DNA of 64,000 nt from Anaerolineae bacterium (GTDB lineage Bacteria; Chloroflexota; Anaerolineae; Anaerolineales; Villigracilaceae), in NCBI GenBank assembly GCA_021324435.1, contig JAJPIZ010000009.1, forward strand, positions 62,001-126,000, given 5' to 3'. Under the pieces are notes generated by a model, which had not been told where the DNA came from, did not search any database, and saw only the letters and a list, made by a program, of their open reading frames with translations. The translations under genes and the position numbers were made by a program. Shown piece after piece: positions 1 to 64,000 of this stretch (its first letter is position 1; the number at the start of each line of letters is the position of its first letter).

Positions 1-242
1 GCCCAGCCTGAGGTCGGGGCGAGAAGCGTGGTGAGGATTTTGATCAAAGTGGTCTTGCCCGCGCCATTCGGGCCAAGCAGTCCAAAGAGTTCGCCACGCT
101 TGATCTGCAAGCTTACGTCTTTCAGCGCGACCAACTCCTTGCGAACGTTCTTCTCTTTCTTGCTTCCGCGGATTTTGTAAATTCGTTCGAGGTTCTCAAC
201 TTCCACAGCCAGATTTGACAAAGTGGTTTGTTCTGTGACCAT
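1..242 (-). CDS. ABC transporter ATP-binding protein (N-terminal part, cut by window edge)
   Basis: Only the first 80 codons are present; the gene runs off the left edge. Translating the minus strand from the ATG at 242 gives an ABC ATPase start with the Walker A motif GPNGAGKTT at residues 57-65, preceded by the usual '[19 protein letters not shown]' strand. A short Lys/Arg-rich insertion at about residues 26-37 resembles exporters of the DrrA/CcmA class. A Shine-Dalgarno-like AAGGAGC lies just upstream. It would energise an export or import permease encoded outside the window; the substrate cannot be told. Confidence 0.9.
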
Positions 243-392
243 TTAAAGCTCCTTGAAAAGGGCAAAACCATTTACAACTCTGTTAGATGTCGGACAATCG
301 TAGGGGAAGCGTAGATTTCCCGTCAAGTAGGTTTTGGACATAGATGATAGCATTGGCGATGTAAGGTGATTTCTCTTCTCCTCCTTTCAAGA

Positions 393-421
393 GAGAGCCG
401 CGGTCGGCGTCCGCGGCTCTC
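393..421. other. Strong GC-rich hairpin between divergent genes
   Basis: Arms GAGAGCCGCGG and CCGCGGCTCTC (11 bp, perfect) flank a 7-base loop. It lies between the divergent ABC ATPase and the TyrA-like gene, where no terminator is needed. No T-run follows on the plus strand; on the minus strand the hairpin is followed by mixed pyrimidine-poor sequence. It may insulate the two promoters or be a repeat; its role is unknown. Confidence 0.6.
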
Positions 422-456
422 GCAATTTAAGTGGCCGGAACGCATGTTATCGAATA

Positions 457-475
457 TATGTTCTATTATAACATA
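457..475. promoter_or_regulatory. Inverted repeat, possible operator
   Basis: TATGTT and AACATA are separated by 7 bases in a very AT-rich patch upstream of the TyrA-like gene. The spacing of about one helical turn fits a dimeric regulator. No cognate regulator is adjacent, so the assignment is tentative. Confidence 0.3.
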
Positions 476-500
476 ATGAGTTCAACGCCAAGTCAGGCAG

Positions 501-536
501 TATAATCCACTCACCTTTCAGTACAAAGGATGCAAT
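501..536 (+). promoter_or_regulatory. -10 box and Shine-Dalgarno of the TyrA-like gene
   Basis: TATAAT occupies 501-506. An AAAGGA at 525-530 is six bases from the ATG at 537. This gene therefore has a normal leader, unlike several others in the window. No good -35 box is visible. Confidence 0.5.
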
Positions 537-1532
537 ATGACGGCTCAAATCACCATTATCGGCCTCGGGCAAATTGGTGCCTCCATCGGCATGGCGCTGG
601 CAGAAAACAAGCTCACAGCCAAACGCGTTGGCGTTGACCGCGACCTCGCGGTGGCAAGAGCCGCCGAGTCCCTCGGCGTGGTGGATGAGATCAAGCGCCT
701 GCCCGATGCCGTTCAAAATGCCGACATCATTTTGCTTTGCCTGCCTCTGGCGGAACTGCGCGAGACGTTTAAGCAGATTGGTCCGAATTTGAAAGCGGGT
801 TCGATTTTGATGGATACTGCGCCTGTGAAGAGCCAGGTGATGCAATGGTTTCAAGAATATATCCCAGAAGGCCGCTTCTATCTTGGACTTGTACCGGCTC
901 TGACCGCCGAGGCTTTATCTTCGCCTGAAAGCGGACTCAACGCGGCGCGCCCCGACTTATTCAAAAAAACGGTCATGGTCGTTGACGTGCCCTCGGGTAC
1001 ACCTGAGGAAGTGGAAAAACTCGGATTGGCTGTCGCCCGCGCTCTGGGTGCGAAACCCATGCTGACAAATATTTCCGAGTCTGATAGTTTGATGGCCGCG
1101 GTTCATTTATTACCTCAATTGACCTCCGTGGCGTTGATCCACGCGACGATTGATCAGCCGGGTTGGGCCGAATCGCGTAAACTCACTGGCGGAGCGTTCG
1201 CGTCCGTCACGCGCGGCGCGGCGGATTTCGATGATGCCGCATCGTTGAAAACTGCTTCGCTGGCGAATCGCGATTCCATTTTACGCTCTCTGAATTTGAT
1301 GCTGGCGTCCCTCACTGCTCTGCGCGATGAGATCGCGGAAGGACAGGAACAGAATCTCGCCGAGCGTTTCGATCAAGCCTTTGAAGCGCGCCAGCGCTGG
1401 CTGGACGAGCGCACGGCCGCACTGTGGTTGCAGGAGGGTGGCGAATCCTACGACATCACAGAGCTCGGCGAACAAGTGATGAACATGCTTTTCGGAAGCA
1501 GTATCGTGAATCGCATGAAAAAGAAGAAGTAA
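537..1532 (+). CDS. Prephenate/arogenate-dehydrogenase-like protein with altered active site
   Basis: A 331-residue protein. The N-terminal Rossmann fold has GLGQIG at residues 9-14 and a 'DTAPVKS' segment equivalent to the 'D.GSVK' motif of TyrA, followed by the helical dimerisation half. In TyrA enzymes the catalytic region reads G.HPMAG, then an E.HD motif, then SHLPH. Here the matching positions read GLVPALTAEA, SESDS and VHLLPQ, so the usual active-site histidines are absent or moved. The fold assignment is solid, but tyrosine biosynthesis is doubtful; it may be a specialised paralogue. It stands alone, with its own -10 and Shine-Dalgarno, and ends in a run of lysines. Confidence 0.75.
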   Translation: MTAQITIIGLGQIGASIGMALAENKLTAKRVGVDRDLAVARAAESLGVVDEIKRLPDAVQNADIILLCLPLAELRETFKQIGPNLKAGSILMDTAPVKSQVMQWFQEYIPEGRFYLGLVPALTAEALSSPESGLNAARPDLFKKTVMVVDVPSGTPEEVEKLGLAVARALGAKPMLTNISESDSLMAAVHLLPQLTSVALIHATIDQPGWAESRKLTGGAFASVTRGAADFDDAASLKTASLANRDSILRSLNLMLASLTALRDEIAEGQEQNLAERFDQAFEARQRWLDERTAALWLQEGGESYDITELGEQVMNMLFGSSIVNRMKKKK

Positions 1533-1551
1533 GAATCACGTCGTTGTGACC

Positions 1552-1606
1552 TGCTCGCGCTCAGCGGAGCGGCCTCCAGAGCCGCGAAGTCGAAGCGTGG
1601 CGAGCA
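1552..1606. repeat. Short imperfect dyad between the TyrA-like and GIY-YIG genes
   Basis: TGCTCGC at 1552-1558 and GCGAGCA at 1600-1606 bracket a GC-rich core with a further GCGG/CCGC pairing. It fills the whole gap between two plus-strand genes and lacks a T-run, so it looks more like a small dispersed repeat than a terminator. Confidence 0.35.
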
Positions 1607-1615
1607 ACCAATGAT

Positions 1616-1864
1616 ATGAAAATTCCCTGCTTTTGCTACATCATTGAATGTTCCGATGGGACCTTATACACCGGCTGGACAACCGACCCTGAGCGCCGCG
1701 TGAAGGTGCATAACGCGGGACGCGGCGCGCGTTATACGCGCACGCGCCGTCCCGTGAAATTGGTTTATCTTGAGCCTCAGCCGGATAAGGTCAGCGCGCT
1801 GAAACGGGAACGCGTCATCAAGACGATGACGCGTCGGCAAAAACAAAAATTGTTTCAAAAATAA
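1616..1864 (+). CDS. GIY-YIG nuclease-family protein (UPF0213/YhbQ-like)
   Basis: An 82-residue single-domain protein. It begins with the GIY-YIG core in the variant form CYIIECSDGTLYTGWT, followed by the conserved Arg of 'DPERRVKVHN' and the 'GARYTRTRRPVKLVY' segment typical of the small stand-alone YhbQ/UPF0213 group. The C-terminus is a Lys/Arg-rich helix ('RERVIKTMTRRQKQK'). Family members are presumed DNA nucleases but their physiological role is poorly known. The length matches the family. Confidence 0.85.
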   Translation: MKIPCFCYIIECSDGTLYTGWTTDPERRVKVHNAGRGARYTRTRRPVKLVYLEPQPDKVSALKRERVIKTMTRRQKQKLFQK

Positions 1865-1874
1865 ATTTCCCTCT

Positions 1875-2030
1875 CCTTTAGGGTCTGTATGCAAATTCGT
1901 CTCGTGTCATTCTGAGCGACCAATGGGAGCGAAGAATCTCATTTTTTTTCGTTCAAAATTTGAGATTCTTCGTCGCTTCGCTCCTCAGAATGACACATGA
2001 AATTGATTTTGCATACACACTCTAGGAAAG
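1875..2030. repeat. Long imperfect palindromic element between convergent genes
   Basis: Two arms of about 65-70 bases form an imperfect palindrome. The left arm runs from 'ctttagggtctgtatgc' through 'gtgtcattctgagcg' to 'gcgaagaatctca'. The right arm is its reverse complement, ending 'gcatacacactctagg'. The centre is a T-run and 'gttcaaaa'. It lies between the convergent GIY-YIG and phosphoribosyltransferase genes and could terminate both, but its length and complexity suggest a dispersed, possibly MITE-like repeat. Confidence 0.75.
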
Positions 2031-2038
2031 GGGCGAGG

Positions 2039-2590
2039 TTAATCAGTAAACAATGGCAAATGCCCGAGCGAGATGATCTCTTCCCACTTTGAGCGTTCGC
2101 CTTCAGTGAGGATCGCGGCTTCTTTGACGACTTTTGCGCCCGCCTTCTCGATCACCATTCTCATGCCTTGCAAAGTCGAGCCAGTGCTGATGACATCGTC
2201 AATAACAACCACTTCCTTGCCCTTCATCAACTCGCGATCTTTTTCATCCAGAACCAAAACCTGCGGCTGACCGGTGGTGATGGAAAGTGTTTCAGCCTTC
2301 AGGGCATCGCCCATATAAGGCTTGTATGTTTTGCGAAGGATCACGTATGGCTTCTTGATCTCAACCGAGAGCGCGTGCGCCAGTGGAATGGACTTGGCCT
2401 CCGCTGTCACAAGAATATCAAATTTCATATCCCTGAGTTTCTTGCCCAATTCTCGCGCGCAAGCCTGAACGAGTTCCGTGTCGCCGAGGATGTTCAAAAT
2501 GGCGATGCGCAGGCCCGGCTTGATTTGAAACAGACGCAGGTCGCGTCTCAATCCGGCAATTTCAATGGAGTAGGTTTCGCGGGCGGACAT
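2039..2590 (-). CDS. Phosphoribosyltransferase (adenine-PRTase-like)
   Basis: A 183-residue type I phosphoribosyltransferase. The PRPP-binding motif VVVIDDVISTGST sits at about residues 126-138, and the upstream 'VTAEAKSIPLAHALS' strand-loop resembles adenine and xanthine PRTases. These enzymes transfer a base onto PRPP for purine salvage. The start is an ATG with a GGAGAG ribosome-binding site. It is divergent from the DUF951 gene. Base specificity is not clear from sequence; apt or an xpt/pyrE-like enzyme are both possible. Confidence 0.8.
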   Translation of the reverse strand: MSARETYSIEIAGLRRDLRLFQIKPGLRIAILNILGDTELVQACARELGKKLRDMKFDILVTAEAKSIPLAHALSVEIKKPYVILRKTYKPYMGDALKAETLSITTGQPQVLVLDEKDRELMKGKEVVVIDDVISTGSTLQGMRMVIEKAGAKVVKEAAILTEGERSKWEEIISLGHLPLFTD

Positions 2591-2650
2591 GATTTCTCTC
2601 CGAATGAATTTTCAATGACCGAACGAAGTGTAACACAAATCACCACGCGG

Positions 2651-2656
2651 TATAAT
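2651..2656 (+). promoter_or_regulatory. -10 box (TATAAT) ahead of the DUF951-glycosyltransferase pair
   Basis: A perfect TATAAT in the divergent intergenic region, 65 bases ahead of the DUF951 start. A TTGACA at 2661-2666 could belong to a second, downstream promoter. No good -35 partner for the TATAAT is seen. Confidence 0.4.
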
Positions 2657-2682
2657 CTTTTTGACAGCAGACCACGAGCCAT

Positions 2683-2719
2683 TGATTACTGCATACTGCC
2701 CACTGCCTTCTGCTTACTG
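2683..2719. repeat. Degenerate tandem repeat (unit about 'TACTGCC')
   Basis: The stretch alternates tactgc, actgcc, tctgct and tactga units with a period near seven to eight bases. It lies directly in front of the DUF951 start codon and may replace an ordinary leader. It appears to be one of the short tandem repeats scattered through this window. Confidence 0.45.
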
Positions 2720-2721
2720 AC

Positions 2722-2928
2722 ATGCTTCCCGATCTCCAACTCAACGACCTTCTTCGTTTGCGCAAACCACATCCCTGCGGCTCCTACGAATGGACTGTGG
2801 TGCGCCTCGGCGCGGACATCGGCCTCGAATGCAAAGGCTGTGGTCATCGCGTTTTGCTTACGCGGCGCGAACTCGCAAAGCGAATGAAAGCCAATCTTAC
2901 AAAGCAAGCAAACCCCGAACAAAGGTGA
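2722..2928 (+). CDS. DUF951-family small zinc-finger-like protein
   Basis: A 68-residue protein whose core 'RKPHPCGSYEWTVVRLGAD' followed by 'LECKGCGHRVLLTRREL' is the DUF951 signature. It keeps three cysteines and a histidine that could bind a metal. Function is unknown for the family, which often neighbours translation or chromosome genes. The glycosyltransferase gene begins 5 bases after the stop codon, so the two are probably co-transcribed. Confidence 0.85.
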   Translation: MLPDLQLNDLLRLRKPHPCGSYEWTVVRLGADIGLECKGCGHRVLLTRRELAKRMKANLTKQANPEQR

Positions 2929-2932
2929 AGGG

Positions 2933-4108
2933 ATGAACGGCAATCATCATAAACCCCACATTGTTTTTTATTTCTCTGATACCGGCGGCGGACATCGTTC
3001 CGCGGCGGAGGCCATCATCGAGGCTTTGGAACTTGAATTTCCGAATGCCCTCACCACGGAAATGGTGGACTTCTTCAAGGATTACGCGCCGCCTCCTTTC
3101 AGCAAGATGCCCGATCTCTATCCGGAACTGGTCAAGGCGCCGCGCTTGTGGGGCGCATCTTTCTATGCGACCAATGGCCGCGCCCGCGCCCGCGTCATCA
3201 CCACTTCGCTCTGGCCGGTAGCGCGCATCCCGGCCCGGCGATTGATCCGCGAGCATCCTGCTGATCTGATAGTGACCGTTCACCCGATTGCCAACACATT
3301 TGCTCTCAAGGCGCTTGGTCCGAATCGCCCGCCGTTTTATACAGTTGTGACCGACATGGTTACCACTCATGCTTTGTGGTTTGATACACGGTCTGATCGA
3401 ATCTTTGTTCCGACTGAAATGGCTCGCGAGCGGGCGCTGGCATATCACATGCCTGCCGAAAAACTGGAAGTAGTAGGATTGCCTGTCGCGGATCGTTATT
3501 GCACTCCGGCCGGCGATAAAAATTTGATACGTAAAAAACTTGGCTGGCCTTTGGACAAACCCATCGTGTTGATGGTTGGCGGGGGCGAGGGAATGGGTCC
3601 GCTTGGCAAGACCGCGCGCGCCATTGACGAATCAGGCCTGGACCTCGGGCTGGCCATCGTTTGCGGGCGGAATCAAAAACTGAAAGCGAATCTCGAATCG
3701 CAGAAGTGGGACAACCCCGCGTTCATTTACGGTTTCACGCGCGATATGCCGGATTTCATGCGCGCCGCAGATGTTATCGTGACCAAAGCCGGTCCCGGCA
3801 CGATAGCCGAAGCGCTCAATGCAAACCTTCCCATCATCTTGTATTCCAAAGTTCCTGGCCAGGAAGATGGCAACGTGACCTTTGTCGAATCAGAGGGCGT
3901 GGGAGTCTGGGCGCCGAAGCCCCAGTTAGTCGTCCGCGCTTTAACGCGCTGGATGTCTCGTCCGCATGAACGCGAAAAAGTTGTGCAGAATGCGCGTCGC
4001 ATCGCGCGACCCGATTCTGCGCGGCGCATTGCCCGCGTTCTTGGCGAGCGCCTCGGGCTGGCGAAGTCTCAAGAACCTCCGGAAGTTGAAACAACATTAA
4101 CTGCTTGA
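2933..4108 (+). CDS. MGDG-synthase/UgtP-like diacylglycerol glycosyltransferase
   Basis: A 391-residue GT28-family protein. The N-terminal domain carries 'SDTGGGHRSAAEAI' (residues 15-28), the lipid-acceptor-side motif of monogalactosyl/monoglucosyl-diacylglycerol synthases and UgtP. The C-terminal nucleotide-sugar domain has 'VGGGEGMGPL', 'CGRNQKL', and 'VTKAGPGTIAEALNANLPIIL', the GT28 donor-binding motif. It should glycosylate diacylglycerol at the inner face of the membrane to make glycolipids, which fits the glycolipid-rich membranes of Chloroflexota. Whether it uses UDP-Glc or UDP-Gal cannot be decided here. Confidence 0.85.
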   Translation: MNGNHHKPHIVFYFSDTGGGHRSAAEAIIEALELEFPNALTTEMVDFFKDYAPPPFSKMPDLYPELVKAPRLWGASFYATNGRARARVITTSLWPVARIPARRLIREHPADLIVTVHPIANTFALKALGPNRPPFYTVVTDMVTTHALWFDTRSDRIFVPTEMARERALAYHMPAEKLEVVGLPVADRYCTPAGDKNLIRKKLGWPLDKPIVLMVGGGEGMGPLGKTARAIDESGLDLGLAIVCGRNQKLKANLESQKWDNPAFIYGFTRDMPDFMRAADVIVTKAGPGTIAEALNANLPIILYSKVPGQEDGNVTFVESEGVGVWAPKPQLVVRALTRWMSRPHEREKVVQNARRIARPDSARRIARVLGERLGLAKSQEPPEVETTLTA

Positions 4109-4126
4109 CATTCCAGTTTTCGCCCC

Positions 4127-4175
4127 TTGACAGGGATTATTTTCGCGGTATTATTACGCAATACGATATATCGTA
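4127..4175 (+). promoter_or_regulatory. Promoter and palindromic PadR operator
   Basis: TTGACA (4127-4132), 16-base spacer, TATTAT (4149-4154). Directly downstream, at the predicted transcription start, is the perfect 14-bp palindrome TACGATATATCGTA (4162-4175), with weaker symmetry continuing on both sides. The position fits autorepression by the PadR regulator encoded 25 bases downstream. Confidence 0.8.
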
Positions 4176-4199
4176 ATACGTTACAACGCGGAGCGTACT

Positions 4200-4511
4200 A
4201 TGAACCTTGCCGATTTCGGGCGTTTTTCTGATCCTGCCTTGCTCATTCTCTCCAGCCTGGCCGATGGCCCCAAGCATGGCTATGGCATGATGACTGACAT
4301 CGAAACGATGACCGGCGTCCGTCTTGGGCCGGGCACGCTGTATGGTGCGCTGGCGCGGCTCGAAGGCTCCGGTCTGATCAAAGCCATGGCTGCGCAAGAC
4401 CGCCGCCGTCCGTATCAATTGACGGCCAAAGGCGCCGCGGCTTTGCGTGAACAATTGACCATTCTGCAAAAACTCGCCTCGACCGGATTGAAGCGTCTGG
4501 CGGCTTTATGA
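4200..4511 (+). CDS. PadR-family transcriptional regulator
   Basis: A 103-residue PadR winged-helix protein: 'ALLILSSLADGPKHGYGMM', 'LGPGTLYGALARLEGSGLI' (recognition helix) and 'RRPYQLTAKGAAALREQL' (wing). The short C-terminal helix would dimerise it. The stop overlaps the start of the next gene (ATGA), so it is translationally coupled to the membrane protein. This regulator-plus-membrane-protein arrangement is common for PadR proteins that respond to envelope stress or drugs; the inducer is unknown. The palindrome just upstream is the likely operator. Confidence 0.9.
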   Translation: MNLADFGRFSDPALLILSSLADGPKHGYGMMTDIETMTGVRLGPGTLYGALARLEGSGLIKAMAAQDRRRPYQLTAKGAAALREQLTILQKLASTGLKRLAAL

Positions 4512-5476
4512 ACGCTCGCGATTGGTTGATCCAACTCTATCCGCGTGCCTGGCGCGAACGCTACGGTGAGGAGTTCGATGCCCTGCTGGAGGAATGCCTG
4601 CACTCTCCTCTGGATGCGCTCGATATCTTCCTCGGCGCGTTGGACGCGCACCTTGAATTCCCTTTTGAAATGAACTGGAGGTTGATGAATATGGTCAACA
4701 AACTTCGCACTTCGATTTTGATTGTCTTCGCCGCTTACATCGGCTTCATTGTTGGGGGCATGAGTTTTTACGGCCTGGTGGATGACAGCCCGATGGCCGA
4801 TCTCATGAAGGCGCGCGCAGATATGCCGCTTTTTGCCGCGTGGACTGCGGTTGAAGTCGGCGCGGTGATCGCGTTGCTGTCGGTGGTGATCGGCGGCCTG
4901 CCGCTGGCATGGACTGTGATCCGCCGCGCGCTGACTTCTTCACGCGAAGATTTACGCTGGTTGCTGGTGCCGGTCTTTGCCTTCCTCGCCCTGGTTTTAT
5001 ATGTTATGTTCATGGCCTCGATTGGGCTGGGGCGATTGCAAATCCCCGGCGTTGTTCCCGTCGTGTCGCACGATAACTTTCCGTTGGGCAATCGTCTCTT
5101 GATCGGCGGCTTTATGTTGGTCTTTATCCTCGGCGCAATCGTAAGCACGGTGGCAGTCTGGAAGATAATTTCCAATACAAATATGCCAGAAAGCACTTTC
5201 AAAATTCTGGGTCGTGAGAAATCTGTCAAGTTATATGAATATGCTTTTATTCCTGCCGTCGTTGCTACACTGGCTATGTTGCTGATGTTGATCGCCACGA
5301 TAATTTGGGGATGGCTGGCTTATTCAGCCATGCCTCAAGTGTTTGCGGAACATTGGGGATTGCTCCTCACCAGCACGACAAGTTCATTCATCACAACCGT
5401 TGCGATCATGCTAGCGTCAACAGCAGTTGCTTTCTTTGGGGTGGCACGCGGTTATTTGGCGCGGAAGATGGCATAA
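4508..5476 (+). CDS. PadR-coupled integral membrane protein
   Basis: A 322-residue protein. The N-terminal 55 residues form a soluble helical segment ('LIQLYPRAWRERYGEEFDALLEE') of the kind found in PadR-linked membrane proteins (HAAS/DUF1700-like). It is followed by about seven hydrophobic segments in pairs. It overlaps the PadR gene by 4 bases and ends just before a bidirectional terminator, so the two form a closed operon. No transport or enzymatic motif was recognised. The probable role is a membrane sensor or effector controlled by the PadR partner. Confidence 0.75.
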   Translation: MNARDWLIQLYPRAWRERYGEEFDALLEECLHSPLDALDIFLGALDAHLEFPFEMNWRLMNMVNKLRTSILIVFAAYIGFIVGGMSFYGLVDDSPMADLMKARADMPLFAAWTAVEVGAVIALLSVVIGGLPLAWTVIRRALTSSREDLRWLLVPVFAFLALVLYVMFMASIGLGRLQIPGVVPVVSHDNFPLGNRLLIGGFMLVFILGAIVSTVAVWKIISNTNMPESTFKILGREKSVKLYEYAFIPAVVATLAMLLMLIATIIWGWLAYSAMPQVFAEHWGLLLTSTTSSFITTVAIMLASTAVAFFGVARGYLARKMA

Positions 5477-5491
5477 GGTCCGGAAAGAAGC

Positions 5492-5530
5492 GATAAAAAA
5501 TCGCGACGTTCAACGTCGCGATTTTTTATC
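5492..5530. terminator. Bidirectional rho-independent terminator
   Basis: A near-perfect 39-base palindrome: GC core 'tcgcgacgtt' and 'aacgtcgcga', with an A-run on the left and a T-run on the right. It ends the PadR operon and separates it from tsaE. Confidence 0.9.
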
Positions 5531-5542
5531 CATGAGACCGAG

Positions 5543-5578
5543 TTGAGAGTTTTTTGCAACAAGCAGTATAATCCCCCC
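5543..5578 (+). promoter_or_regulatory. Leaderless promoter of tsaE
   Basis: TTGAGA (5543-5548), 18-base spacer, TATAAT (5567-5572), then six bases to the GTG at 5579. Transcription would begin at or next to the start codon. No Shine-Dalgarno is present. Confidence 0.65.
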
Positions 5579-6112
5579 GTGCCCATCCTGAATGAACACA
5601 CGTTTGAATTCCTCAGCCGCAGTCCCGAACAAACCCGCCGCATCGGAATGCGCCTCGGCGGTTTGCTTTCGGCGGGCGATCTGATTTGTTTGCAGGGTGA
5701 TCTCGGCGCGGGAAAAACGACTCTCGTTCAAGGAATGGCGCAAGGCTGGGGTTCCTTTGATCCTGTATCCAGCCCGACTTTTGTTTTGGTCAATGAATAT
5801 AGACGTCCCGACGAAGCGCGGCTTTTTCATTTGGACGCATACCGCCTCGAGTCCGGACCCGAAGCGGCGGAGCTCGACATTGACTCAATGCTGGCTGACG
5901 GCGCGCTGATCATCGAATGGCCTGAGCGCATGGGGCCAATCCTGCCTTCCGAATCGTTGTGGATTCATCTCGATTATCGTGCGGAAGAACAACGTCAGAT
6001 GTTTATCAAAGCCAGGGGCAAACGATACGACAACATGCTGGCCGATCTGCGTCAGACCATGTTTGCCGTCTCGCATCGTGGTGCTCGCGGCACGAACGGC
6101 GGAGTGGCTTGA
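5579..6112 (+). CDS. tsaE: tRNA threonylcarbamoyladenosine biosynthesis ATPase TsaE
   Basis: A 177-residue P-loop ATPase: Walker A 'GDLGAGKTT', then 'PVSSPTFVLVNEY' and 'LFHLDAYRLES', and 'IIEWPERMG', all hallmarks of TsaE/YjeE. TsaE works with TsaB and TsaD to place t6A at position 37 of ANN-decoding tRNAs. The GTG start at 5579 was chosen because the family begins just here and because a -10 box overlaps any longer reading frame. The stop codon overlaps the tsaB ATG by one base. The C-terminal 25 residues are a nonconserved, basic tail. Confidence 0.92.
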   Translation: MPILNEHTFEFLSRSPEQTRRIGMRLGGLLSAGDLICLQGDLGAGKTTLVQGMAQGWGSFDPVSSPTFVLVNEYRRPDEARLFHLDAYRLESGPEAAELDIDSMLADGALIIEWPERMGPILPSESLWIHLDYRAEEQRQMFIKARGKRYDNMLADLRQTMFAVSHRGARGTNGGVA

Positions 6113-6780
6113 TGTTGCTGGTCGTTGATACATCCACCGCGCAAGTCGGCATCGCTTTGTATGATGAGGCGCGTGTAACTGCCGAGTTACTGTGGCACAG
6201 TCATCAACATCACACCGTGGAGCTGGCACCCGCGCTGGCTGAGATGTTGAAGCGCACGGGCGCGAAGATGGACGATGTCCAAGCGCTCGGCGTGGCAATT
6301 GGTCCGGGTTCCTTCACGGCTCTGCGCGTTGGGCTGGCTTTTATCAAAGGTCTGGCATTGGCGCGACGTTTGCCGATTGTTGGAATCCCAACGCTGGATG
6401 TTTTGGCCGCGGCGCAGCCCGCCTCGAAACTGCCACTGGCCGCCGTGTTGGAAGCGGGCCGCGGGCGCATCGCGGTGGGTCGGTATAAGTTTGGAAAACG
6501 TGAATGGAAATCGGATGGCGACCCGCAAGTCACGACGGTGGACGCGCTGGCTGATTCGGTTGACAGGCCGACCTTAATCGCGGGTGAGTTGACTGCCGAG
6601 GAGCGTCATCGGCTGGCGCGCAAAAAGGTCAACGTGATATTGGCCCCGCCCGCGTTGTGTGTGCGGCGTCCAGCTATCCTTGCAGAATTGGCCTGGGCGC
6701 GCTGGCAGGCCGGCAAAGTCAACGAGCCTGCTTCGCTCGCGCCGATCTATTTGCATCTTGCTGAACCGATTCAGGCATGA
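6112..6780 (+). CDS. tsaB: tRNA threonylcarbamoyladenosine biosynthesis protein TsaB
   Basis: A 222-residue ASKHA-fold protein beginning 'LLVVDTSTAQVGIALY', with the diagnostic 'ALGVAIGPGSFTALRVGLAFIKGLA' segment at about residues 58-82. TsaB is the noncatalytic partner of TsaD. The ATG at 6112 overlaps the tsaE stop and matches the family N-terminus. The stop overlaps rimI in an ATGA. The tsaE-tsaB-rimI order is conserved in many bacteria. Confidence 0.93.
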   Translation: MLLVVDTSTAQVGIALYDEARVTAELLWHSHQHHTVELAPALAEMLKRTGAKMDDVQALGVAIGPGSFTALRVGLAFIKGLALARRLPIVGIPTLDVLAAAQPASKLPLAAVLEAGRGRIAVGRYKFGKREWKSDGDPQVTTVDALADSVDRPTLIAGELTAEERHRLARKKVNVILAPPALCVRRPAILAELAWARWQAGKVNEPASLAPIYLHLAEPIQA

Positions 6781-7235
6781 ACTTTATCATCCGTAAAATG
6801 ACGATTGAGGACGTGCCTGTCGTCGCTCAACTGGATCATATGTCTTTTAGTTTGCCATGGCCGGAACATTCGTTCCGCTACGAGGTGAAGGAAAATCCCT
6901 CGTCACGTTGCTTTGTGGTTGAGACCGATGACAAACGAATCGCGGCGATGATCGTTTCGTGGATCATCGTAGATGAACTTCATATCGCGACGATCGCCAC
7001 ACATCCCGATTTCCGTCGGCAGGGAATCGGATCGCAGATTTTGACGTACGCGCTCGAAGACGCGCGTCAGGCCGGGGCGCGGCGCGCCTTTCTCGAGGTC
7101 CGCGAAAAGAACGAGGCCGCACAGGCTATGTATCGCAAGTTTGGATTTGAAATCACAGGCCGGCGTCCAAAATATTATAAAGACAACGGCGAGGATGCAA
7201 TCTTGATGACATTGGAACATTTGGAGGCGGAATGA
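6777..7235 (+). CDS. rimI: Ribosomal-protein-alanine N-acetyltransferase RimI-like
   Basis: A 152-residue GNAT acetyltransferase. It has 'IRKMTIEDVPVVAQLD' at the N-terminus, the acetyl-CoA-binding 'RRQGIGSQIL' at about residues 80-89, and the C-terminal 'AQAMYRKFGFEITGRRPKYY'. RimI acetylates the N-terminus of ribosomal protein S18 in Escherichia coli. Context beside tsaB supports RimI rather than another GNAT. It overlaps both neighbours by 4 bases. Confidence 0.88.
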   Translation: MNFIIRKMTIEDVPVVAQLDHMSFSLPWPEHSFRYEVKENPSSRCFVVETDDKRIAAMIVSWIIVDELHIATIATHPDFRRQGIGSQILTYALEDARQAGARRAFLEVREKNEAAQAMYRKFGFEITGRRPKYYKDNGEDAILMTLEHLEAE

Positions 7236-7870
7236 ACGCCGAGGAAATTTTAGCGCAGGTTGCAAAGGAAGTTGCGGTCTGCGAGAAATGCGAACTGCAT
7301 CGTTCGCGTAAGAAGGCTGTGCCCGGCGAAGGCCCGGCCAATTCAGAAATCATGTTGATCGGCGAAGGTCCCGGCTTTTACGAAAACGAACAGGGGCGGC
7401 CATTCGTGGGCGCATCGGGGCAATTTTTGACTCAACTCCTCGAGCAGGCTGGCTTGAAGCGCGAAGAAGTATTCATTGGCAATGTGGTGAAATGCCGCCC
7501 GCCCGGGAACCGCGACCCGCAACCGGAGGAGTTGGCGACGTGCGACCAATATTTGGAACGGCAGATCAAAGCTATCAATCCGAGTATCATTATCACGTTG
7601 GGACGTTATTCGATGGCGAAGTTCATGCCCGGCGCCAAGATCAGCGCGGTGCACGGGCAGATGCGCAAGATCGGAGATCGTTACGTGATTCCGATGTTCC
7701 ATCCGGCCGCGGCGTTGCATCAGGCTTCGCTCAAACCTGCCATCCTGGCGGACTTTGCCAAACTGCCTGAGTTATTGAATCAGGCGCGTAAAGGGCTTGG
7801 TCGTTCCGCGCCGGAAGTGAAAGCAGAAGAACCAAAGGAAGATGAACCGAAGCAGTTGAATTTATTCTAG
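7232..7870 (+). CDS. Type 4 (Fe-S) uracil-DNA glycosylase
   Basis: A 212-residue protein with four cysteines at 17, 20, 88 and 104 in the pattern that holds the 4Fe-4S cluster of family 4 UDGs. The catalytic loop is 'GEGPGFYENEQGRPFVGASG' and the leucine-loop equivalent 'MFHPAAAL'. It removes uracil from DNA to start base-excision repair. It is the last gene of the tsaE-led operon (4-base overlap with rimI). The last 20 residues are acidic/Lys-rich and end 'PKQLNLF', which resembles a sliding-clamp-binding peptide. Confidence 0.9.
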   Translation: MNAEEILAQVAKEVAVCEKCELHRSRKKAVPGEGPANSEIMLIGEGPGFYENEQGRPFVGASGQFLTQLLEQAGLKREEVFIGNVVKCRPPGNRDPQPEELATCDQYLERQIKAINPSIIITLGRYSMAKFMPGAKISAVHGQMRKIGDRYVIPMFHPAAALHQASLKPAILADFAKLPELLNQARKGLGRSAPEVKAEEPKEDEPKQLNLF

Positions 7871-7920
7871 CGATGCTTGATATTCGTCATTCGCGCATTA
7901 TGCTTTGAATATCGAGTATC

Positions 7921-7932
7921 TAATATCGGGCC
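7921..7932 (+). promoter_or_regulatory. Promoter directly ahead of the polysaccharide locus
   Basis: TAATAT at 7921-7926 ends six bases before the ATG at 7933. An AAGGA inside the first codons could serve a second ATG at 7945, so either a leaderless start at 7933 or a very short leader to 7945 is possible. The preceding 50 bases contain a GATATTC/GAATATC inverted repeat (about 7879-7912). Confidence 0.45.
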
Positions 7933-9267
7933 ATGAAGGAATCTATGAACACCAAGGAAATTCTCATCAGGAAACTGCAAGACAAGACTGCCAGGATAGG
8001 AATCCTCGGGATGGGCTACGTGGGGATGCCGCTGGCCGTGGTCTTCGCCGAGGCAGGGTTCAACGTGCTGGGGATTGATCCCGATCGGCGCAAAGTGGAT
8101 ACGTTCAACAAAGGCATTTCGTACATTCAGGATGTGCCGACGGAAACCGTGGCGCGTTTGAAAAAAGAGGGCAAGTTGAACATGACCGCTGATTTCGACG
8201 CGCTGAAAGACATGGACGCGGTCAGTATTTGTGTGCCGACGCCGCTCCGTCAGACCGGCGACCCGGATATGTCCTTCATCGTCTCGGCCACTGAACAACT
8301 TGCGAAATATGTCCACAAGGGAATGGTCATCGTGTTGGAATCGACGACCTATCCCGGCACCACGCGCGAACTGGCTTTGCCGATGCTCACGGAAAAATCC
8401 GGACTGAAGGCCGGAGAGGACATCTTCATCTGTTTCTCGCCCGAGCGCGTGGATCCGGGCCGCGAAGATTTTACAACCTACAATACACCCAAAGTCATGG
8501 GCGGCATCACCAAAGATTGCGGCGATGTTGGCGCGGCCTGGTATGGCGGCGCGATCAAAACCGTTGTGCCGGTTTCCTCGGCGGAAGCCGCGGAGATGGC
8601 GAAACTTTTGGAAAACACATTTCGCATGATCAACATTGGCCTGGTCAACGAGCTGGCGATGATGTGCGAACGCCTCGGCGTGGACGTGTGGGAGGTCATT
8701 GATGCGGCCGCGACCAAACCATTTGGCTTTATGAAATTCACACCAGGTCCCGGACTCGGCGGGCATTGCATCCCGATTGATCCGCTGTATCTTTCATGGA
8801 AGATGAAGGAGTTCAATTACAACGCGCGCTTCATCGAGCTGGCGTCCGAAATCAACACTAACATGCCGCGCTACGTGGTCGCGCGTGTCCTCGACGCGAT
8901 GAACGATCGAGGAAAAGTATTGAAAGGCTCGAAAGTTCTTGTCCTCGGTGTTGCCTACAAGCCCGATATTGACGATGTGCGCGAGTCTCCCGCGCTGGAT
9001 GTGATCGCTCTGCTCAAAAAGAAGGGCGCGAACGTTTCCTATCACGACCCATACATTCCGCAAATTCATCACGAAGACGAGGACTGGAAAATGCAAACAG
9101 TGCCCGACGTGATGAAGTCTGTAAAAGAATCTGATGTAGTTGTCATTGTAACCAATCACAAAGTTTATGATTACAAAGCCATTCTTGATTCCGCCTCCTT
9201 TATTTTCGACAGCCGCAACGCGCTCGGAAAAATCGCGAGAGAGAATCCGAAAGTCGTGAAACTCTAA
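7933..9267 (+). CDS. UDP-N-acetyl-sugar (nucleotide-sugar) 6-dehydrogenase
   Basis: A 444-residue UDP-glucose/GDP-mannose dehydrogenase family protein. It has the Rossmann motif 'GILGMGYVGMPLAVVFAE' at about residues 23-40, 'ESTTYPGTTREL', the conserved Lys/Asn region 'AEMAKLLENTFRMINIGLVNELA', and the catalytic-Cys motif 'GPGLGGHCIPIDP'. The wording of the last motif and 'VPTPLR' resembles WbpA/TviB-type enzymes that oxidise UDP-GlcNAc or UDP-GalNAc to uronic acids. It opens the polysaccharide cluster and overlaps the next gene by one base. An alternative start is the ATG at 7945, which has an AAGGA. Confidence 0.9.
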   Translation: MKESMNTKEILIRKLQDKTARIGILGMGYVGMPLAVVFAEAGFNVLGIDPDRRKVDTFNKGISYIQDVPTETVARLKKEGKLNMTADFDALKDMDAVSICVPTPLRQTGDPDMSFIVSATEQLAKYVHKGMVIVLESTTYPGTTRELALPMLTEKSGLKAGEDIFICFSPERVDPGREDFTTYNTPKVMGGITKDCGDVGAAWYGGAIKTVVPVSSAEAAEMAKLLENTFRMINIGLVNELAMMCERLGVDVWEVIDAAATKPFGFMKFTPGPGLGGHCIPIDPLYLSWKMKEFNYNARFIELASEINTNMPRYVVARVLDAMNDRGKVLKGSKVLVLGVAYKPDIDDVRESPALDVIALLKKKGANVSYHDPYIPQIHHEDEDWKMQTVPDVMKSVKESDVVVIVTNHKVYDYKAILDSASFIFDSRNALGKIARENPKVVKL

Positions 9268-10238
9268 TGGCTCATTATCTGGTTACCGGCGCGGCCGGTT
9301 TCATCGGCGCACGCACATCTGAAATGCTGATTCAAGACGGGCATACCGTTCTCGGCGTGGACAACCTGAACGACGCGTATGATCCGCGTATGAAGGATCA
9401 TCGTCTCGCTCATCTCCAGACGCTGAGCGGCTTCACCTTCAAGAAACTTGACATTTCATCCAGGCCGGATGTAGATCAGTTGAGCGGCGAAAAATTCGAC
9501 GCGATCATCAATCTCGCCGCGCGCGCCGGTGTCCGCTTCAGTGTAGAGAATCCGTGGTTGTTTTATGATACCAACGTGACCGGTGTGTTGAATCTTCTCG
9601 ACCTCTGCCGCCGCACAGGAATTAAGAAATTCCTGCTTGCCTCCACCTCCAGTATTTATGGCGCGAACCCGCCATATCCGACTCCTGAGACCGCTTCGAG
9701 CAGTGAGCCGCTTCAGCCTTACGCGTCGAGCAAGAAGGCCGCCGAGGTGCTGGCTCACACGTATCATCATCTGTATGGCATTGATGTAAGTGTCCTGCGT
9801 TACTTCACAGTCTATGGCCCGGCAGGACGCCCCGACCTCGCCATGTTCCGATTCTGTCAGTGGATTTATGAGGGCAAGCCTGTGCGCGTCAACGGCGATG
9901 GGAAACAGTCGCGCGGCTTTACGTATCTTGATGACATTGCGCGCGGCACGATCCTTGCGCTCAAACCGCTTGGTTATGAAATCATCAACTTGGGCGGACA
10001 TGAGGTTATCACTATCAATGCGTTGATCGAACTGCTCGAAGAATTGATCGGCAAAAAAGCGAACGTTCAATACGGCCCTCCGAATCTGGCGGACATGTTT
10101 AGCAACTGGGCAGATGTCTCGAAGGCGAAACAACTCCTCGGCTGGGAGCCTCGAGTAGGACTCGCTGAAGGCGTGAAAAAACTCGTTGACTGGTACGCTG
10201 CTGAACGGTCCTGGGCGAGCGGGATTTTGACTCCATGA
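9267..10238 (+). CDS. NAD-dependent sugar epimerase (UDP-glucuronate 4-epimerase type)
   Basis: A 323-residue extended SDR: 'YLVTGAAGFIG' nucleotide-binding loop, 'LAARAGVRFSVENP' and 'STSSIYG', the YxxxK pair in 'PYASSKKAAEV', and 'LRYFTVYGPAGRPDLA'. The 'VDNLNDAYDPRMK' stretch is characteristic of uronate 4-epimerases (GAE/CapI). It would act on the uronic acid nucleotide made by the preceding dehydrogenase, to which it is coupled by a one-base overlap. Confidence 0.88.
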   Translation: MAHYLVTGAAGFIGARTSEMLIQDGHTVLGVDNLNDAYDPRMKDHRLAHLQTLSGFTFKKLDISSRPDVDQLSGEKFDAIINLAARAGVRFSVENPWLFYDTNVTGVLNLLDLCRRTGIKKFLLASTSSIYGANPPYPTPETASSSEPLQPYASSKKAAEVLAHTYHHLYGIDVSVLRYFTVYGPAGRPDLAMFRFCQWIYEGKPVRVNGDGKQSRGFTYLDDIARGTILALKPLGYEIINLGGHEVITINALIELLEELIGKKANVQYGPPNLADMFSNWADVSKAKQLLGWEPRVGLAEGVKKLVDWYAAERSWASGILTP

Positions 10239-10245
10239 GTCTGAT

Positions 10246-10273
10246 TTGACACGGTATACCTATCTTATAGATT
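10246..10273 (+). promoter_or_regulatory. Possible promoter of the flippase gene
   Basis: TTGACA (10246-10251), 16-base spacer, TAGATT (10268-10273). The start codon is 12 bases further on and no Shine-Dalgarno is visible, so the leader would be about six bases. Confidence 0.45.
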
Positions 10274-10285
10274 TCTTCGCAACCC

Positions 10286-11608
10286 ATGTCTCTACTTCAA
10301 AACCTGCGCCAGGATGAATTGTTCGGAAGAGTCATCCGCAACAGCGCACATCTATTCAGCAGTAATTCCATCAGCCTTCTACTCAGTGTTCTTCAAGGTA
10401 TCCTGGCCGCGCGTTTGCTCGGAACTGCAGGGTATGGGTTGATCGGAATCATTATGGGCTATGCCTCGACGGTCAATGGTTTATTATCTTTCCGCATGAG
10501 CGAGTTGGTTGTCCGCTATGGCGGCGAATATCTTGAGAAGGGAGAAAAACAAAAAGCCGCGGCGCTCATGAAAGCCGCAGGCCTGACCGAGATGATGGTC
10601 TCTGTATTGGCATTTATCTTTGTTGTTCTGACCGCTGGAATTGCCACTCACTACATTGCCAAAACTCCCGGAACGGAAAGGCTGTTCATCGCTTACAGCC
10701 TCGGCCTGCTTGCAAACTTCAACGCAGAGACCTCCACCGGTATCTTGCAAATTACCGACAAGGTGAAACTGCGCGGCATAATCAATCTGATTCAAAGCAT
10801 CGCCAGCGTCTCGATCATTACTGCGGCTTTTTTCCTGCATGGGAGTTTTGCAATTATCCTCATCGCCTACCTCGTCGGCAAGGCTATTCTGGGTATTGGT
10901 CTCTTTGTGGCCGCGCAGGTTCAGTTGGGTCGTATCCTGGGACGGGGCTGGGTAAAAACGCCGCTTTCCGTTTTGCCTTCCGTTCGCGAGTTATTCAAGT
11001 TTGCGTTCAGTTCCAACCTGAGCGCTACCGCCATCTTGATCTTTCGCGAGAGCGAGATTTTGTGGGTGGGCTTTTTCCTGAACACCGAGGCCGCCGGTCT
11101 TTACCGTATCGCGTACACGATCATCGGCTTCCTCTCTGTGCCGGCCGATCCATTGATTCTTACCGTCTATCCTGAATTGAATCGGCTCATCGTGCAAAAA
11201 GCCTGGCCGCGCCTGCGAGACTTTCTACGCAAAGTGACCACGCTTTCATTCGCGTACAACCTGCTGATCGCGCTGGGTCTGGTGATCTTTGGCCGCTGGG
11301 TTCTGGCAATTTATGGGAGTGGATATGTGGTGGCTTATCCTGCTTTGATGGTTTTGCTGGTGGGGCTGGCCTTCAATTACATCCTCTTCTGGAATCGTCC
11401 GCTTTTGCTTTCCTTCGGCCTCCCGGCTTTTCCGCTTATTGCCACGCTGATAGCGGGCATCATAAAAGTTAGTCTTTCATTTCCGCTGGTGCCGCGTTAT
11501 GGCTATGTGATGGAAGCCGCCATGCTTTCGTTTTATTATGTTTTCTCAGTTGGGTTGATAGTCTGGCGCGGGATGGTTGAATTGCGCAAGCAAGAGAGCC
11601 TGGCGTGA
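10286..11608 (+). CDS. Wzx-type polysaccharide flippase
   Basis: A 440-residue polytopic protein with about 12-14 hydrophobic segments, in the MOP/oligosaccharide-flippase family. Typical features are 'GRVIRNSAHLFSSNSISLLLSVLQGILAARLLGTAGYGL' near the N-terminus, split here by the amphipathic first loop, and the central 'FSSNLSATAI' segment. It should flip undecaprenyl-linked repeat units across the membrane. It overlaps the GT4 gene by 4 bases. Confidence 0.88.
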   Translation: MSLLQNLRQDELFGRVIRNSAHLFSSNSISLLLSVLQGILAARLLGTAGYGLIGIIMGYASTVNGLLSFRMSELVVRYGGEYLEKGEKQKAAALMKAAGLTEMMVSVLAFIFVVLTAGIATHYIAKTPGTERLFIAYSLGLLANFNAETSTGILQITDKVKLRGIINLIQSIASVSIITAAFFLHGSFAIILIAYLVGKAILGIGLFVAAQVQLGRILGRGWVKTPLSVLPSVRELFKFAFSSNLSATAILIFRESEILWVGFFLNTEAAGLYRIAYTIIGFLSVPADPLILTVYPELNRLIVQKAWPRLRDFLRKVTTLSFAYNLLIALGLVIFGRWVLAIYGSGYVVAYPALMVLLVGLAFNYILFWNRPLLLSFGLPAFPLIATLIAGIIKVSLSFPLVPRYGYVMEAAMLSFYYVFSVGLIVWRGMVELRKQESLA

Positions 11609-12732
11609 AGATTGCTGTCATCACAAACTCCCGCATCCCATCGTTGACTGCCAACTCGATCCAGGCCATGAAAGTATGTGACGCCCTGACTGCGCTCGGC
11701 CACGACCTGCGCGTCTTCGCGCCGCGCGAGACGAAACCAACCTCATGGGATGAATTGTCAAAACATTATGGCTTGAAAAACGAATTCACAATGCAATGGC
11801 TTCCATCGGTTCGCGCGCTTAAACGCTTCGACTTTATATGGTATGCTCAATCTGCCGCGCAGAGATTTAAAGCCGATTTGGTTTATACATGGTTACCTCA
11901 ATCCGCTGTGCTGGGATTACAAAGCGGCCATCCTCTCATCCTTGAAATGCACGCGGATGTGGCCGGGCGGCTGGGCGCGTGGTGGCTGAGTCAGTTTTGG
12001 AAAACGCGCGGGCGCAAACGATTGCTGGTCACAACTCAGGCGTTGAGAAAGGCCCTGGAACGCTCGGCCCGCCTCCAGTTCCCGAACGAGGCGGTGCAGG
12101 TCGCGCCGAATGGCGTCAACTTGGAGCGATACGCGAATCTTCCAAATCCAGAGGAAGCGCGTCGTCAACTGAATCTGAAAAATGGTTTGACCGTTGGATT
12201 CACCGGTCATTTCTATGCGGGCCGCGGCATGGACTTGTTGTTCGAATTGGCGCGTGTTTTGCCAAATGTAAATTTTTTATGGGCGGGCGGAACGCCGGAT
12301 GCAGTTGATGAATGGCGCACAAAATTAAACGCGGTGCGCGTCTCAAACGTGACCTTGACCGGCTTCATCGAAAACAGCCGTTTGCCGCTGTATCAGGCCG
12401 CGTGCGATATTTTACTGATGCCTTATGGCCGTTCGATTTCCGCCAGCAGTGGACAGGACATTGCTGAGGTGATCAACCCGATGAAGATGTTTGATTACAT
12501 GGCCGCGGGGCGAGCGATCATCACCGCTGATTTGCCTGTGATCCGTGAGGTGCTGGATGAAACGCGTGCAGTCTTTTGCCCGCCGGGCGATGTAACCGCG
12601 TGGAAATCTGCAATTGAAAATTTGCTGGCAGATGAAAAACACCGAACACAATTATCAACGAACGCGCGTGAGGAAATAAAAAAATATTCATGGCTTTCAC
12701 GCGCCGAACGCGCATTGAATGGAATTGTATGA
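11605..12732 (+). CDS. GT4-family glycosyltransferase
   Basis: A 375-residue GT-B enzyme starting at GTG. The acceptor half begins 'IAVITNSRIPSLTANSIQAMK'. The donor half has 'VAPNGVNLERY', 'VGFTGHFYAGRGMDLL', and the acidic motif region 'LLMPYGRSISASSGQDIAEVINPMKMFDYMAAGRAIITADLPV' (described in parts), where the usual EX7E glutamates lie. It adds a sugar to the lipid-linked repeat unit in the cytosol. It is coupled to its neighbours by ATGA overlaps on both sides. Confidence 0.87.
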   Translation: MKIAVITNSRIPSLTANSIQAMKVCDALTALGHDLRVFAPRETKPTSWDELSKHYGLKNEFTMQWLPSVRALKRFDFIWYAQSAAQRFKADLVYTWLPQSAVLGLQSGHPLILEMHADVAGRLGAWWLSQFWKTRGRKRLLVTTQALRKALERSARLQFPNEAVQVAPNGVNLERYANLPNPEEARRQLNLKNGLTVGFTGHFYAGRGMDLLFELARVLPNVNFLWAGGTPDAVDEWRTKLNAVRVSNVTLTGFIENSRLPLYQAACDILLMPYGRSISASSGQDIAEVINPMKMFDYMAAGRAIITADLPVIREVLDETRAVFCPPGDVTAWKSAIENLLADEKHRTQLSTNAREEIKKYSWLSRAERALNGIV

Positions 12733-14309
12733 AATCGAAATATCTTTTAACTAAAGACTTTGGCTTGATCCTTCCTCTCTCGCTAGTTTTTGGCGCGGGA
12801 CTCGCCGCGCTTCAAGACGGAAATTATTTCATCGGCTGGCTGGGATTTGCAGCTTTGTTTTTTCTGGGCATTCTTGCATTGATCACCGCCTGGCGTTGGG
12901 CTGGCGGCGGCAAAGTTTTGGCATGGATGATTGCGTTGGCGGCTCTGCTTCGCATCGCGGCGGGCGTCGCAGTTTATATCGCGTTGCCGATTGATGGCTA
13001 CAACGTTCCCGACGACAAAGCAGGCTATGTGTTTACCGATGCGCATCGCCGCGACGATCAAGCCTGGGACCTGGCGAGTTCGGGCAAACCGCTTTGGTCT
13101 GCCTTCGATAAGACATATTACACGGATCAATACGGCGGGTTGCTTGCCATCAGTGCACTGGCGTATAAAATTTTTTCACCGGATGTTCATCGCCCGCTTT
13201 TGATTCTTCTTCTCGCGGCGTTGACCGCGGCCCTCGGCGTTCCCTTCTTCTATCGGGCAACGCATCTTCTCTGGGACGAGAGGCTGGCCACCGTTTCGAC
13301 ATGGCTCTTCGTCCTCTATCCAGAGTCCGTGCTGACGGGCGGCGCGCAAATGCGCGAGCCCTTTCTGCTCACATTCATCGCGGTGTGTTTTTGGGGATTC
13401 GCGCTTTGGTTGAAAGAAGGCGGGCGGAATGGTTGGGTCTGGTTAGGTATTGGTTTTGTCGGGATGTTGCTGGTTTCACCCGCGATGGCATTGGCGTTGA
13501 TGATTTTGTTCGGCGTTTGGATATGGATCAGAGGAGAGAAGGCTCATTTGCCGTGGCAGGCTTTGGTCGCGGTGGGAAGCGTGTTCTTCGTCGGCATTTT
13601 GATTCTGGCTTGGAGTCTCAGCCGTCAACATGATTTTGGCGGAGGCTCGCCCATCAGCGTGATCTTGAATTGGATTCGCGGTTCGGTCAAATATGTGATC
13701 TATCAACTTGAGCGCGGCTCGGGTCAGGTTCAAAATGTATTTTCACAGATGAACCCGTTGACGCAATTCCTGTTTGTGATCGGTTATGGAATTGCTCAAC
13801 CCGTTCTGCCCCCCGCATTTTTTGAGCCCACGACTCTGACCTGGCATATTATCGCGATTATGCGTTCGTTGGGGTGGTACATGACCTTGCCATTACTGCT
13901 TTATAGTCCGATTGCCGCGTGGAAATCTCCAGCGGGCAGTGGACGACGATTGTGGCTGTGGCTCTCGTCCTTTTCGTGGATATGGATTTTAATTTGTGCG
14001 ATCCGCGCCGGAGGCGATCAGTGGGATAATCCGCGCTATCGTCTGATATTTTTCGGATGGCAGGCTTTGGTAGCAGGCTATGCCTGGTTGTGGTGGCGTG
14101 ATCATCGTGATGCGTGGTTGGCGCGCATCGCATTGCTTGAAATATTCTGTGTGCTTCTATACGGACAGTGGTATCTGGCCCGCTATAATCAAATCGGGAT
14201 CCATCTTCCGATTATGATGGTGATTGCCCTTAGTCTCATTTTTGTGTTCGTGGTTTTTGTCGGAGGGTGGGTATGGGATTACTGGATTTCAAAAAGACGC
14301 CGCGCTTGA
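12729..14309 (+). CDS. Polytopic membrane protein, probable GT-C-type glycosyltransferase
   Basis: A 526-residue membrane protein with about 11-13 hydrophobic segments. The ATG at 12729 overlaps the GT4 stop; a longer frame from 12690 would run into that gene. After the second or third segment there is an extracytoplasmic loop with 'DAHRRDDQAWDLA' and 'YYTDQYGGL', whose paired acidic residues fit a GT-C catalytic loop. 'GGDQWDNPRYRLIF' near the C-terminus is common in polyprenyl-linked sugar transferases of EPS clusters. A polymerase-like role cannot be excluded. Confidence 0.6.
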   Translation: MKSKYLLTKDFGLILPLSLVFGAGLAALQDGNYFIGWLGFAALFFLGILALITAWRWAGGGKVLAWMIALAALLRIAAGVAVYIALPIDGYNVPDDKAGYVFTDAHRRDDQAWDLASSGKPLWSAFDKTYYTDQYGGLLAISALAYKIFSPDVHRPLLILLLAALTAALGVPFFYRATHLLWDERLATVSTWLFVLYPESVLTGGAQMREPFLLTFIAVCFWGFALWLKEGGRNGWVWLGIGFVGMLLVSPAMALALMILFGVWIWIRGEKAHLPWQALVAVGSVFFVGILILAWSLSRQHDFGGGSPISVILNWIRGSVKYVIYQLERGSGQVQNVFSQMNPLTQFLFVIGYGIAQPVLPPAFFEPTTLTWHIIAIMRSLGWYMTLPLLLYSPIAAWKSPAGSGRRLWLWLSSFSWIWILICAIRAGGDQWDNPRYRLIFFGWQALVAGYAWLWWRDHRDAWLARIALLEIFCVLLYGQWYLARYNQIGIHLPIMMVIALSLIFVFVVFVGGWVWDYWISKRRRA

Positions 14310-14333
14310 CATGGCTGATAGAGAGTTTATAAT
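14306..14333 (+). promoter_or_regulatory. Strong sigma-70-type promoter inside the polysaccharide locus
   Basis: TTGACA (14306-14311), 16-base spacer, TATAAT (14328-14333). It overlaps the end of the previous gene and lies 38 bases ahead of the dehydratase start. It should drive a second transcription unit covering the AT-rich part of the locus. Confidence 0.75.
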
Positions 14334-14344
14334 TCAGCGATTGA

Positions 14345-15343
<999 letters not shown>

Positions 15344-15418
15344 TTAAGTTATTTTTTTAAATTGATTTGTGATCTTGTTAATTTAACTCAGTTCCATTTT
15401 TCCGGCTACAGAAATGTT

Positions 15419-17797
15419 ATGAAATATATGACTAGAAAATCATTCCTCCATTTAAAGATTTACATCATCTGCCTCTCTTTACTTTTAGGGATAAGTTTTG
15501 GATTATCTATATATAGTTATTGGCTAATAGATTTTGTTCCTCCAACTAGCAGACGAATTTTCTTTTACGTTGTCCTGTCTATTCTCATTGGCTTTGTGGG
15601 CCATTATTTTCTTTTTGAGTTTTGGTTAATACCTGGTTTATCTGGGCTTGCCAGACAAACGCGTTCGATAATGATAGGGATAAGCGCTTTAATTGGCTTT
15701 ACTTTGGTCTTGGTAGGCACCAATGCCCCAAATTCACCGTCGAGTTATCTGACTTTTTTGCTGCCCTCCAAATCACTTAAGATATCTGTTTCTCCGCTGC
15801 CTCAAGCTAGCCAAACTAACACGAGAATTTTATGGTTTATAACGTCCGTTGAAAATATTTCTTATGATTCTTTACATTATTATGGCTGGAAGAAATCTGA
15901 TAATGTATTGATACTTACCGATCCGTTAAATAATACGCTGGAATGGACAGGCAAACCAGGAGAAGAAGCTAAGATAGTATTTAGTAAGTCCCCAGAGGGT
16001 GGGACAGTGAATATTTCGTGGGATGGTGAAGTTGAAGTGTTAAGTCTCTTCTCCGACACTACTGGTAAATATTTATATACACATAACTTTGCAGTTCCCT
16101 TTTACGCATCCAGATTAATGGTACTGTTATTGCTCGAACTCAATTTTTTTGTTTTTTGTTGCGCAATCAACCTGTTAATCTGGAAGAATCGGACAGCAAT
16201 ACTGGGAAATCTTTCGAAGTCCATTTTCGTTTTGTCAAGGCCAAAAGACGACGGAACAACCACAGGGAGGGAATTTCTTAAACATGAAAAAACAACAATC
16301 TGGGATTGGGTGTTCGTAATTGGTATGCTGGCCTCAGCGTTATTGCTTCGGGCTTTTCATCTTGAGAACCTTAATCCATATCAAGATGAATATACCCATT
16401 TGATCGCTGCAAGACAAATATTGGAGGGCGCGCCAATAGTCACAGTCTATCAACGCAGTTTGTTTATAGTCACATTGCCTGTAGTATTTTTTTTCCGGCT
16501 CTTTGGGCCGGAATTGTGGGCTGCGCGGCTTGTAGGGGTATTATGTAATGTGTTAGCTATAGTCCCACTGTATTTACTGACTAGAAAGATTAATAGGCCA
16601 ATTGCTTTATTGTCTTGTGCTTTATATGCAACGAATCCTTGGATAATATCTGTTTCTCGGAATGTAAGAGAATATGGATACTATCCCTTTTTCTTTTATT
16701 GGGTTGTATATGGAATGATTGTATTTATAGGATATTTTCCTGAGCGTTTTGTCCTAATTAATGGTTGGAGGAAGGTGTTTCGATTTGAGTTTTTTCTCGT
16801 GGGACTATTACTAATCTTGCCCATCATTTATAGCTTGGGAGTTGACCCGAGTTCTACTTTTCAAATAATCCTCATTGCTTATGGCGTTTTTGGCCTATGT
16901 CTGTTGGGGAAGCTTGACTTAAGAAACAAAGTGAACCTAATTGTCTTATTTATTGTTGCTATCGGTTTTTTTTGGGGGGGATATTACCTCATGGCAAAGA
17001 ATGGCAGTATTTCAATGGTTCCAAGCCTCAACACCTATTTTTTTCGTTATTTTTTCTTGCACCCCCAGCAGCAATGGTACTTCAATCGATTAATGATCGT
17101 TCCTGTTGTTGCATTGATTGGCGGGGCTATACTCAGTTTTATTTTCTGGCGCGTCAACTTTGTTCCATCCTTCTTGGTCAAATTGTGCATAGCTTTTACT
17201 CTTTTTTTCTCTCTCTTTTTCAATCGCAATATCCGTCCGCGCTATATAATTAATATTGAATATTGGTATCTCATAATCCTCGCGGTTGGCCTATATGGAA
17301 TATGGGTTTGCCTTAAATCAATATTCTCTCGCAATTCTATAATAGCCTTGTTAATCAGTTTTATTTTGTTACTTCTCACTTTAAATGTTACACAGATATT
17401 ATTGCCGACGTTCTATAATAAGCAAGGCTATATGCCAATCACAGAAGAATATCATTATGATATAATGCCGGTGCATGTTTTTCTGTTAAGTAAAGTAAAT
17501 AGCAACGACATCCTGATCTCTAATGTTTATGGGGGATATGTACTCTGGAGGGGGGAACCGATTTTCAAGGCCACCTATCCATTTAACTTTTATACCCAAC
17601 AGAGCCCGCAAGATTATATTCTTTCAATCGTTGACAAATATAATTCCGGCTGGATCGTTTTGAACAATTTCTTATATGGATCATCCGTCTCTTTTCCGCA
17701 CGTATCCATGACATTTAAGAACAAGACGGTTGAATATCTGGGCGTCTATGGCGATCAGAGTGTGTGGAAATGGCAAACAGGATATCCGTCGCCGTGA
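15419..17797 (+). CDS. Large GT39-like membrane glycosyltransferase, AT-rich
   Basis: A 792-residue protein. Residues 1-270 hold several N-terminal membrane segments and an extracytoplasmic beta-rich stretch. The GT-C core follows, with 'FHLENLNPYQDEYTHLIAARQILEGAP', where the acidic QDEY corresponds to the catalytic loop of dolichyl-phosphate-mannose-type transferases. About eight more membrane segments and a C-terminal soluble domain complete it. Codon use and base composition are much richer in A/T than those of the flanking genes, which suggests acquisition from elsewhere. The ATG at 15419 was chosen over an upstream TTG. The sugar and acceptor are unknown. Confidence 0.7.
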   Translation: MKYMTRKSFLHLKIYIICLSLLLGISFGLSIYSYWLIDFVPPTSRRIFFYVVLSILIGFVGHYFLFEFWLIPGLSGLARQTRSIMIGISALIGFTLVLVGTNAPNSPSSYLTFLLPSKSLKISVSPLPQASQTNTRILWFITSVENISYDSLHYYGWKKSDNVLILTDPLNNTLEWTGKPGEEAKIVFSKSPEGGTVNISWDGEVEVLSLFSDTTGKYLYTHNFAVPFYASRLMVLLLLELNFFVFCCAINLLIWKNRTAILGNLSKSIFVLSRPKDDGTTTGREFLKHEKTTIWDWVFVIGMLASALLLRAFHLENLNPYQDEYTHLIAARQILEGAPIVTVYQRSLFIVTLPVVFFFRLFGPELWAARLVGVLCNVLAIVPLYLLTRKINRPIALLSCALYATNPWIISVSRNVREYGYYPFFFYWVVYGMIVFIGYFPERFVLINGWRKVFRFEFFLVGLLLILPIIYSLGVDPSSTFQIILIAYGVFGLCLLGKLDLRNKVNLIVLFIVAIGFFWGGYYLMAKNGSISMVPSLNTYFFRYFFLHPQQQWYFNRLMIVPVVALIGGAILSFIFWRVNFVPSFLVKLCIAFTLFFSLFFNRNIRPRYIINIEYWYLIILAVGLYGIWVCLKSIFSRNSIIALLISFILLLLTLNVTQILLPTFYNKQGYMPITEEYHYDIMPVHVFLLSKVNSNDILISNVYGGYVLWRGEPIFKATYPFNFYTQQSPQDYILSIVDKYNSGWIVLNNFLYGSSVSFPHVSMTFKNKTVEYLGVYGDQSVWKWQTGYPSP

Positions 17798-17869
17798 AGT
17801 ATAACGATGTCCGAATTGAAAGATAGGCTACAAACCAATCTTATCATGGCTGTAACAAAGTCAAAAAAG

Positions 17870-18606
17870 GGTATCCAGAGTGTTGGAAAGGATGGGCTAA
17901 AATAGAGGGATGCAGAAATGTCCAAACTGTTTGAATACCAAGTGGCAAAACAAAGCGGGAAAGACGCGGGCGGGCAGCCAAAGGTATCGTTATATGTTTT
18001 GGGGGAGCAAGTACGCTCCTGAGAAAAGGGACAGGGATACGATGCCAAAGTTCGGAAGCAGGCCTTGCGGCTGTATGTGGATGGGATGAATTTGCGCCGA
18101 ACCGCTCGGCATGTCGGAGTTCATCACACGGCCGTCATGCGTTGGGTGAAAGAATACGTCGACCAATCGCCGGAAGCACCTCAACCCAAGAAGGTCAAAA
18201 CAGAAGAAATGGACGAGCTCTTCACGTTTATTGGCAAGAAAAAAAAACAAAATCTACCTGATCACCATGGTGTATTGGCAAACACGCTGTATTTTAGGTG
18301 GAAAGCGGCTTGGGAGCGCAGTGCCGAAACGATTCAATACATGTGGATGAAAGCTCCCAAAGCCCAAGAATACTTTAGACGTATTCTGTGGAAGCAGACA
18401 ATGCCGAACTGCGACACGATCTAGCAAGGCTGGCAAGAGCCTCCCGATGTTTCTCGCGTTGTCCTCATGCTTTGGAGCGCACCGTGCGTTTATTCGTGTA
18501 TTGCTTCAATTTCCGCCAACTGACAAACGAGATTATCCTTCTTGTTCCGCTCATCTATCTGATTTCCTAAGCCCACCCGTTTAACCACTCTTAGCCGCCC
18601 ATCACC
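17870..18606 (+). mobile_element. Decayed IS1-family insertion sequence
   Basis: About 740 bp. The inner ends carry imperfect inverted repeats at 17877-17898 and 18570-18591 (about 17 of 22 bases matching). The right outer end reads GGTGATG when taken on the minus strand (18600-18606), as IS1 tips do. The interior holds remnants of an IS1-type transposase broken by frameshifts. It separates two GT-C-type genes of the polysaccharide locus. The exact outer borders and any target duplication were not resolved. This accounts for nearly all of the 844-base gap between genes at 17798-18641; nothing else was seen in it. Confidence 0.7.
17910..18570 (+). pseudogene. IS1-family transposase pseudogene (InsA/InsB-like, frameshifted)
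   Basis: The first frame starts 'MQKCPNCLNTKWQNKAGK', with the CPxC zinc-finger opening and 'GSQRYRYM' of InsA. The reading then shifts frame near 18020 to 'GQGYDAKVRKQALRLYVDG', 'RTARHVGVHHTAVMRWVKE' (helix-turn-helix), and later shifts again. After an internal deletion, the terminal frame reads 'VEADNAELRHDLARLAR' and 'CFSRCPHALERTVRLFVYC', the InsB C-terminus. At least two frameshifts and a missing catalytic centre make it nonfunctional. Confidence 0.8.
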
Positions 18607-18626
18607 TTTTTGGAGCAGGCATTGGG

Positions 18627-18641
18627 TATAATCACTAGACA
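18627..18641 (+). promoter_or_regulatory. -10 box close to a GT-C-type gene start
   Basis: TATAAT (18627-18632) lies nine bases before the ATG at 18642, just after the IS remnant. The leader would be two to three bases long. No Shine-Dalgarno is present. Confidence 0.45.
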
Positions 18642-20729
18642 ATGAAATCTGTTAATGCTATCTTTCCTCCGCCGCTGAACGATTTGTTTACTAAATTTCA
18701 ACCGCGTCAGAAATCCATTCCCTGGTTTATTCTCGGAATTTCCATACTGGCCTTCGGATTGTTGATTCCCTGGCTGGGCTTTTACCAGGACGACTGGCAT
18801 CCGATATATTATTGGACACATGAAGGTGTGGATGGTTTGCGCCGCTTTTTCTTTTTTGACAGCCGTCCCTTTGCGTTCATTGTTCTGGAGCCGCTATTTC
18901 ACTTGCTCGGTATTAGTCCACTTGGTTGGCATGTAGGTATCTTACTACTGCGCTTTTTCACTGCATTTTGTTTTTTGGAAATCCTTAACTTACTTTGGCC
19001 GAATTCGACCAAGTCGAATTTGCTGGTAGCAACTCTTTTTCTTGTGTATCCGGCTTTTCTACTTCAGCCAATGTCTTTGATTTACTCCTTGCATTGGAGC
19101 ATGTATCTGGTCTACATGCTTTCATTGTGGTTGATGCTACTGGCTGCGCGAAGACCGCGATTTTTCCTTCCCTTGACAGTCTTTGCATTATTATTGCAAG
19201 TTTTGCATCTGTTGGTGATCGAATATTTCGTCGGGTTGGAGCTTCTACGTCCTATTTTGTTGTTGCTTGTGATCTCTCAATCTTCGGATCTGCACAACCG
19301 CATCAAAGCAGTTCTTAAAGCTTGGTCCCCTTATCTTTTGGTTGCATCTATCTATGTTGTGTTTCGCATATCATTTGGTAAATTGTTTGGCTATGATCGG
19401 AATACCCCAACAATTTTGTTTGATTTATTTACCCAACCATTGCATACGCTTTCTTCCCTTATCCAAACAGGTTTGCAGGATTTTGTTTCGATTCTGTTGT
19501 CGGCATGGTATGGGACTCTTGATCCCACCCTATTTGATCTGAACCGTCCGTCGAATTTCTTGATTTGGGCCATTGTTCTATTTTGCTTGGCAGGATGCTG
19601 GCTGTATTTTGTCCGCTTTCATGTGGGCAAAACTTCCGATAATAGACAATCGCTGGCTGGATGGGCCAAATGGATGATCTTGGTTGGCTTTCTGACTGTG
19701 CTTGTGGGCCTTCTCCCCGGCTGGGCAATTGGCAAAACTGTCTATTCATCCAACCCTCTTTGGAGCGGTCGTTTTGCTTTGGCCGCTATGCCGGGAGCGG
19801 CAATGATGTGGGCGGGCGTAATCTATGTGATGATCAACTCGCCTATTCGCCGTGATTTCGTTTTTAGCCTTCTTGTTGCCCTGGCAGTCGGTACGAATTT
19901 ACGAACAGCTGTGGACTACAAAAATTCATGGGAAAAACAGCTTAAATTTTATTGGCAACTAACTTGGCGGGCACCATACATAGAGCCGGGAACAGCTTTT
20001 ATATCTGACAGTGAGTTCTTGTATTTTATGGGCAACTATCCGACCTCGTTTGCGATTAATACGCTCTATCCTAAGTTTACAAAACCTCCTGATATTGGGT
20101 ACTGGTTATATACCAATGGTGAATATATTCCTGATTGGAGTGACTTTCGTCAGGGTAGCACTCTTTCTTTTGTTAAATATGCATCTACATTCACTGGTTT
20201 GAGTACAAACAGCTTGGCGCTGGATTTCGAACCGGAAAAGTCACAATGTCTGTGGATATTGCGCCCGATTGATAGTGCGAATAGGAATTTGACTTTACTG
20301 GCACTTGAATTCGTTCCCGCCTCCAACATAGACCGAATCCGGCTTGCCGCGCCCGTTGCATGGTCCCCGCCTGAAGCGATCTTTGGCAAAGAGCCCGCCC
20401 ACAGCTGGTGTTACTATTTCGAACAGGCTGATCTTGCTCGTCAAAATAGTGATTGGTCCAAAGCTATTCATCTTTGGGAAACGGCTCAAGCATCCGGTCT
20501 GAGTCCCGATAGTGGTGTCGAATACACCCCATTTATTGACGCGTATGCGCACACTGGTGATTGGAACATGGCAGGCCAGCTGACCCTGCGAGCCAACCGT
20601 ATCACGGAACACATGGACTCCTTACTTTGCGCAACGTGGAAGACGATCCTGAAAGACACGACATCCACACCCGACCGTGAGCAAGTTATGCTTGCCCTGC
20701 AATCCAAACTCCAATGTGAATTGCCATGA
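18642..20729 (+). CDS. GT-C-like membrane protein with C-terminal soluble module (paralogue 1)
   Basis: A 695-residue protein with about 11 membrane segments. The first extracytoplasmic loop begins 'GFYQDDWHPIYYW', a paired-Asp motif of GT-C enzymes. After the membrane part comes a soluble domain of about 250 residues that ends with 'EPAHSWCYYFEQADLARQ' and a TPR-like helical pair ('AIHLWETAQASGLSP', 'FIDAYAHTGDWNMAGQL'). The gene at 21394 has the same plan and the same C-terminal module, so the two are paralogues on either side of a cytidylyltransferase. The stop overlaps the next start (ATGA). Probable role: transfer of a sugar or other group at the outer face of the membrane. Confidence 0.65.
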   Translation: MKSVNAIFPPPLNDLFTKFQPRQKSIPWFILGISILAFGLLIPWLGFYQDDWHPIYYWTHEGVDGLRRFFFFDSRPFAFIVLEPLFHLLGISPLGWHVGILLLRFFTAFCFLEILNLLWPNSTKSNLLVATLFLVYPAFLLQPMSLIYSLHWSMYLVYMLSLWLMLLAARRPRFFLPLTVFALLLQVLHLLVIEYFVGLELLRPILLLLVISQSSDLHNRIKAVLKAWSPYLLVASIYVVFRISFGKLFGYDRNTPTILFDLFTQPLHTLSSLIQTGLQDFVSILLSAWYGTLDPTLFDLNRPSNFLIWAIVLFCLAGCWLYFVRFHVGKTSDNRQSLAGWAKWMILVGFLTVLVGLLPGWAIGKTVYSSNPLWSGRFALAAMPGAAMMWAGVIYVMINSPIRRDFVFSLLVALAVGTNLRTAVDYKNSWEKQLKFYWQLTWRAPYIEPGTAFISDSEFLYFMGNYPTSFAINTLYPKFTKPPDIGYWLYTNGEYIPDWSDFRQGSTLSFVKYASTFTGLSTNSLALDFEPEKSQCLWILRPIDSANRNLTLLALEFVPASNIDRIRLAAPVAWSPPEAIFGKEPAHSWCYYFEQADLARQNSDWSKAIHLWETAQASGLSPDSGVEYTPFIDAYAHTGDWNMAGQLTLRANRITEHMDSLLCATWKTILKDTTSTPDREQVMLALQSKLQCELP

Positions 20730-21391
20730 CCAGAATCGTTGCCCTTGTCCCCATGCGCCACCACAGCCAGCGCGTGCCTGCTAAAAATTATCGCATACTG
20801 GCGGGCAAGCCGCTTTTTCATCACATCATTCACACTTTATTGACTGTACCTTTGATCAATCAAGTGGTTGTGGATACCGATTCCCCGCCCATCATGGATG
20901 GCTTACGCAGGCATTTCCCGAAAGTAATGATCATTAATCGCCCAGAGAACTTGCGTGCCGATGACGTTCCGATGAACGACATCCTGCTTTACGACACAGA
21001 ACAGGTCGAGGCGGATTTTTATCTACAGACGCACAGCACGAATCCTTTGTTGAAACGCGAGACCATCTCGCGCGCCATCCAGATCTTTCTGGCCACATAT
21101 CCGAAGCGCGATTCGCTTTTTTCTGTCACGCGCCTGCAGACGCGGCTCTATGATCGGCACGGACATGCCATCAACCACGATCCCGAAAAACTTCTGCAGA
21201 CTCAGGACCTGCCGCCGGTGTATGAAGAAAATTCCTGTCTCTATCTTTTCACACGCGCCAACCTTGTCAAGCGCGGGCATCGCATCGGTAGAAGGCCGAT
21301 GATGTTTGAGATAGACCAGGAAGAAGCATGGGACATTGACGAAGAACTCGATTTTGAGATTTGTAACTTCCTGAAGAAGCGAGTGAAATAG
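20726..21391 (+). CDS. Acylneuraminate cytidylyltransferase-like protein (NeuA family)
   Basis: A 221-residue nucleotidyltransferase. The N-terminal CTP-binding stretch 'ALVPMRHHSQRVPAKNYRILAGKPL' parallels the IPARGGSKRIPGKN motif of CMP-NeuAc and CMP-Kdo synthetases. 'VVVDTDSPPI', 'FYLQTHSTNPLL' and 'YEENSCLYLF' also fit, and the C-terminal 'EAWDIDEELDF' carries metal-binding acids. It would activate a 2-keto sugar acid (nonulosonate or Kdo-like) with CMP. No neuB or neuC synthase lies in the window, so the substrate is unknown. It overlaps the preceding gene by 4 bases and is 2 bases from the next. Confidence 0.82.
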   Translation: MTRIVALVPMRHHSQRVPAKNYRILAGKPLFHHIIHTLLTVPLINQVVVDTDSPPIMDGLRRHFPKVMIINRPENLRADDVPMNDILLYDTEQVEADFYLQTHSTNPLLKRETISRAIQIFLATYPKRDSLFSVTRLQTRLYDRHGHAINHDPEKLLQTQDLPPVYEENSCLYLFTRANLVKRGHRIGRRPMMFEIDQEEAWDIDEELDFEICNFLKKRVK

Positions 21392-21393
21392 GA

Positions 21394-23397
21394 ATGGCTT
21401 ACATCATTAAAAAATTAAAGATCTCCGAAATTCATTGGGCCATTGGCTTACTGGCCATAGTTACATTTTTGACTTATGGCGTACTTATCACGCGCCTCGG
21501 TTTTTATCACGATGACTGGTACTTTCTTTGGACTGGGCAATTCCAAGGTCTGTCGGGGATTATTTCCTTATTTCAAATTGATCGGCCTTTGATTGGTTGG
21601 ATTTATGCTCTCGATTATGTAGTATTGCCGGCTACTCCATTGGCTTGGCAATTTTTGGGTCTGCTAGAACGTTTTGCTGGAATTCTGGCTTTCCTGTGGT
21701 TGATGCGTATATTATGGCCTGGCCAGAAGATTGAAACCATGATCGCGACGTTGTTATTTGCCGTTTATCCGGGCTATTTGCAACAGCCCAACGCGACCAC
21801 TTTCAGCAACTTGCTTATAGCAGAGGCGGCTGTCTTGTTTTCCTTCGTTTTCACTCTGAAAGCATTGCGGGCCGACTCCACCTTAAGAAGAGCTAGTTTA
21901 CTATTTCTTTCTGGGTTGTTGGCTTTGATATACCTAGGTATTTTCGAGGTCATGATCGGCCTAGAGGGCGTACGTTTGTTATTAATTTGGTTTGAGCGCC
22001 GTAGATCAAATGGAGGTTCTTGGTTCTCTGGCCTCAAACGTGCCTCTTTGGCATATATTCCGTATCTTTTGCTTGCGTTTATCTTTTTGATATGGCGGCT
22101 TTTTATATTCAAAAGCACGCGCCATGCTACGAATGTTGATCTTCTGTTTAGCATATACTCTACAGAAAAATGGCGCGCACCTTTTGTTATCTTGATTGAA
22201 ACATTCAAAGATATGGTTGAGACAGCAGTCTTTGCATGGATTGTGCCATTTTATCAATTCACTGCGCGCGATAATTATCATGATCTTGTAATAGGTCTTT
22301 CTCTTGGCGCAACCGTTGCTTTTCTTGTTTTCTTATATATCCGCGGTCGGCCTCATGAAATGAACGCAGATCCACAACCTCGGCATATTGAATCCCTGTG
22401 GATGGGAATTCTGATGCTGTTTTTGACTCTTCTGCCGGTTGATACAGCTGGGCGCAATGTTCTGTTTTCTGACCAATGGGATCGGTACACATTCCATGCC
22501 GCAATTGGGGTCTGTTTCTTTATAACAGGTCTTGTGTTTTATGCCTTGCGTGGTACTGTTCGGAAAATCGTTATCCTTACTCTTATTGCTTCCAGCGTAG
22601 TTGCCCAATATCATAGTGCAGCGTTCTATCGGAATTTCTGGACTACCACACGAAATCTTTGGTGGCAAATGTCTTGGCGTGCCCCTCAGATTAAACCTCA
22701 AACGATGCTGTTTGTGCCGGGGGCATCTTTTGGAGAGGGTTATGAAATTTATGGTCCGGCCAATATAATCTACAATCCGCGCGGCGACCTGGTCATTGGC
22801 GCCGATGTCTTGAATGCGGATACATTGACAAGGATAATTAAGCAAGATCCGCGTTCCCACTACGATCGTAGTGTGCTTGTGCAAGATCATTATGAAAACC
22901 CTTTGATCGGCGTTTTTCCAACTCCCAACTCATGCTTGCACCTTTTGAGTAACAGGAAGATTGAACTACCTGGCTACATTGATGATTCGCTTGTAGTTCA
23001 CGCCGCGGAGTATTCCAAAATCGATCGGGTGGATGTGTCGGCCTCGCCTAGAATTCCACCAGTCGGCATATTTGGCTCTGAACCTCCGCATGACTGGTGT
23101 TTTTATTATGAGAAAATGGACTTAGCGCGCCAGCGTGGAAACTGGCAGGAAACCGCCCGACTCGCAGACGAAGCTAATAACAGGGATTTGACGCCGAATG
23201 ACCTATCGGAATGGATGCCAGCTTTTGAGGCCTATGCCTCCACTGGTGATCTTAAAGATGCGAGACATGTTGCGTCCATTCTACGTAGTGATGAAAACAC
23301 CCGTCTTTTCCTGTGCCTGCAACTTGACAAAGGTCCGGCCTATCCCTCGCCATATAACTATGACTTGGTCCGTCAATTGCTATGTCAGGCGGGATAA
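21394..23397 (+). CDS. GT-C-like membrane protein with C-terminal soluble module (paralogue 2)
   Basis: A 667-residue protein built like the one at 18642: short N-terminus, 'GFYHDDWYFLW' after the first membrane segment, about 11 membrane segments, then a soluble domain with 'EPPHDWCFYYEKMDLARQ' and 'PAFEAYASTGDLKDARHV'. The shared C-terminal module (about 90 residues) is well conserved while the membrane parts have diverged. It is moderately AT-rich. The stop overlaps the next start by one base. The family is not recognised beyond GT-C resemblance. Confidence 0.65.
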   Translation: MAYIIKKLKISEIHWAIGLLAIVTFLTYGVLITRLGFYHDDWYFLWTGQFQGLSGIISLFQIDRPLIGWIYALDYVVLPATPLAWQFLGLLERFAGILAFLWLMRILWPGQKIETMIATLLFAVYPGYLQQPNATTFSNLLIAEAAVLFSFVFTLKALRADSTLRRASLLFLSGLLALIYLGIFEVMIGLEGVRLLLIWFERRRSNGGSWFSGLKRASLAYIPYLLLAFIFLIWRLFIFKSTRHATNVDLLFSIYSTEKWRAPFVILIETFKDMVETAVFAWIVPFYQFTARDNYHDLVIGLSLGATVAFLVFLYIRGRPHEMNADPQPRHIESLWMGILMLFLTLLPVDTAGRNVLFSDQWDRYTFHAAIGVCFFITGLVFYALRGTVRKIVILTLIASSVVAQYHSAAFYRNFWTTTRNLWWQMSWRAPQIKPQTMLFVPGASFGEGYEIYGPANIIYNPRGDLVIGADVLNADTLTRIIKQDPRSHYDRSVLVQDHYENPLIGVFPTPNSCLHLLSNRKIELPGYIDDSLVVHAAEYSKIDRVDVSASPRIPPVGIFGSEPPHDWCFYYEKMDLARQRGNWQETARLADEANNRDLTPNDLSEWMPAFEAYASTGDLKDARHVASILRSDENTRLFLCLQLDKGPAYPSPYNYDLVRQLLCQAG

Positions 23398-24341
23398 TGC
23401 TAACTATTTTGATGACCGCCCCGTACATGATTCCTTTTCTTGAGCGCTTCCAGCCCGCGCTCGAAAAATACGGCTTGGAGCTGATTGTCCCTGAAGTGAA
23501 AGAGCGCATGGAGGAAGATGATCTGCTGAAATACGCCGGTCAATTCGACGGCGCGATCTGCGGCGATGATCGTTACACCGCGCGCGTGATCGAAGCCTGC
23601 GCGCCACGCTTGAAGATTATCTCGAAATGGGGGACGGGCATCGATTCAATTGACACAGAGGCCGCCTCGCGCTTCGACGTCAAAGTGGCGCGCACGCCCA
23701 ATGCTTTTACCACTCCTGTAGCGGACACTGTCCTGGGCTACATGCTGGCTTTTGCCCGCCGCCAGCCGTGGATGGATCGTGAAATGAAGAACGGCAAATG
23801 GGAGAAACTTGCCGGGCGGACTTTGAGCGAATGTACCCTCGGTGTGATCGGCGTGGGCAATATTGGCAAGGCTGTGACACGCCGGGCGCGCGCCTTTGGC
23901 ATGAAAGTGTTGGGCAACGATATCATTGAAATTGACCATGTCTTCATCACCGAGACTGGAATTGAGATGACCACTCTCGACTCACTGCTCTCGACTTCCG
24001 ACTTCATTTCCCTCAATTGTGACTTGAATTCAACCAGCCATCATCTCATCAATGCAAAAACTCTGTCAAAGATGAAGCCCGAAGCAGTTCTGATCAATAC
24101 CGCGCGCGGCCCCATCGTGGATGAGAAAGCCCTGATCGAGGCGTTACAGGCCAAACGTCTCGCGGGAGCCGCTTTGGATGTCTTCGAGGTCGAGCCGCTT
24201 CCGCTGGAGAGTCCGCTCCTGAAAATGGACAATGTCATGCTCGCGCCGCATAATGCCAACTCCAGCCCCGCCGCCTGGGAACGCGTGCATTGGAACACGA
24301 TTCGGAATTTGCTGGATGGATTGGGAATTGCCGCAGAGTAA
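23397..24341 (+). CDS. D-isomer-specific 2-hydroxyacid dehydrogenase
   Basis: A 314-residue protein like phosphoglycerate/hydroxypyruvate dehydrogenases. The NAD-binding domain has 'LGVIGVGNIGKAVTRRARAFGM'. The catalytic Arg lies in 'INTARGPIVDEKALIEAL', the Glu in 'VFEVEPLP', and the His in 'MLAPHNANSSPAAW'. In this setting it may make or use a hydroxy/keto acid for glycan decoration rather than serine. The ATG at 23397 overlaps the upstream stop; a start 15 bases upstream would overlap more and lacks support. Base composition returns to the GC-rich norm here. Confidence 0.85.
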   Translation: MLTILMTAPYMIPFLERFQPALEKYGLELIVPEVKERMEEDDLLKYAGQFDGAICGDDRYTARVIEACAPRLKIISKWGTGIDSIDTEAASRFDVKVARTPNAFTTPVADTVLGYMLAFARRQPWMDREMKNGKWEKLAGRTLSECTLGVIGVGNIGKAVTRRARAFGMKVLGNDIIEIDHVFITETGIEMTTLDSLLSTSDFISLNCDLNSTSHHLINAKTLSKMKPEAVLINTARGPIVDEKALIEALQAKRLAGAALDVFEVEPLPLESPLLKMDNVMLAPHNANSSPAAWERVHWNTIRNLLDGLGIAAE

Positions 24342-24346
24342 TTTTT

Positions 24347-24374
24347 GGACGCGGGTTTCACGGATATGACGGAA
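24347..24374 (+). repeat. Left flanking repeat of the GxxExxY gene
   Basis: A 28-base sequence starting GGAC and ending ACGGAA. It matches the reverse complement of 24841-24868 at about 20 of 28 positions, so the two copies form an inverted pair around the GxxExxY gene. Confidence 0.6.
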
Positions 24375-24399
24375 GGCATCTTAACTAACGGAGAAAGAC

Positions 24400-24828
24400 A
24401 TGGCGGCCACGCGCGCAAAGTTTGAGGGCAAGCATTCTGATCTAACAGGGAAAATACTTGGAGCTTTTTTCCAACTCCACAAAGAGATGGGATACGGCTT
24501 TTCTGAAAAAGTTTATCAATCCGCGTTTGCCATTCTGCTTGAAGAGATTGGGTTGATCGTTGAACAACAAAAGCCAATTCGAGTTTATTTTCATGGTAAA
24601 GTGGTTGGAGAATATGTCGCCGACATGATAGTCAATGGCGTTGTTTTGCTTGAATTGAAGGCTGTGGAGAAGCTTTTAGACGCACACGCGGCGCAGATGC
24701 TTAACTATCTCAAGGCAACTGAGATTGAAGTAGGTCTACTAATTAATTTTGGCCCGCAGGCTGAATTTCGCAGAAAAATCTATGATAATCAGCGCAAAGG
24801 TTCACTTTCCTGGACAAAGATTCCGTAG
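24400..24828 (+). CDS. GxxExxY-family protein
   Basis: A 142-residue protein with the namesake motif GFSEKVY at about residues 30-36, then 'EQQKPIRVYFHGKVVGEYVADMIV' and 'LLELKAVEKLLDAHAAQMLNYLKAT'. The D-x(n)-E-x-K pattern ('ADMIVNGVVLLELKAV') places it in the PD-(D/E)XK nuclease-like fold. The function of the family is unknown. It interrupts the sugar genes, is flanked by an inverted pair of 28-base repeats, and has its own GGAGAAAG ribosome-binding site, so it may have arrived as a cassette. Confidence 0.88.
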   Translation: MAATRAKFEGKHSDLTGKILGAFFQLHKEMGYGFSEKVYQSAFAILLEEIGLIVEQQKPIRVYFHGKVVGEYVADMIVNGVVLLELKAVEKLLDAHAAQMLNYLKATEIEVGLLINFGPQAEFRRKIYDNQRKGSLSWTKIP

Positions 24829-24840
24829 AATAAAATCTGT

Positions 24841-24868
24841 TTCCGTGAATTCCGCGTTATCCGTGTCC
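24841..24868 (-). repeat. Right flanking repeat of the GxxExxY gene
   Basis: Inverted partner of 24347-24374, 12 bases after the GxxExxY stop codon. It also ends 20 bases before the next gene. Confidence 0.6.
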
Positions 24869-24888
24869 AAGGATCGCTTACAAAAATT

Positions 24889-25644
24889 ATGAACAAAACT
24901 GTTCTCATCACTGGTGCAGCGGGCGGAATAGGCCGCGCGACTGTTGCGCTCTTCGCTGAAAAAGGCTGGCGCGTGATCGGCGTGGACCGCGCCTCCTTCG
25001 GCGATGGCTTCCCTCAAAACGGACTCTTCATCCAGTCCGACATTTCCCGCCCCGAAGACATGCACGCCATCTTTGAAAAAGCTCACGCCTTCACGGATTC
25101 ACTGCATGCTCTGGTCAACAACGCCGCTATGCAGATCGCCAAACCATTGATTGAAACAACCGTCGAGGAGTGGGACGCGGTCATGTCCTCCAACTTGCGT
25201 TCGGTGTTTTTGGGAGTCAAGTTGGCGCATCCGTTGTTGAAAGCCGGAGGGGGCGGAGCGGTCGTGAATGTCTCGTCGGTTCATGCGATTCAAACCTCCG
25301 CCAATATTGCCGCGTATGCCGCCTCGAAAGGTGGACTTCTTGCTCTTACGCGCGCCATGGCGATTGAATTTGCGCCCGATGCCATCCGCGTCAATGCCAT
25401 CCTGCCCGGCGCCGTGGACACTCCCATGCTCCGCGCGGGTCTCGGCCGCGGCCACGCGGGTCACGGCGACATGCAGGAGCGACTCGACAACTTGGCGCGC
25501 AAGACTGTCAGCGGGAAAGTGGGCAAGCCCGAGGAGATCGCCCACGCCATCTACTTCCTCGCTGACAACGAGCAATCGTCGTTCATGACGGGTCAGGCAC
25601 TGGTCGTGGACGGCGGCGCGACCGCGCGATTGAGCACGGAGTAA
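24889..25644 (+). CDS. Short-chain dehydrogenase/reductase (FabG-like)
   Basis: A 251-residue classical SDR: 'VLITGAAGGIGRATVALFAEKGW' cofactor loop, 'NNAAMQIAKPL', catalytic Ser in 'VNVSSVHAIQ', YxxxK in 'YAASKGGLL', and C-terminal 'FMTGQALVVDGGATA'. It reduces or oxidises a keto/hydroxy substrate with NAD(P)H. Its place beside a 2-hydroxyacid dehydrogenase and DUF115 protein in a glycan locus suggests a role in making a glycan substituent. Fatty-acid synthesis is less likely. Confidence 0.88.
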   Translation: MNKTVLITGAAGGIGRATVALFAEKGWRVIGVDRASFGDGFPQNGLFIQSDISRPEDMHAIFEKAHAFTDSLHALVNNAAMQIAKPLIETTVEEWDAVMSSNLRSVFLGVKLAHPLLKAGGGGAVVNVSSVHAIQTSANIAAYAASKGGLLALTRAMAIEFAPDAIRVNAILPGAVDTPMLRAGLGRGHAGHGDMQERLDNLARKTVSGKVGKPEEIAHAIYFLADNEQSSFMTGQALVVDGGATARLSTE

Positions 25645-25699
25645 GATGCCCGGTATTCGAGACTCACTGCCGATCCCGAATCTCAAATATCAATTGTAA

Positions 25700-26518
25700 A
25701 TGCAAACCTTAAAATCTACTCTCCCCTCCGCCCTCCTTCAAATCGTCAAAAACACCTACGATGCGATTCGGCGCGTCCCGGAACTGCCTGCCGCCTATCT
25801 GCACCCGTGGCGGCGCGAGAGCATACGCCGCCTCGCTGCGTTCAAAGACGCGCACAAGGGCCAGCGCGCCTTCATCATCGGCAACGGGCCAAGCCTGAAT
25901 CAAACCGATCTTTCCAAACTCAAAGACGAGTTCACCTTTGGCCTCAATCGTATCTACCTGCTCTTCCCTCGACTCGGCTTTTCCGCCACCTATCTCGTTT
26001 CCATCAACGATCTCGTCATCGAACAATGCGCGCAGGAAATGGCCGCGCTTCCGCTTCCGAAATTCTTTGCGTGGCGTTCGCATCGTCACTTCCAAAACCT
26101 GCCGCCCACCACCAACCACCAACTACCAACCTTCTTGTACACAACGTATACTGGTCCGCGTTTCGCCCGCGACGTCCGCGGCCGCGTCTGGGAAGGTGCA
26201 ACCGTCACCAATGTCGCGCTCCAACTCGCCTTTCACATGGGCTTTCAGCAAGTCATTCTGATTGGCGTTGACCACAACTTTGCGAGCAAGGGCGAAGCCA
26301 ACAAAACCGTCGTTTCGACCGGCGATGACCCCAATCATTTTTCTGCGGATTATTTTGGCAAGGGCTTCCGCTGGCAATTGCCCGATTTGGATACGTCTGA
26401 ACTCGGATACACACTTGCGCGTGAGGCCTATCGCAAAGCCGGGCGTGAAGTCCTGGATGCGACCATTGGCGGCAAGTTGACGATCTTTCCCAAAGTGGAT
26501 TACGACTCGCTCTTCTAA
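25700..26518 (+). CDS. DUF115 (MptE-like) protein of the glycan locus
   Basis: A 272-residue protein with the DUF115 core: 'GQRAFIIGNGPSLNQTDLSKLKDEFTFGLNRI' in two parts, then 'EGATVTNVALQLAFHMGFQQVILIGVDHNF'. Related domains occur in 6-hydroxymethylpterin diphosphokinase MptE and in motility-associated (Maf) glycosyltransferases that handle nonulosonates. With a NeuA-like gene nearby, a glycan role is the better guess. An in-frame low-complexity piece 'LPPTTNHQLPTFL' (about residues 134-146) comes from a CCAAC-type tandem repeat in the DNA. The next gene starts directly after the stop. Confidence 0.75.
   Translation: MQTLKSTLPSALLQIVKNTYDAIRRVPELPAAYLHPWRRESIRRLAAFKDAHKGQRAFIIGNGPSLNQTDLSKLKDEFTFGLNRIYLLFPRLGFSATYLVSINDLVIEQCAQEMAALPLPKFFAWRSHRHFQNLPPTTNHQLPTFLYTTYTGPRFARDVRGRVWEGATVTNVALQLAFHMGFQQVILIGVDHNFASKGEANKTVVSTGDDPNHFSADYFGKGFRWQLPDLDTSELGYTLAREAYRKAGREVLDATIGGKLTIFPKVDYDSLF
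26106..26131 (+). repeat. Tandem CCAAC/CCACCA repeat inside a coding gene
   Basis: A run of ccacc, accaa, ccacc, aacta, ccaac units within the DUF115 gene. It keeps the frame and encodes a Pro/Thr/Asn-rich patch that looks foreign to the domain. Confidence 0.5.
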
Positions 26519-27448
26519 ATGGCGCTCGTTTCGATTATCACTCCCTCATTCAATCAATCTGCCTATCTTGAACAGACGATGAAATCTGTCTTCGCGCAGG
26601 ATTATCGCGACCTTGAATACATCGTTGTGGATGGCGGCTCGACGGACGGAAGTGTTGACATCATCAAAAAATATTCATCCCGCCTCGCGTTCTGGACTTG
26701 GGAGCGGGATCGCGGTCAGGCGGAGGCCATCAACAAAGGGATGGCTCACGCGCGCGGCGAGATCATTTCCTGGCTCAACTCGGACGACTATTATTTGCCC
26801 GGCGCGATTTCTTCGGCGGTGAAAATCTTCGAGCAAAATCCAGACGTTGTTTTAGTTTATGGAAATATGTTGGCTGTGGATGAACGCGGTCGAACCATCA
26901 ACACGTTGAAATATCAACAATTGTCTCTCGAAGATTTGCTTTGCTTTCAGATCATTGGGCAACCCGCAGTGTTCTTTCGCCGCTCTGCGTTTGAAAAAGC
27001 AGGCGGCCTTGACGCCACGTTCCACTTTCTGCTTGACCATCAACTCTGGATCAAGATTGCTCAACAAGGAAAAATCCTGCATGTGAATCAAACCTGGGCC
27101 GCGGCGCGCTATCATGCCGAGGCTAAAAATCGCCTCAAAGCCGCGGAATTTGGCCGTGAGGCCTTCCGCATTTTGGATTGGGTGAAAAGTCAGCCCGATT
27201 TGGCGGGAGCCGTTTCGAGGGTGGAAAGACGCGCCCGCGCTTCCGCGCATCGTGTCGACGCGCGCTATCTGCTCGATAGCGGTCAGCCCTGGCCGGCACT
27301 CAAGGCCTGGACGCGTGCTCTGTTCATCCATCCACCCACTGCGTTGTCACGATTGAATCTTTTTGTCTCGGCTCTGCTCAATTTGAGTGGGTTCGGGCGC
27401 GTGCGCGAGGCTTATCTACGCGCGCGAAAAGATCGTCTCTCATCCTGA
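26519..27448 (+). CDS. GT2-family glycosyltransferase
   Basis: A 309-residue GT-A enzyme: 'VSIITPSFNQSAYLEQTMKSV', 'YIVVDGGSTDGSVDIIKKYS', 'DRGQAEAINKGMAHARGEIISWLNSDD' (DxD-like acids) and 'FHFLLDHQLWIKIA'. It has a C-terminal helical extension of about 80 residues that is basic. It starts immediately after the DUF115 stop. The gene at 29967 is a close paralogue of the catalytic part. Confidence 0.9.
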   Translation: MALVSIITPSFNQSAYLEQTMKSVFAQDYRDLEYIVVDGGSTDGSVDIIKKYSSRLAFWTWERDRGQAEAINKGMAHARGEIISWLNSDDYYLPGAISSAVKIFEQNPDVVLVYGNMLAVDERGRTINTLKYQQLSLEDLLCFQIIGQPAVFFRRSAFEKAGGLDATFHFLLDHQLWIKIAQQGKILHVNQTWAAARYHAEAKNRLKAAEFGREAFRILDWVKSQPDLAGAVSRVERRARASAHRVDARYLLDSGQPWPALKAWTRALFIHPPTALSRLNLFVSALLNLSGFGRVREAYLRARKDRLSS

Positions 27449-27475
27449 ATTCATCCTGAACAACGCGGCTCGCGT

Positions 27476-27491
27476 TACAATTGACGCGCTT
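27476..27491 (+). promoter_or_regulatory. -10-like box ahead of the GT-C-type gene at 27492
   Basis: TACAAT (27476-27481) lies ten bases before the ATG. There is no Shine-Dalgarno, so the transcript would have a leader of about three bases. No clear -35 is seen. Confidence 0.35.
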
Positions 27492-29042
27492 ATGGAAACT
27501 CAAGGCTATCGTTCTTTTTTCGCATCCTCCCGTTTGACTTTTGTCATCACATTGTTCGTGCTCTTGGGTTTTGGCCTCGGCATTCGCCTGTTCGGCCTGA
27601 CCGACCTGCCGCTCGACTTTCATCCCACGCGGCAACTGCTTAGCGCGCTGAAAGCGCGCGGCATGTATTACCAGACCGCGCCGAATATTCCAGATTGGCA
27701 GAGGCAGATGTCATTGCAACAATGGAAGACGAAAGCCGAAGTGGAGCCTGAAGTTTTCGAGCGCATCGTTGCGTTCACGTATCGCTTCACCGGCGAGGAG
27801 TTGTGGGTGGCGCGCGTGTATTCGTCTCTTTTTTGGATCATCGGCGGAGTTTTTCTCTTTCTCCTTGTGCGCGATTTGATTTCAACAGATGGTGCAGTGA
27901 TTGCCACCGCCTATTATCTTTTCTTTCCTTATGCGGTCATCGCCAGCCGTTCTTTTCAACCTGACCCATTGATGGTGATGCTCATCGTCACATTTTGGTG
28001 GGCTGTGAATCGCTGGGCGGACCTCACTCCCGGCCCCTCTCCTGAAAGGAGGGGAGAGTCGTGGGTATTTGCGCTTCTCGCGGGACTTGTGGGCGGTCTT
28101 GCCATCTTCATCAAATTCTACGCCGCGTTTTTTGTGATCGGCGGCGCGCTGGGAGTGTTGTTAGGGAAGTTCAGTCTGCGCGAACTCGTCCGCAAGCCGC
28201 AAGTGTGGGCCATGGCCGTTTTGGGAATCCTGCCCGCCGCAGGTTATTTGTTTTATGGAATCGTGTTGCGCGGTTTTCTGAGTCAGCAGTTCAGTGGACG
28301 ATTTATCCCCGCGCTTTTGCTCAGCCCTTTAAATTATGTTCAATGGGCCACGAAGGCGAACATGGCGGCGGGCGGGCTGATGATCATGGTCGGGTTGTTG
28401 AGTCCGTTTTTCGTCCGCGAACGACGCGCCCGATTCTTAATCTATGGATTGTGGATCGCGTACATCCTGTTCGGTCTGTTCTTTGACTATCACATTGCAA
28501 CCCATGATTACTATCACCTGCCGTTCATCCCAATTGTGGCTGTTTCGCTCGCGCCGGTTGCAGACTGGTTCATGAGCCAACTCGCGAGTCTCACCCCGAG
28601 GCGTTGGATGAAAATCGCCGCGTATGCGATTTTGTCGTATGGTCTCTTCGCAACGTTGTGGGATGTGCGTAATCAAATGAAATCTGTGGATTATCGTCCC
28701 GAAGCCGCCATGTGGGCGCAGATCGGTGACTTGCTCGGGCGCGGTTCGGGCGTGGTCGCGCTGACCCAGGATTATGGCTCGCGGCTTGCGTACTGGGGCT
28801 GGTCGAATCCCGCTATCTGGCCGAACTCCGGCGACATTGATTATCACGATGTGCGCGGCGCGACCTTTGATTTCAAGAGAACATTTGACGACTTGACGAA
28901 AAACAAGCGCTACTTCCTCGTCACGGATTTTGTAGAGTTGAATCATCAGCCTGATCTCAAGGATCAGTTAGCGGCTTATGCCGTTTTTCAACAGGGTGAT
29001 GGATATATTATTTATGATTTGACTCGGTTGGCAGGCAAATGA
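27492..29042 (+). CDS. GT39-like membrane glycosyltransferase with repeat-encoded insertion
   Basis: A 516-residue protein with about ten membrane segments. The first loop, 'LTDLPLDFHPTRQLLSALKARGMYYQ', replaces the usual DE motif of GT39 but keeps its layout, and 'FTGEELWVARVYSSLFWIIGGVFLF' follows. Residues 177-189 ('LTPGPSPERRGES') are encoded by a palindromic repeat inserted in frame between two membrane segments. The ATG at 27492 fits the hydrophobic start; the longer frame begins inside the preceding gene. The stop overlaps the sulfotransferase start (ATGA). Confidence 0.75.
   Translation: METQGYRSFFASSRLTFVITLFVLLGFGLGIRLFGLTDLPLDFHPTRQLLSALKARGMYYQTAPNIPDWQRQMSLQQWKTKAEVEPEVFERIVAFTYRFTGEELWVARVYSSLFWIIGGVFLFLLVRDLISTDGAVIATAYYLFFPYAVIASRSFQPDPLMVMLIVTFWWAVNRWADLTPGPSPERRGESWVFALLAGLVGGLAIFIKFYAAFFVIGGALGVLLGKFSLRELVRKPQVWAMAVLGILPAAGYLFYGIVLRGFLSQQFSGRFIPALLLSPLNYVQWATKANMAAGGLMIMVGLLSPFFVRERRARFLIYGLWIAYILFGLFFDYHIATHDYYHLPFIPIVAVSLAPVADWFMSQLASLTPRRWMKIAAYAILSYGLFATLWDVRNQMKSVDYRPEAAMWAQIGDLLGRGSGVVALTQDYGSRLAYWGWSNPAIWPNSGDIDYHDVRGATFDFKRTFDDLTKNKRYFLVTDFVELNHQPDLKDQLAAYAVFQQGDGYIIYDLTRLAGK
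28021..28058 (+). repeat. 'LTPGPSP'-type palindromic repeat inside a coding gene
   Basis: The core CCCCTCTCCT and AGGAGGGG form a hairpin after a CTCACTCCCGG lead-in. It sits in frame inside the membrane glycosyltransferase and encodes a Pro/Arg-rich loop. The sequence after groEL at 56936-56975 has the same lead-in and core and so belongs to the same family. Confidence 0.75.
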
Positions 29043-29956
29043 ATCAACGACCGGTCCTCGTCACAGGCGCGCATCGCACAGGCACAACATGGGTTGGCAA
29101 GATGCTTGCGGCGGATGAAAACACCGCTTACATCAGCGAGCCGCTCAACGTTTTGCATCGCCCCGGCGTTTTCCGCGCGCCGGTCAAATATTGGTATACC
29201 TATATCAACAAAGAAAACGGATCGGAGTATCTGCCCGCCTTCACTGAATTGCTCGATTTCGATTATCACCTGTGGGATGAAATCCTTTCCATTCGTTCGC
29301 GCAAAGATTTTTTCCGCATGGGCCGCGATTTCCGCACGTTTTACCTCGGCAGTATGCATGGACAGCGCGCCTTGCTCAAAGATCCGTTTGCTGTTTTTTC
29401 GTTGCCGTGGTTCGCGGAAACGTTAAATTGTCAAATCGTGGTGACGGTGCGTCATCCCGCCGCCTTCGCCAGCAGCCTCAAGAGGCTTAATTGGTCGTTT
29501 GATTTTAACCATTTACTTGCTCAACCTTTGCTAATGCGCGATCATCTCGAACCGTTTCGCGCGCATATGCAATCCATCGCGGCAGATGATATTATCGGTC
29601 AGGCCTCCTTGTTGTGGAGGATGATCTACTACGTCGTTCACGCGGACCGTGAGCGGCTTCCATTCATCAAAATTACACGTCACGAAGACCTTTCTCTTGA
29701 CCCCATCGCGGGCTATCATCAACTGTATGATGAGCTGGGTTTGAATTTCACTTCGCGCGTTGAGCAAACGATTCTCAACTCCAGCAGTTCCGATAACCCT
29801 GTTGAATTATTGAAGAATAAAACTCATTCGGTTAAACTCGATAGCCGCGCCAACATGGACAACTGGAAGAAACGACTTTCTCCCGATGAAATCCATCGTA
29901 TCCGCAAAGTGACGGAGGAGGTTGCTTATGATTTTTATCCCAACCTAAACTGGTAA
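29039..29956 (+). CDS. Sulfotransferase
   Basis: A 305-residue P-loop sulfotransferase. The 5'-phosphosulfate loop 'GAHRTGTTWVGKML' is at residues 10-23. The 3'-phosphate-binding stretch is 'VVTVRHPAAFASSLKRL', and 'ITRHEDLSLDP' follows. The C-terminal 'NMDNWKKRLSPDEIHRI' fits. It would transfer sulfate from PAPS to a glycan or lipid. With the second sulfotransferase at 33346, it suggests a sulfated surface polysaccharide. It is translationally coupled to the GT39-like gene. Confidence 0.88.
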   Translation: MNQRPVLVTGAHRTGTTWVGKMLAADENTAYISEPLNVLHRPGVFRAPVKYWYTYINKENGSEYLPAFTELLDFDYHLWDEILSIRSRKDFFRMGRDFRTFYLGSMHGQRALLKDPFAVFSLPWFAETLNCQIVVTVRHPAAFASSLKRLNWSFDFNHLLAQPLLMRDHLEPFRAHMQSIAADDIIGQASLLWRMIYYVVHADRERLPFIKITRHEDLSLDPIAGYHQLYDELGLNFTSRVEQTILNSSSSDNPVELLKNKTHSVKLDSRANMDNWKKRLSPDEIHRIRKVTEEVAYDFYPNLNW

Positions 29957-29966
29957 TTAAACGCTG

Positions 29967-30758
29967 ATGACAAATTTACCCCTTGTTTCCATTATCACGC
30001 CGTCGTTCAATCAGGCGCGCTATCTGGAAGCCGCGATTCAGTCTGTGCTTTCACAGGATTACCCGCGCCTCGAATACATTGTCGTGGACGGCAGTTCGAC
30101 CGATGGCAGCGTGGAGATCATCAAAAAATATCAGAGTAGATTGGCCTGGTGGGTCAGCGAGCCGGATAAGGGTCAGACCGATGCGTTGAACAAGGGGTTT
30201 GCGCGTGCCAAAGGCGAGATTCTCGCCTGGCTCAATTCAGACGATACTTACGAGCCGGGTGCGGTCGCCGCGGCCGTAAAGTTTTTGCAAGATCATCCAG
30301 AAGTTGGAATGGTTTATGGCGATACCAACTACATCAACGAAGATGGACATGTGATCGGCAAATTCCCCGCCGCGCAAACCAATCTTCGCCGCCTTCGTCA
30401 GGGCTATGTTCATATTCCCCAGCAAGCCTCGTTCTTTCGAGCAGACTTGTGGCGCGAAGTCGGTCCGCTTGACCCATCCTTTTACTTCGCCATGGATTAT
30501 GATCTATGGGTACGCCTCGCGGCGCGCTCGCAATTGAAATACGTGCCACAGACTTGGGCCAACTTTCGCCTGCACACCGCGGGCAAGACCATCGCTGCCG
30601 ATGATCGTTGCTGGCCCGAGATGATTCGTGTGCACTATCGCGATGGCGGCGGTTTCTTATCGGTCATTGTGGCCAAGTATTTTATCCGTAAACTGGTTGC
30701 GCCGTTGTGGAATCGGCGGCGTGTCCGGATGTTGCGGAAAAATGATGGCCAGGATTGA
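29967..30758 (+). CDS. GT2-family glycosyltransferase
   Basis: A 263-residue GT-A enzyme. It has 'VSIITPSFNQARYLEAAIQSV', 'YIVVDGSSTDGSVEIIKKYQ', 'DKGQTDALNKGFARAKGEILAWLNSDD' and 'FYFAMDYDLWVRLA'. The catalytic part is very similar to that of the GT2 gene at 26519, so one probably arose by duplication. It lacks the other gene's basic C-terminal extension. Confidence 0.9.
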   Translation: MTNLPLVSIITPSFNQARYLEAAIQSVLSQDYPRLEYIVVDGSSTDGSVEIIKKYQSRLAWWVSEPDKGQTDALNKGFARAKGEILAWLNSDDTYEPGAVAAAVKFLQDHPEVGMVYGDTNYINEDGHVIGKFPAAQTNLRRLRQGYVHIPQQASFFRADLWREVGPLDPSFYFAMDYDLWVRLAARSQLKYVPQTWANFRLHTAGKTIAADDRCWPEMIRVHYRDGGGFLSVIVAKYFIRKLVAPLWNRRRVRMLRKNDGQD

Positions 30759-30812
30759 CTGCCCTTCGCCTATCGGTGACAAATGACATTGTGTGAAAGG
30801 AAATAACGAATT

Positions 30813-31211
30813 ATGTTCAAGAAAATAGTTTTTGCCCTTCTCGTTCTTACGTTTCTCTCTGCATGTGGCACCCAATCCCAAAACTCCGCGGATAATGCCA
30901 AAAAGTCTGTTGCCAAGAAGAATCCAAAGGAGGCCAAAGTGAGTGTAGAGGCGAGATTGGTGACCGTCACGATCCCCGGCCATGCGCCCTACTTTTGGTT
31001 TGAAAAGGTGGCTGATGATTCCGTTCCATTCGCCAAAGTTTATTTTCGATACGATGCCGCTTCGAAAGGTTATTTCTATCAGACCGACATGGAAACCTGG
31101 CAACCTCTCAAACTTGAGGATAATACGTTCAAAATTGGGCAAATGAAATTGGCCTTCAGCGATGAGGGAGTCACTATCACCTATCCGTCGGGCACGTGGG
31201 CATTCCCGTAG
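30813..31211 (+). CDS. Small secreted lipoprotein of unknown function
   Basis: A 132-residue protein with a lipoprotein signal 'KKIVFALLVLTFLSACGTQ' (lipobox LSAC, Cys at about residue 18). A Lys-rich linker follows, then a compact beta-rich domain with 'GHAPYFWFEKV' and 'FYQTDMETWQPL'. A GAAAGGA lies ahead of the ATG. No family was recognised. It sits between the glycosyltransferase and the Wzz-like gene and may be an accessory part of the export machinery. Confidence 0.7.
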   Translation: MFKKIVFALLVLTFLSACGTQSQNSADNAKKSVAKKNPKEAKVSVEARLVTVTIPGHAPYFWFEKVADDSVPFAKVYFRYDAASKGYFYQTDMETWQPLKLEDNTFKIGQMKLAFSDEGVTITYPSGTWAFP

Positions 31212-31244
31212 TTCACGGCAGAGACGATAAAGGGACTGACTTAC

Positions 31245-31862
31245 ATGAAATTATTCTTCTCTCCTCCTTCCTCTGACGATCTCATTCGCCTGCTCAAAGC
31301 CTGGCGCTTCTGGCTGGTGAGCGCGTTGGTTGGCGCCGTCATCGGCGCGGCTGTTTACTATATCGCGCCGCCGCCCTATCGCGCCCGGGCCACCGTCAAC
31401 GTGGACTTTCACATCGAACAGGCCTGGCCCAAGGATACCGACCGCCAGCAATTCTACTTCCTCGAACGCGAGACACGAAAGCTGGAAGAGATCGCCTGGT
31501 CGGACGAAGTGCTGAACACCGCGGCGACACAGGCCGCAGACGATACTTTTACAGCCGACAGTGGAAAACTTCAACTGGGTCAGCCTGGCAACGGTGGCTG
31601 GCACTTTTACGCAGACGATCCGGACCCGAAGAAGGCCGCGACGTTTGCTTCTGCTTGGGCGCAGGCCTTCGCGGAAAAAGTGAAGGCAGATGTTGCCAAT
31701 CCGTCTAGCGGGTTGGAACAATACATCACCGCGGACGCTACACAGACTCAGAATCTCACCGCGCATCGCAGTGTGAGTTTGAGCATGTACCTCCTGGCAG
31801 GCTCGCTCATCTTTCTGGCTGTGAGCGCGTTCAGCATTTTATTTTTTGATCTCAGAAAATGA
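31245..31862 (+). CDS. Wzz-like chain-length determinant protein
   Basis: A 205-residue protein with a membrane segment near each end ('FWLVSALVGAVIGAAVYYI' and 'SMYLLAGSLIFLAVSAFSILF') and an extracytoplasmic domain between them that starts with the 'PPPYRARATVNV' stretch typical of Wzz/Wza-partner proteins. It is shorter than usual and lacks a kinase domain. It should set polymer length together with the Wzy-like protein, whose start overlaps its stop (ATGA). Confidence 0.8.
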   Translation: MKLFFSPPSSDDLIRLLKAWRFWLVSALVGAVIGAAVYYIAPPPYRARATVNVDFHIEQAWPKDTDRQQFYFLERETRKLEEIAWSDEVLNTAATQAADDTFTADSGKLQLGQPGNGGWHFYADDPDPKKAATFASAWAQAFAEKVKADVANPSSGLEQYITADATQTQNLTAHRSVSLSMYLLAGSLIFLAVSAFSILFFDLRK

Positions 31863-33346
31863 ATGCCGCATCCCGCCTCCTGAGTTTGGATAAAATCGTG
31901 CGCGTCCTGTGGGCCGTGGCTTTATTGTGTTTACCCGTCACCAGTTTTCGCTATTTCCCCGCGGGCGACGGCACGTACGTCCGGCCATTGGCGTTTTTTC
32001 CGCTGGTGTTGTTACTGCCCATCCTGCTGATTCAACTCCTACCCCCCTCTTTCTCTCCCCCCATTTTCGGAGGAAATGGGGGGAGACGGAGGGGGGGCCC
32101 GCGCGCGGGTTCGCTGACTCCGCTCACAGCATTTCTCTTCGCCGCTTTGGCGGCCAGCCTGATCGGGGTCCTGTTTGCGCCGGTGGCTTTGCGCGGCCAG
32201 CAAGTCTTTGGCCGCGTCTTGCGTGCCTGGGTCACAGTCTTCATGGGATTATGTTTTTTTATCGCCGCCATCTGGATGAACCGCGATGAAAATGATCTGC
32301 GCTTTACGATCAGATGGATGCTGGCCGGCTTTGCGCTCGACGTTCTGTGGAGCGGCTTGCAGGGCGCGACCTTTTACCTGCACATCTTTCCCAAGTCGCT
32401 GGTCACGCAGTGGCAACGCGCTTTTTCCTTGCGCGAGTTGGTTCGGACCAATCGGATTAGCGGAATGGCGTATGAGCCTTCATGGCTCGCGGGGCAAATC
32501 TCCACGATCTATCTTCCGTGGCTGTTCGCCTCTCTCTTGACCCGCGTGCGGGTGACGCGTTTCAAATGGCTGGAGCCAATGCTGTTGGTTTGCGCCGCGC
32601 TCCTTTTGCTTGCGACCTTTTCGCGCGGCGGCCTGCTGACCGTTGGCGCGACGGTCATCTTAACTCTCTTGCTTGCCGGGCGCGCCCAAATCGCCGCCGC
32701 GTGGAATTGGTTCCTCTCCGGCTTTCGCGGCCGCGGCTGGATTTGGCGCGTGGGAATCATCGGTTTAGTCATTGCAGTGATGGCAGGTGTAATGCTCTTC
32801 CTCGGACAAAAGGGATACATTTCCCGCTTGTTCAACACGCAAGCCGCCAACCTCACGGACTTCATCATCCAGAATTCGGCGGGCGCGCGCGCCGCGTATG
32901 TGTGGGGCGCAATGGGCGCGTATCAGGATCATCCGCTGACCGGCGTGGGACTCGGCGCGAGCGGGTTTTATATTTACAATCATCTGCCTGATTGGGCGTT
33001 GACGGTCGTACCGGAGATCGCGCGACAATTAAGCCCTGATACGGCGCTCTATCCCAATCCTAAAAACTTATTCGTCCGTCTGCTGGCTGAGACCGGCTTG
33101 ATCGGTTTCTTCTTGTTCGTTGCTTTTCTATTTTCGCTCCTGGCGGATGCGATTGCCGCGTTACAGCAGAAATCCGCGTTGTGGCAATATCTCGGCATCG
33201 CCTCGATTTTTACCTGGATCGCGCTGATTTTCTACAACATGACCCAGGACTCGTTTGCCATTCCAAATTTGTGGATCAATCTCGGTATCCTGGCTGGTAT
33301 GTCGGTGTTTACAGTACAATCCAATAAACCTGCCGAGGATGTTTGA
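31859..33346 (+). CDS. Wzy/O-antigen-ligase-family membrane protein with repeat-encoded insertion
   Basis: A 495-residue protein with about 11-12 membrane segments. The large extracytoplasmic loop region near 'GARAAYVWGAMGAYQDHPLTGVG' is the Wzy_C signature. 'NLFVRLLAETGLIGFFLFVAF' follows. In organisms without lipopolysaccharide such proteins usually polymerise repeat units. Residues 61-82 ('LPPSFSPPIFGGNGGRRRGG' and on) are encoded by a palindromic repeat inserted in frame between membrane segments. It is coupled to the Wzz-like gene before it and the sulfotransferase after it. Confidence 0.85.
   Translation: MNAASRLLSLDKIVRVLWAVALLCLPVTSFRYFPAGDGTYVRPLAFFPLVLLLPILLIQLLPPSFSPPIFGGNGGRRRGGPRAGSLTPLTAFLFAALAASLIGVLFAPVALRGQQVFGRVLRAWVTVFMGLCFFIAAIWMNRDENDLRFTIRWMLAGFALDVLWSGLQGATFYLHIFPKSLVTQWQRAFSLRELVRTNRISGMAYEPSWLAGQISTIYLPWLFASLLTRVRVTRFKWLEPMLLVCAALLLLATFSRGGLLTVGATVILTLLLAGRAQIAAAWNWFLSGFRGRGWIWRVGIIGLVIAVMAGVMLFLGQKGYISRLFNTQAANLTDFIIQNSAGARAAYVWGAMGAYQDHPLTGVGLGASGFYIYNHLPDWALTVVPEIARQLSPDTALYPNPKNLFVRLLAETGLIGFFLFVAFLFSLLADAIAALQQKSALWQYLGIASIFTWIALIFYNMTQDSFAIPNLWINLGILAGMSVFTVQSNKPAEDV
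32041..32096 (+). repeat. GC-rich coding palindrome, copy A (in wzy-like gene)
   Basis: Left arm 'cccccctctttctctccccc' and right arm 'ggggggagacggaggggg' close on CATTTTC/GAAAATG-like bases. Copies B (37022-37080) and C (38130-38187) share arms and centre. It is read as Pro/Ser- and Gly/Arg-rich peptide with no stop. Confidence 0.85.
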
Positions 33347-34074
33347 TGATCGTTCTTTCTGTTGGTATGCCGCGCGCCGGCTCCGGCTGGCACTACAATT
33401 TAATTCACGACTTGATGGAAACGACGGGGTGCGCCGATGCCCGCGACATTCGCGAGAAATTCCATCTGCAAAAAATCCTCACCGAAGTCAATTGCAACAT
33501 TGGAGTGCTGTCAGCGCGGCGCCTGGCTGCAGTGACCCTGCCCGCGCTGATGGGTAACACGTTTGTGATCAAAGCCCACGCCGGGCCAACACGCGCTTCG
33601 CGTCTGCTCTCGACTTTGGGCCTGCTTCGCGTCACTTACATTTACCGCGACCCGCGCGACGCCATGCTCTCCGCCTTTGATTACGGTCAGCGCGCCCTGA
33701 CCAAAGGCCGCCCAAACGCCTTTTCGCATCTTACAGATTTCGATGCCTCGCTGGCTTTTATCACGGACTACGTCCGCATCTGGGAAAAGTGGACGCGTGA
33801 AAAGAATGTGTTGATCGCCCGCTACGAAGATCTGTTGACGAACTACGATGCCGAGTGTGCCAGGCTGGTGGAATATCTCCGTTTAGACGGCGCCCGGCCC
33901 GAGGTCCGCGCAGTGATCGAACGCTATCGCCCCGAAAAAGCGGAAGCTCAGCAGGGCACGCATTTTTACAAGGGCAAAATCGGCCGCTTTCGCGATTCGT
34001 ATTCGTCGGGCCAGCAAAAAATCCTGGTTGAGCGATTCGGTGTGGTTTTGTCCAAAATGGGCTACGCGGTTTAG
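33346..34074 (+). CDS. Sulfotransferase-family protein
   Basis: A 242-residue P-loop protein. It starts 'IVLSVGMPRAGSGWHYNLIHDL', where GMPRAGSGW is the phosphosulfate-binding loop. 'VTYIYRDPRDAMLSAFDYGQRAL' gives the 3'-phosphate loop, and 'VLIARYEDLLTNYDAECARLVEYL' and 'GRFRDSYSSGQQ' complete the sulfotransferase pattern. The ATG at 33346 overlaps the previous stop; a TTG one codon earlier is the alternative. It ends the polysaccharide locus. It probably sulfates the exported glycan or its precursor. Confidence 0.82.
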   Translation: MIVLSVGMPRAGSGWHYNLIHDLMETTGCADARDIREKFHLQKILTEVNCNIGVLSARRLAAVTLPALMGNTFVIKAHAGPTRASRLLSTLGLLRVTYIYRDPRDAMLSAFDYGQRALTKGRPNAFSHLTDFDASLAFITDYVRIWEKWTREKNVLIARYEDLLTNYDAECARLVEYLRLDGARPEVRAVIERYRPEKAEAQQGTHFYKGKIGRFRDSYSSGQQKILVERFGVVLSKMGYAV

Positions 34075-34117
34075 ATCGCGCTTTGCAAAGGTGTAATCGT
34101 GTTGTAATGCGTTCATA

Positions 34118-34151
34118 TTGCTGTGGACGCATTATTTGTTATCATTAGCGT
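34118..34151 (+). promoter_or_regulatory. Leaderless promoter of the histidine kinase
   Basis: TTGCTG (34118-34123), 16-base spacer, TATCAT (34140-34145), then six bases to the ATG at 34152. No Shine-Dalgarno is present. Confidence 0.55.
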
Positions 34152-35903
34152 ATGCGGACTTTTGAAACTCCTTATGTCGCAGACTGGTTCGCCATTTCGT
34201 TACGGTGGGCGGTCATGTTGGGCCTGGTCGTTTCGTTGGCGCTGGGTGGAACGTTGAGCTTTGCGTTTGTCTGGCCGCTGGCTGTGATGATTTTTTGGAA
34301 CATGGGGATGACGATTCTGGCCAGCCTCAACACACGCATTACGTTTCATCGTCAAGTTAATCTGATCGCGGATGTTATTCTCAGCGGATTGTTTTTCTGG
34401 GTGCAGGGCGGGTTGGCCGGCCCGGCCTCCTGGGCCGCATTATTGCCCATCCTCACCGGCGCGGTCTATTATGATTTTCTGGGCGCCATCTCTGTGGCGG
34501 GCGCGTTTTCCATTATTTCGTTTGTATGGGTGCAGGCGTATGAGCCGCGCAGGGCTTCCCTGTCTTTATTTTGGATCGCGGGAACGTTGATGTTGGGCGC
34601 GTTGTTTGGTTTCATTGGCACGCAGTTGATGTCGCGGATGCGACTGCGGCGGCAGATGTGGCTGGATGCCGAGGAAAAAAGAGCGCGCGTCCAAAGCGAG
34701 CGATTGCGCGCCATCTATGAATTGACCTCCACCCTGACCGCGACTCTCTCCTACAAGCGCGTCCTCGATTCTGCCCTTGACCTGGGCTATGCCGCGCTCA
34801 ACCCGGACCAAAACGACACTGCGAGCGACCCCCTCGTCAGCGCGGTCTTTCTCTTTCGCGGCGGTCAATTGCGCGTTGGGTCGGCGCGACGTTTCACCAG
34901 CGCAGACCTTCGTCTTAACTTCGATGGCAACGAAGGCATTTTGAAAAAAGTCTTTGACGAGGGCGAGCCAACTTTTTCCAGAGACATTGGCTACGACCCC
35001 GAACTCGGACGCGTGATCGCGCTTCGCAACTGCACCTCAGCGTATTGCTTCCCACTGCGAAGCGGCTTCAACGTTTACGGCGCGATGGTCTTTGCGCATC
35101 CTGATTCCGACTATTTCACCAACGATCGCCGCAACCTGCTTGACATCATTGGCCGTCAGGCGGTGGTTGCGATTCAGAATGCGCGTCTGTATCAGGACCT
35201 CGTGGAGGAAAAAGAGCGCATGGTCGAGGTCCATGAGGAAGCGCGCAAGAAACTGGCGCGCGATTTGCATGACGGCCCGACTCAATCGGTGGCCGCCATG
35301 GCAATGCGCATCAACATTGCCCGCCGTATGGTCGAGAAGGATACCAAGACTGCGCTGGATGAACTGACCAAGATCGAAGAACTTGCACACCGCACGACCA
35401 AGGAAATCCGCCATATGCTGTTCACGTTGCGGCCCCTCATCCTCGAGTCGCAGGGGTTGAATGCCGCGCTCAAGTCCATGGCCGATAAGATGCGCGAGAC
35501 CTATAATCAGAATGTGGTTGTCAGTGTGGATGAGAACATTACGTCACAGATGGAAATGGGCAAGCAGGGCGTCATTTTTTACATTATCGAGGAAGCCGTC
35601 AACAACGCGCGCAAACACGCCAACGCCGCCAATATCTGGGTGCGATTCAAAATGTTCCAGCAGGGCGCGGCTTTGCTGGAGATCGAAGATGACGGCGTGG
35701 GTTTCGATGTGGACGCGGTCAACCAGGCCTATGATAAACGCTCCAGTTCCAGTCTCGGCATGGTCAATCTGCGCGAACGCACCGAACTGGTGAATGGTCT
35801 TCTCAATGTTCAATCTACAATCGGCAAGGGGACGAAGGTCTCGGTGTACATTCCACTCACCGAGGAAGCCGCGGATCGTCTGCATCACGCCAAACTGCGC
35901 TAG
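34152..35903 (+). CDS. NarL-type membrane sensor histidine kinase with GAF domain
   Basis: A 583-residue kinase. Residues 1-160 hold about five to six membrane segments, followed by a short coiled linker, a GAF-like domain (about 190-345, 'YCFPLRSGFNVYGAMVFAH'), a HisKA_3 helix with the phosphoacceptor His373 in 'LARDLHDGPTQS', and an HATPase_c domain with 'IIEEAVNNARKHANA', 'EIEDDGVGFD' and 'SLGMVNLRERTELVNG'. It would phosphorylate a NarL/FixJ-type regulator, but none lies nearby. The signal is unknown. The next gene starts nine bases after its stop. Confidence 0.9.
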   Translation: MRTFETPYVADWFAISLRWAVMLGLVVSLALGGTLSFAFVWPLAVMIFWNMGMTILASLNTRITFHRQVNLIADVILSGLFFWVQGGLAGPASWAALLPILTGAVYYDFLGAISVAGAFSIISFVWVQAYEPRRASLSLFWIAGTLMLGALFGFIGTQLMSRMRLRRQMWLDAEEKRARVQSERLRAIYELTSTLTATLSYKRVLDSALDLGYAALNPDQNDTASDPLVSAVFLFRGGQLRVGSARRFTSADLRLNFDGNEGILKKVFDEGEPTFSRDIGYDPELGRVIALRNCTSAYCFPLRSGFNVYGAMVFAHPDSDYFTNDRRNLLDIIGRQAVVAIQNARLYQDLVEEKERMVEVHEEARKKLARDLHDGPTQSVAAMAMRINIARRMVEKDTKTALDELTKIEELAHRTTKEIRHMLFTLRPLILESQGLNAALKSMADKMRETYNQNVVVSVDENITSQMEMGKQGVIFYIIEEAVNNARKHANAANIWVRFKMFQQGAALLEIEDDGVGFDVDAVNQAYDKRSSSSLGMVNLRERTELVNGLLNVQSTIGKGTKVSVYIPLTEEAADRLHHAKLR

Positions 35904-35912
35904 AATTTAATC
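35901..35912 (+). promoter_or_regulatory. Possible leaderless promoter of the hydrolase gene
   Basis: TAGAAT (35901-35906), which includes the kinase stop codon, ends six bases before the ATG at 35913. The gap is too short for a Shine-Dalgarno and none is seen. Co-transcription with the kinase is the alternative. Confidence 0.4.
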
Positions 35913-36689
35913 ATGCCCACTGCCGCTGGTTTGTATTATTTTGCCCATGAGGCGGAAAATTTTTCGCGTCCGGCTGTGATTCTGATCCACGGCGCGGCGG
36001 GGAATCATTTATATTGGCCGCCGCAAGTTCGCCGCTTGCATGATCAACGCATCTTCGCGGTGGACCTTCCGGGGCATGGCAAATCAGAGGGAGTCGGTCA
36101 TCACACGATTGACGATTACACGGATGAGATCATCGAATTCATGAAGGCCTTGAAATTAAACTCCGCCATTCTTGTGGGCCACTCAATGGGGAGCGCGGTC
36201 GCGCTCACAGCCGCGATCAAATTTCCGAAACGGGTGACCGGCCTCGGTCTCGTGGGAGGCGGGGCGCGGTTGCGCGTCGCGCCGGCGTTGTTGCAAGCCG
36301 CCTCAGAACCGTCCACATTTTTGGACGCGGTTCACATGGTCAATGAAAATTCGTACACAGCTCATTCCAGCGAACGTTTGAAGGAGTTGGGTGAGAAGCG
36401 AATGGCCGAGACGCGGCCAACGGTTCTTTACGGGGACTTTTTGGCGTGCGACGCGTTTAATATAACGGATCAACTCTCGAAGATTTCTGCGCCAACGCTG
36501 ATCGTGTGCGGCGCGGAAGACAGGATGACTCCGCTCAAGAATTCTGAATTTCTGCGCGACAACATCGCAGACTCAAAACTGGAGGTTGTGCCCAATGCCG
36601 GGCACATGGTGATGCTCGAACAACCGGAAAAGGTTGCAGCGATTCTGGCGGAGTTTTTCAACGGCATTCCATATCAGCCCGGAAGATAA
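35913..36689 (+). CDS. Alpha/beta hydrolase
   Basis: A 258-residue hydrolase. 'VILIHGAAGNHLYWPPQVRRL' gives the oxyanion-hole HG, the nucleophile elbow is 'LVGHSMGSAVAL' (Ser in GHSMG), the acid lies in 'IVCGAEDRMTPLKNSEFL', and the His in 'PNAGHMVMLEQPEKVAAIL'. All triad residues are present. The substrate cannot be inferred. It converges on rdgB with only 8 bases between stop codons. Confidence 0.9.
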   Translation: MPTAAGLYYFAHEAENFSRPAVILIHGAAGNHLYWPPQVRRLHDQRIFAVDLPGHGKSEGVGHHTIDDYTDEIIEFMKALKLNSAILVGHSMGSAVALTAAIKFPKRVTGLGLVGGGARLRVAPALLQAASEPSTFLDAVHMVNENSYTAHSSERLKELGEKRMAETRPTVLYGDFLACDAFNITDQLSKISAPTLIVCGAEDRMTPLKNSEFLRDNIADSKLEVVPNAGHMVMLEQPEKVAAILAEFFNGIPYQPGR

Positions 36690-36697
36690 TTTTCAAA

Positions 36698-37348
36698 CTA
36701 TCCAAACGATTTAAGAAGTCTCTCCAAAATTGGCTTCGCATTTGTGACCGCCCGGGCGCGATGGCTCAGGCGGTTCTTTTCATCCATGCCGAGTTCGGCC
36801 ATGGTGCGGCCCAACTCTGGAATCAAAAATATGGGGTCATATCCAAAGCCGCCCGTGCCCCGTTCTTCCGGGATAATCTCGCCGTCGCATTTTCCTTCAG
36901 CGCATTGAACATCCTGATTGGGCGCGGCAATTGCAATCGTGGCGCGGAAATGCGCGATCCACGGACGCGGCTTGCCCTTAAGGTTTTGTAAAAGATAAGC
37001 GCGGCGATCAGCGTCTGTAAGGCCCCCTCTTACTCCACCCACATTTTCAAAGAAAATGGGGGGAGACGGAGGAGGAGGGCTGTAACGCGCTGAATAAAGC
37101 CCCGGCGCGCCGTTCAAAGCATCCACCTCGAGACCCGAATCGTCGGCGAGGGAAACAAGTCCGCTGGTTTGAGCAAAAGCGACTGCTTTTTTTGTCGCGT
37201 TCTCGGCATAGGTTTTGCCATTCTCTTCAACTTTTAGATTCAAGTGAAGATCGGCAGGTGTGACCAGTTCCACTTGTAAATCATCGAGCAAGGCGCGGAT
37301 TTCTTCTATTTTTCCTTCGTTGTTTGTGGCAATCAGGAGTCTATTCAT
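36698..37348 (-). CDS. rdgB: dITP/XTP pyrophosphatase RdgB with repeat-encoded insertion
   Basis: A 216-residue HAM1/RdgB protein: 'LLIATNNEGKIEEIRALL' (substrate TNN), 'YAENATKKAVAFAQ', 'LADDSGLEVDALNGAPGLYSARYS', 'FGYDPIFLIPE', and 'KNRLSHRARA'. It hydrolyses deaminated purine nucleoside triphosphates to keep them out of DNA. Between 'YSARYS' and 'TDADRRAYLL' there is an insertion of about 18 residues (Pro-rich then Gly/Val-rich) that the family lacks; it is exactly the palindromic repeat B. The start at 37348 overlaps the queG stop. A longer frame reaching 37672 lies inside queG and was rejected. Confidence 0.9.
   Translation of the reverse strand: MNRLLIATNNEGKIEEIRALLDDLQVELVTPADLHLNLKVEENGKTYAENATKKAVAFAQTSGLVSLADDSGLEVDALNGAPGLYSARYSPPPPSPPIFFENVGGVRGGLTDADRRAYLLQNLKGKPRPWIAHFRATIAIAAPNQDVQCAEGKCDGEIIPEERGTGGFGYDPIFLIPELGRTMAELGMDEKNRLSHRARAVTNAKPILERLLKSFG
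37022..37080. repeat. GC-rich coding palindrome, copy B (in rdgB)
   Basis: Same arms and centre as copy A (32041-32096), read by rdgB from the opposite strand. The frame gives 'PPPPSPPIFFENVGG', which shares 'SPPIF' with copy A. Confidence 0.85.
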
Positions 37349-38427
37349 TGAGAACTTTTTTCGCGTTCTTCGATTTGCTTGATGGCCCACGCGGCGTGTT
37401 TGCGGATCATCGGCTCTGGATCTTGAAGCGCCTCTTTCAGAGCAGGAATATCTTTTGATGAACCTTTGTTCCCCAGCGCGACTGCCACGTTTCTCAAATA
37501 GTCGCGTCGTTTGGCGCGTTTGACCGGGCTGTTCTTGAATTTGCGATTGAAATCTTCGGACATGAGTTTGAGTTCCTGAATCAAATTTGGCTGTTGAAGA
37601 TTTTCGCGGGGGCTGAAAGCCGGGTCGCCATCCGGCGCGGCGAAACGGTTCCATGGGCAGACCATTTGACAAATATCACAACCAAAGACCCAGTCATCCA
37701 TCAAAGGACGAAGTTGCGGCGGAATATCATCCTTCAATTCGATCGTGAGATACGAGATGCAACGACCCGCGTCAATCGTCCGATTCCCGAGGATGCAGTC
37801 AGTCGGGCAGGCCTCGATACAGCGTGTGCAGGTCCCGCACTGATCGGTGGCGAACGATGGATCGGGCTCAAGTTCGAGATCGAGGAAGATTTCTGCAAGT
37901 AGAAAATAGGAACCGAGGCGTGGGTTGATCAGGCAGGTGTTTTTGCCGATCCAACCCAGCCCGGCGCGTTGGGCCAGATCCCGTTCGAGGATTGGACCTG
38001 TGTCTGTGTACCAGCGATTCGCAACTGGATGCCCGGCTTGGTCCTCGATGAATTTGACGAGGGTCTGCAATCGTTTTGGTAAAACGAGATGATAGTCATC
38101 GCCCCAGGCATACGCGGCGACGCGTCCGTTGCCCCCATCTTTCTCTCCCCCCATTTGCGCAGAAAATGAGGGGAGACGGAGGGGGGTCTTGTAAGGAATC
38201 GCCAGCACGAGGATGGATTTGCAGTTGGGCAGGACGAGTCGCGGGTCTGCACGGCGAAGGCGGGCGCGGTCATCCGTCAAATAATCCATGGAAGCATGCC
38301 GCCCCTGCGCGAGCCAGTCTTCAAAGACCGACAGGTGCGGGGGCGGGTCTGGAGTGGTGATGCCGGCCAGGATGAATCCCAACCGGCGTGCTTCGTTCTG
38401 AATTGCTTGTTTTAGATTGTCGCTCAC
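37345..38427 (-). CDS. queG: Epoxyqueuosine reductase QueG with repeat-encoded insertion
   Basis: A 360-residue cobalamin- and Fe-S-dependent enzyme for the last step of queuosine synthesis in tRNA. It has 'GRHASMDYLTDDRARLRRADPRL' in the N-terminal domain, 'ERDLAQRAGLGWIGKNTCLINPRLGSYFLLAEIF', the clusters 'CGTCTRCIEACPTDCI' and 'CDICQMVCPWN', and a C-terminal HEAT-like repeat. Residues 81-100 ('TPLRLPSFSAQMGGEKDGGN') lie between 'AIPYK' and 'GRVAAYAWGDDYH', where the family is short; they are encoded by palindromic repeat C. It is translationally coupled to rdgB. Confidence 0.92.
   Translation of the reverse strand: MSDNLKQAIQNEARRLGFILAGITTPDPPPHLSVFEDWLAQGRHASMDYLTDDRARLRRADPRLVLPNCKSILVLAIPYKTPLRLPSFSAQMGGEKDGGNGRVAAYAWGDDYHLVLPKRLQTLVKFIEDQAGHPVANRWYTDTGPILERDLAQRAGLGWIGKNTCLINPRLGSYFLLAEIFLDLELEPDPSFATDQCGTCTRCIEACPTDCILGNRTIDAGRCISYLTIELKDDIPPQLRPLMDDWVFGCDICQMVCPWNRFAAPDGDPAFSPRENLQQPNLIQELKLMSEDFNRKFKNSPVKRAKRRDYLRNVAVALGNKGSSKDIPALKEALQDPEPMIRKHAAWAIKQIEEREKSSQ
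38130..38187. repeat. GC-rich coding palindrome, copy C (in queG)
   Basis: Same element as copies A and B. Here queG reads it in a different frame ('TPLRLPSFSAQMGGEKDGG'), again without a stop codon. Confidence 0.85.
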
Positions 38428-38433
38428 CTTGAA

Positions 38434-39075
38434 TCAGAGTTTGACAACAATCTTCACGTAGAGGGGTTTGGCTCCTTTGCCGAAGAAGTTTCGCCCAGCA
38501 GGGTTTTGCAATGTCCAGGCGCTCACGTATTCGCCGATCTTCGTCGGCGCGGTGAACTGAACAGAGATTTCCACTTCCTGGCCTGGACCAATCACACCAT
38601 TGATCGGTTGCGGTACCCCAGACATTGTGGTGGCATAACCGGCATATACAACTTTATAACCTGCTCCCCATGTGCATGTTCCGGCGTTCTTGATCTTCCA
38701 CGTTTTCACGAATTGTTGACCGGGCGTCATTTGAGTGCCATCTGGAATATTTACATCCACTGTCGCGTCATCCCACGAGTATAGATCACACAGTGAGACT
38801 TGCGTTGCTCCTGGTGTTCCACCTGCCAAGGTAGGCACTACAACCACGGTTTCCAAGGTGGGTGTATCCAAAGCCGGAGAGGTGGGGGTCTCGGAGGGTG
38901 GCGGCAGCGGCGTGGCGGTCCAGGATGCGGCAGTCAGCGTGAAATTGGCGATGACCGTTTGCGCCGCGCTGGTTTGAATCAGCGCCACATCCGGCGTGGG
39001 AACGGATGGAGAGGCCGGCGCACAGGCAGTCAACAGGAGCACTCCAACCAGCGTGATGATCAGTTTTGTTTTCAT
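38434..39075 (-). CDS. FW-domain (NBR1-like) secreted lipoprotein 1
   Basis: A 213-residue lipoprotein. The signal ends at a LTAC lipobox ('GVLLLTACAPA'). A Pro/Thr/Ser-rich linker follows, then a single four-tryptophan (FW, NBR1 Ig-like) domain: 'PDGTQMTPGQQFVKTWKIKNAGTCTWGAGYKVVY', 'GVIGPGQEVEISVQFTAP' and 'GEYVSAWTLQNPAG'. In NBR1 this fold binds protein ligands; in bacteria its role is unknown. The ATG at 39075 has a GGGAGA. The 24-base gap to the gene at 39100 suggests co-transcription. Confidence 0.82.
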   Translation of the reverse strand: MKTKLIITLVGVLLLTACAPASPSVPTPDVALIQTSAAQTVIANFTLTAASWTATPLPPPSETPTSPALDTPTLETVVVVPTLAGGTPGATQVSLCDLYSWDDATVDVNIPDGTQMTPGQQFVKTWKIKNAGTCTWGAGYKVVYAGYATTMSGVPQPINGVIGPGQEVEISVQFTAPTKIGEYVSAWTLQNPAGRNFFGKGAKPLYVKIVVKL

Positions 39076-39099
39076 AGATTCTCCCGATTTCAACCAAAC

Positions 39100-39780
39100 T
39101 TATTTCACGACGATGTCAACGGAGACCAGCGACCCGAACCATTGGCCGGCATCGTTCTTCATCTGCCAATAACCTATATATTCTCCTTCTTTCATCGGAG
39201 CGGTCATTGCAATAATGAAGGCAATCCCCTTTCCAGGTTTGACAAAATCCTTTTCATAAATGAAGCGAAAGTTGTCGCCCTGGAGCCTGTCCCCTGATTT
39301 GAAGGCAAAAATATAGCCGTTACCCCATTCGCAAGTGCCACTATTTGTAAAGTTCCAGGATTTATTGAAGGCCTGACCAGGCTTCATCTCTGTTTTATCT
39401 GGTATGGTTTCGCCGGTAAAAGTTGCATCGTTGCATCCCACGGGGAAACTTCCGGATCCTGTACCCGCGGGTGCCTGCGAGGGAATTGGTGTGAGTACGC
39501 CTGGCGTATTGAGTGTGAACGGAGTAACTCCAGAAACAGGAAAAGTCGGTGCGAGAGTGAATGTAGGCAGAGCAGTGGGGCTGGGCAGAGGAGTCGGTGG
39601 AAGAGCCTGAGCTGTCTGCGTTTGTTGCCCATTGAATTGTGCTATTGTCGTTTCGGCTGCGGCGGTGTAAATGACATTTACATCTTGAGTAGGTTCAGGC
39701 GCTTTGCCAATATTGCAAGATGTCAAGCCGATGGCAATTACCAACGCGGCCATGGGCCAGACGATTTTTTTCAACTGCAT
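39100..39780 (-). CDS. FW-domain secreted lipoprotein 2
   Basis: A 226-residue lipoprotein with lipobox 'IGLTSC', a long Pro/Thr-rich linker ('LPPTPLPSPTALPTFTLAP'), and one FW domain: 'KPGQAFNKSWNFTNSGTCEWGNGYIFAFKSGD', 'KPGKGIAFIIAMTAPMKEGEYIGYWQMKNDAGQWFGSLVSVDIVV' in parts. It ends with the domain. A GGAGGT precedes the ATG at 39780; ten extra upstream codons were rejected. It has its own TATAAT at 39834-39839. Confidence 0.82.
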   Translation of the reverse strand: MQLKKIVWPMAALVIAIGLTSCNIGKAPEPTQDVNVIYTAAAETTIAQFNGQQTQTAQALPPTPLPSPTALPTFTLAPTFPVSGVTPFTLNTPGVLTPIPSQAPAGTGSGSFPVGCNDATFTGETIPDKTEMKPGQAFNKSWNFTNSGTCEWGNGYIFAFKSGDRLQGDNFRFIYEKDFVKPGKGIAFIIAMTAPMKEGEYIGYWQMKNDAGQWFGSLVSVDIVVK

Positions 39781-39833
39781 TTGGACCTCCAAAAGGTACT
39801 TCTGTAACAAAGAGATGTTGTTTTCTCCAATCC

Positions 39834-39839
39834 ATTATA
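39834..39839 (-). promoter_or_regulatory. -10 box of FW lipoprotein 2
   Basis: A perfect TATAAT on the minus strand, 53 bases ahead of the start codon and just after the stop of the upstream gene. It indicates that members of the FW array are transcribed at least partly on their own. Confidence 0.5.
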
Positions 39840-39851
39840 ACGCAGGTTATT

Positions 39852-41075
39852 TTAAGGCGTTTGCGGGGTAGTCGGAGTGTCCGTGGGAGTAAACGTCGGG
39901 GTGAAGGTGGCCGTTGGAGAAGGTGTAAAGGTAGAAGTCGAGGTGGGAGGCGGTGTTCCCTGCCGGATGATGCGGGGAGCCACCCACAAGGCGTTGTCCT
40001 GTTTCGATTGCCCGTTGGCTGTAACGGTCAGGATGAACTTTACGTTTTCTCCAGCCAGGTTGCTTAGGTCAATATCCACCGGGTAATACTTGCCTTCATA
40101 GACTTCGTTCCACTGACCAAGAGTCCTGATGTCTCCGCCGTCAATCTGATAATCAAGGCGGAAGATCACATTGCAGGAATAGGATTGATATTGGCAATTG
40201 ACCAGCGCCTGGAAGTGATCGCCGGTTTTCACTTTCAACGCAGGATATTTACCGCGAATCACGCCATTATTCGCGTCGCGCGGGACCGTGAGCAGGCCAG
40301 CCTGATCCTCGGTTTTTCCACTCTCCATGGCCGGCTTGTTGAGTTTGATCACATAACCTGCGCTGTCTCCGCTGGTACCGGGGCAGGGCAGGTCGGTGTT
40401 TTTATTATCCCAGTTGGCATCACAATAGTTGGCGGCAAAGTCGTATGCGGTGTAGACTGGGCCAGCTACATTGATGTCTACCCAAAACGCGCCCTGGGCC
40501 TGGTTGCCGATGCCGAACAATACACCAGACGCATTTCGTAATTTCCAAAAGCCCTGATAATGTCCATCGTTGTTGGGCGCGGTCATGGGTACAGATAAGT
40601 CAATATATTGACCAGGGTTGACGGTCCCGGGCAATGCTACATTGCCCGGTGCGTTTAACTGATCTCCACTGACAAAGACCAAAGCATAGGAAGAAGTCCA
40701 CGAACACGATCCCACATTTTGGATGCGCCAGGTCTTTGTAAATGTAGCGCCGCGCCCCATGACAGTCCCATCGGTAATAGTCACATCTTTGACAAACGCG
40801 GCTGCGTCACACAAGATGACCGGAACAGGCGTGCGTGTGGCTGCAAGTGTTCCAATCGGATATGTTGGAAAGGGATTGGTCGCACTTGCAAGCGGAGGCG
40901 GTGTACCCGCGGCCTGCGATGACGAAGCCTGTACGGTCAGCGCGGCGGCGGTGTATAGTTCATTGAGGGTCGCCGCGGCGGGTGGAGTGTTGTTTCCTGC
41001 AAAGGGAGCATTGCACGCCAAAGCGGCCATGAGCAGGATAGCTGGCACAATAAGCAGTCTCGACTTCAATTTCAT
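39852..41075 (-). CDS. FW-domain secreted lipoprotein 3 with extra C-terminal domain
   Basis: A 407-residue lipoprotein, the largest of the array. It has lipobox 'LLMAALAC', a linker, an FW domain ('TDGTVMGRGATFTKTWRIQNVGSCSW', 'NPGQYIDLSVPMTAPNNDGHYQGFWKLRN'), then a beta-rich domain of about 180 residues with four cysteines ('FAANYCDANW', 'DLPCPGTSGD', 'NCQYQSYSCNVIF') and the lectin-like ending 'DIDLSNLAGENVKFILTV'. A Thr/Pro tail of about 30 residues follows. The C-terminal domain may bind carbohydrate. A GAGGATG precedes the ATG. Confidence 0.8.
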   Translation of the reverse strand: MKLKSRLLIVPAILLMAALACNAPFAGNNTPPAAATLNELYTAAALTVQASSSQAAGTPPPLASATNPFPTYPIGTLAATRTPVPVILCDAAAFVKDVTITDGTVMGRGATFTKTWRIQNVGSCSWTSSYALVFVSGDQLNAPGNVALPGTVNPGQYIDLSVPMTAPNNDGHYQGFWKLRNASGVLFGIGNQAQGAFWVDINVAGPVYTAYDFAANYCDANWDNKNTDLPCPGTSGDSAGYVIKLNKPAMESGKTEDQAGLLTVPRDANNGVIRGKYPALKVKTGDHFQALVNCQYQSYSCNVIFRLDYQIDGGDIRTLGQWNEVYEGKYYPVDIDLSNLAGENVKFILTVTANGQSKQDNALWVAPRIIRQGTPPPTSTSTFTPSPTATFTPTFTPTDTPTTPQTP

Positions 41076-41148
41076 ATCATCCTCCTGGGAATTAATCTTA
41101 TCCCAATTTGGCAGGACGTTCCACCTGCTGGAAAAGTTCCCAAATCAA

Positions 41149-41174
41149 AAGAGCCTGTGAATTCACAGGCTCTT
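41149..41174 (-). terminator. Rho-independent terminator after FW lipoprotein 4
   Basis: A perfect 26-base palindrome with EcoRI-like centre GAATTC and arms ending AAGAGCC/GGCTCTT. On the minus strand it is followed by TTTTGATTT. It separates lipoproteins 4 and 3. Confidence 0.85.
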
Positions 41175-41191
41175 CCATAGATTTGTATTTT

Positions 41192-42124
41192 TTACCAGCA
41201 ACTGGTAAGCAAAGTGACTTGGCTAAATTCCTTGTAGGTGGGAGAGGTGACCACTATCTGCATCCAGCGGGGATTTCTGGATGCGGCGGAGCCCCAATGC
41301 CATTCGCGCGTAACGGATTTGGTTCCCGCCTCGGTGAAGGTAATTTTGTTATTTGCCTTGTCATTCCCATCACTTTGTACCCAGGTATAGATCACCGTGA
41401 CTGGGCCATTTACGCTGATATAGGCCGTGACAGTGTCAAATTGATTGGCGGTAGTGCAGTAGTAACTCACATCATAGGTCACCGCTGTGACATTATAGAC
41501 GGTGGCTGTTTTATTGTTGGCAGGCGTCCCGCTCCCAACAACAATTTGAACCCAGAAACTTGCAAATGGAGTGCCCCACGGAGATACTAGTTGCCAATTT
41601 CCCTGGTAGGTTCCATTGATTGTCGGAGCATAGAAGACAACAGGCACATCCACGGTTTCGCCCGGTTGAGTCGGCTGTGGGAAAGGATAAGAGTAGGCCC
41701 CGCCCATTAAGTCTCCGCTGGAAAAGACAATTTTCCATGTGGCATCCCAGGCGCATGTGCCGGTGTTGGTCACGCGCCAAGTCTTTGTGAAGGAGGCGCC
41801 CGAGTTGATGATCGTTCCGTCCGGAATGTTGGCGTCGGTGATGCTGGCGCTGGCGGTGCAGAATTTATTGGCTGATCCGGTGGGGGGCGCGGTGGGAGGC
41901 GCTTTGGTCGCGCCCGGCGTGGCCGAGGCGAGAAGCGGCGGAAGGTCTGTGGCGGAAGATAGTGTTGGCGTAAATTGGGCTTCCTGTGTATTCTGTGCTT
42001 GCACAGTCTCGGCCACAGATGTGGCGATAATAGATTGGTTTGACGCGGAAGACCCGCAAGCGCCTAGTGTCAGTGCGAAGATGGTCAATAAAGCGGTAAG
42101 AATGTGAATCTGTTTTTGGTGCAT
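41192..42124 (-). CDS. FW-domain secreted lipoprotein 4 with 'WVxSDG' C-terminal domain
   Basis: A 310-residue lipoprotein with lipobox 'ALTLGACGSS'. The FW domain reads 'PDGTIINSGASFTKTWRVTNTGTCAWDATWKIVF', 'QPGETVDVPVVFYAPTINGTYQGNWQLVSPWG'. A beta-rich domain of about 100 residues follows with 'VIYTWVQSDG' and 'TREWHWGSAASRNPRWMQIVVTSP'. The same kind of domain closes lipoprotein 5, so the two share full architecture. The ATG at 42124 has an AAAGGA; a start 60 bases upstream was rejected. Confidence 0.8.
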   Translation of the reverse strand: MHQKQIHILTALLTIFALTLGACGSSASNQSIIATSVAETVQAQNTQEAQFTPTLSSATDLPPLLASATPGATKAPPTAPPTGSANKFCTASASITDANIPDGTIINSGASFTKTWRVTNTGTCAWDATWKIVFSSGDLMGGAYSYPFPQPTQPGETVDVPVVFYAPTINGTYQGNWQLVSPWGTPFASFWVQIVVGSGTPANNKTATVYNVTAVTYDVSYYCTTANQFDTVTAYISVNGPVTVIYTWVQSDGNDKANNKITFTEAGTKSVTREWHWGSAASRNPRWMQIVVTSPTYKEFSQVTLLTSCW

Positions 42125-42149
42125 TTTGGTTCCTTTCAAAACTCGAAGT

Positions 42150-42155
42150 ATTATA
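42150..42155 (-). promoter_or_regulatory. -10 box of FW lipoprotein 4
   Basis: Perfect TATAAT on the minus strand, 25 bases ahead of the start codon, immediately downstream of the terminator of lipoprotein 5. Confidence 0.5.
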
Positions 42156-42170
42156 CCCGGTTTGAAAAGA

Positions 42171-42198
42171 GAGCACCCGGCCATGAAGCCGGGCGCTC
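42171..42198 (-). terminator. Rho-independent terminator after FW lipoprotein 5
   Basis: Arms GAGC-CCCGGC and GCCGGG-GCTC with a six-base loop, followed on the minus strand by TCTTTTC. Confidence 0.8.
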
Positions 42199-42231
42199 AA
42201 GTCACGATCTATCGAGATGATATAGCTGTAT

Positions 42232-43152
42232 CTATGGAGTGGTGCATTTGTTAATATTGATGTGTCCAAAATCCTGATGATTAGGCGAGTCGATATAGAT
42301 ACCCAACCACTGAGTCCCGGGTGCCCCTGAACCCAGGTACCACTTCTCTGACACATTTTTTGTAGTCGCCGAGCCAAAATGCAATGTTTGGACAGATTCG
42401 GGACCATCAGAGCGCACCCAATGATATTGAACATCCCCGGCTCCATTGGTGGTGATGTGAGCCGTCACGATTGGACAGCCTGTATAACTCCCTTCGTTGA
42501 AGGTGGATAGATCATAGGTAACATGAATAACTGCAAATGGACCACTGCTACTTCCTCCGCCTCCGCTATCCACCTTGATCTGCACATAGAATTGAGCGAA
42601 GGTTACGCCCGCCGCGTTGCGGAGTTTCCAGTAGCCGACCTTTGTGCCGTTGCTGGCTGGGGAAGTGAGATTGACGGAGATGTCAATAGTTTGGCCGGGG
42701 TTGACGTTGCCGGTCAATGCCTGCGCGCTGGGTCCGCTCATTTGATCGCCGCTGAAGAAGACAACCGCGTACGACGGAGTCCACGAACAGGTTCCAATAT
42801 TTTTGAGCCGCCATGTTTTGGTGAAGTTTGTGCTCGGTGCGACGACTGTGTTGTCCGGGTAGGTTACATCTGTAATGAACTGCGCGTTATCACAATTTGA
42901 TGTGGGTGTCGGCGAGGGCGGCAAAGTGGGGGGAGCGAATGTGGGAAGTGGAACCGTTGGAAATGGCGCAGGTACGGATGTAAAGGTTGGAGTGGCAGAC
43001 GGGATGTTGCCCAACTGCGCTTGCACGGTCAATGCCGCGGCGGTCATGATGGCATCCGATCCTTGTTGATCGGGATTGCCGGATGGCAGGTTGCAGGCGA
43101 GAATTGCGGAAATAACAGCCATGCCTGCGAGTAAAAGGGAAAATTTACGCAT
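42232..43152 (-). CDS. FW-domain secreted lipoprotein 5 with 'WVxSDG' C-terminal domain
   Basis: A 306-residue lipoprotein with lipobox 'VISAILAC', a 60-residue Pro/Thr linker, an FW domain ('PDNTVVAPSTNFTKTWRLKNIGTCSWTPSYAVVF', 'NPGQTIDISVNLTSPASNGTKVGYWKLRNAAG'), a short Gly/Ser hinge 'GGGGSSSG', and a beta-rich domain with 'VQYHWVRSDG' and 'KWYLGSGAPGTQWLGIYIDSPN'. A GAGGAG precedes the ATG. It is first in the array and ends at its own terminator. Confidence 0.82.
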   Translation of the reverse strand: MRKFSLLLAGMAVISAILACNLPSGNPDQQGSDAIMTAAALTVQAQLGNIPSATPTFTSVPAPFPTVPLPTFAPPTLPPSPTPTSNCDNAQFITDVTYPDNTVVAPSTNFTKTWRLKNIGTCSWTPSYAVVFFSGDQMSGPSAQALTGNVNPGQTIDISVNLTSPASNGTKVGYWKLRNAAGVTFAQFYVQIKVDSGGGGSSSGPFAVIHVTYDLSTFNEGSYTGCPIVTAHITTNGAGDVQYHWVRSDGPESVQTLHFGSATTKNVSEKWYLGSGAPGTQWLGIYIDSPNHQDFGHININKCTTP

Positions 43153-43244
43153 GGGATTCTCCTCTCAAGTATTTTATAAATTGTAATGCAAACTCTAAAA
43201 TGTATATTCCCCGTTTCTTCCTAGTGTCGGGGAGGAAAAAGAAA

Positions 43245-43266
43245 GGGAGTCGGTCGCCCGGCTCCC
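43245..43266 (-). terminator. Terminator of the ABC importer operon
   Basis: A GGGAGTCGG/CCGGCTCCC hairpin with a four-base loop (one G-T pair), followed on the minus strand by CTTTCTTTTTCC. Confidence 0.8.
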
Positions 43267-43289
43267 GGTCCAGAAAGAGGCGGAATTTT

Positions 43290-44558
43290 TTATTGTTTTT
43301 CGTAAGGCTGACCATCTGCCGCGGGCGGGATGGCGCGCCCGACAATCCCGGTCAGGACAATCATTGTGACGATATACGGCGCCATTGCCAGGAAGGAGGA
43401 GGGGATCGGCACGCTCAAGATTTGCATCTTCACTTGAAGTGAATCGGCGAAGCCGAACAGCAAAGAGGAAAGAAAAGCGCCAATCGGATTCCATTTGCCG
43501 AAGATCATGGCCGCCAGGCCGATGAAGCCTTTGCCTGCAGTCATGTTTTGATCGAAGCGCCCCACTGAGCCAATGGTGAAGTACGCGCCGCCCAGCCCGG
43601 CGATCATGCCGCCGATGATCACATTGATGTAACGGACGAGGAACACGTTGATGCCGAGGGTATCCGCCGCTTTTGGATGTTCACCGACCGCGCGCGTTCG
43701 CAATCCCCAGGGTGTGTAGAAGAGCACAACATACATCACGGCAACAATGATCAGCATGATGTAAACGATGGGGCTGTTCTCGAAAAAGATCGGACCGAGG
43801 ATGGGGATGTTCGAGAGAACCGGGATGGAAATGATTTTGAAGGTGCCTGAGTTATTGAGTTGATCAATGTGCGCTTCGAGATAACGCGAGGAGATGAAAG
43901 ATGTCATGCCTGCGCCGAGGATGTTGATGGCCGTGCCGCTGATGATTTGATCCACTTTGAAGCGGATGACCAGCAAGGCGTGAATTCCCGCCACGAGGCC
44001 GCCAGTGAGAAGGGCAACGATTACGCCGAGATAGAGGTTGTGCGTTATCGTTGCCGACACGACCGAGGTCTGCGCGGCGATCAGCATGATGCCTTCGATG
44101 CCGATGTTGGTCACCGCGGCGCGTTCGCTGATCACACCGCACAATGCGGCCAGCGCGATTGGTGTAGCGCGTCCGAGAGTACTGCTCAACATGCCAACCA
44201 GGTTAAACGATTTTTCTTTTGTAGCCCAGATCAGAAAGGCCGCGATAAAACAAAAAGCAACGATGCCGACCAGCCAGCCTATGGATTTCACGCCGCGCGC
44301 TAATTGCCACGCGCCGAGGAAAACAGTGATTACAATGAAAGTATAGAGCGCGGGCTGTACCGGCAGGACGAGGTCCGGAATGGTGAGCGCCTTTGATGTG
44401 GCAGTGATGTTCATGCCGAACGTAGCCGTCTGACCCGGCTGTGTGCCGCGCGTAAAGACGAGGAGCATGAACAAGCCAACAACGAGGAGAGAAATGCCAA
44501 TCGTGATCCGCTGGCGATTCTGGATGGGTGGAATGGGACGGGGAGTTGATTTTGACAT
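43290..44558 (-). CDS. BMP-type (nucleoside) ABC importer permease 2
   Basis: A 422-residue BPD_transp_2-family permease with about ten membrane segments. 'GVISERAAVTNIGIEGIMLIAAQTSV' is the signature of NupQ/YufQ-like permeases, and 'RAVGEHPKAADTLGINVFLVRYINVIIGGMIAGLGGAYF' is the cytoplasmic loop that contacts the ATPase. It forms the channel with the permease encoded 9 bases upstream. Homologues import nucleosides or related compounds. Confidence 0.88.
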   Translation of the reverse strand: MSKSTPRPIPPIQNRQRITIGISLLVVGLFMLLVFTRGTQPGQTATFGMNITATSKALTIPDLVLPVQPALYTFIVITVFLGAWQLARGVKSIGWLVGIVAFCFIAAFLIWATKEKSFNLVGMLSSTLGRATPIALAALCGVISERAAVTNIGIEGIMLIAAQTSVVSATITHNLYLGVIVALLTGGLVAGIHALLVIRFKVDQIISGTAINILGAGMTSFISSRYLEAHIDQLNNSGTFKIISIPVLSNIPILGPIFFENSPIVYIMLIIVAVMYVVLFYTPWGLRTRAVGEHPKAADTLGINVFLVRYINVIIGGMIAGLGGAYFTIGSVGRFDQNMTAGKGFIGLAAMIFGKWNPIGAFLSSLLFGFADSLQVKMQILSVPIPSSFLAMAPYIVTMIVLTGIVGRAIPPAADGQPYEKQ

Positions 44559-44567
44559 AATGCCTCG

Positions 44568-45830
44568 TTATTTACCCCAGCCGCGCGTCAGCACGGTCTG
44601 TTCGGTGCGGCCAATGCGCAGGCGATACAACCAGCGGATGATATCCGGCGCGGCGATGAAGATGATGACCATGCCTTGAATCACCGAGATCAGGTCAATG
44701 GGGATGCGCGCCACAGACTGCATGTTGGTCGCGCCGCCGCGCAGGATGCCAAACAACAGCGCGGCCAACACGACCCCAAGCGGGTGACTCTTTCCGAGCA
44801 GGGCCAAAGCGATGGAGTCGAAACCATACCCCGCGGAAAAGCCCTGACCGACCCAATGATCCGTGCCGAGGACCTGGGCCGAGCCTGCGAGCCCGGCTAA
44901 CGCGCCGGAGAGAGTCATCACCAGAACAAAATTGCGGACGACACTCATGCCGGAATATTTGGCCGCGTCAGGGTTGGCGCCCACCGCGCGGATTTCGAAT
45001 CCAAGTGTAGTTTTGAAGAGGAACCAGTAAACCAGGAAAGCAAAGAGAAGAGCAAGAGGAAAACCCCAGTTAAACCGCAACGGGTCCGGAAAGAAGCGGG
45101 GGAGTTCTGCGGTGGCTTCCACGCTCGGCGTCACAGGTCGGAATCCGCTGGCTTTCATCGGGCCGGTCAGCAACCAGTCGCTCAAGCGGAACGCGATCCA
45201 GTTCATCATAATCGTGTTGACCACTTCATGCGCGCCGAACCGGGCTTTCAAATAGCCGGGGATCGCCCCCCAAATCGCGCCGGCCGCCGCACCGCCCAAC
45301 AAAGCGAGTGGAAGATGAATAAACCACGGCAGGCCTGTGATGCTGTATCCAATGTATGCAGAACCGAGCGCGCCCATGAAGAATTGGCCCTCCGCTCCGA
45401 TGTTGAACAGGCCACACCGAAAACCCAAAGCGACGGCCAACCCGGCGAAAATGTATGGCGTTGCCAGCACCAAACTTTCAGTAAATGGATAGATGGATTT
45501 GAGCAGCGCGGTCGTATCGCCGGTGGAAAAATATGTTTGAAAACCCGCGATGATCGTCTTGGGATTTCCCAATGCGCCGCCAAACAGCGCGCTGTAGGCG
45601 GTGATGACTGCATCCCATGATGCTTTGAGGGCCGTTCCCGGCGCGGAGAAAAAGTGCCGCCAGGCTTCGATGGCCGTGTCATCGGAAATGATAACGATGA
45701 TGCCGCCCACCACCAGGCCGGTGAACACAGCCAGCGCGGGCATCAGCAAATTGTCTACCCACGGCGAGCCGTGCTTCTCCACGGCTTTTTCTGTTTTCTT
45801 CACGTCTTTCTTGTCTTTGTCTTCAGTCAT
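44568..45830 (-). CDS. BMP-type (nucleoside) ABC importer permease 1
   Basis: A 420-residue BPD_transp_2-family permease with an N-terminal Lys-rich cytoplasmic tail. 'GFRCGLFNIGAEGQFFMGALGSAYIGY' and 'AVGANPDAAKYSGMSVVRNFVLVMTLSGALAGLAG' are NupP/YufP-type signatures. About ten membrane segments. A GGAGG lies before the ATG, and the gap to the ATPase gene is 8 bases. Confidence 0.88.
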   Translation of the reverse strand: MTEDKDKKDVKKTEKAVEKHGSPWVDNLLMPALAVFTGLVVGGIIVIISDDTAIEAWRHFFSAPGTALKASWDAVITAYSALFGGALGNPKTIIAGFQTYFSTGDTTALLKSIYPFTESLVLATPYIFAGLAVALGFRCGLFNIGAEGQFFMGALGSAYIGYSITGLPWFIHLPLALLGGAAAGAIWGAIPGYLKARFGAHEVVNTIMMNWIAFRLSDWLLTGPMKASGFRPVTPSVEATAELPRFFPDPLRFNWGFPLALLFAFLVYWFLFKTTLGFEIRAVGANPDAAKYSGMSVVRNFVLVMTLSGALAGLAGSAQVLGTDHWVGQGFSAGYGFDSIALALLGKSHPLGVVLAALLFGILRGGATNMQSVARIPIDLISVIQGMVIIFIAAPDIIRWLYRLRIGRTEQTVLTRGWGK

Positions 45831-45838
45831 GTGGCCTC

Positions 45839-47410
45839 CTAAAAGACGCGTTCCACTTCAGTTTCTTTTTTGGTTTTTGCGGCGGCCTTGGCGGCCTCGG
45901 ACGGTTGAATGCCTGCCATCAACAAGCCGAGATATTCCTTGCTGGTCTTGGCCGCGTCCACAATTTCCATGATCTGGCCGCGATAGATCACAGCGATACG
46001 GTCGGAGAGCGCTATGATCTCGTCCAGCTCAGATGAAACGACCAGCACCGCTGTCCCCTCGTCGCGTTTTTCGATAATGCGGTTGTGGATGTATTCAATC
46101 GAACCCACGTCCAGGCCGCGCGTAGGTTGTGACGCGATCAATAGTTTGATTGGACGCGAGAACTCGCGTGCCACAATGAGTTTTTGCTGATTACCGCCTG
46201 AAAGAGTAGATGCGTTCACATACACATTCGGCGTGCGGACATCAAACTGTTTGATCAACTTTTCCGCATTGTTGATAATGACGGTCTGTTGAAGCGAGAT
46301 GCCTTTGGCAAAAGGCGGCAGATAATAATTGCACAAGACGAGGTTGTCGTGCAGAGGGAACGATAAAACCAATCCGTGCTTGAGGCGATCTTCCGGGACG
46401 TGAGCCACGCCGCGTTCAATGATGGTGCGCGGCGACGTATGATATACAGGCCGACCCAACAGGCGGATCTCGCCGCTTTCAAGCGGCAGGAGTCCGGTCA
46501 GCGCGTAGACGAGTTCGGTCTGACCGTTTCCCTGGACGCCTGCGATCCCAAGCACTTCACCTTTGCGTACCTCGAAGGAGATTCCGTTCACCACCATATT
46601 TTTGCGTTCATCGCGCACATACAAGTCTTTGATTTCCAGCGCGGCTTCTTTTGGCTGGGCTGGCTTTTTGCGCACCACCAGATTGACCTCACGCCCCACC
46701 ATCATCGCGGCAAGTTTTTCAGGGTTGACTTCTTTCGGTGAAACGGTGCCCACTGTGCGTCCCGCTCGCAGAACCGTGATGCGGTCGGCGACCGCCATCA
46801 CTTCCTTCAATTTGTGCGTAATAAAAATAATGGATTTGCCCTTCTCAATCAGTGTTTGCAGGATTTTGAAAAGACCTTCCACTTCCTGCGGGGTCAACAC
46901 CGCGGTTGGCTCGTCCAAAATGAGGATGTTCGCTTCACGATACAGGACTTTGATGATTTCAACGCGCTGTTGGATTCCCACTGGCAATTCGCCGATGTAA
47001 GAATCGGGGTCCACTTCGAGGCCATATTGCTCGGAGATTTCGCGGATGTGCTTTGCGACTTTTGCCTTGTCGAGGAAGATTCCATTGCGAGTCGGTTCGA
47101 CCCCGAGCATTACATTTTCAGTGACCGTCATTACCGGCACGAGCATGAAATGCTGATGAACCATGCCGATACCGCGAGCGATGGCATCGTTCGGTCCGTG
47201 GATATCCACCTTTTCGCCGCGTATCAGGATTTCACCTTCATCCGGTTTATATAATCCATATAAAATGTTCATCAATGTGGTCTTGCCTGCGCCATTTTCC
47301 CCCAGCAGAGCATGGATTTCACCTTCTTCAAGACTCAAATTAATGTGATCATTGGCCAGCACACCCGGGAAGGACTTGGTTATCCCATGCAGTTCCAAAA
47401 CGGTGCCCAT
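45839..47410 (-). CDS. BMP-type (nucleoside) ABC importer ATPase, two nucleotide-binding domains
   Basis: A 523-residue protein with two ABC domains in tandem. The first has Walker A 'GENGAGKTT', 'GMVHQHFMLVPVMTVTENVMLG' (Q-loop) and 'ILDEPTAVLTP'. The second has the degenerate P-loop 'GVQGNGQTEL', the signature 'LSGGNQQK' and 'SQPTRGLDVGS'. This matches NupO/YufO and the sugar-importer RbsA/MglA group. It drives the two permeases encoded downstream. A GGAGA precedes the ATG. Confidence 0.92.
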   Translation of the reverse strand: MGTVLELHGITKSFPGVLANDHINLSLEEGEIHALLGENGAGKTTLMNILYGLYKPDEGEILIRGEKVDIHGPNDAIARGIGMVHQHFMLVPVMTVTENVMLGVEPTRNGIFLDKAKVAKHIREISEQYGLEVDPDSYIGELPVGIQQRVEIIKVLYREANILILDEPTAVLTPQEVEGLFKILQTLIEKGKSIIFITHKLKEVMAVADRITVLRAGRTVGTVSPKEVNPEKLAAMMVGREVNLVVRKKPAQPKEAALEIKDLYVRDERKNMVVNGISFEVRKGEVLGIAGVQGNGQTELVYALTGLLPLESGEIRLLGRPVYHTSPRTIIERGVAHVPEDRLKHGLVLSFPLHDNLVLCNYYLPPFAKGISLQQTVIINNAEKLIKQFDVRTPNVYVNASTLSGGNQQKLIVAREFSRPIKLLIASQPTRGLDVGSIEYIHNRIIEKRDEGTAVLVVSSELDEIIALSDRIAVIYRGQIMEIVDAAKTSKEYLGLLMAGIQPSEAAKAAAKTKKETEVERVF

Positions 47411-47544
47411 GGCGTCTCCTGAAATGATATGTTCTTGCGAGATGAAAAACGTGTAGCGATGACCTTGCCCATTTTACCAGTTTTTGTCAGACAATCATGG
47501 CAATGCCGCCAATATAAATCTTCTTTATGTAAAAAGATAGAAAA

Positions 47545-47571
47545 AGAGCCGGAGGCGAGGCCCCCGGCCCT
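47545..47571 (-). terminator. Attenuating terminator between the binding-lipoprotein gene and the ABC genes
   Basis: AGAGCCGGAGGC and GCCCCCGGCCCT-type arms with a three-base loop; the minus strand continues TCTTTTTC. Partial readthrough would give more binding protein than transporter, as is usual for ABC importers. Confidence 0.75.
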
Positions 47572-47593
47572 TTCATTCATGAAGAAGCGTTTC

Positions 47594-48751
47594 TTACTTG
47601 CCGCTCAAAACGCCGTCAACGGTCAACGAGCCGTCAATGAGGGCGGCCTTGGCCGCATCGAGTTCGGTCTTCAGATCGGAAGAGACCTGGCTGTCGAAAT
47701 CATGGAATGGAGCCATGTCAACGCCACCGTCTGCGATTGTGTAGGTCTTGGTGCCGCCGGTGAAGGTTCCGTCCTGCGCGTCCTTAATGGTGTTGAACAC
47801 AGCCACATTGATCTTCTTCATCACGCTGGTCAACACAACTTCTTTGTACTCCGGAGCAGAGACGTACCAGTCAGTGTCCACGCCGATGATCCAGCATTTG
47901 CCAGTCTCTTTGCAGACCGCGGCAGAGCCGAGGCCCACAGGTCCGGCGACCGGCATGATGATGTCAGCGCCTTCCTGCATCAGAGATTCAGCGAATTTGC
48001 GGCCATCATCGGTGGAGGAGAAGTTGTTGGTGAAGAGACCATCGTTCTTGGCAGTATCCCAACCAAGAACGGCAACGCTCGTGCCGTGCTTCTGGTTGTA
48101 ATACTTCACGCCGGCCTCGAAGCCCTTCATAAAGATGGTCACGGTCGGGATGGGCAGGCCACCGAAAGTTCCGACTTTACCGGTCTTGGTCATGCCGGCC
48201 GCGGCGTACCCGGCCAGGAACGCGGCCTGATCGGTCTGAAACGCGAGGCCGCGGACATTGGGCAGATCAGTTGAAGAACCGCAGGTTTTGCCCTCTTCTG
48301 CACCCGGATAGCAGTCAGGATAGGTGTAGTCCACAATTGCGAACTTCTGATCAGGGTGGGCCTTCGCGGCAGTCGCGGTGTCAACACCAAGCAGGAAGCC
48401 GACGGTGATGATCAGGTCGGACTTCTCATCAAGGAACTGCTGAATGTTCTTGGCGTAATCAGACTGATCTTTGGATTCCAGATACTTGCCGTCCACGCCG
48501 AGTTGGCTGATGGCATCAGTCACGCCCTGCCAGGCACTGGCATTGAAGGACTTATCGTCCACGCCGCCGAGGTCAGTCACTTCGCCGACCTTGAACTTCG
48601 GCGTTTCAGTGGGAGGAACAGCGGTTGGGGGGACAGCCGTGGCGGGGGCCGGAGTTTCCGGCGCGGTGGTCGGCGCGGGGGTACCGCCGCAAGCCGTCAA
48701 AATCATGGAGGCCAGCAATACAACGGCCATAAGGGTGTAAAGCTTTTTCAT
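47594..48751 (-). CDS. BMP-family substrate-binding lipoprotein
   Basis: A 385-residue lipoprotein: 'KKLYTLMAVVLLASMILTACGG' signal with LTAC lipobox, a Pro/Thr/Ala linker, then a type I periplasmic-binding-protein fold with BMP motifs 'DLGGVDDKSFNASAWQGV', 'LIITVGFLLG', 'FQTDQAAFLAGYAAAGM', 'KGFEAGVKYYN' and 'IIGVDTDWY'. BMP/PnrA relatives bind purine nucleosides; some bind other solutes. An AGGAG precedes the ATG. It should deliver solute to the ABC importer encoded next. Confidence 0.9.
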   Translation of the reverse strand: MKKLYTLMAVVLLASMILTACGGTPAPTTAPETPAPATAVPPTAVPPTETPKFKVGEVTDLGGVDDKSFNASAWQGVTDAISQLGVDGKYLESKDQSDYAKNIQQFLDEKSDLIITVGFLLGVDTATAAKAHPDQKFAIVDYTYPDCYPGAEEGKTCGSSTDLPNVRGLAFQTDQAAFLAGYAAAGMTKTGKVGTFGGLPIPTVTIFMKGFEAGVKYYNQKHGTSVAVLGWDTAKNDGLFTNNFSSTDDGRKFAESLMQEGADIIMPVAGPVGLGSAAVCKETGKCWIIGVDTDWYVSAPEYKEVVLTSVMKKINVAVFNTIKDAQDGTFTGGTKTYTIADGGVDMAPFHDFDSQVSSDLKTELDAAKAALIDGSLTVDGVLSGK

Positions 48752-48815
48752 TATTCTTCTCCTGTTAGATTTTGGAAAATCGTTATTGTGGTCGAATGAA
48801 ACTTAATTTTTCTCT

Positions 48816-48848
48816 GTGCCGCGGCACCTCCTAAACGAATGATTCGTT
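48816..48848. promoter_or_regulatory. Two palindromes upstream of the binding-lipoprotein gene
   Basis: GTGCCGCGGCAC (48816-48827) and AACGAAT-G-ATTCGTT (48834-48848) lie side by side between the two BMP genes. Neither is followed by a T-run in the direction of transcription, so operator sites are more likely than a terminator. No regulator gene is adjacent. Confidence 0.4.
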
Positions 48849-48945
48849 CCCCATTGAACAATCAAAGTATACAGCCTTCCCCTTTGTTGTGCAAGTACGC
48901 GCAATCTTTTGCGTTTTTAATTGTGTGGACGATTGGATCAATCAA

Positions 48946-49956
48946 CTATGGGCTTTTATACAGGATTCCCGTTTTGATTGAGCCGTCGTTCAAGCCGTTC
49001 TTGATTTCTTCCAAACGCGCCACAACTTCAGATGGAATTCGGCTCTCGAATTCATGGAACGGCGCGAGCCCGACATGACCCATGAATTCGCCCGGTGGAA
49101 ATTGTCCCTCCCGCGCCAGCCGCATCAATTCATGGACCCCGGAGCGGACATCGTTGACCGCGCTGGTTACCAGCCTCGGGCGGATTTCCGTCAAACGCGT
49201 ATAGTTGTCCGTCTCTGCGCCGATCACGGACGCGCCATCGTTGGCCGCGGCCTCCAGCGCGGCGTCTGCTGTCCCGCCTCCGGCCGCGAACAAAACATCC
49301 GCGCCATCGTGAACAAGTTTCTGCGCGGTGGACTGTCCCCAATTTACATCGTTGAATAAATCTTCCTGCGCGCCGTCGCGATACACGACGATCACTTTCA
49401 CATTTTTCTTGACATACAATGCGCCGGCTTGAAATCCATCACAGTATCTTCGCATCGGATCAATATATTTTGCTTCACACATGGCCGCGATACGATTTGT
49501 TCGGGTGATGAGCGCGGCCAGCGCGCCTGCCAGGAACCCGCTTTCATCCTCGTGAAAGACCAGGCCCGCAAGATTTGGATATCTTGTGTTTTGAGGTTGT
49601 TCGACGCCGATGAACAAAATGTGCGGATACTTCTTCGCGGCGGCAATCGTTTCATCCGAGATGGAAGCGCCGACGGTGATGATGACATCGTAGCCATTCT
49701 CTGCAAAGACTCCAATGTTCTTGGCGCGATCGCGCGCGTCTATGGTTTCGATGAAATCCACGCGATCAATTTTCTCATCCATCGTTGCGTCTTGAAGTCC
49801 GAGCCAGGCTTCTTGATTGATACCGCTGTTGACCGGACCAAAGTCAGTGACCAGCCCAACGCAGAATACATTCGGCCGCGCGCAATACTGCGGACGCGGG
49901 GCGCACGCGGAAAATATCAGAGTGAAAAGAAGGATTGGAAACGGGAGCCGCTTCAA
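48946..49956 (-). CDS. Second BMP-family binding lipoprotein
   Basis: A 336-residue lipoprotein starting at TTG ('MKRLPFPILLFTLIFSACAP', lipobox FSAC). The fold is BMP-like: 'VGLVTDFGPVNSGINQEAWLGL', 'VIITVGASISDETIAAAKKYP', 'HEDESGFLAGALAALI', 'VLFAAGGGTADAAL' and 'VIGAETDNYTRL'. It is diverged from the first BMP protein and has two extra cysteines after the lipid-anchored one. It may give the same importer a second specificity. It lies 26 bases after the MFS gene; no good Shine-Dalgarno is seen. Confidence 0.82.
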   Translation of the reverse strand: MKRLPFPILLFTLIFSACAPRPQYCARPNVFCVGLVTDFGPVNSGINQEAWLGLQDATMDEKIDRVDFIETIDARDRAKNIGVFAENGYDVIITVGASISDETIAAAKKYPHILFIGVEQPQNTRYPNLAGLVFHEDESGFLAGALAALITRTNRIAAMCEAKYIDPMRRYCDGFQAGALYVKKNVKVIVVYRDGAQEDLFNDVNWGQSTAQKLVHDGADVLFAAGGGTADAALEAAANDGASVIGAETDNYTRLTEIRPRLVTSAVNDVRSGVHELMRLAREGQFPPGEFMGHVGLAPFHEFESRIPSEVVARLEEIKNGLNDGSIKTGILYKSP

Positions 49957-49982
49957 GGCGCAGTCCTGAACGTGTCGAAGGA

Positions 49983-51242
49983 TCAGGAAGGAAGCGCTTC
50001 GGTCGCTTCACCTTTTCTCACGCCAAGCATCAGAATCAATGCAATCACAAGGAACAGCGGGCTGATCAGCATGGTCGCGTTGTATTTTCCGCCGCTGAGT
50101 TGAACAAGGAGTCCGTTGAGATTTGGGCCGACAATGGCCGAGAGTGTGGAGAAGAGATAATACAGGCCGGTGAATGTCCCCACGCGGCTGAGGGTGGTCA
50201 GGTCAACGACCATGGGCAATGAGTTGATGTTGATCAAGGCCCAGGCGATTCCGGCGGGCATCAGCAGAAGACTGACGACGCGGATGTTTCCAAGCAAGGG
50301 CAGTTTTGTAACCGGCGTGGATAAAGTGGCGGGCGGCAAAATAAACAAACTGAAGATCAATGCGCCCAATAAAACAATTCCAATCGAAATGGTGACACGC
50401 CGCCCAACCCGACTGCCGATGATTCCAGCCGGGAGCGCGAAGAGCACGAACAACAATCCCAAATGCCCAGCGAGGCGGCCCGCGTCGCCTTCGGGGATGC
50501 CGACATGCTTTGTGGCATATAAAGTCAGGAAGGCTTCAATGCCGGTGTAGGCAAGAAACCAAAAGAAGATGGCGAATAAAATTCGCAAGCCGCTTTTATC
50601 ATTGTCTTCCATGAGTTCGCGCAGGCTGCCGAACATATCCGGTTCTTTTTCTGAGTCTACATATTCTTTTGGTTCTTTGATGAAGATGTAGACGAGAATG
50701 GCCGCGAGGACGACCAGCGCAGATCCCATCCAAAATGGGAAGGCAACGTTCATTTCATAGAGTGTGCTTCCGGCCAGCGATGCAATGATCGTCCCAACGC
50801 CGCCCATTAAGTTAATGATGCCGTTGGCTTGCGAGCGAAATTGTGAGGGCGTGATGTCCGGCATGAGCGCCACGACCGGAGTGCGCCAGAAGGCCATGCT
50901 GAGAAGCAATGTACTGGTGCAGGCCACGAACAACGGCAGAATGGCGGCAATGGGAATGAGACCAAATGCAATCGCTCCAATCGGCGCGCCGATGAGGATG
51001 AACGGCATACGGCGTCCAATGGGCGTTCGCAATCTGTCGGACCATGCGCCGACCGGCGGCTGAATAAACAGAGCCGCGATGTTGTCGAGCGTCATGAAAA
51101 ATCCAATGAAGATGGGAGAGAGATTGAACTTATTGGCGAGAAAAAGCGGGACGAACGCGTTGTACACCGTCCAGATCACGCTGACGCCGAAGAAACCGAA
51201 TCCGAGCAGAAAGATTTTGCCGTAATTGAAATTTTGTTTCAT
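49983..51242 (-). CDS. MFS transporter (SUT/GPH-like)
   Basis: A 419-residue protein with 12 predicted membrane segments. It begins 'FLLGFGFFGVSVIWTVYNAFVPLFL'. The MFS motif A is 'GAWSDRLRTPIGRRMPFILIGAP' after segment 2, and 'RVGRRVTISIG' lies after segment 8. The pattern resembles sugar/H+ symporters of the sucrose/SLC45 group. A GGAGG precedes the ATG. It leads the minus-strand run into the BMP genes, so it may handle a related nucleoside or sugar. Confidence 0.83.
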   Translation of the reverse strand: MKQNFNYGKIFLLGFGFFGVSVIWTVYNAFVPLFLANKFNLSPIFIGFFMTLDNIAALFIQPPVGAWSDRLRTPIGRRMPFILIGAPIGAIAFGLIPIAAILPLFVACTSTLLLSMAFWRTPVVALMPDITPSQFRSQANGIINLMGGVGTIIASLAGSTLYEMNVAFPFWMGSALVVLAAILVYIFIKEPKEYVDSEKEPDMFGSLRELMEDNDKSGLRILFAIFFWFLAYTGIEAFLTLYATKHVGIPEGDAGRLAGHLGLLFVLFALPAGIIGSRVGRRVTISIGIVLLGALIFSLFILPPATLSTPVTKLPLLGNIRVVSLLLMPAGIAWALININSLPMVVDLTTLSRVGTFTGLYYLFSTLSAIVGPNLNGLLVQLSGGKYNATMLISPLFLVIALILMLGVRKGEATEALPS

Positions 51243-51295
51243 GGTGGCCTCCGTTGCGAATTAATGAAAAGAAAGATGAAAGAGGAAAGACACTT

Positions 51296-52027
51296 TCATC
51301 TTTCATCTTTCATCCGTGAGAGAAATCTTCTATCTTCGTCGGTAAGGTTTGCTTTTTCCAATAAATCGGGTCTGCGCTTTAAAGTTCGAAGTAAAGATTG
51401 TTCGCGCCGCCACTTTGCGATTTTCGCATGATCGCCCGAAAGCAAAACATCCGGCACGCTCTCTCCGCGGAATTCGGGCGGGCGCGTGTAGTGCGGATAT
51501 TCCAACAGGCCCGAAGAGTGCGAATCATCTTCCGCGCCGGTTGGGTCGCCAAGCACGCCGGGCAGTAAACGCGAGACTGCGTCAATCAGAATCAACGCCG
51601 GGATTTCTCCGCCGGTCAGCACATAATCGCCGATGGAAATTTCGTCTGTCACTAAATGCTGACGGATGCGTTCGTCCACGCCCTCGTAGCGGCCGCAGAT
51701 CAACGCGATTTTTTCCCGGCTGGATAACTCTTCGGCCACGCGTTGGTCGAACAGGCGTCCCTGAGGAGTAAGCAAAATAATTGGCGTTCCGCTATCACGT
51801 CCAAGCACAGATTCGACCGCCTCGAACACAGGTTCCGGTTTCATCACCATCCCGCCTCCGCCGCCGAACGGAGTGTCATCGGTTGTGTGGTGTTTGTCGC
51901 GCGCGTAATCGCGGATGTTGTGCACGCGCACGTCAATTAATCCGCGCTGACGGGCGCGCTTGAGGATGCTGGTTTCAAGATACGCGGGGAAAACTTCGGG
52001 CAGAAGGGTGAACACATCGAACTGCAT
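51296..52027 (-). CDS. trmD: tRNA (guanine-N1)-methyltransferase TrmD
   Basis: A 243-residue SPOUT methyltransferase. It has '[23 protein letters not shown]', '[17 protein letters not shown]', '[18 protein letters not shown]' and the knot '[30 protein letters not shown]'. It makes m1G37 in tRNA. The ATG at 52027 was chosen over an in-frame ATG at 52048: the family starts '[10 protein letters not shown]', and a -10 box overlaps the extension. The C-terminal codons run through a GATGAAA tandem repeat. Confidence 0.95.
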
Positions 52028-52039
52028 AAAATGATTGTA
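52028..52039 (-). promoter_or_regulatory. Leaderless promoter of trmD
   Basis: TACAAT on the minus strand (52039-52034), then six bases to the trmD ATG. No Shine-Dalgarno; the -35 is unclear. Confidence 0.5.
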
Positions 52040-52070
52040 GCATAGCATGAGAAGATTTTAATAAGCCTGC

Positions 52071-52106
52071 TTGACGCTGATTTGTTTCGGATGGTAAGAT
52101 GATTGC
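52071..52106 (+). promoter_or_regulatory. Leaderless promoter of the first TPR gene
   Basis: TTGACG (52071-52076), 18-base spacer, TAAGAT (52095-52100), then six bases to the ATG at 52107. This is the best-formed example of the leaderless pattern in the window. Confidence 0.65.
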
Positions 52107-53372
52107 ATGTATTTACGTGGAAGTAGATGGAGTATGAACCGTCGGCGCCAGCATTTCAACTGGTTCCGCATCATTGTGCTTTGTCTTTTGATCGCGGCCG
52201 GATTATGGCTCGACAAGTATGTGATTCCCGCCGCGCCCTCGCCGTTTGAGGCGACGGCCACGCCCACGCGCCCGCCGGAGGCGTATCTCACCGAGGCGCA
52301 AAGTCTGTTTGATCAGGGCAAGCTGGCGCAATCCGTTCAGGCTTATCAGGATGCAGTCGCAGTCAAGCCGCAGGATGCGTCTCTTTATGTCGCGCTGGCA
52401 AGGGTTCAGGTTTTCGCGGGAGATTATCCGGGCGCTCAGAAAAGCGCAGAATATGCCATTCTGTTGGATAGCAAAAATTCCATGGCATTTGCAGTCCGCG
52501 CCTGGGCGCTGGATTTTCAAGGCAATTATCTAGAGGCTGAGTCGTCCATCAAACGCGCCATTGAGCTGGACGATCACAACGCGGTGGCGCACGCCTACTA
52601 TGCCGAAATCCTGATTGATCAGGGTGGAGATGCGATTCAAAAGGCGATTGACGAATCCAATCTGGCGCAGGCGCTCGCTCCGGATCTCCTGGAAACCCAC
52701 CGCGCCCGCGGCTATGTGCTGGAACACACCGGTAATTATGAGCCTGCTATTCGCGAATATCAAGCCGCCATTGCAAAAAATCCGAATATCGCCATGTTGC
52801 ATCTTGCCATGGGGCGCAACTATTATTACCTCGGCATCTACGATAAAGCCATTGACGAATACACCATAGCGAACACGCTCAATCCGTCCGACGCCGAGCC
52901 GGACTTCCTGACCTCGCGCACGTACGCGGTTGTCGGTCAGTTTGCGAAGGCCATGCAGTACGCCGAAACGGCGGTGAAAGACGAACCGACCAATGCAAGG
53001 TATCACGGCAATTTGGGCGTGATGTATTTCTACAATGCGTTTTACGCCGATGCGGTCAAGGAATTGAGTCTGGCGATCAATGGCGGCTTTACGGATGACG
53101 GTCAGAAAGTGGTGGGCGTGGAACTGGTCCCCAATTCACCGCGCCTGGCGGAAATCTATTACACCTACGCGTCGGCGCTCGCAAGAGTGGGACGTTGCGG
53201 CGACACATTGAAGATTGCCCAGATCGTGCAGTCGCGCATTCCGGACGACACGACATCTGTTGACAAGGTCAATGAGGCGATCAAGAACTGTCAAATTAAC
53301 CTCGCTTCTTCCTCGACCTCGATACCGGCCTCCGTTTCGACAGGTACGCCTGAGGTCACGCCGACCCCATGA
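52107..53372 (+). CDS. Membrane-anchored TPR protein 1
   Basis: A 421-residue protein. It has a basic N-terminus, one membrane segment (about residues 21-37, 'FRIIVLCLLIAAGLWL'), a short Pro/Thr linker, then about eight tetratricopeptide repeats ('AEAQSLFDQGKLAQSVQAYQDAVAVKP' type) facing outside, and a Ser/Thr/Pro tail. TPR arrays hold protein partners together. An ATG at 52134 is an alternative start without a good ribosome-binding site. It is coupled to the second TPR gene by an ATGA overlap. Confidence 0.85.
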   Translation: MYLRGSRWSMNRRRQHFNWFRIIVLCLLIAAGLWLDKYVIPAAPSPFEATATPTRPPEAYLTEAQSLFDQGKLAQSVQAYQDAVAVKPQDASLYVALARVQVFAGDYPGAQKSAEYAILLDSKNSMAFAVRAWALDFQGNYLEAESSIKRAIELDDHNAVAHAYYAEILIDQGGDAIQKAIDESNLAQALAPDLLETHRARGYVLEHTGNYEPAIREYQAAIAKNPNIAMLHLAMGRNYYYLGIYDKAIDEYTIANTLNPSDAEPDFLTSRTYAVVGQFAKAMQYAETAVKDEPTNARYHGNLGVMYFYNAFYADAVKELSLAINGGFTDDGQKVVGVELVPNSPRLAEIYYTYASALARVGRCGDTLKIAQIVQSRIPDDTTSVDKVNEAIKNCQINLASSSTSIPASVSTGTPEVTPTP

Positions 53373-54820
53373 ACCTTTCTTCTCGCCGCCCGATTTTCAA
53401 TCGCCGCTCCGAATCCAGTGTGTATCGCATGTTCTTCTGGGCGCTTCTCGCGTTGGGTGGAGTCTGGTTGATCATTCAAATGCAACAGGGCGATATCAAG
53501 TCTCCGTTTGCTCCCACACCGACTGCGACGCGCACTTCCAATTCGTATGCAATGGAGGGCGATGCCCAGTTCATCTCCGGCAACTTGAACGCGGCCATTG
53601 CCGCATACAGCGAGGCCGTGCGCGTGGACCCCAAAAACGCGCAGGCCTGGGCTCAACTGGCGCGCGTCCAAACGTATTCCGCGGCGCTATTGACTACCGA
53701 TGCGGAAAAGAGAACCCGTCTTGCCGAGGCTCTTGATTCTGCCAACAAGGCAGTGACCGCCGCGCCGGACGACAGCACCACGCACGCGGTCCGCGCCTTT
53801 GTGCTGGACTGGAACGCTGACCCGGCGCTGGTGGACAGCCGACAGTATGAGGATTTTTTGGCGCAAGCAGACCGGGATGCCCTCCAGGCTTTGCAATTGG
53901 ACAATACCAATACGCTGGCTTTGGCTTATTATGCGGAGATTCTGGTGGACGAGCAGAAGTGGACTCAGGCCGAGCAGTACATCGAACAGGCCGTCACTCG
54001 CGATCCCAATTTGATGGACGTTCATCGCGTGTATGCTTACGTACTTGAGTCGCTGGGACAATATAATCTCGCGATTCAGGAATATGACAAGGCCATTGCC
54101 ATTACGCCCAATCTTACGTTCCTCTACCTGCGCGCGGGCCTGAACTACCGCGAACTCGGCCGGCGCAGTCCGAACGAAGAAACCCAGAAGCAGTTGTATG
54201 AAAAGTCACTGGAATATTTTGCGAAGGCCGCCAGCATCAACGACCAATTGCAGATCCACGACCCTGCGCCATATCTTTCGATTGCCAAGACCTACACCCA
54301 GCAAGGCGATTTCTTCATTGCGGCGCGCAACGTTCAGAAAGCCCTGGACTTTCAGCCTTATAACGCCGATATTTATGGGCAGTTGGGAATCGTCTTTTTC
54401 AAATCTCGCAACTATGAAGGCTCCATTCCTGCCCTGAAATGCGCGGTGGAGGGATGCGAGGGTGAAGATTCATGTGTGGGGCGCGGACTGAGCAGTTGCG
54501 ACGCGGAGAATCCAGCGGTCACCGTGCAGGGTTTGCCGCTTTCACCCAGTACCATAGATTATTACCAGGTTTATTTCTCCGTCCTGGCCGCGCTGGGGCC
54601 GCGCGATCCTTCGTATTGTCCCAAGGCACTCGAGATTGTGGCGCAAGTCGAGGCCAGTCCGTACTTGAAGGATCGCCCGGATATTCCACCGAACATAGCA
54701 GTTGCGCGGGAGAACTGTTCGAACGCGACGCCCGCTCCCGAAACGGGAGCCGCCCCCACGTCCACGCCTGAAGCGAACGTAACGCCGAGTTTTTACCTTA
54801 CGCCGTACGCGACGCCCTGA
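53369..54820 (+). CDS. Membrane-anchored TPR protein 2
   Basis: A 483-residue paralogue of the preceding protein: one N-terminal membrane segment ('MFFWALLALGGVWLIIQM'), a 'PTPTATRT' linker, about eight TPRs, and a C-terminal stretch with six cysteines ('LKCAVEGCEGEDSCVGRGLSSCDAENP', quoted in parts by position about 352-378) that may be disulphide-bonded, then a Thr/Pro tail. The first protein has only two cysteines in that region. The pair probably forms a scaffold on the cell surface; the partner is unknown. Confidence 0.83.
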   Translation: MNLSSRRPIFNRRSESSVYRMFFWALLALGGVWLIIQMQQGDIKSPFAPTPTATRTSNSYAMEGDAQFISGNLNAAIAAYSEAVRVDPKNAQAWAQLARVQTYSAALLTTDAEKRTRLAEALDSANKAVTAAPDDSTTHAVRAFVLDWNADPALVDSRQYEDFLAQADRDALQALQLDNTNTLALAYYAEILVDEQKWTQAEQYIEQAVTRDPNLMDVHRVYAYVLESLGQYNLAIQEYDKAIAITPNLTFLYLRAGLNYRELGRRSPNEETQKQLYEKSLEYFAKAASINDQLQIHDPAPYLSIAKTYTQQGDFFIAARNVQKALDFQPYNADIYGQLGIVFFKSRNYEGSIPALKCAVEGCEGEDSCVGRGLSSCDAENPAVTVQGLPLSPSTIDYYQVYFSVLAALGPRDPSYCPKALEIVAQVEASPYLKDRPDIPPNIAVARENCSNATPAPETGAAPTSTPEANVTPSFYLTPYATP

Positions 54821-54860
54821 GTCTTCTCATCAGAATTTTGTAAGAGAATCCGAATCTATC

Positions 54861-54889
54861 TTGACGGGGGCTTGTGATTTCGGTATGAT
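54861..54889 (+). promoter_or_regulatory. groESL promoter
   Basis: TTGACG (54861-54866), 17-base spacer, TATGAT (54884-54889). The predicted transcription start falls inside the CIRCE operator. Confidence 0.85.
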
Positions 54890-54893
54890 ACGT

Positions 54894-54920
54894 TTAGCAC
54901 TCGCAACGAGAGAGTGCTAA
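54894..54920 (+). promoter_or_regulatory. CIRCE operator (HrcA-binding site)
   Basis: TTAGCACTC, nine-base spacer, GAGTGCTAA: a perfect consensus CIRCE element. HrcA binds it and represses groESL until heat stress. The hrcA gene itself is not in the window. Confidence 0.97.
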
Positions 54921-54965
54921 ATTTGTGCTTATCCCAAATAACTAAAACTTTTAGGAGGTCTAAAG

Positions 54966-55268
54966 ATGGCAAGCAAACTCAAGCTCAAGCCTCTGGGCGG
55001 ACGACTGATTGTCGAGCCCATTGAGCAGGAAGAAATGACCGCTGGAGGCATTATTCTTCCTGAAACTGCCAAGGAAAAGCCGCAGGAAGCGAAGGTTCTG
55101 GCGGCCGGCCCTGGGGATCGCGACGAAAAAGGTGAGCGCATCCCAATGGAAGTGAAAGTCGGTGACCGGGTTCTGTTCGCAAAGTATTCGGGCACCGAGG
55201 TCAAAATGGATGGCAAGAAATTGCTGATCCTGCGCGAAAGCGACATTCTGGCCATCGTCGAGGCCTAA
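54966..55268 (+). CDS. groES: Co-chaperonin GroES
   Basis: A 100-residue GroES: '[44 protein letters not shown]' in parts, with the mobile loop '[12 protein letters not shown]' that docks on GroEL, and '[25 protein letters not shown]'. It caps the GroEL ring during folding. AGGAGGT lies eight bases or so before the ATG. The CIRCE element controls it. Confidence 0.98.
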
Positions 55269-55286
55269 CTCTGGAGGTAATGAAAG

Positions 55287-56930
55287 ATGTCCGCAAAACA
55301 ACTTGTATTTTCTGAGGAAGCGCGTCGCAAACTGAAGAATGGCATGAACGTGGTAGCCAATGCAGTCAGCGCGACGCTCGGCCCGAAAGGCCGCAACGTG
55401 GCCGTGGATCGCAAGTTCGGCTCCCCGACCATCACGCATGATGGCGTGTCCGTTGCGAAGGAAATCGAACTCGAAGATCCGTTCGAGAATATGGGCGCGC
55501 AACTTCTCAAAGAAGCCGCGACCAAGACCAACGACATCGCCGGTGACGGTACGACCACCTCGACCGTGCTGGCGCACGCCATCGTGAACGAAGGTCTAAA
55601 GAGTCTTGAGGCCGGTTATAACCCGATGCTTGTCAAACACGGCATTCAGCAGGCGGCTGAGGCTGTTGTCGAAGAATTACGCAAGATGTCGGTCAAGATT
55701 GACACGAAGGAAGAAATCGCCTCGGTTGCGTCCAACTCTGCGGCGGATGAAAAGATCGGTGAACTGATCGCCAACGTGATGGACAAAGTTGGCAAAGACG
55801 GCGTCATCACCGTGGAAGAATCCAAGACCATGACCGACGAGACGGAATACGTCGAAGGTATGCAGTTCGACCGCGGCTATCTCTCTGCTTATTTCATCAC
55901 GAACCCGGACAAGATGGAGGCTGTAATCAACGAGCCATACATCCTGATCAATGAAAAGAAGATCTCCGCCGCGCAAGACATTGTGCCCCTGCTCGAAAAA
56001 CTCGTGCAGGTTGGCAAGCGCGATCTGGTGATCATCGCAGAAGATGTGGACGGTGAAGCGCTGGCGACGCTGGTTCTGAACAAACTGCGCGGCATGTTGA
56101 ATGTAGTGGCCGTCAAGGCTCCGGGCTTCGGCGATCGTCGTAAGGCCATGTTGAATGACATTGCCATCCTCACCGGTGGCACGGTCATCTCTGAGGAAAT
56201 GGGCCGCAAGCTCGAGACCGCCACCATCCAGGACCTCGGACGCGCGGAGAAGGTTGTCTCCGATAAAGAGAATACGACCATTGTCGGCGGCAAAGGGACC
56301 AAATCCGCGATTGAGGCGCGCATCAAGGAAATCCGCGCTGAGATCGAGAAAAGCACCAGCGATTACGACAAGGAAAAGTTGCAGGAGCGCCTCGCGAAGT
56401 TGAGCGGCGGCGTGGCCATCGTGCGCATCGGCGCGCCGACCGAGACCGAGATGAAGGAAAAGAAGCATCGCGTCGAAGACGCCCTCTCCGCGGCCCGCGC
56501 GGCAGTGGAGGAAGGCATTGTTCCCGGCGGCGAAATTTCCCTCATCAACGCCGCGAGCAAATTGGACAAGCTCATCAAGAGCACCGAAGACGAGGAAGTG
56601 CGCGTGGGCATCAACATTGTCAAGAAAGCGCTCGAAGCCCCGATCCGCAAACTGGCCTCCAACGCCGGGCAGGATGGTTCCGTGATCATTGACACCGTCC
56701 GCCGCAAAGCCGCGGATGAAAAGAACAAGAACATCGGCTTCAATGTTCTCACCGGCGAATATACCGACATGATCGCCGCTGGCGTGATTGATCCGGTCAA
56801 GGTGGTGCGCGGCGCGCTGGAGAACGCGGCCTCCATTGCATCCATGATCTTAACCACCGATGTGCTCATCACTGATCTGCCCGAGAAGGAAAAGCCCGCT
56901 CCCATGCCGCCGGGTGGCATGGATTACTAA
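55287..56930 (+). CDS. groEL: Chaperonin GroEL
   Basis: A 547-residue chaperonin of normal length. It has '[40 protein letters not shown]' near the N-terminus (ATP-binding), '[15 protein letters not shown]', the apical and intermediate domains, and the tail '[15 protein letters not shown]' with the GGM motif. It folds proteins in an ATP-driven ring with GroES, 18 bases upstream. A GGAGG precedes the ATG. It ends at a terminator formed by a dispersed palindromic repeat. Confidence 0.98.
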
Positions 56931-56948
56931 ATCTGCCCCTCACCCTTG

Positions 56949-56977
56949 CCCCTCTCCCAAAATGGGAGAGGGGTTTT
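56949..56977 (+). terminator. groEL terminator made from a dispersed palindromic repeat
   Basis: CCCCTCTCCC, five-base loop, GGGAGAGGGG, then TTTT. The sequence before it (56936-56948, 'cccctcacccttg') matches the lead-in of the repeat found inside the gene at 27492, so the terminator appears to be a copy of that family. Confidence 0.85.
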
Positions 56978-56983
56978 CGTTGG

Positions 56984-56996
56984 TATAATTTGGGCG
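56984..56996 (+). promoter_or_regulatory. Leaderless promoter of the PpiC foldase gene
   Basis: TATAAT (56984-56989) and seven bases to the ATG at 56997, right after the groEL terminator. No Shine-Dalgarno and no clear -35. Confidence 0.5.
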
Positions 56997-57899
56997 ATGT
57001 TTTCCAATCCCCGCAAAAGTTTGATTCAATTGATTTTAATTTTGGCCGTTGGCCTTTCCTCCTGCGGTTCTCTTTTTGGACCGAAGGCCACGCCCACCCC
57101 CGTTCCACCAACGGATACGCCCGCGCCTCCGACTGCCACACCCGAACCAATGGCCTTTACCGTGAACGGAGAAGGCGTCACCGTGGTTGAATTTCAAGCA
57201 GAATTGACGCGCTACAAAGCCGCGCAAACTGCGCTCGGCAAGACCGTCAGTGATGCGGACGCGAGCAGGGCTGTGATGGACGATTTGATCGCGCAGGTTT
57301 TGCTGGCACAAGGCGCGAGAGCCGCGGGATTCGATGTATCGGAGTCCGCTTTACAGTCCCGCGTGGACGCGTTGGCGACTCAGCTGGGCGGCGCGGATAA
57401 ATTGTCGCTGTGGGAGTTGGGTCATGGCTACACCGAGGCATCCTTCCGCGTCGCGTTGAAACGCTCGGTCGAAGCGGCGTGGATGCGTGACAAAATCATT
57501 GCCGCTGTTCCGCACACCGCGGATCAGGTGCACGTCCAGCAAATTCTGCTCTATAATTCAGCAGACGCGCAGTCCGTACTTGCTCAACTCAAGGCTGGCG
57601 CGGATTTCAACCAGATGGCCGATCAATACGACCGCTCGCAATCGCCGCGCGGCGAGCTGGGCTGGTTCCCGAAAGGATACCTGCTCGATGCAAAGATCGA
57701 AAACGCGGCCTTCAATTTGCAGGTTGGGCAGTTCAGCGACGTAATTCAAACTGATGCAGGTTTTCACATCATCAAAGTGCTCGAGCATGACGCTCAACAT
57801 CCTCTTTCGCCGGATGCCTATTTGGCTTTGCAGGAACTTGCTTTGAAAGACTGGGTCACGCAACAGCGTTCGCAGGCCGTGATCGTGCAAGGCCCCTAA
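56997..57899 (+). CDS. PpiC-type peptidyl-prolyl isomerase lipoprotein (PrsA/SurA-like)
   Basis: A 300-residue lipoprotein with signal 'SLIQLILILAVGLSSCGS' (lipobox LSSC), a Thr/Pro linker, a SurA-like N-terminal helical domain (about residues 55-170) and one parvulin domain: 'VHVQQILLYNSADAQSVLAQLKAGADFNQMADQYD', 'GELGWFPKGYLLDAKIENAAFNLQVGQFSDVIQTDAGFHIIKVLE' in parts. It helps exported proteins fold outside the membrane. The ATG at 56997 gives a proper signal peptide; a longer frame runs back into the terminator. Confidence 0.9.
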   Translation: MFSNPRKSLIQLILILAVGLSSCGSLFGPKATPTPVPPTDTPAPPTATPEPMAFTVNGEGVTVVEFQAELTRYKAAQTALGKTVSDADASRAVMDDLIAQVLLAQGARAAGFDVSESALQSRVDALATQLGGADKLSLWELGHGYTEASFRVALKRSVEAAWMRDKIIAAVPHTADQVHVQQILLYNSADAQSVLAQLKAGADFNQMADQYDRSQSPRGELGWFPKGYLLDAKIENAAFNLQVGQFSDVIQTDAGFHIIKVLEHDAQHPLSPDAYLALQELALKDWVTQQRSQAVIVQGP

Positions 57900-57912
57900 C
57901 TGGAGTGATGCA

Positions 57913-58647
57913 ATGGACAGCTTTGATTTCAAAGATCAACCCCCCGTCAAACGTTCCGGCCCACAATTGGGTCTGTGGGATATGTTGAGCATCCTGGTCT
58001 TGCTGATTACGTTATGCATCGCGGGCTTTTTTCTCATGATCTTCGTCAACCCGACCACGCCGTTGAATCCATTTCAGCCCATTCCGACATTGATGGAATT
58101 CCCAACCGCGACCATCACTCCGCTTCAACCGCCTCCCACCTGGACCCCAACCTTTGTGGACGTGACCGACACGCCGACTCTCCTCCCAACCATTACTCTG
58201 CAACCCACAACAACGCCTTTCTCGCTCGTCCCGCCGACGAAGACGCCCAAGGCTACTTCAACGCCGAAGGCACCGTTCAGCGCTTCGGTCAATGCGATTG
58301 AGAGCGTTATCATTCCACATCTTGTGGATCAGGCTTGCAACTGGCAGGGCGTGGCCGGGACCGTGGACGATACAAATAACAGCCCGATCATTGGTATGGT
58401 CATTCGAATCGTTGGCACACTGAATGGCAAGTCGGTGAATCTCACTACAGTTAGCGGTGTCAGCCCGGATTATGGCAAGTCTGGCTGGGAATTTGTGCTT
58501 GGCACCACTCCTGTTGCGTCGAACAAAACGCTCTACGTCCAGCTGTTGGATCAAGCCGGCCTGCCATTGGCAGACAACGTGTACATCACGACCTACAATG
58601 ATTGCAAGAAGAATTTGATTTTGGTGCGCTTCAAGAAGAATCGGTAG
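57913..58647 (+). CDS. Membrane-anchored protein with Thr/Pro linker and unknown C-terminal domain
   Basis: A 244-residue protein. A cytoplasmic tail of about 20 residues is followed by one membrane segment ('LSILVLLITLCIAGFFLMIF'), a 70-residue Thr/Pro-rich stretch, and a beta-rich domain of about 120 residues ('LVDQACNWQGVAGTVDD', 'PIIGMVIRIVGTLNGK', 'YITTYNDCKKNLILVRF') with two cysteines that may pair. It lies 13 bases after the foldase gene and could be one of its clients. No family recognised. Confidence 0.7.
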   Translation: MDSFDFKDQPPVKRSGPQLGLWDMLSILVLLITLCIAGFFLMIFVNPTTPLNPFQPIPTLMEFPTATITPLQPPPTWTPTFVDVTDTPTLLPTITLQPTTTPFSLVPPTKTPKATSTPKAPFSASVNAIESVIIPHLVDQACNWQGVAGTVDDTNNSPIIGMVIRIVGTLNGKSVNLTTVSGVSPDYGKSGWEFVLGTTPVASNKTLYVQLLDQAGLPLADNVYITTYNDCKKNLILVRFKKNR

Positions 58648-58662
58648 AGATACATTGAAAAG

Positions 58663-58692
58663 AACTGCCCGCCGTTTCAACGGCGGGCAGTT
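58663..58692. terminator. Bidirectional terminator
   Basis: AACTGCCCGCCGTT and AACGGCGGGCAGTT with a two-base centre, followed by TT on the plus strand and preceded by A's. It ends the foldase unit and may also stop ilvE transcripts. Confidence 0.88.
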
Positions 58693-58723
58693 TTGATTCT
58701 TAGTCCCACCGGCCTTTCGGCCA

Positions 58724-58760
58724 CCCTCCCCAAATTCCGCAATGCGGAATTTGGGGAGGG
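58724..58760. repeat. Perfect 37-base palindrome
   Basis: Arms CCCTCCCCAAATTCCGC and GCGGAATTTGGGGAGGG with a three-base loop. It sits between the terminator and the end of ilvE. A CGGCC/GGCCG hairpin directly precedes it. It looks like a dispersed repeat rather than a terminator, since no T-run follows. Confidence 0.75.
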
Positions 58761-58772
58761 GCGGGGTAGGGC

Positions 58773-59690
58773 CTACACTTCCACATTCCAGCTTTTGTAT
58801 TTGGGATTTCTGCCGCGCAACGCATCCTCGTAGAGATCGCGCAACTTGGCTGTGATCGGACCCATCACGCCGCGTCCGATGGGGCGGTGATCTACTTTGG
58901 TCACCGCGGTCACCTGCGCGGCGGTGCCGGTCATGAAGAACTCCTCGGCAATGGCGACCTCGGTGCGGTCAATCGAACGCTCGACCACCTGGAGCCCCAT
59001 GTCACTGCGCAGGATTTCCATCACCGACTTGCGCGTGATGCCTTCAAGAATATTATCCGTAACGGGCGGTGTGACTACGATTCCGTCGCGCACCATGAAT
59101 ATATTCATGGCTGAGCCTTCAGAGACGTGTCCGTTTTGATCGAGCACCAGCGCCTCGTCAAAGCCGGCGCGGTTGGCATCCGTCTTGATCAAAGCCGAGT
59201 TGGCATACGCGCCCGCTACCTTTCCGCGCGCGGGAATCATATTGTCATCAATGCGCCGCCACGAGGAAATGGTCACATGCGCATTGGTATCGTTCTTGAC
59301 GTATTTTTCATACGGCATCGTGAACAGACAGAATTCATCCTTGAGATCGTGCAATCGGACCCCGATGCCCATATCGGCCTTGTAAAATGTGGGGCGCATG
59401 TAAACGTCCTGCTGATAGTGATCGGTGCGAAGCAATTCCAGCGTCAATTCGATCAAACTCTCTTCATCGAAACTGGTGGACATGGCCATCATCCGCGCCG
59501 AATGTAGAAGGCGGTGATAATGATCCCATGGACGAAAAACGAAGAGACGTTTCTTCTCTTCGTTCCAGTAGGCTCGTATGCCACCGAATACGGCTGTGCC
59601 ATACAAGAAGCCGTGTGTGGCTATGTTGATTTTCGCGTCCGCAAGCGGGACAATTTTTCCCTCAAAGTATGCATGCTTCGAGAGATCCAC
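58773..59690 (-). CDS. ilvE: Branched-chain amino-acid aminotransferase
   Basis: A 305-residue class IV aminotransferase: 'YFEGKIVPLADAKINIATHGFLYGTAVFGGIRAYW', the PLP lysine in 'GAYANSALIKTDANRAGFDEAL', 'EGSAMNIFMVRDGIVVTPPV' and 'EEFFMTGTAAQVTAVTKVD'. It transaminates leucine, isoleucine and valine. The GTG at 59690 was chosen because a GGAGG lies eight bases upstream and the family begins here; the ATG at 59732 has no such site. It is divergent from the ArsR gene. Confidence 0.93.
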   Translation of the reverse strand: MDLSKHAYFEGKIVPLADAKINIATHGFLYGTAVFGGIRAYWNEEKKRLFVFRPWDHYHRLLHSARMMAMSTSFDEESLIELTLELLRTDHYQQDVYMRPTFYKADMGIGVRLHDLKDEFCLFTMPYEKYVKNDTNAHVTISSWRRIDDNMIPARGKVAGAYANSALIKTDANRAGFDEALVLDQNGHVSEGSAMNIFMVRDGIVVTPPVTDNILEGITRKSVMEILRSDMGLQVVERSIDRTEVAIAEEFFMTGTAAQVTAVTKVDHRPIGRGVMGPITAKLRDLYEDALRGRNPKYKSWNVEV

Positions 59691-59796
59691 AAGGGCACCT
59701 CCAAGAAAGGATTGGGACCAGCTCTTACGCACGAATTATAACCGATTCACTCCGCATCATTCCGGGCTTGGAACGGTCACCGTTTCGCGACCACCC

Positions 59797-59845
59797 TTGA
59801 CACCCCTTGTTTCAGCCGCTAAAATTCATTTCGATAATTATCGAA
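59797..59845 (+). promoter_or_regulatory. Promoter and palindromic operator of the ArsR-type regulator
   Basis: TTGACA (59797-59802), 17-base spacer, TAAAAT (59820-59825), and at the predicted start the perfect 16-bp palindrome TTCGATAATTATCGAA (59830-59845). The layout predicts autorepression. Confidence 0.8.
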
Positions 59846-59866
59846 TTAGATAGATGGAGTTATGGA

Positions 59867-60427
59867 ATGAACGAAGAATGGGTTTCCTTTTACAAGGCTC
59901 TGGCTGACGCGAATCGCTTGAAGATTGTCGGCCTGCTCGCGCAAAAGCCGTACAGTGTGGAACAACTCGCGGCTCTGCTCGATCTCAAGCCGGCGACCAT
60001 TTCGCATCACCTCGCCAGACTGGCCGAGGTGGGATTGGTCAGCGCGAAGACCGAGAGTTACTACAATGTTTATCGTCTGGAGGAAAAAGCCCTCGAAGAA
60101 AGGACTCGGCGGCTTTTGTCGCGTGAAGATTTTCAATCCGCCGCGGCGGACGTGGACGTGGACGCGTATGATCGCAAAGTCGTCGCGGATTACAAACGAC
60201 GCGACGGTAGTTTGAAAACGATCCCGGCGCAGAGAAAGAAACTCGAAGCGGTGCTACGGCACGTGGTCAAGGCGTTTGAGCCGGGAAAGCGGTACAGCGA
60301 GAAGCAGGTCAACAAAATCCTTGAGCGCTTCCACGAAGATACTGCCTCCCTGCGCCGCGAGCTGGTGGGATATGGCTTGATGAAACGCGAAGGCGGGGGA
60401 GGGGATTATTGGCGGGTTGAATCGTAG
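59867..60427 (+). CDS. ArsR-family regulator fused to DUF2087
   Basis: A 186-residue protein. Residues 1-80 form an ArsR winged helix ('FYKALADANRLKIVGLLAQ', recognition helix 'LKPATISHHLARLAEVGLV'). Residues 110-186 are a DUF2087 domain ('IPAQRKKLEAVLRHVVKAFEPGKRYSEKQVNKILERFHEDTASLRRELVGYGLM' in parts). It lacks the ELCVCDL metal site, so it is probably not a metal sensor. The palindrome upstream is the likely operator. An in-frame start 60 bases upstream overlaps the operator and was rejected. No target gene follows on the same strand. Confidence 0.88.
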   Translation: MNEEWVSFYKALADANRLKIVGLLAQKPYSVEQLAALLDLKPATISHHLARLAEVGLVSAKTESYYNVYRLEEKALEERTRRLLSREDFQSAAADVDVDAYDRKVVADYKRRDGSLKTIPAQRKKLEAVLRHVVKAFEPGKRYSEKQVNKILERFHEDTASLRRELVGYGLMKREGGGGDYWRVES

Positions 60428-60454
60428 GGACACAGCGACGCTGCGCCCTACTGC

Positions 60455-61687
60455 TTATCGCGATTGAATCGAAAACGATTCATCGCCTGCCAGTGAAGAA
60501 TTCAGCGGTATTGCATCCAACGCCATCACTTTGCTGTTGGCGAAGAAACCAAAATCGAACGAAGTTGCGTCGCCCGCTTTTTTGCCGGGGACAGGCATGA
60601 GCCGCGCGGTGAGCGGTTTATCGAGGCGAAGCGCGAGGGCGGAAAGATCGAGCAGGAGCGGAACGATTTGCTCGGCGGTTGTATCACCGGGCAGAGGGAC
60701 CGTGTCCAATCCTGTTCCGCATACTGTGGAATAAAGTAAAAGATCTTTGATGGTCAGCGATCCCTCGGCGGCGCGCCGGGCAAGGACCGAATCTTCGAGC
60801 ACGGGTTGCATGAAGCCGCTGAAGCCGGTGTGAGGAAAGTTGGCGCGATCCACTGCTTCGGTCAGGAGCGCCGCGGCGGCCAGTGAACCGTGCAGTCCGA
60901 TTTTTGGAACGCCCATTTTTTCGACTGCGTTGCCGAGTGAGTGCGCGTCATCGGGGAACGGCGCGAGAGAAAAGTCAATGCCGCCAAATCGAACGCCGAA
61001 TATTTGATTATTCGATAATTCGTTCGCTATGCGAGCAATCGCTTTGCCGTGCTTTTCAATCTCTGCGATCAGCGTTCGTCGTCCTTCGTCTATCGTCCAT
61101 GGTCTATTGTCCATGGTTTGTCGGCTGAAAGCGTCCACCGCCAAATCCGCCGCTTCGGTCGCAATGGCGAACGCGGGCTGATCGTCATCGTGATACGCGG
61201 CAGGGAAGAAAGGCGCGCCCGCGGGGACATTCGCCAACGCGGCAAAACGCAGGTTGGCGAATCCGTTCGGGTCAATCGGTGCGCACTTGACGATGACTTC
61301 GGCGCAGGCTCGAAGCGCGGCGAGATGGATTTTTTCATCGGCGATTACGCCGCCGAAGAAGACATTTTGACTGGCGGCAATCGCTTCGGGAATGACCTCG
61401 AAACTCTGCGGCGACTCAGGCAAGGCTGGTCCCACCGAGACGTATCCGATTCCATTATGTTCGATGAGTTTTGAAAATCGTTCAGCTAGCTTGGGCAGAT
61501 CAGTGATCTGTTTTTCGCCCAGCAGTTTTGGAAATGGAATGGTCGCCAGGCGCACGGTCTGGACTTCGTAGCCCGCGGCCTCATACGCGGATTTGGCCTT
61601 TGCGAGAAATTCTCCAGCCGCTTGAATGACTTTTTCATCCAGCGGATATTTGGGATTGCAGAAATAGGTGATCGAGCGGATTTTCAT
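60455..61687 (-). CDS. DUF711 family protein with repeat-encoded insertion
   Basis: A 410-residue protein of the DUF711 (PFL-like) family: 'IRSITYFCNPKYPLDEKVIQ', 'SVGPALPESPQSFEVIPEAI', 'FGGIDFSLAPFPDDAHSLGNAVEKMGVPKIGLHGSLAAAALL' in parts, and 'GYFSGFMQPVLEDSVLA'-type segment ('HTGFSGFMQPVLEDSVLA'). The function is unknown; it resembles pyruvate-formate-lyase-like folds without the radical site. Residues about 190-203 ('TMDNRPWTIDEGRR') are encoded by a 14-base tandem repeat and look inserted. Confidence 0.82.
   Translation of the reverse strand: MKIRSITYFCNPKYPLDEKVIQAAGEFLAKAKSAYEAAGYEVQTVRLATIPFPKLLGEKQITDLPKLAERFSKLIEHNGIGYVSVGPALPESPQSFEVIPEAIAASQNVFFGGVIADEKIHLAALRACAEVIVKCAPIDPNGFANLRFAALANVPAGAPFFPAAYHDDDQPAFAIATEAADLAVDAFSRQTMDNRPWTIDEGRRTLIAEIEKHGKAIARIANELSNNQIFGVRFGGIDFSLAPFPDDAHSLGNAVEKMGVPKIGLHGSLAAAALLTEAVDRANFPHTGFSGFMQPVLEDSVLARRAAEGSLTIKDLLLYSTVCGTGLDTVPLPGDTTAEQIVPLLLDLSALALRLDKPLTARLMPVPGKKAGDATSFDFGFFANSKVMALDAIPLNSSLAGDESFSIQSR
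61095..61122. repeat. 14-base tandem repeat inside the DUF711 gene
   Basis: GTCCATGGT occurs at 61095-61103 and again at 61109-61117, with related 'gtcctTcgtctatc' units just before. It is in frame and encodes a Trp/Asp/Arg-rich patch. Confidence 0.55.
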
Positions 61688-61694
61688 GATTTAT

Positions 61695-61760
61695 TAAACA
61701 CTAAGGACACGAAGTTACACAAAACTTTTCCTTAGTGCTCCTTTGTGACCTTTGTGTTTA
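61695..61760. repeat. Imperfect dyad repeat overlapping the end of the SpoU gene
   Basis: 'taaacactaaggacacgaag' on the left pairs imperfectly with 'ctttgtgacctttgtgttta' on the right. The right arm supplies the last codons of the methyltransferase ('NTKVTKEH'). Confidence 0.6.
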
Positions 61761-62535
61761 GATTCCTTTGTCTCATCACTTCGAACATCAACACAGACCC
61801 GGCCACCGCCGCGTTCAATGATTCTGTTTTGCCTGCCATTGGAATTTTCACAAAAGCATTCGCCAGTTTGCGCGCTTGTTCGCTTGCGCCCTCGGCCTCG
61901 CCGCCAACGATCAGCGCCAGCGGCGTGCGGAAATCCGTTTCCCAACAGGACTGGCCGTCCATGTCGGCGAGATAAATGTTCAAGCGCGGGTGCGTCGCAC
62001 TAAATTGCGCGCGGATTTCGTTCCAACTCATCGAATGAATCGGCAACCGAAAATGCGCGCCCATCCCGGCACGGACGACTTTCGGCGCGAAGGCGTCCGT
62101 TGTTTCTGGCGGAATCAGCACAGCCTGCACGCCCGCCGCGTCCGCGGAACGAAGCAATGTCCCGAGGTTGCCGGGATCGCGGATGGAATCCAGAATCAAA
62201 ATGAAATTGGGCGATGGATGAATGGTTAATGGAACCTGGTTGAGGACGGCGATGATTCCTTGAGAAGTTTCGGTTTCGCTCAGCGATTGCAGTAAACCGC
62301 TTTCCACTTTCTCAACTTCTATCTTCTTATCTTCTAACTTCTTGACCAACTCTCTTCCCCGCTCGCTCAATTCATCCGAATACAATACAAATCGAATCGG
62401 CCAATTTGCCGCGAATGCATCTTCGATAAGTCGCACGCCTTCAGCAAGGAACGCGCCCGCCTCGCGCCGTTCCTTTGGGCGGCCAGCGAGGGCACGGACG
62501 AGTTTCAATTTTTGGTTTTGGAATGAAGAAATCAT
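61732..62535 (-). CDS. TrmH/SpoU-family rRNA or tRNA 2'-O-methyltransferase
   Basis: A 267-residue SPOUT enzyme. The N-terminal RNA-binding part has 'RREAGAFLAEGVRLIEDAFAA'. The knot has motif 1 'LDSIRDPGNLGTLLRSADAAGV', 'GMGAHFRLPI', motif 2 'ALIVGGEAEGAS' and motif 3 'IPMAGKTESLNAAVAGSVLMFE'. It methylates a ribose in rRNA or tRNA with AdoMet. The ATG at 62535 fits the family; the longer frame starts inside the macro-domain gene. The C-terminus is repeat-derived. Confidence 0.9.
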   Translation of the reverse strand: MISSFQNQKLKLVRALAGRPKERREAGAFLAEGVRLIEDAFAANWPIRFVLYSDELSERGRELVKKLEDKKIEVEKVESGLLQSLSETETSQGIIAVLNQVPLTIHPSPNFILILDSIRDPGNLGTLLRSADAAGVQAVLIPPETTDAFAPKVVRAGMGAHFRLPIHSMSWNEIRAQFSATHPRLNIYLADMDGQSCWETDFRTPLALIVGGEAEGASEQARKLANAFVKIPMAGKTESLNAAVAGSVLMFEVMRQRNLNTKVTKEH

Positions 62536-62589
62536 GGTTAATGGAACATGGAGAATGGATTTAAGCGGTGCCCATTCTCCATTAACCAT
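62534..62589. repeat. Inverted repeat between the macro-domain and SpoU genes
   Basis: ATGGTTAATGGA and TGGAGAATGG on the left are matched by CCATTCTCCA and TCCATTAACCAT on the right. The 14-mer ATGGTTAATGGAAC recurs inside the SpoU gene at 62222-62235. Confidence 0.7.
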
Positions 62590-63136
62590 CCTCCCAACTT
62601 TTTATGAACGCTCTGATCGTCACGTCGTCGAACAAGACCAGCCGCACCAGTTTGATTTGGGACTTGTTCTGCGAAAAATATTTTTCGATGGCTTTGAACA
62701 TGACGCCCGCGGCGCGTTCTTTTGGAAACCCAAAGATTCCGGTGGAGATGGCGGGAAACGAAATGGAGATCAGATTCAATTGATCCGCAACTTCCAGTGA
62801 CCCGTGAACGGCCGCGGCGAGTTTGGCATCTTCATCGCCATCGCCCCAAACCGGGCCTACCGCGTGGATCACATATTTCGCAGGCAGAAGCCCGCCCGAG
62901 GTCCACGCGGGATGCGAGTGTGAGACCGGGCCATGCTCGCGAATCCATTCATCTGATTCCTGCTGAATGATTCGTCCGCCATGTCGAACGATCGCTCCTG
63001 CCACACCCGCGCCATGCTGCAAATGTTCATTGGCGGCATTGACGATGGCGTTGGTCGTCTCTGCGGTGATATCGCCCTGCACGATTTGAAGCGTCTGACC
63101 GGTCGGAAGAGTTCGATCCACCAGAACTTTGTTCAT
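62582..63136 (-). CDS. Macro-domain protein (ADP-ribose deacylase-like)
   Basis: A 184-residue single macro domain: 'VQGDITAETTNAIVNAANEHLQHGAGVAGAI' in parts, 'YVIHAVGPVWGDGD', and the ribose loop 'FPAISTGIFGFPKERAA'. It matches the MacroD/YmdB group, which hydrolyses O-acetyl-ADP-ribose or removes mono-ADP-ribose. A -10 box ends six bases before the ATG. No ADP-ribosyltransferase is nearby. Confidence 0.92.
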   Translation of the reverse strand: MNKVLVDRTLPTGQTLQIVQGDITAETTNAIVNAANEHLQHGAGVAGAIVRHGGRIIQQESDEWIREHGPVSHSHPAWTSGGLLPAKYVIHAVGPVWGDGDEDAKLAAAVHGSLEVADQLNLISISFPAISTGIFGFPKERAAGVMFKAIEKYFSQNKSQIKLVRLVLFDDVTIRAFIKSWEDG

Positions 63137-63148
63137 GAAAGTATTGTA
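63137..63148 (-). promoter_or_regulatory. Leaderless promoter of the macro-domain gene
   Basis: TACAAT on the minus strand (63148-63143) and six bases to the ATG at 63136. No Shine-Dalgarno and no clear -35. Confidence 0.5.
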
Positions 63149-63192
63149 CCCCGTTAAAACAGTAGAGCGAGATATTATCTCGCTCTACAAAT

Positions 63193-63537
63193 TTATTTCG
63201 CTTTTGCCACCACCGCCGCGAAGGCTTTCGGGTCGCGCACGGCGATGTCTGCCAGCATCTTGCGGTTGAGGGCGATGTTGGCTTTCTTCATCGCCGCCAC
63301 GAGGCGACTATAGGTCGTCCCGTTCAGGCGGGCCGCCGCATTGATACGGGCGATCCACAACTTGCGCAGGTCGCGCTTGCGGACTCGGCGGTCGCGCGTG
63401 GCGTACCACAGACTCTTCAGCATGGCCTCGTTGGCGCGCTTGAACAAAAAGTGCTTCGCGCCGCGCTGTCCTTTGGTGATCTTTAAAATTTTCTTGTGAC
63501 GACGGTGTCCGAACGGACCACCCTTGATACGTGTCAT
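63193..63537 (-). CDS. rplT: Large ribosomal subunit protein bL20
   Basis: A 114-residue bL20: basic N-terminal extension ('[68 protein letters not shown]' in parts) and the globular '[29 protein letters not shown]'. It starts at an ATG after a GAGGT. It lies 181 bases after rpmI, an unusually long gap that contains a dyad repeat. Confidence 0.97.
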
Positions 63538-63640
63538 TTGTTACCTCCTGCGAACCTCGGGGCGTCGGCTTGTACTGCGCTTTTCAGTGCAGGTTGTGCC
63601 AGTTGTGTACACCCAGGAGCCGCAATAAAAACGGATATTG

Positions 63641-63704
63641 TTTCACCGCCAAGCACGCGAAGAGCGCTAAGAAAATTTTTGATTCTTTGCGATCTTTGCG
63701 GCCT
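63641..63704. repeat. Imperfect dyad repeat between rpmI and rplT
   Basis: 'accgccaagcacgcgaag' and 'agcgctaagaaaa' on the left pair with 'tttgattctttgcgat' and 'ctttgcggcc' on the right. The pattern CGC-AAG with a period near nine bases is repeated in both arms. It enlarges the normally short rpmI-rplT gap. Confidence 0.6.
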
Positions 63705-63718
63705 TCGGGGTTCAAAAG

Positions 63719-63949
63719 CTACTCTTCCATGTTCGGCGCGAGACGCTTCACATTCTTGATGATGCGTCGGCCTTTGACGGTCTGCATCTCAGCGAGTTGG
63801 TTCTTCACGCGCTTCGATGTGTTTCGGCGCAGGTGGCTCTTGCCACCTTTGGTGCGCACAAGTTTGCCCGAACCCGTCAGGCGAAAACGCTTCGAGGTCG
63901 CCTTGTGGGTCTTCAGCTTGAATTTGCCGGATTTGGCTTTGCGAGGCAC
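63719..63949 (-). CDS. rpmI: Large ribosomal subunit protein bL35
   Basis: A 76-residue bL35: 'PRKAKSGKFKLKTHKATSKRF', 'LTGSGKLVRTKGGKSHL' and 'KRVKNQLAEMQTV'. An AAAGGAG precedes the ATG. The usual order infC-rpmI-rplT suggests that infC lies just beyond the right edge. The C-terminus is slightly longer than in most bacteria. Confidence 0.96.
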   Translation of the reverse strand: MPRKAKSGKFKLKTHKATSKRFRLTGSGKLVRTKGGKSHLRRNTSKRVKNQLAEMQTVKGRRIIKNVKRLAPNMEE

Positions 63950-64000
63950 TGTGACGTACTCCTTTCAGACAAAATAAAACGCTTGTACTTGGTATTCTTC

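Follow-up and report, generated by a model that had tools for sequence, protein, structure and literature searches.

How can one palindromic repeat lie in frame within three different genes of a single 6.1-kb interval and leave each reading frame open? The question is raised by the window, a 64-kb stretch of DNA (G000:C22:62001-126000) from the source genome G000 of an uncultured Anaerolineales bacterium, a genome that spans 3.11 Mb and is 97% complete. Copy 1 (32041-32098) lies in a wzy-like gene (31859-33346, + strand) for a Wzy_C O-antigen ligase-like membrane protein of 495 aa and is read on the + strand as PPSFSPPIFGGNGGRRRGG. Copy 2 (37021-37078) lies in rdgB (36698-37348, - strand), the gene for XTP/dITP diphosphatase (RdgB/Ham1), where it falls between the SARY motif and DADRR and is read on the - strand as PPPSPPIFFENVGGVRGG; copy 3 (38131-38188) lies in queG (37345-38427, - strand), the gene for epoxyqueuosine reductase, and is read on the - strand as TPLRLPSFSAQMGGEKDGG in a variable loop before the AYAWGDDYH motif. 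All three copies are given here on the + strand, and the peptides predicted across the insert in the rdgB and queG products would include PPPSPPIFFENVGG and TPLRLPSF...GGEKDGG. The preliminary description had recognized one palindrome in three genes, and both identity and folding place the copies in the same family: copies 2 and 3 are 82% and 91% identical to copy 1, and the hairpins of copies 1, 2 and 3 fold far more strongly than shuffled sequences (z = -4.3, -3.8 and -3.0). Inspection confirmed the opposite strand of the rdgB and queG copies relative to the wzy-like gene, the shared reading register of the rdgB and wzy-like copies, the other register of the queG copy, and the lack of any stop codon in the frame used in all three. 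Had the copies been placed at random, three within 6.1 kb would be expected with a chance of about 1%; rdgB and queG are adjacent in relatives too, and both are recurrent target loops.

The repeat unit, about 57 bp (55-60) long, forms an imperfect hairpin with the consensus GCCCCCCTC-TTTCTCT-CCCCCC-ATTTTC-NNN-GAAAAT-GGGGGG-AGACG-GAGGGGGGC. It folds into an outer and an inner stem separated by an internal loop, and since this loop is asymmetric the repeat has a direction, with a TTTCTCT arm and a CGTCT arm. The AT-rich core occurs in two compensated versions, ATTTTC/GAAAAT or AAATTC/GAATTT, and in a long form of about 66 bp a small side hairpin, TCCCTTCGGGA, replaces TTTCTCT. The ends of the repeat are CCCCCC...GGGGGG, with CGTC present only inside one arm, and few stops occur in any of the six frames. 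A search of Rfam returned only sub-threshold animal microRNA hairpins, which were taken as chance matches.

Copies across the source genome were counted by BLAST, pattern and covariance-model searches together with inspection of each place. Far from being confined to the window, the repeat was found in 19 copies of the window type in G000, and a backwards control pattern gave no match. Each of the 19 is in frame and stop-free, across both orientations and several frames, within an ORF of 284-827 aa. The hosts named by Pfam/NCBIfam are LipB, a PMT-like protein, a MoxR AAA ATPase (at its C-terminus), the C-terminal part of DnaE, ThyX, TlyA, a CCA/poly(A) polymerase, a PALP dehydratase, a transglycosylase, MeaB, HemW, an ABC ATPase, a UvrD helicase, QueG, RdgB and Wzy_C; three of the 19 hosts had no family match in Pfam/NCBIfam. 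Eleven of the 19 copies share one of the six frames (p = 6e-5) and give (A/T)PLRLPPFSxKMGGEKEGG; two of these eleven, in LipB and ABC, were assigned by homology because another long ORF overlaps the host. The remainder are read in four other ways. Palindromes of related build with other outer stems behave differently, with only one of 15 in a gene (a dihydroorotase) and the others intergenic, against 19 of 19 for the window type (Fisher p = 1e-8); these exact counts depend on types separated by eye from the outer-stem sequence and on 'in gene' calls made from ORFs and family matches. One such relative in the window (58708-58776, + strand), of similar build with a different outer stem, provides an internal control type; it has a CCCTCCCC core and a GGGGTAGGG outer stem and adjoins a gene at 58773-59732. 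A further palindrome family of the form CCCTCACCCCTGC..CCCAATTTTGGG..GGGGGTGAGGG is also found in frame in long ORFs, with SPLRPSPKIGRGDGGE-like peptides, at G000:C16:5238, C11:26035, C7:11664 and C19:42071 (L119, L116, L106 and L121).

In G000, rdgB, queG and lipB each exist as a single full-length copy, and each carries the insert. Because the inserted genes are the only full-length copies, RdgB, QueG and LipB are presumably functional despite it. The loop that the preliminary description attributed to the insert was recovered in an AlphaFold2 model of RdgB built from a 42-sequence alignment (mean pLDDT 93), in which the insert lies between helix 82-87 and helix 111-122 with a pLDDT of 59-69, lowest at residues 103-105. 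RdgB is thus predicted to fold confidently around a disordered insert. Solved relatives of RdgB and QueG have gaps or short variable loops at the insert position.

The rdgB site was followed through the taxonomic family of the source organism, in which 95 of 100 genomes have the gene, using a panel of the 30 best loci of the family. The stretch from SARY to DRR spans 9-11 aa at empty sites (SPKPGATDA) but reaches 18-26 aa in seven of the genomes, so that the earlier statement that the protein family normally has no insertion here holds for RdgB, in nearly all relatives; it does not hold for QueG, whose loop naturally varies from 13 to 36 aa. The seven inserts among the 30 loci all begin at the same codon and occur in both orientations and in different frames. 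A tree of 41 species built without the insert gave seven changes for the seven occupied species, of which three are forced by strongly supported branches alone, as some forks are weakly supported. Each occupied species has empty close relatives: G044 beside G059, G021 beside G056, G095 beside G077, G112 beside G071, and G000 beside G002 and G004. Within one genus, G000 and G001 carry the rdgB element in opposite orientation and with different centres. In species-level comparison with empty sites, the insert replaces part of the native loop and no target-site duplication is visible. In G044, G112, G021 and G011 the element has been trimmed at its ends in frame; it appears that old inserts decay without loss of frame, which is what tolerated loops should show. 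Hairpin scores did not separate rdgB sites (5 of 30) from control segments (15 of 137), since some of the controls cover a strong hairpin close to the end of the gene, and direct sequence comparison was used instead; the cut-off was reached by five of the seven occupied sites and by none of the 23 empty ones. Two loci whose rdgB matches were split, in G104 and G082, were found to be empty at this site. The RdgB genes at L281 and L285 are longer than usual, at 627 and 687 bases compared with about 585.

Other loops are also occupied repeatedly. The LipB loop after HGPGQLVGYPLxPL reads GKxNTDNKLP when short; in longer cases it holds the window repeat (G000), palindromes of the CCCCTCTCCC...GGGAGAGGGG types, paired AGACCTGTCAGGTCT palindromes, two other hairpins and more, and CCCTGAGCGAAGTCGAAGGG is among the unrelated palindromes in this loop. 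By folding z-score, used because a perfect-stem count misses long imperfect hairpins, 14 of the 30 sites in LipB form strong hairpins, compared with 6 of 120 control segments from these genes; the figures for QueG are 8 of 29 and 4 of 173. The paired AGACCTGTCAGGTCT palindromes form a separate repeat family, read in frame in the LipB loop as RPDRS/RPVRS repeats, at lipB loci L234, L238-L240, L246, L252 and L253 (G018, G082, G104, G099, G053, G112 and G051). A glycosyltransferase site, IASPVSYITG, is occupied in six genomes, in one of them by an unrelated palindrome, and elements at the same place were also seen in an ABC ATPase (three), at a cytochrome TGCAACHTP (three), in SecA (two), in UvrD (two) and in others. 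By inspection, elements at the same place of the same gene differ in frame and orientation between relatives.

With the covariance model, strong copies of the same consensus were detected in several genera of the source family, and most of the 40 top copies from 15 other genomes lie inside long ORFs. In a sample of 301 genomes of the phylum, matches at E 1e-5 were confined to the source family, in a scan whose stricter filters and few scored candidates per genome could miss weak copies outside it. G039, from another family of the order, reached E 8e-9, but its palindromes have a different outer stem. An exact-pattern scan of viral contigs and a search of plasmids gave no repeat match, and in no distant clade were the same residues found without palindromic DNA.

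How the repeat moves was approached through known transposases. No normal RAYT was found in G000, and neither of its only two Y1_Tnp domains has a repeat beside it. Y1/RAYT transposases are not supported as the mover, as Y1 numbers and copy numbers were uncorrelated over 41 genomes (rho 0.05). One Y1_Tnp (TnpA-like) domain, L163 (G000:C32:124531-124887), is the C-terminus of a receiver-like protein of 568 aa adjoining polA; most genomes of the family have similarly sized ORFs that contain the domain, and it looks like a domesticated transposase domain. The repeat itself had been called a coding-compatible selfish or domesticated element. Coding compatibility stands, with 19 of 19 copies open and in frame; domestication does not fit, for the same site in different species holds different sequences, orientations and frames and the peptide is not conserved, and no mobilizing enzyme was found that would make it selfish in the sense of self-mobilization.

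From these observations a model is proposed, which we consider probable, of a family of protein-coding palindromic repeats retained passively wherever an additional open peptide is tolerated in a flexible loop. The unit would spread by copying; in-frame insertions in a flexible surface loop would survive and be translated as an extra Pro/Gly-rich loop of 15-20 residues, while other insertions would be removed by selection. Because few loops of conserved enzymes would tolerate an insert, the same loop would be colonized independently across species, also by unrelated palindromes. Translation, enzyme activity, selection as the filter and the mode of movement are the parts of this model that we infer. 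The bias in frame use would follow if the six peptides differ in how well they are tolerated, and the preferred reading fits a peptide-tolerance filter; directional insertion would also produce it. Two observations sit less easily with tolerance: the left junctions in RdgB agree to within one codon in 7 of 7 cases, sharper than tolerance alone predicts, and no clean insertion event was seen, as native loop bases are partly replaced.

An alternative is targeted insertion, in which the copying machinery would prefer certain DNA sites, such as a few Cs and then a run of Gs (the native rdgB loop TCCCCCAAACCCGGCGC has this form), and selection would remove only frame-breakers. The single starting codon of all seven rdgB inserts, the native empty rdgB sites, which often read CCC-AAA-CCC-GG and resemble the ends of the element, and the more than random clustering of three copies in 6 kb agree with it; however, unrelated palindromes (the AGACCTGTCAGGTCT pairs and CCCTGAGCGAAGTCGAAGGG) share the LipB loop, the empty LipB site has no C/G runs, and junctions at other host sites have no obvious motif in common, which makes targeting unlikely as the main cause. 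Still less probable is that the repeat was inserted once per site in the ancestor of the family and was then inverted, converted or lost. A palindrome can be inverted in place, the consensus is common to several genera, and strongly supported branches force only the three changes; yet the nearest relatives of each occupied rdgB are empty, even within a genus, seven changes fall on the tree, and under a single origin SPKPGATDA would have had to be restored exactly by many losses. A service to the host, by which the hairpin or peptide would regulate translation or mediate protein interaction, could draw on the strong mRNA hairpins and the one preferred frame, but the hosts are unrelated, presence is patchy, and what occupies one site varies in orientation, frame, sequence and palindrome family, so that such a function is very improbable. 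The long hairpin within conserved enzymes might also recall an element skipped or spliced out, through translational bypassing or RNA or protein splicing; in an element that is skipped, stops and frame shifts would do no harm, whereas 19 of 19 copies are open and in frame, and we find this hardly credible. A bolder reading, also unlikely, regards the surface loops of housekeeping enzymes as docking sites at which several unrelated palindrome families insert, get replaced and reinsert through a site-preferring mechanism that involves no known transposase. If it were true, proteins would keep acquiring new loop sequence from non-coding repeats.

The comparison with Rickettsia palindromic elements (RPEs) offered in the preliminary description is apt as an analogy, given the many copies, unrelated hosts, both orientations, several frames, constant openness, position in a loop and empty sites in close relatives. 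RPEs, as related from Ogata 2000 and 2002 in PMC10969869 and PMC3733652, are palindromic repeats that sit in frame within many unrelated genes and share the reading frame of the host. Like them and the protein-coding palindromes of Wolbachia, the Chloroflexota element is a repeated palindrome, in frame and stop-free in unrelated ORFs, with empty orthologues in relatives. It is set apart by description, with about 57 bp against about 150 bp for RPEs, a different base composition, and copies of the window type that in G000 were found only in genes. The CGTC tag at one end of RPE-4 and RPE-6 (PMC3733652) is absent from the ends of the Chloroflexota repeat.

Intragenic GTAG/CGTC REPs of Opitutus, Thauera, Rickettsia and others are likewise short palindromes, mostly intergenic with some in ORFs (PMC3733652). 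The Chloroflexota repeat lacks a GTAG or CGTC terminal tag, its coding copies predominate, and same-site recurrence involves several genes, many species and unrelated palindromes. Since CGTC REPs have been reported without a dedicated transposase, the missing RAYT counts only against the GTAG kind. In one case, the recB of two Xanthomonas species, different REPs lie at about the same site (PMC3733652), which foreshadows the recurrence seen here. MITEs whose ORFs become fused to host genes (PMC10969869) are also small, non-autonomous elements with inverted repeats and in-frame fusions; for the repeat described here no transposase-tied terminal inverted repeats were seen and, in species-level comparison, no target-site duplication was visible.

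No report of coding palindromes in Anaerolineales was found in the literature searched, most subscription journals lying outside its coverage, and what is added is the repeated occupation of the same protein loops by several palindrome families. In-frame genic palindromes were previously described as a peculiarity of Rickettsiales, together with scattered REP cases, and their appearance in Chloroflexota is independent. Their dense occurrence across species provides natural replicates: seven species have an insert at one and the same RdgB codon, and a single LipB loop holds several unrelated palindromes. With such replicates two questions become testable: does a site recur because the protein tolerates inserts there or because insertion is targeted, and do proteins steadily gain new loops from repeat DNA?
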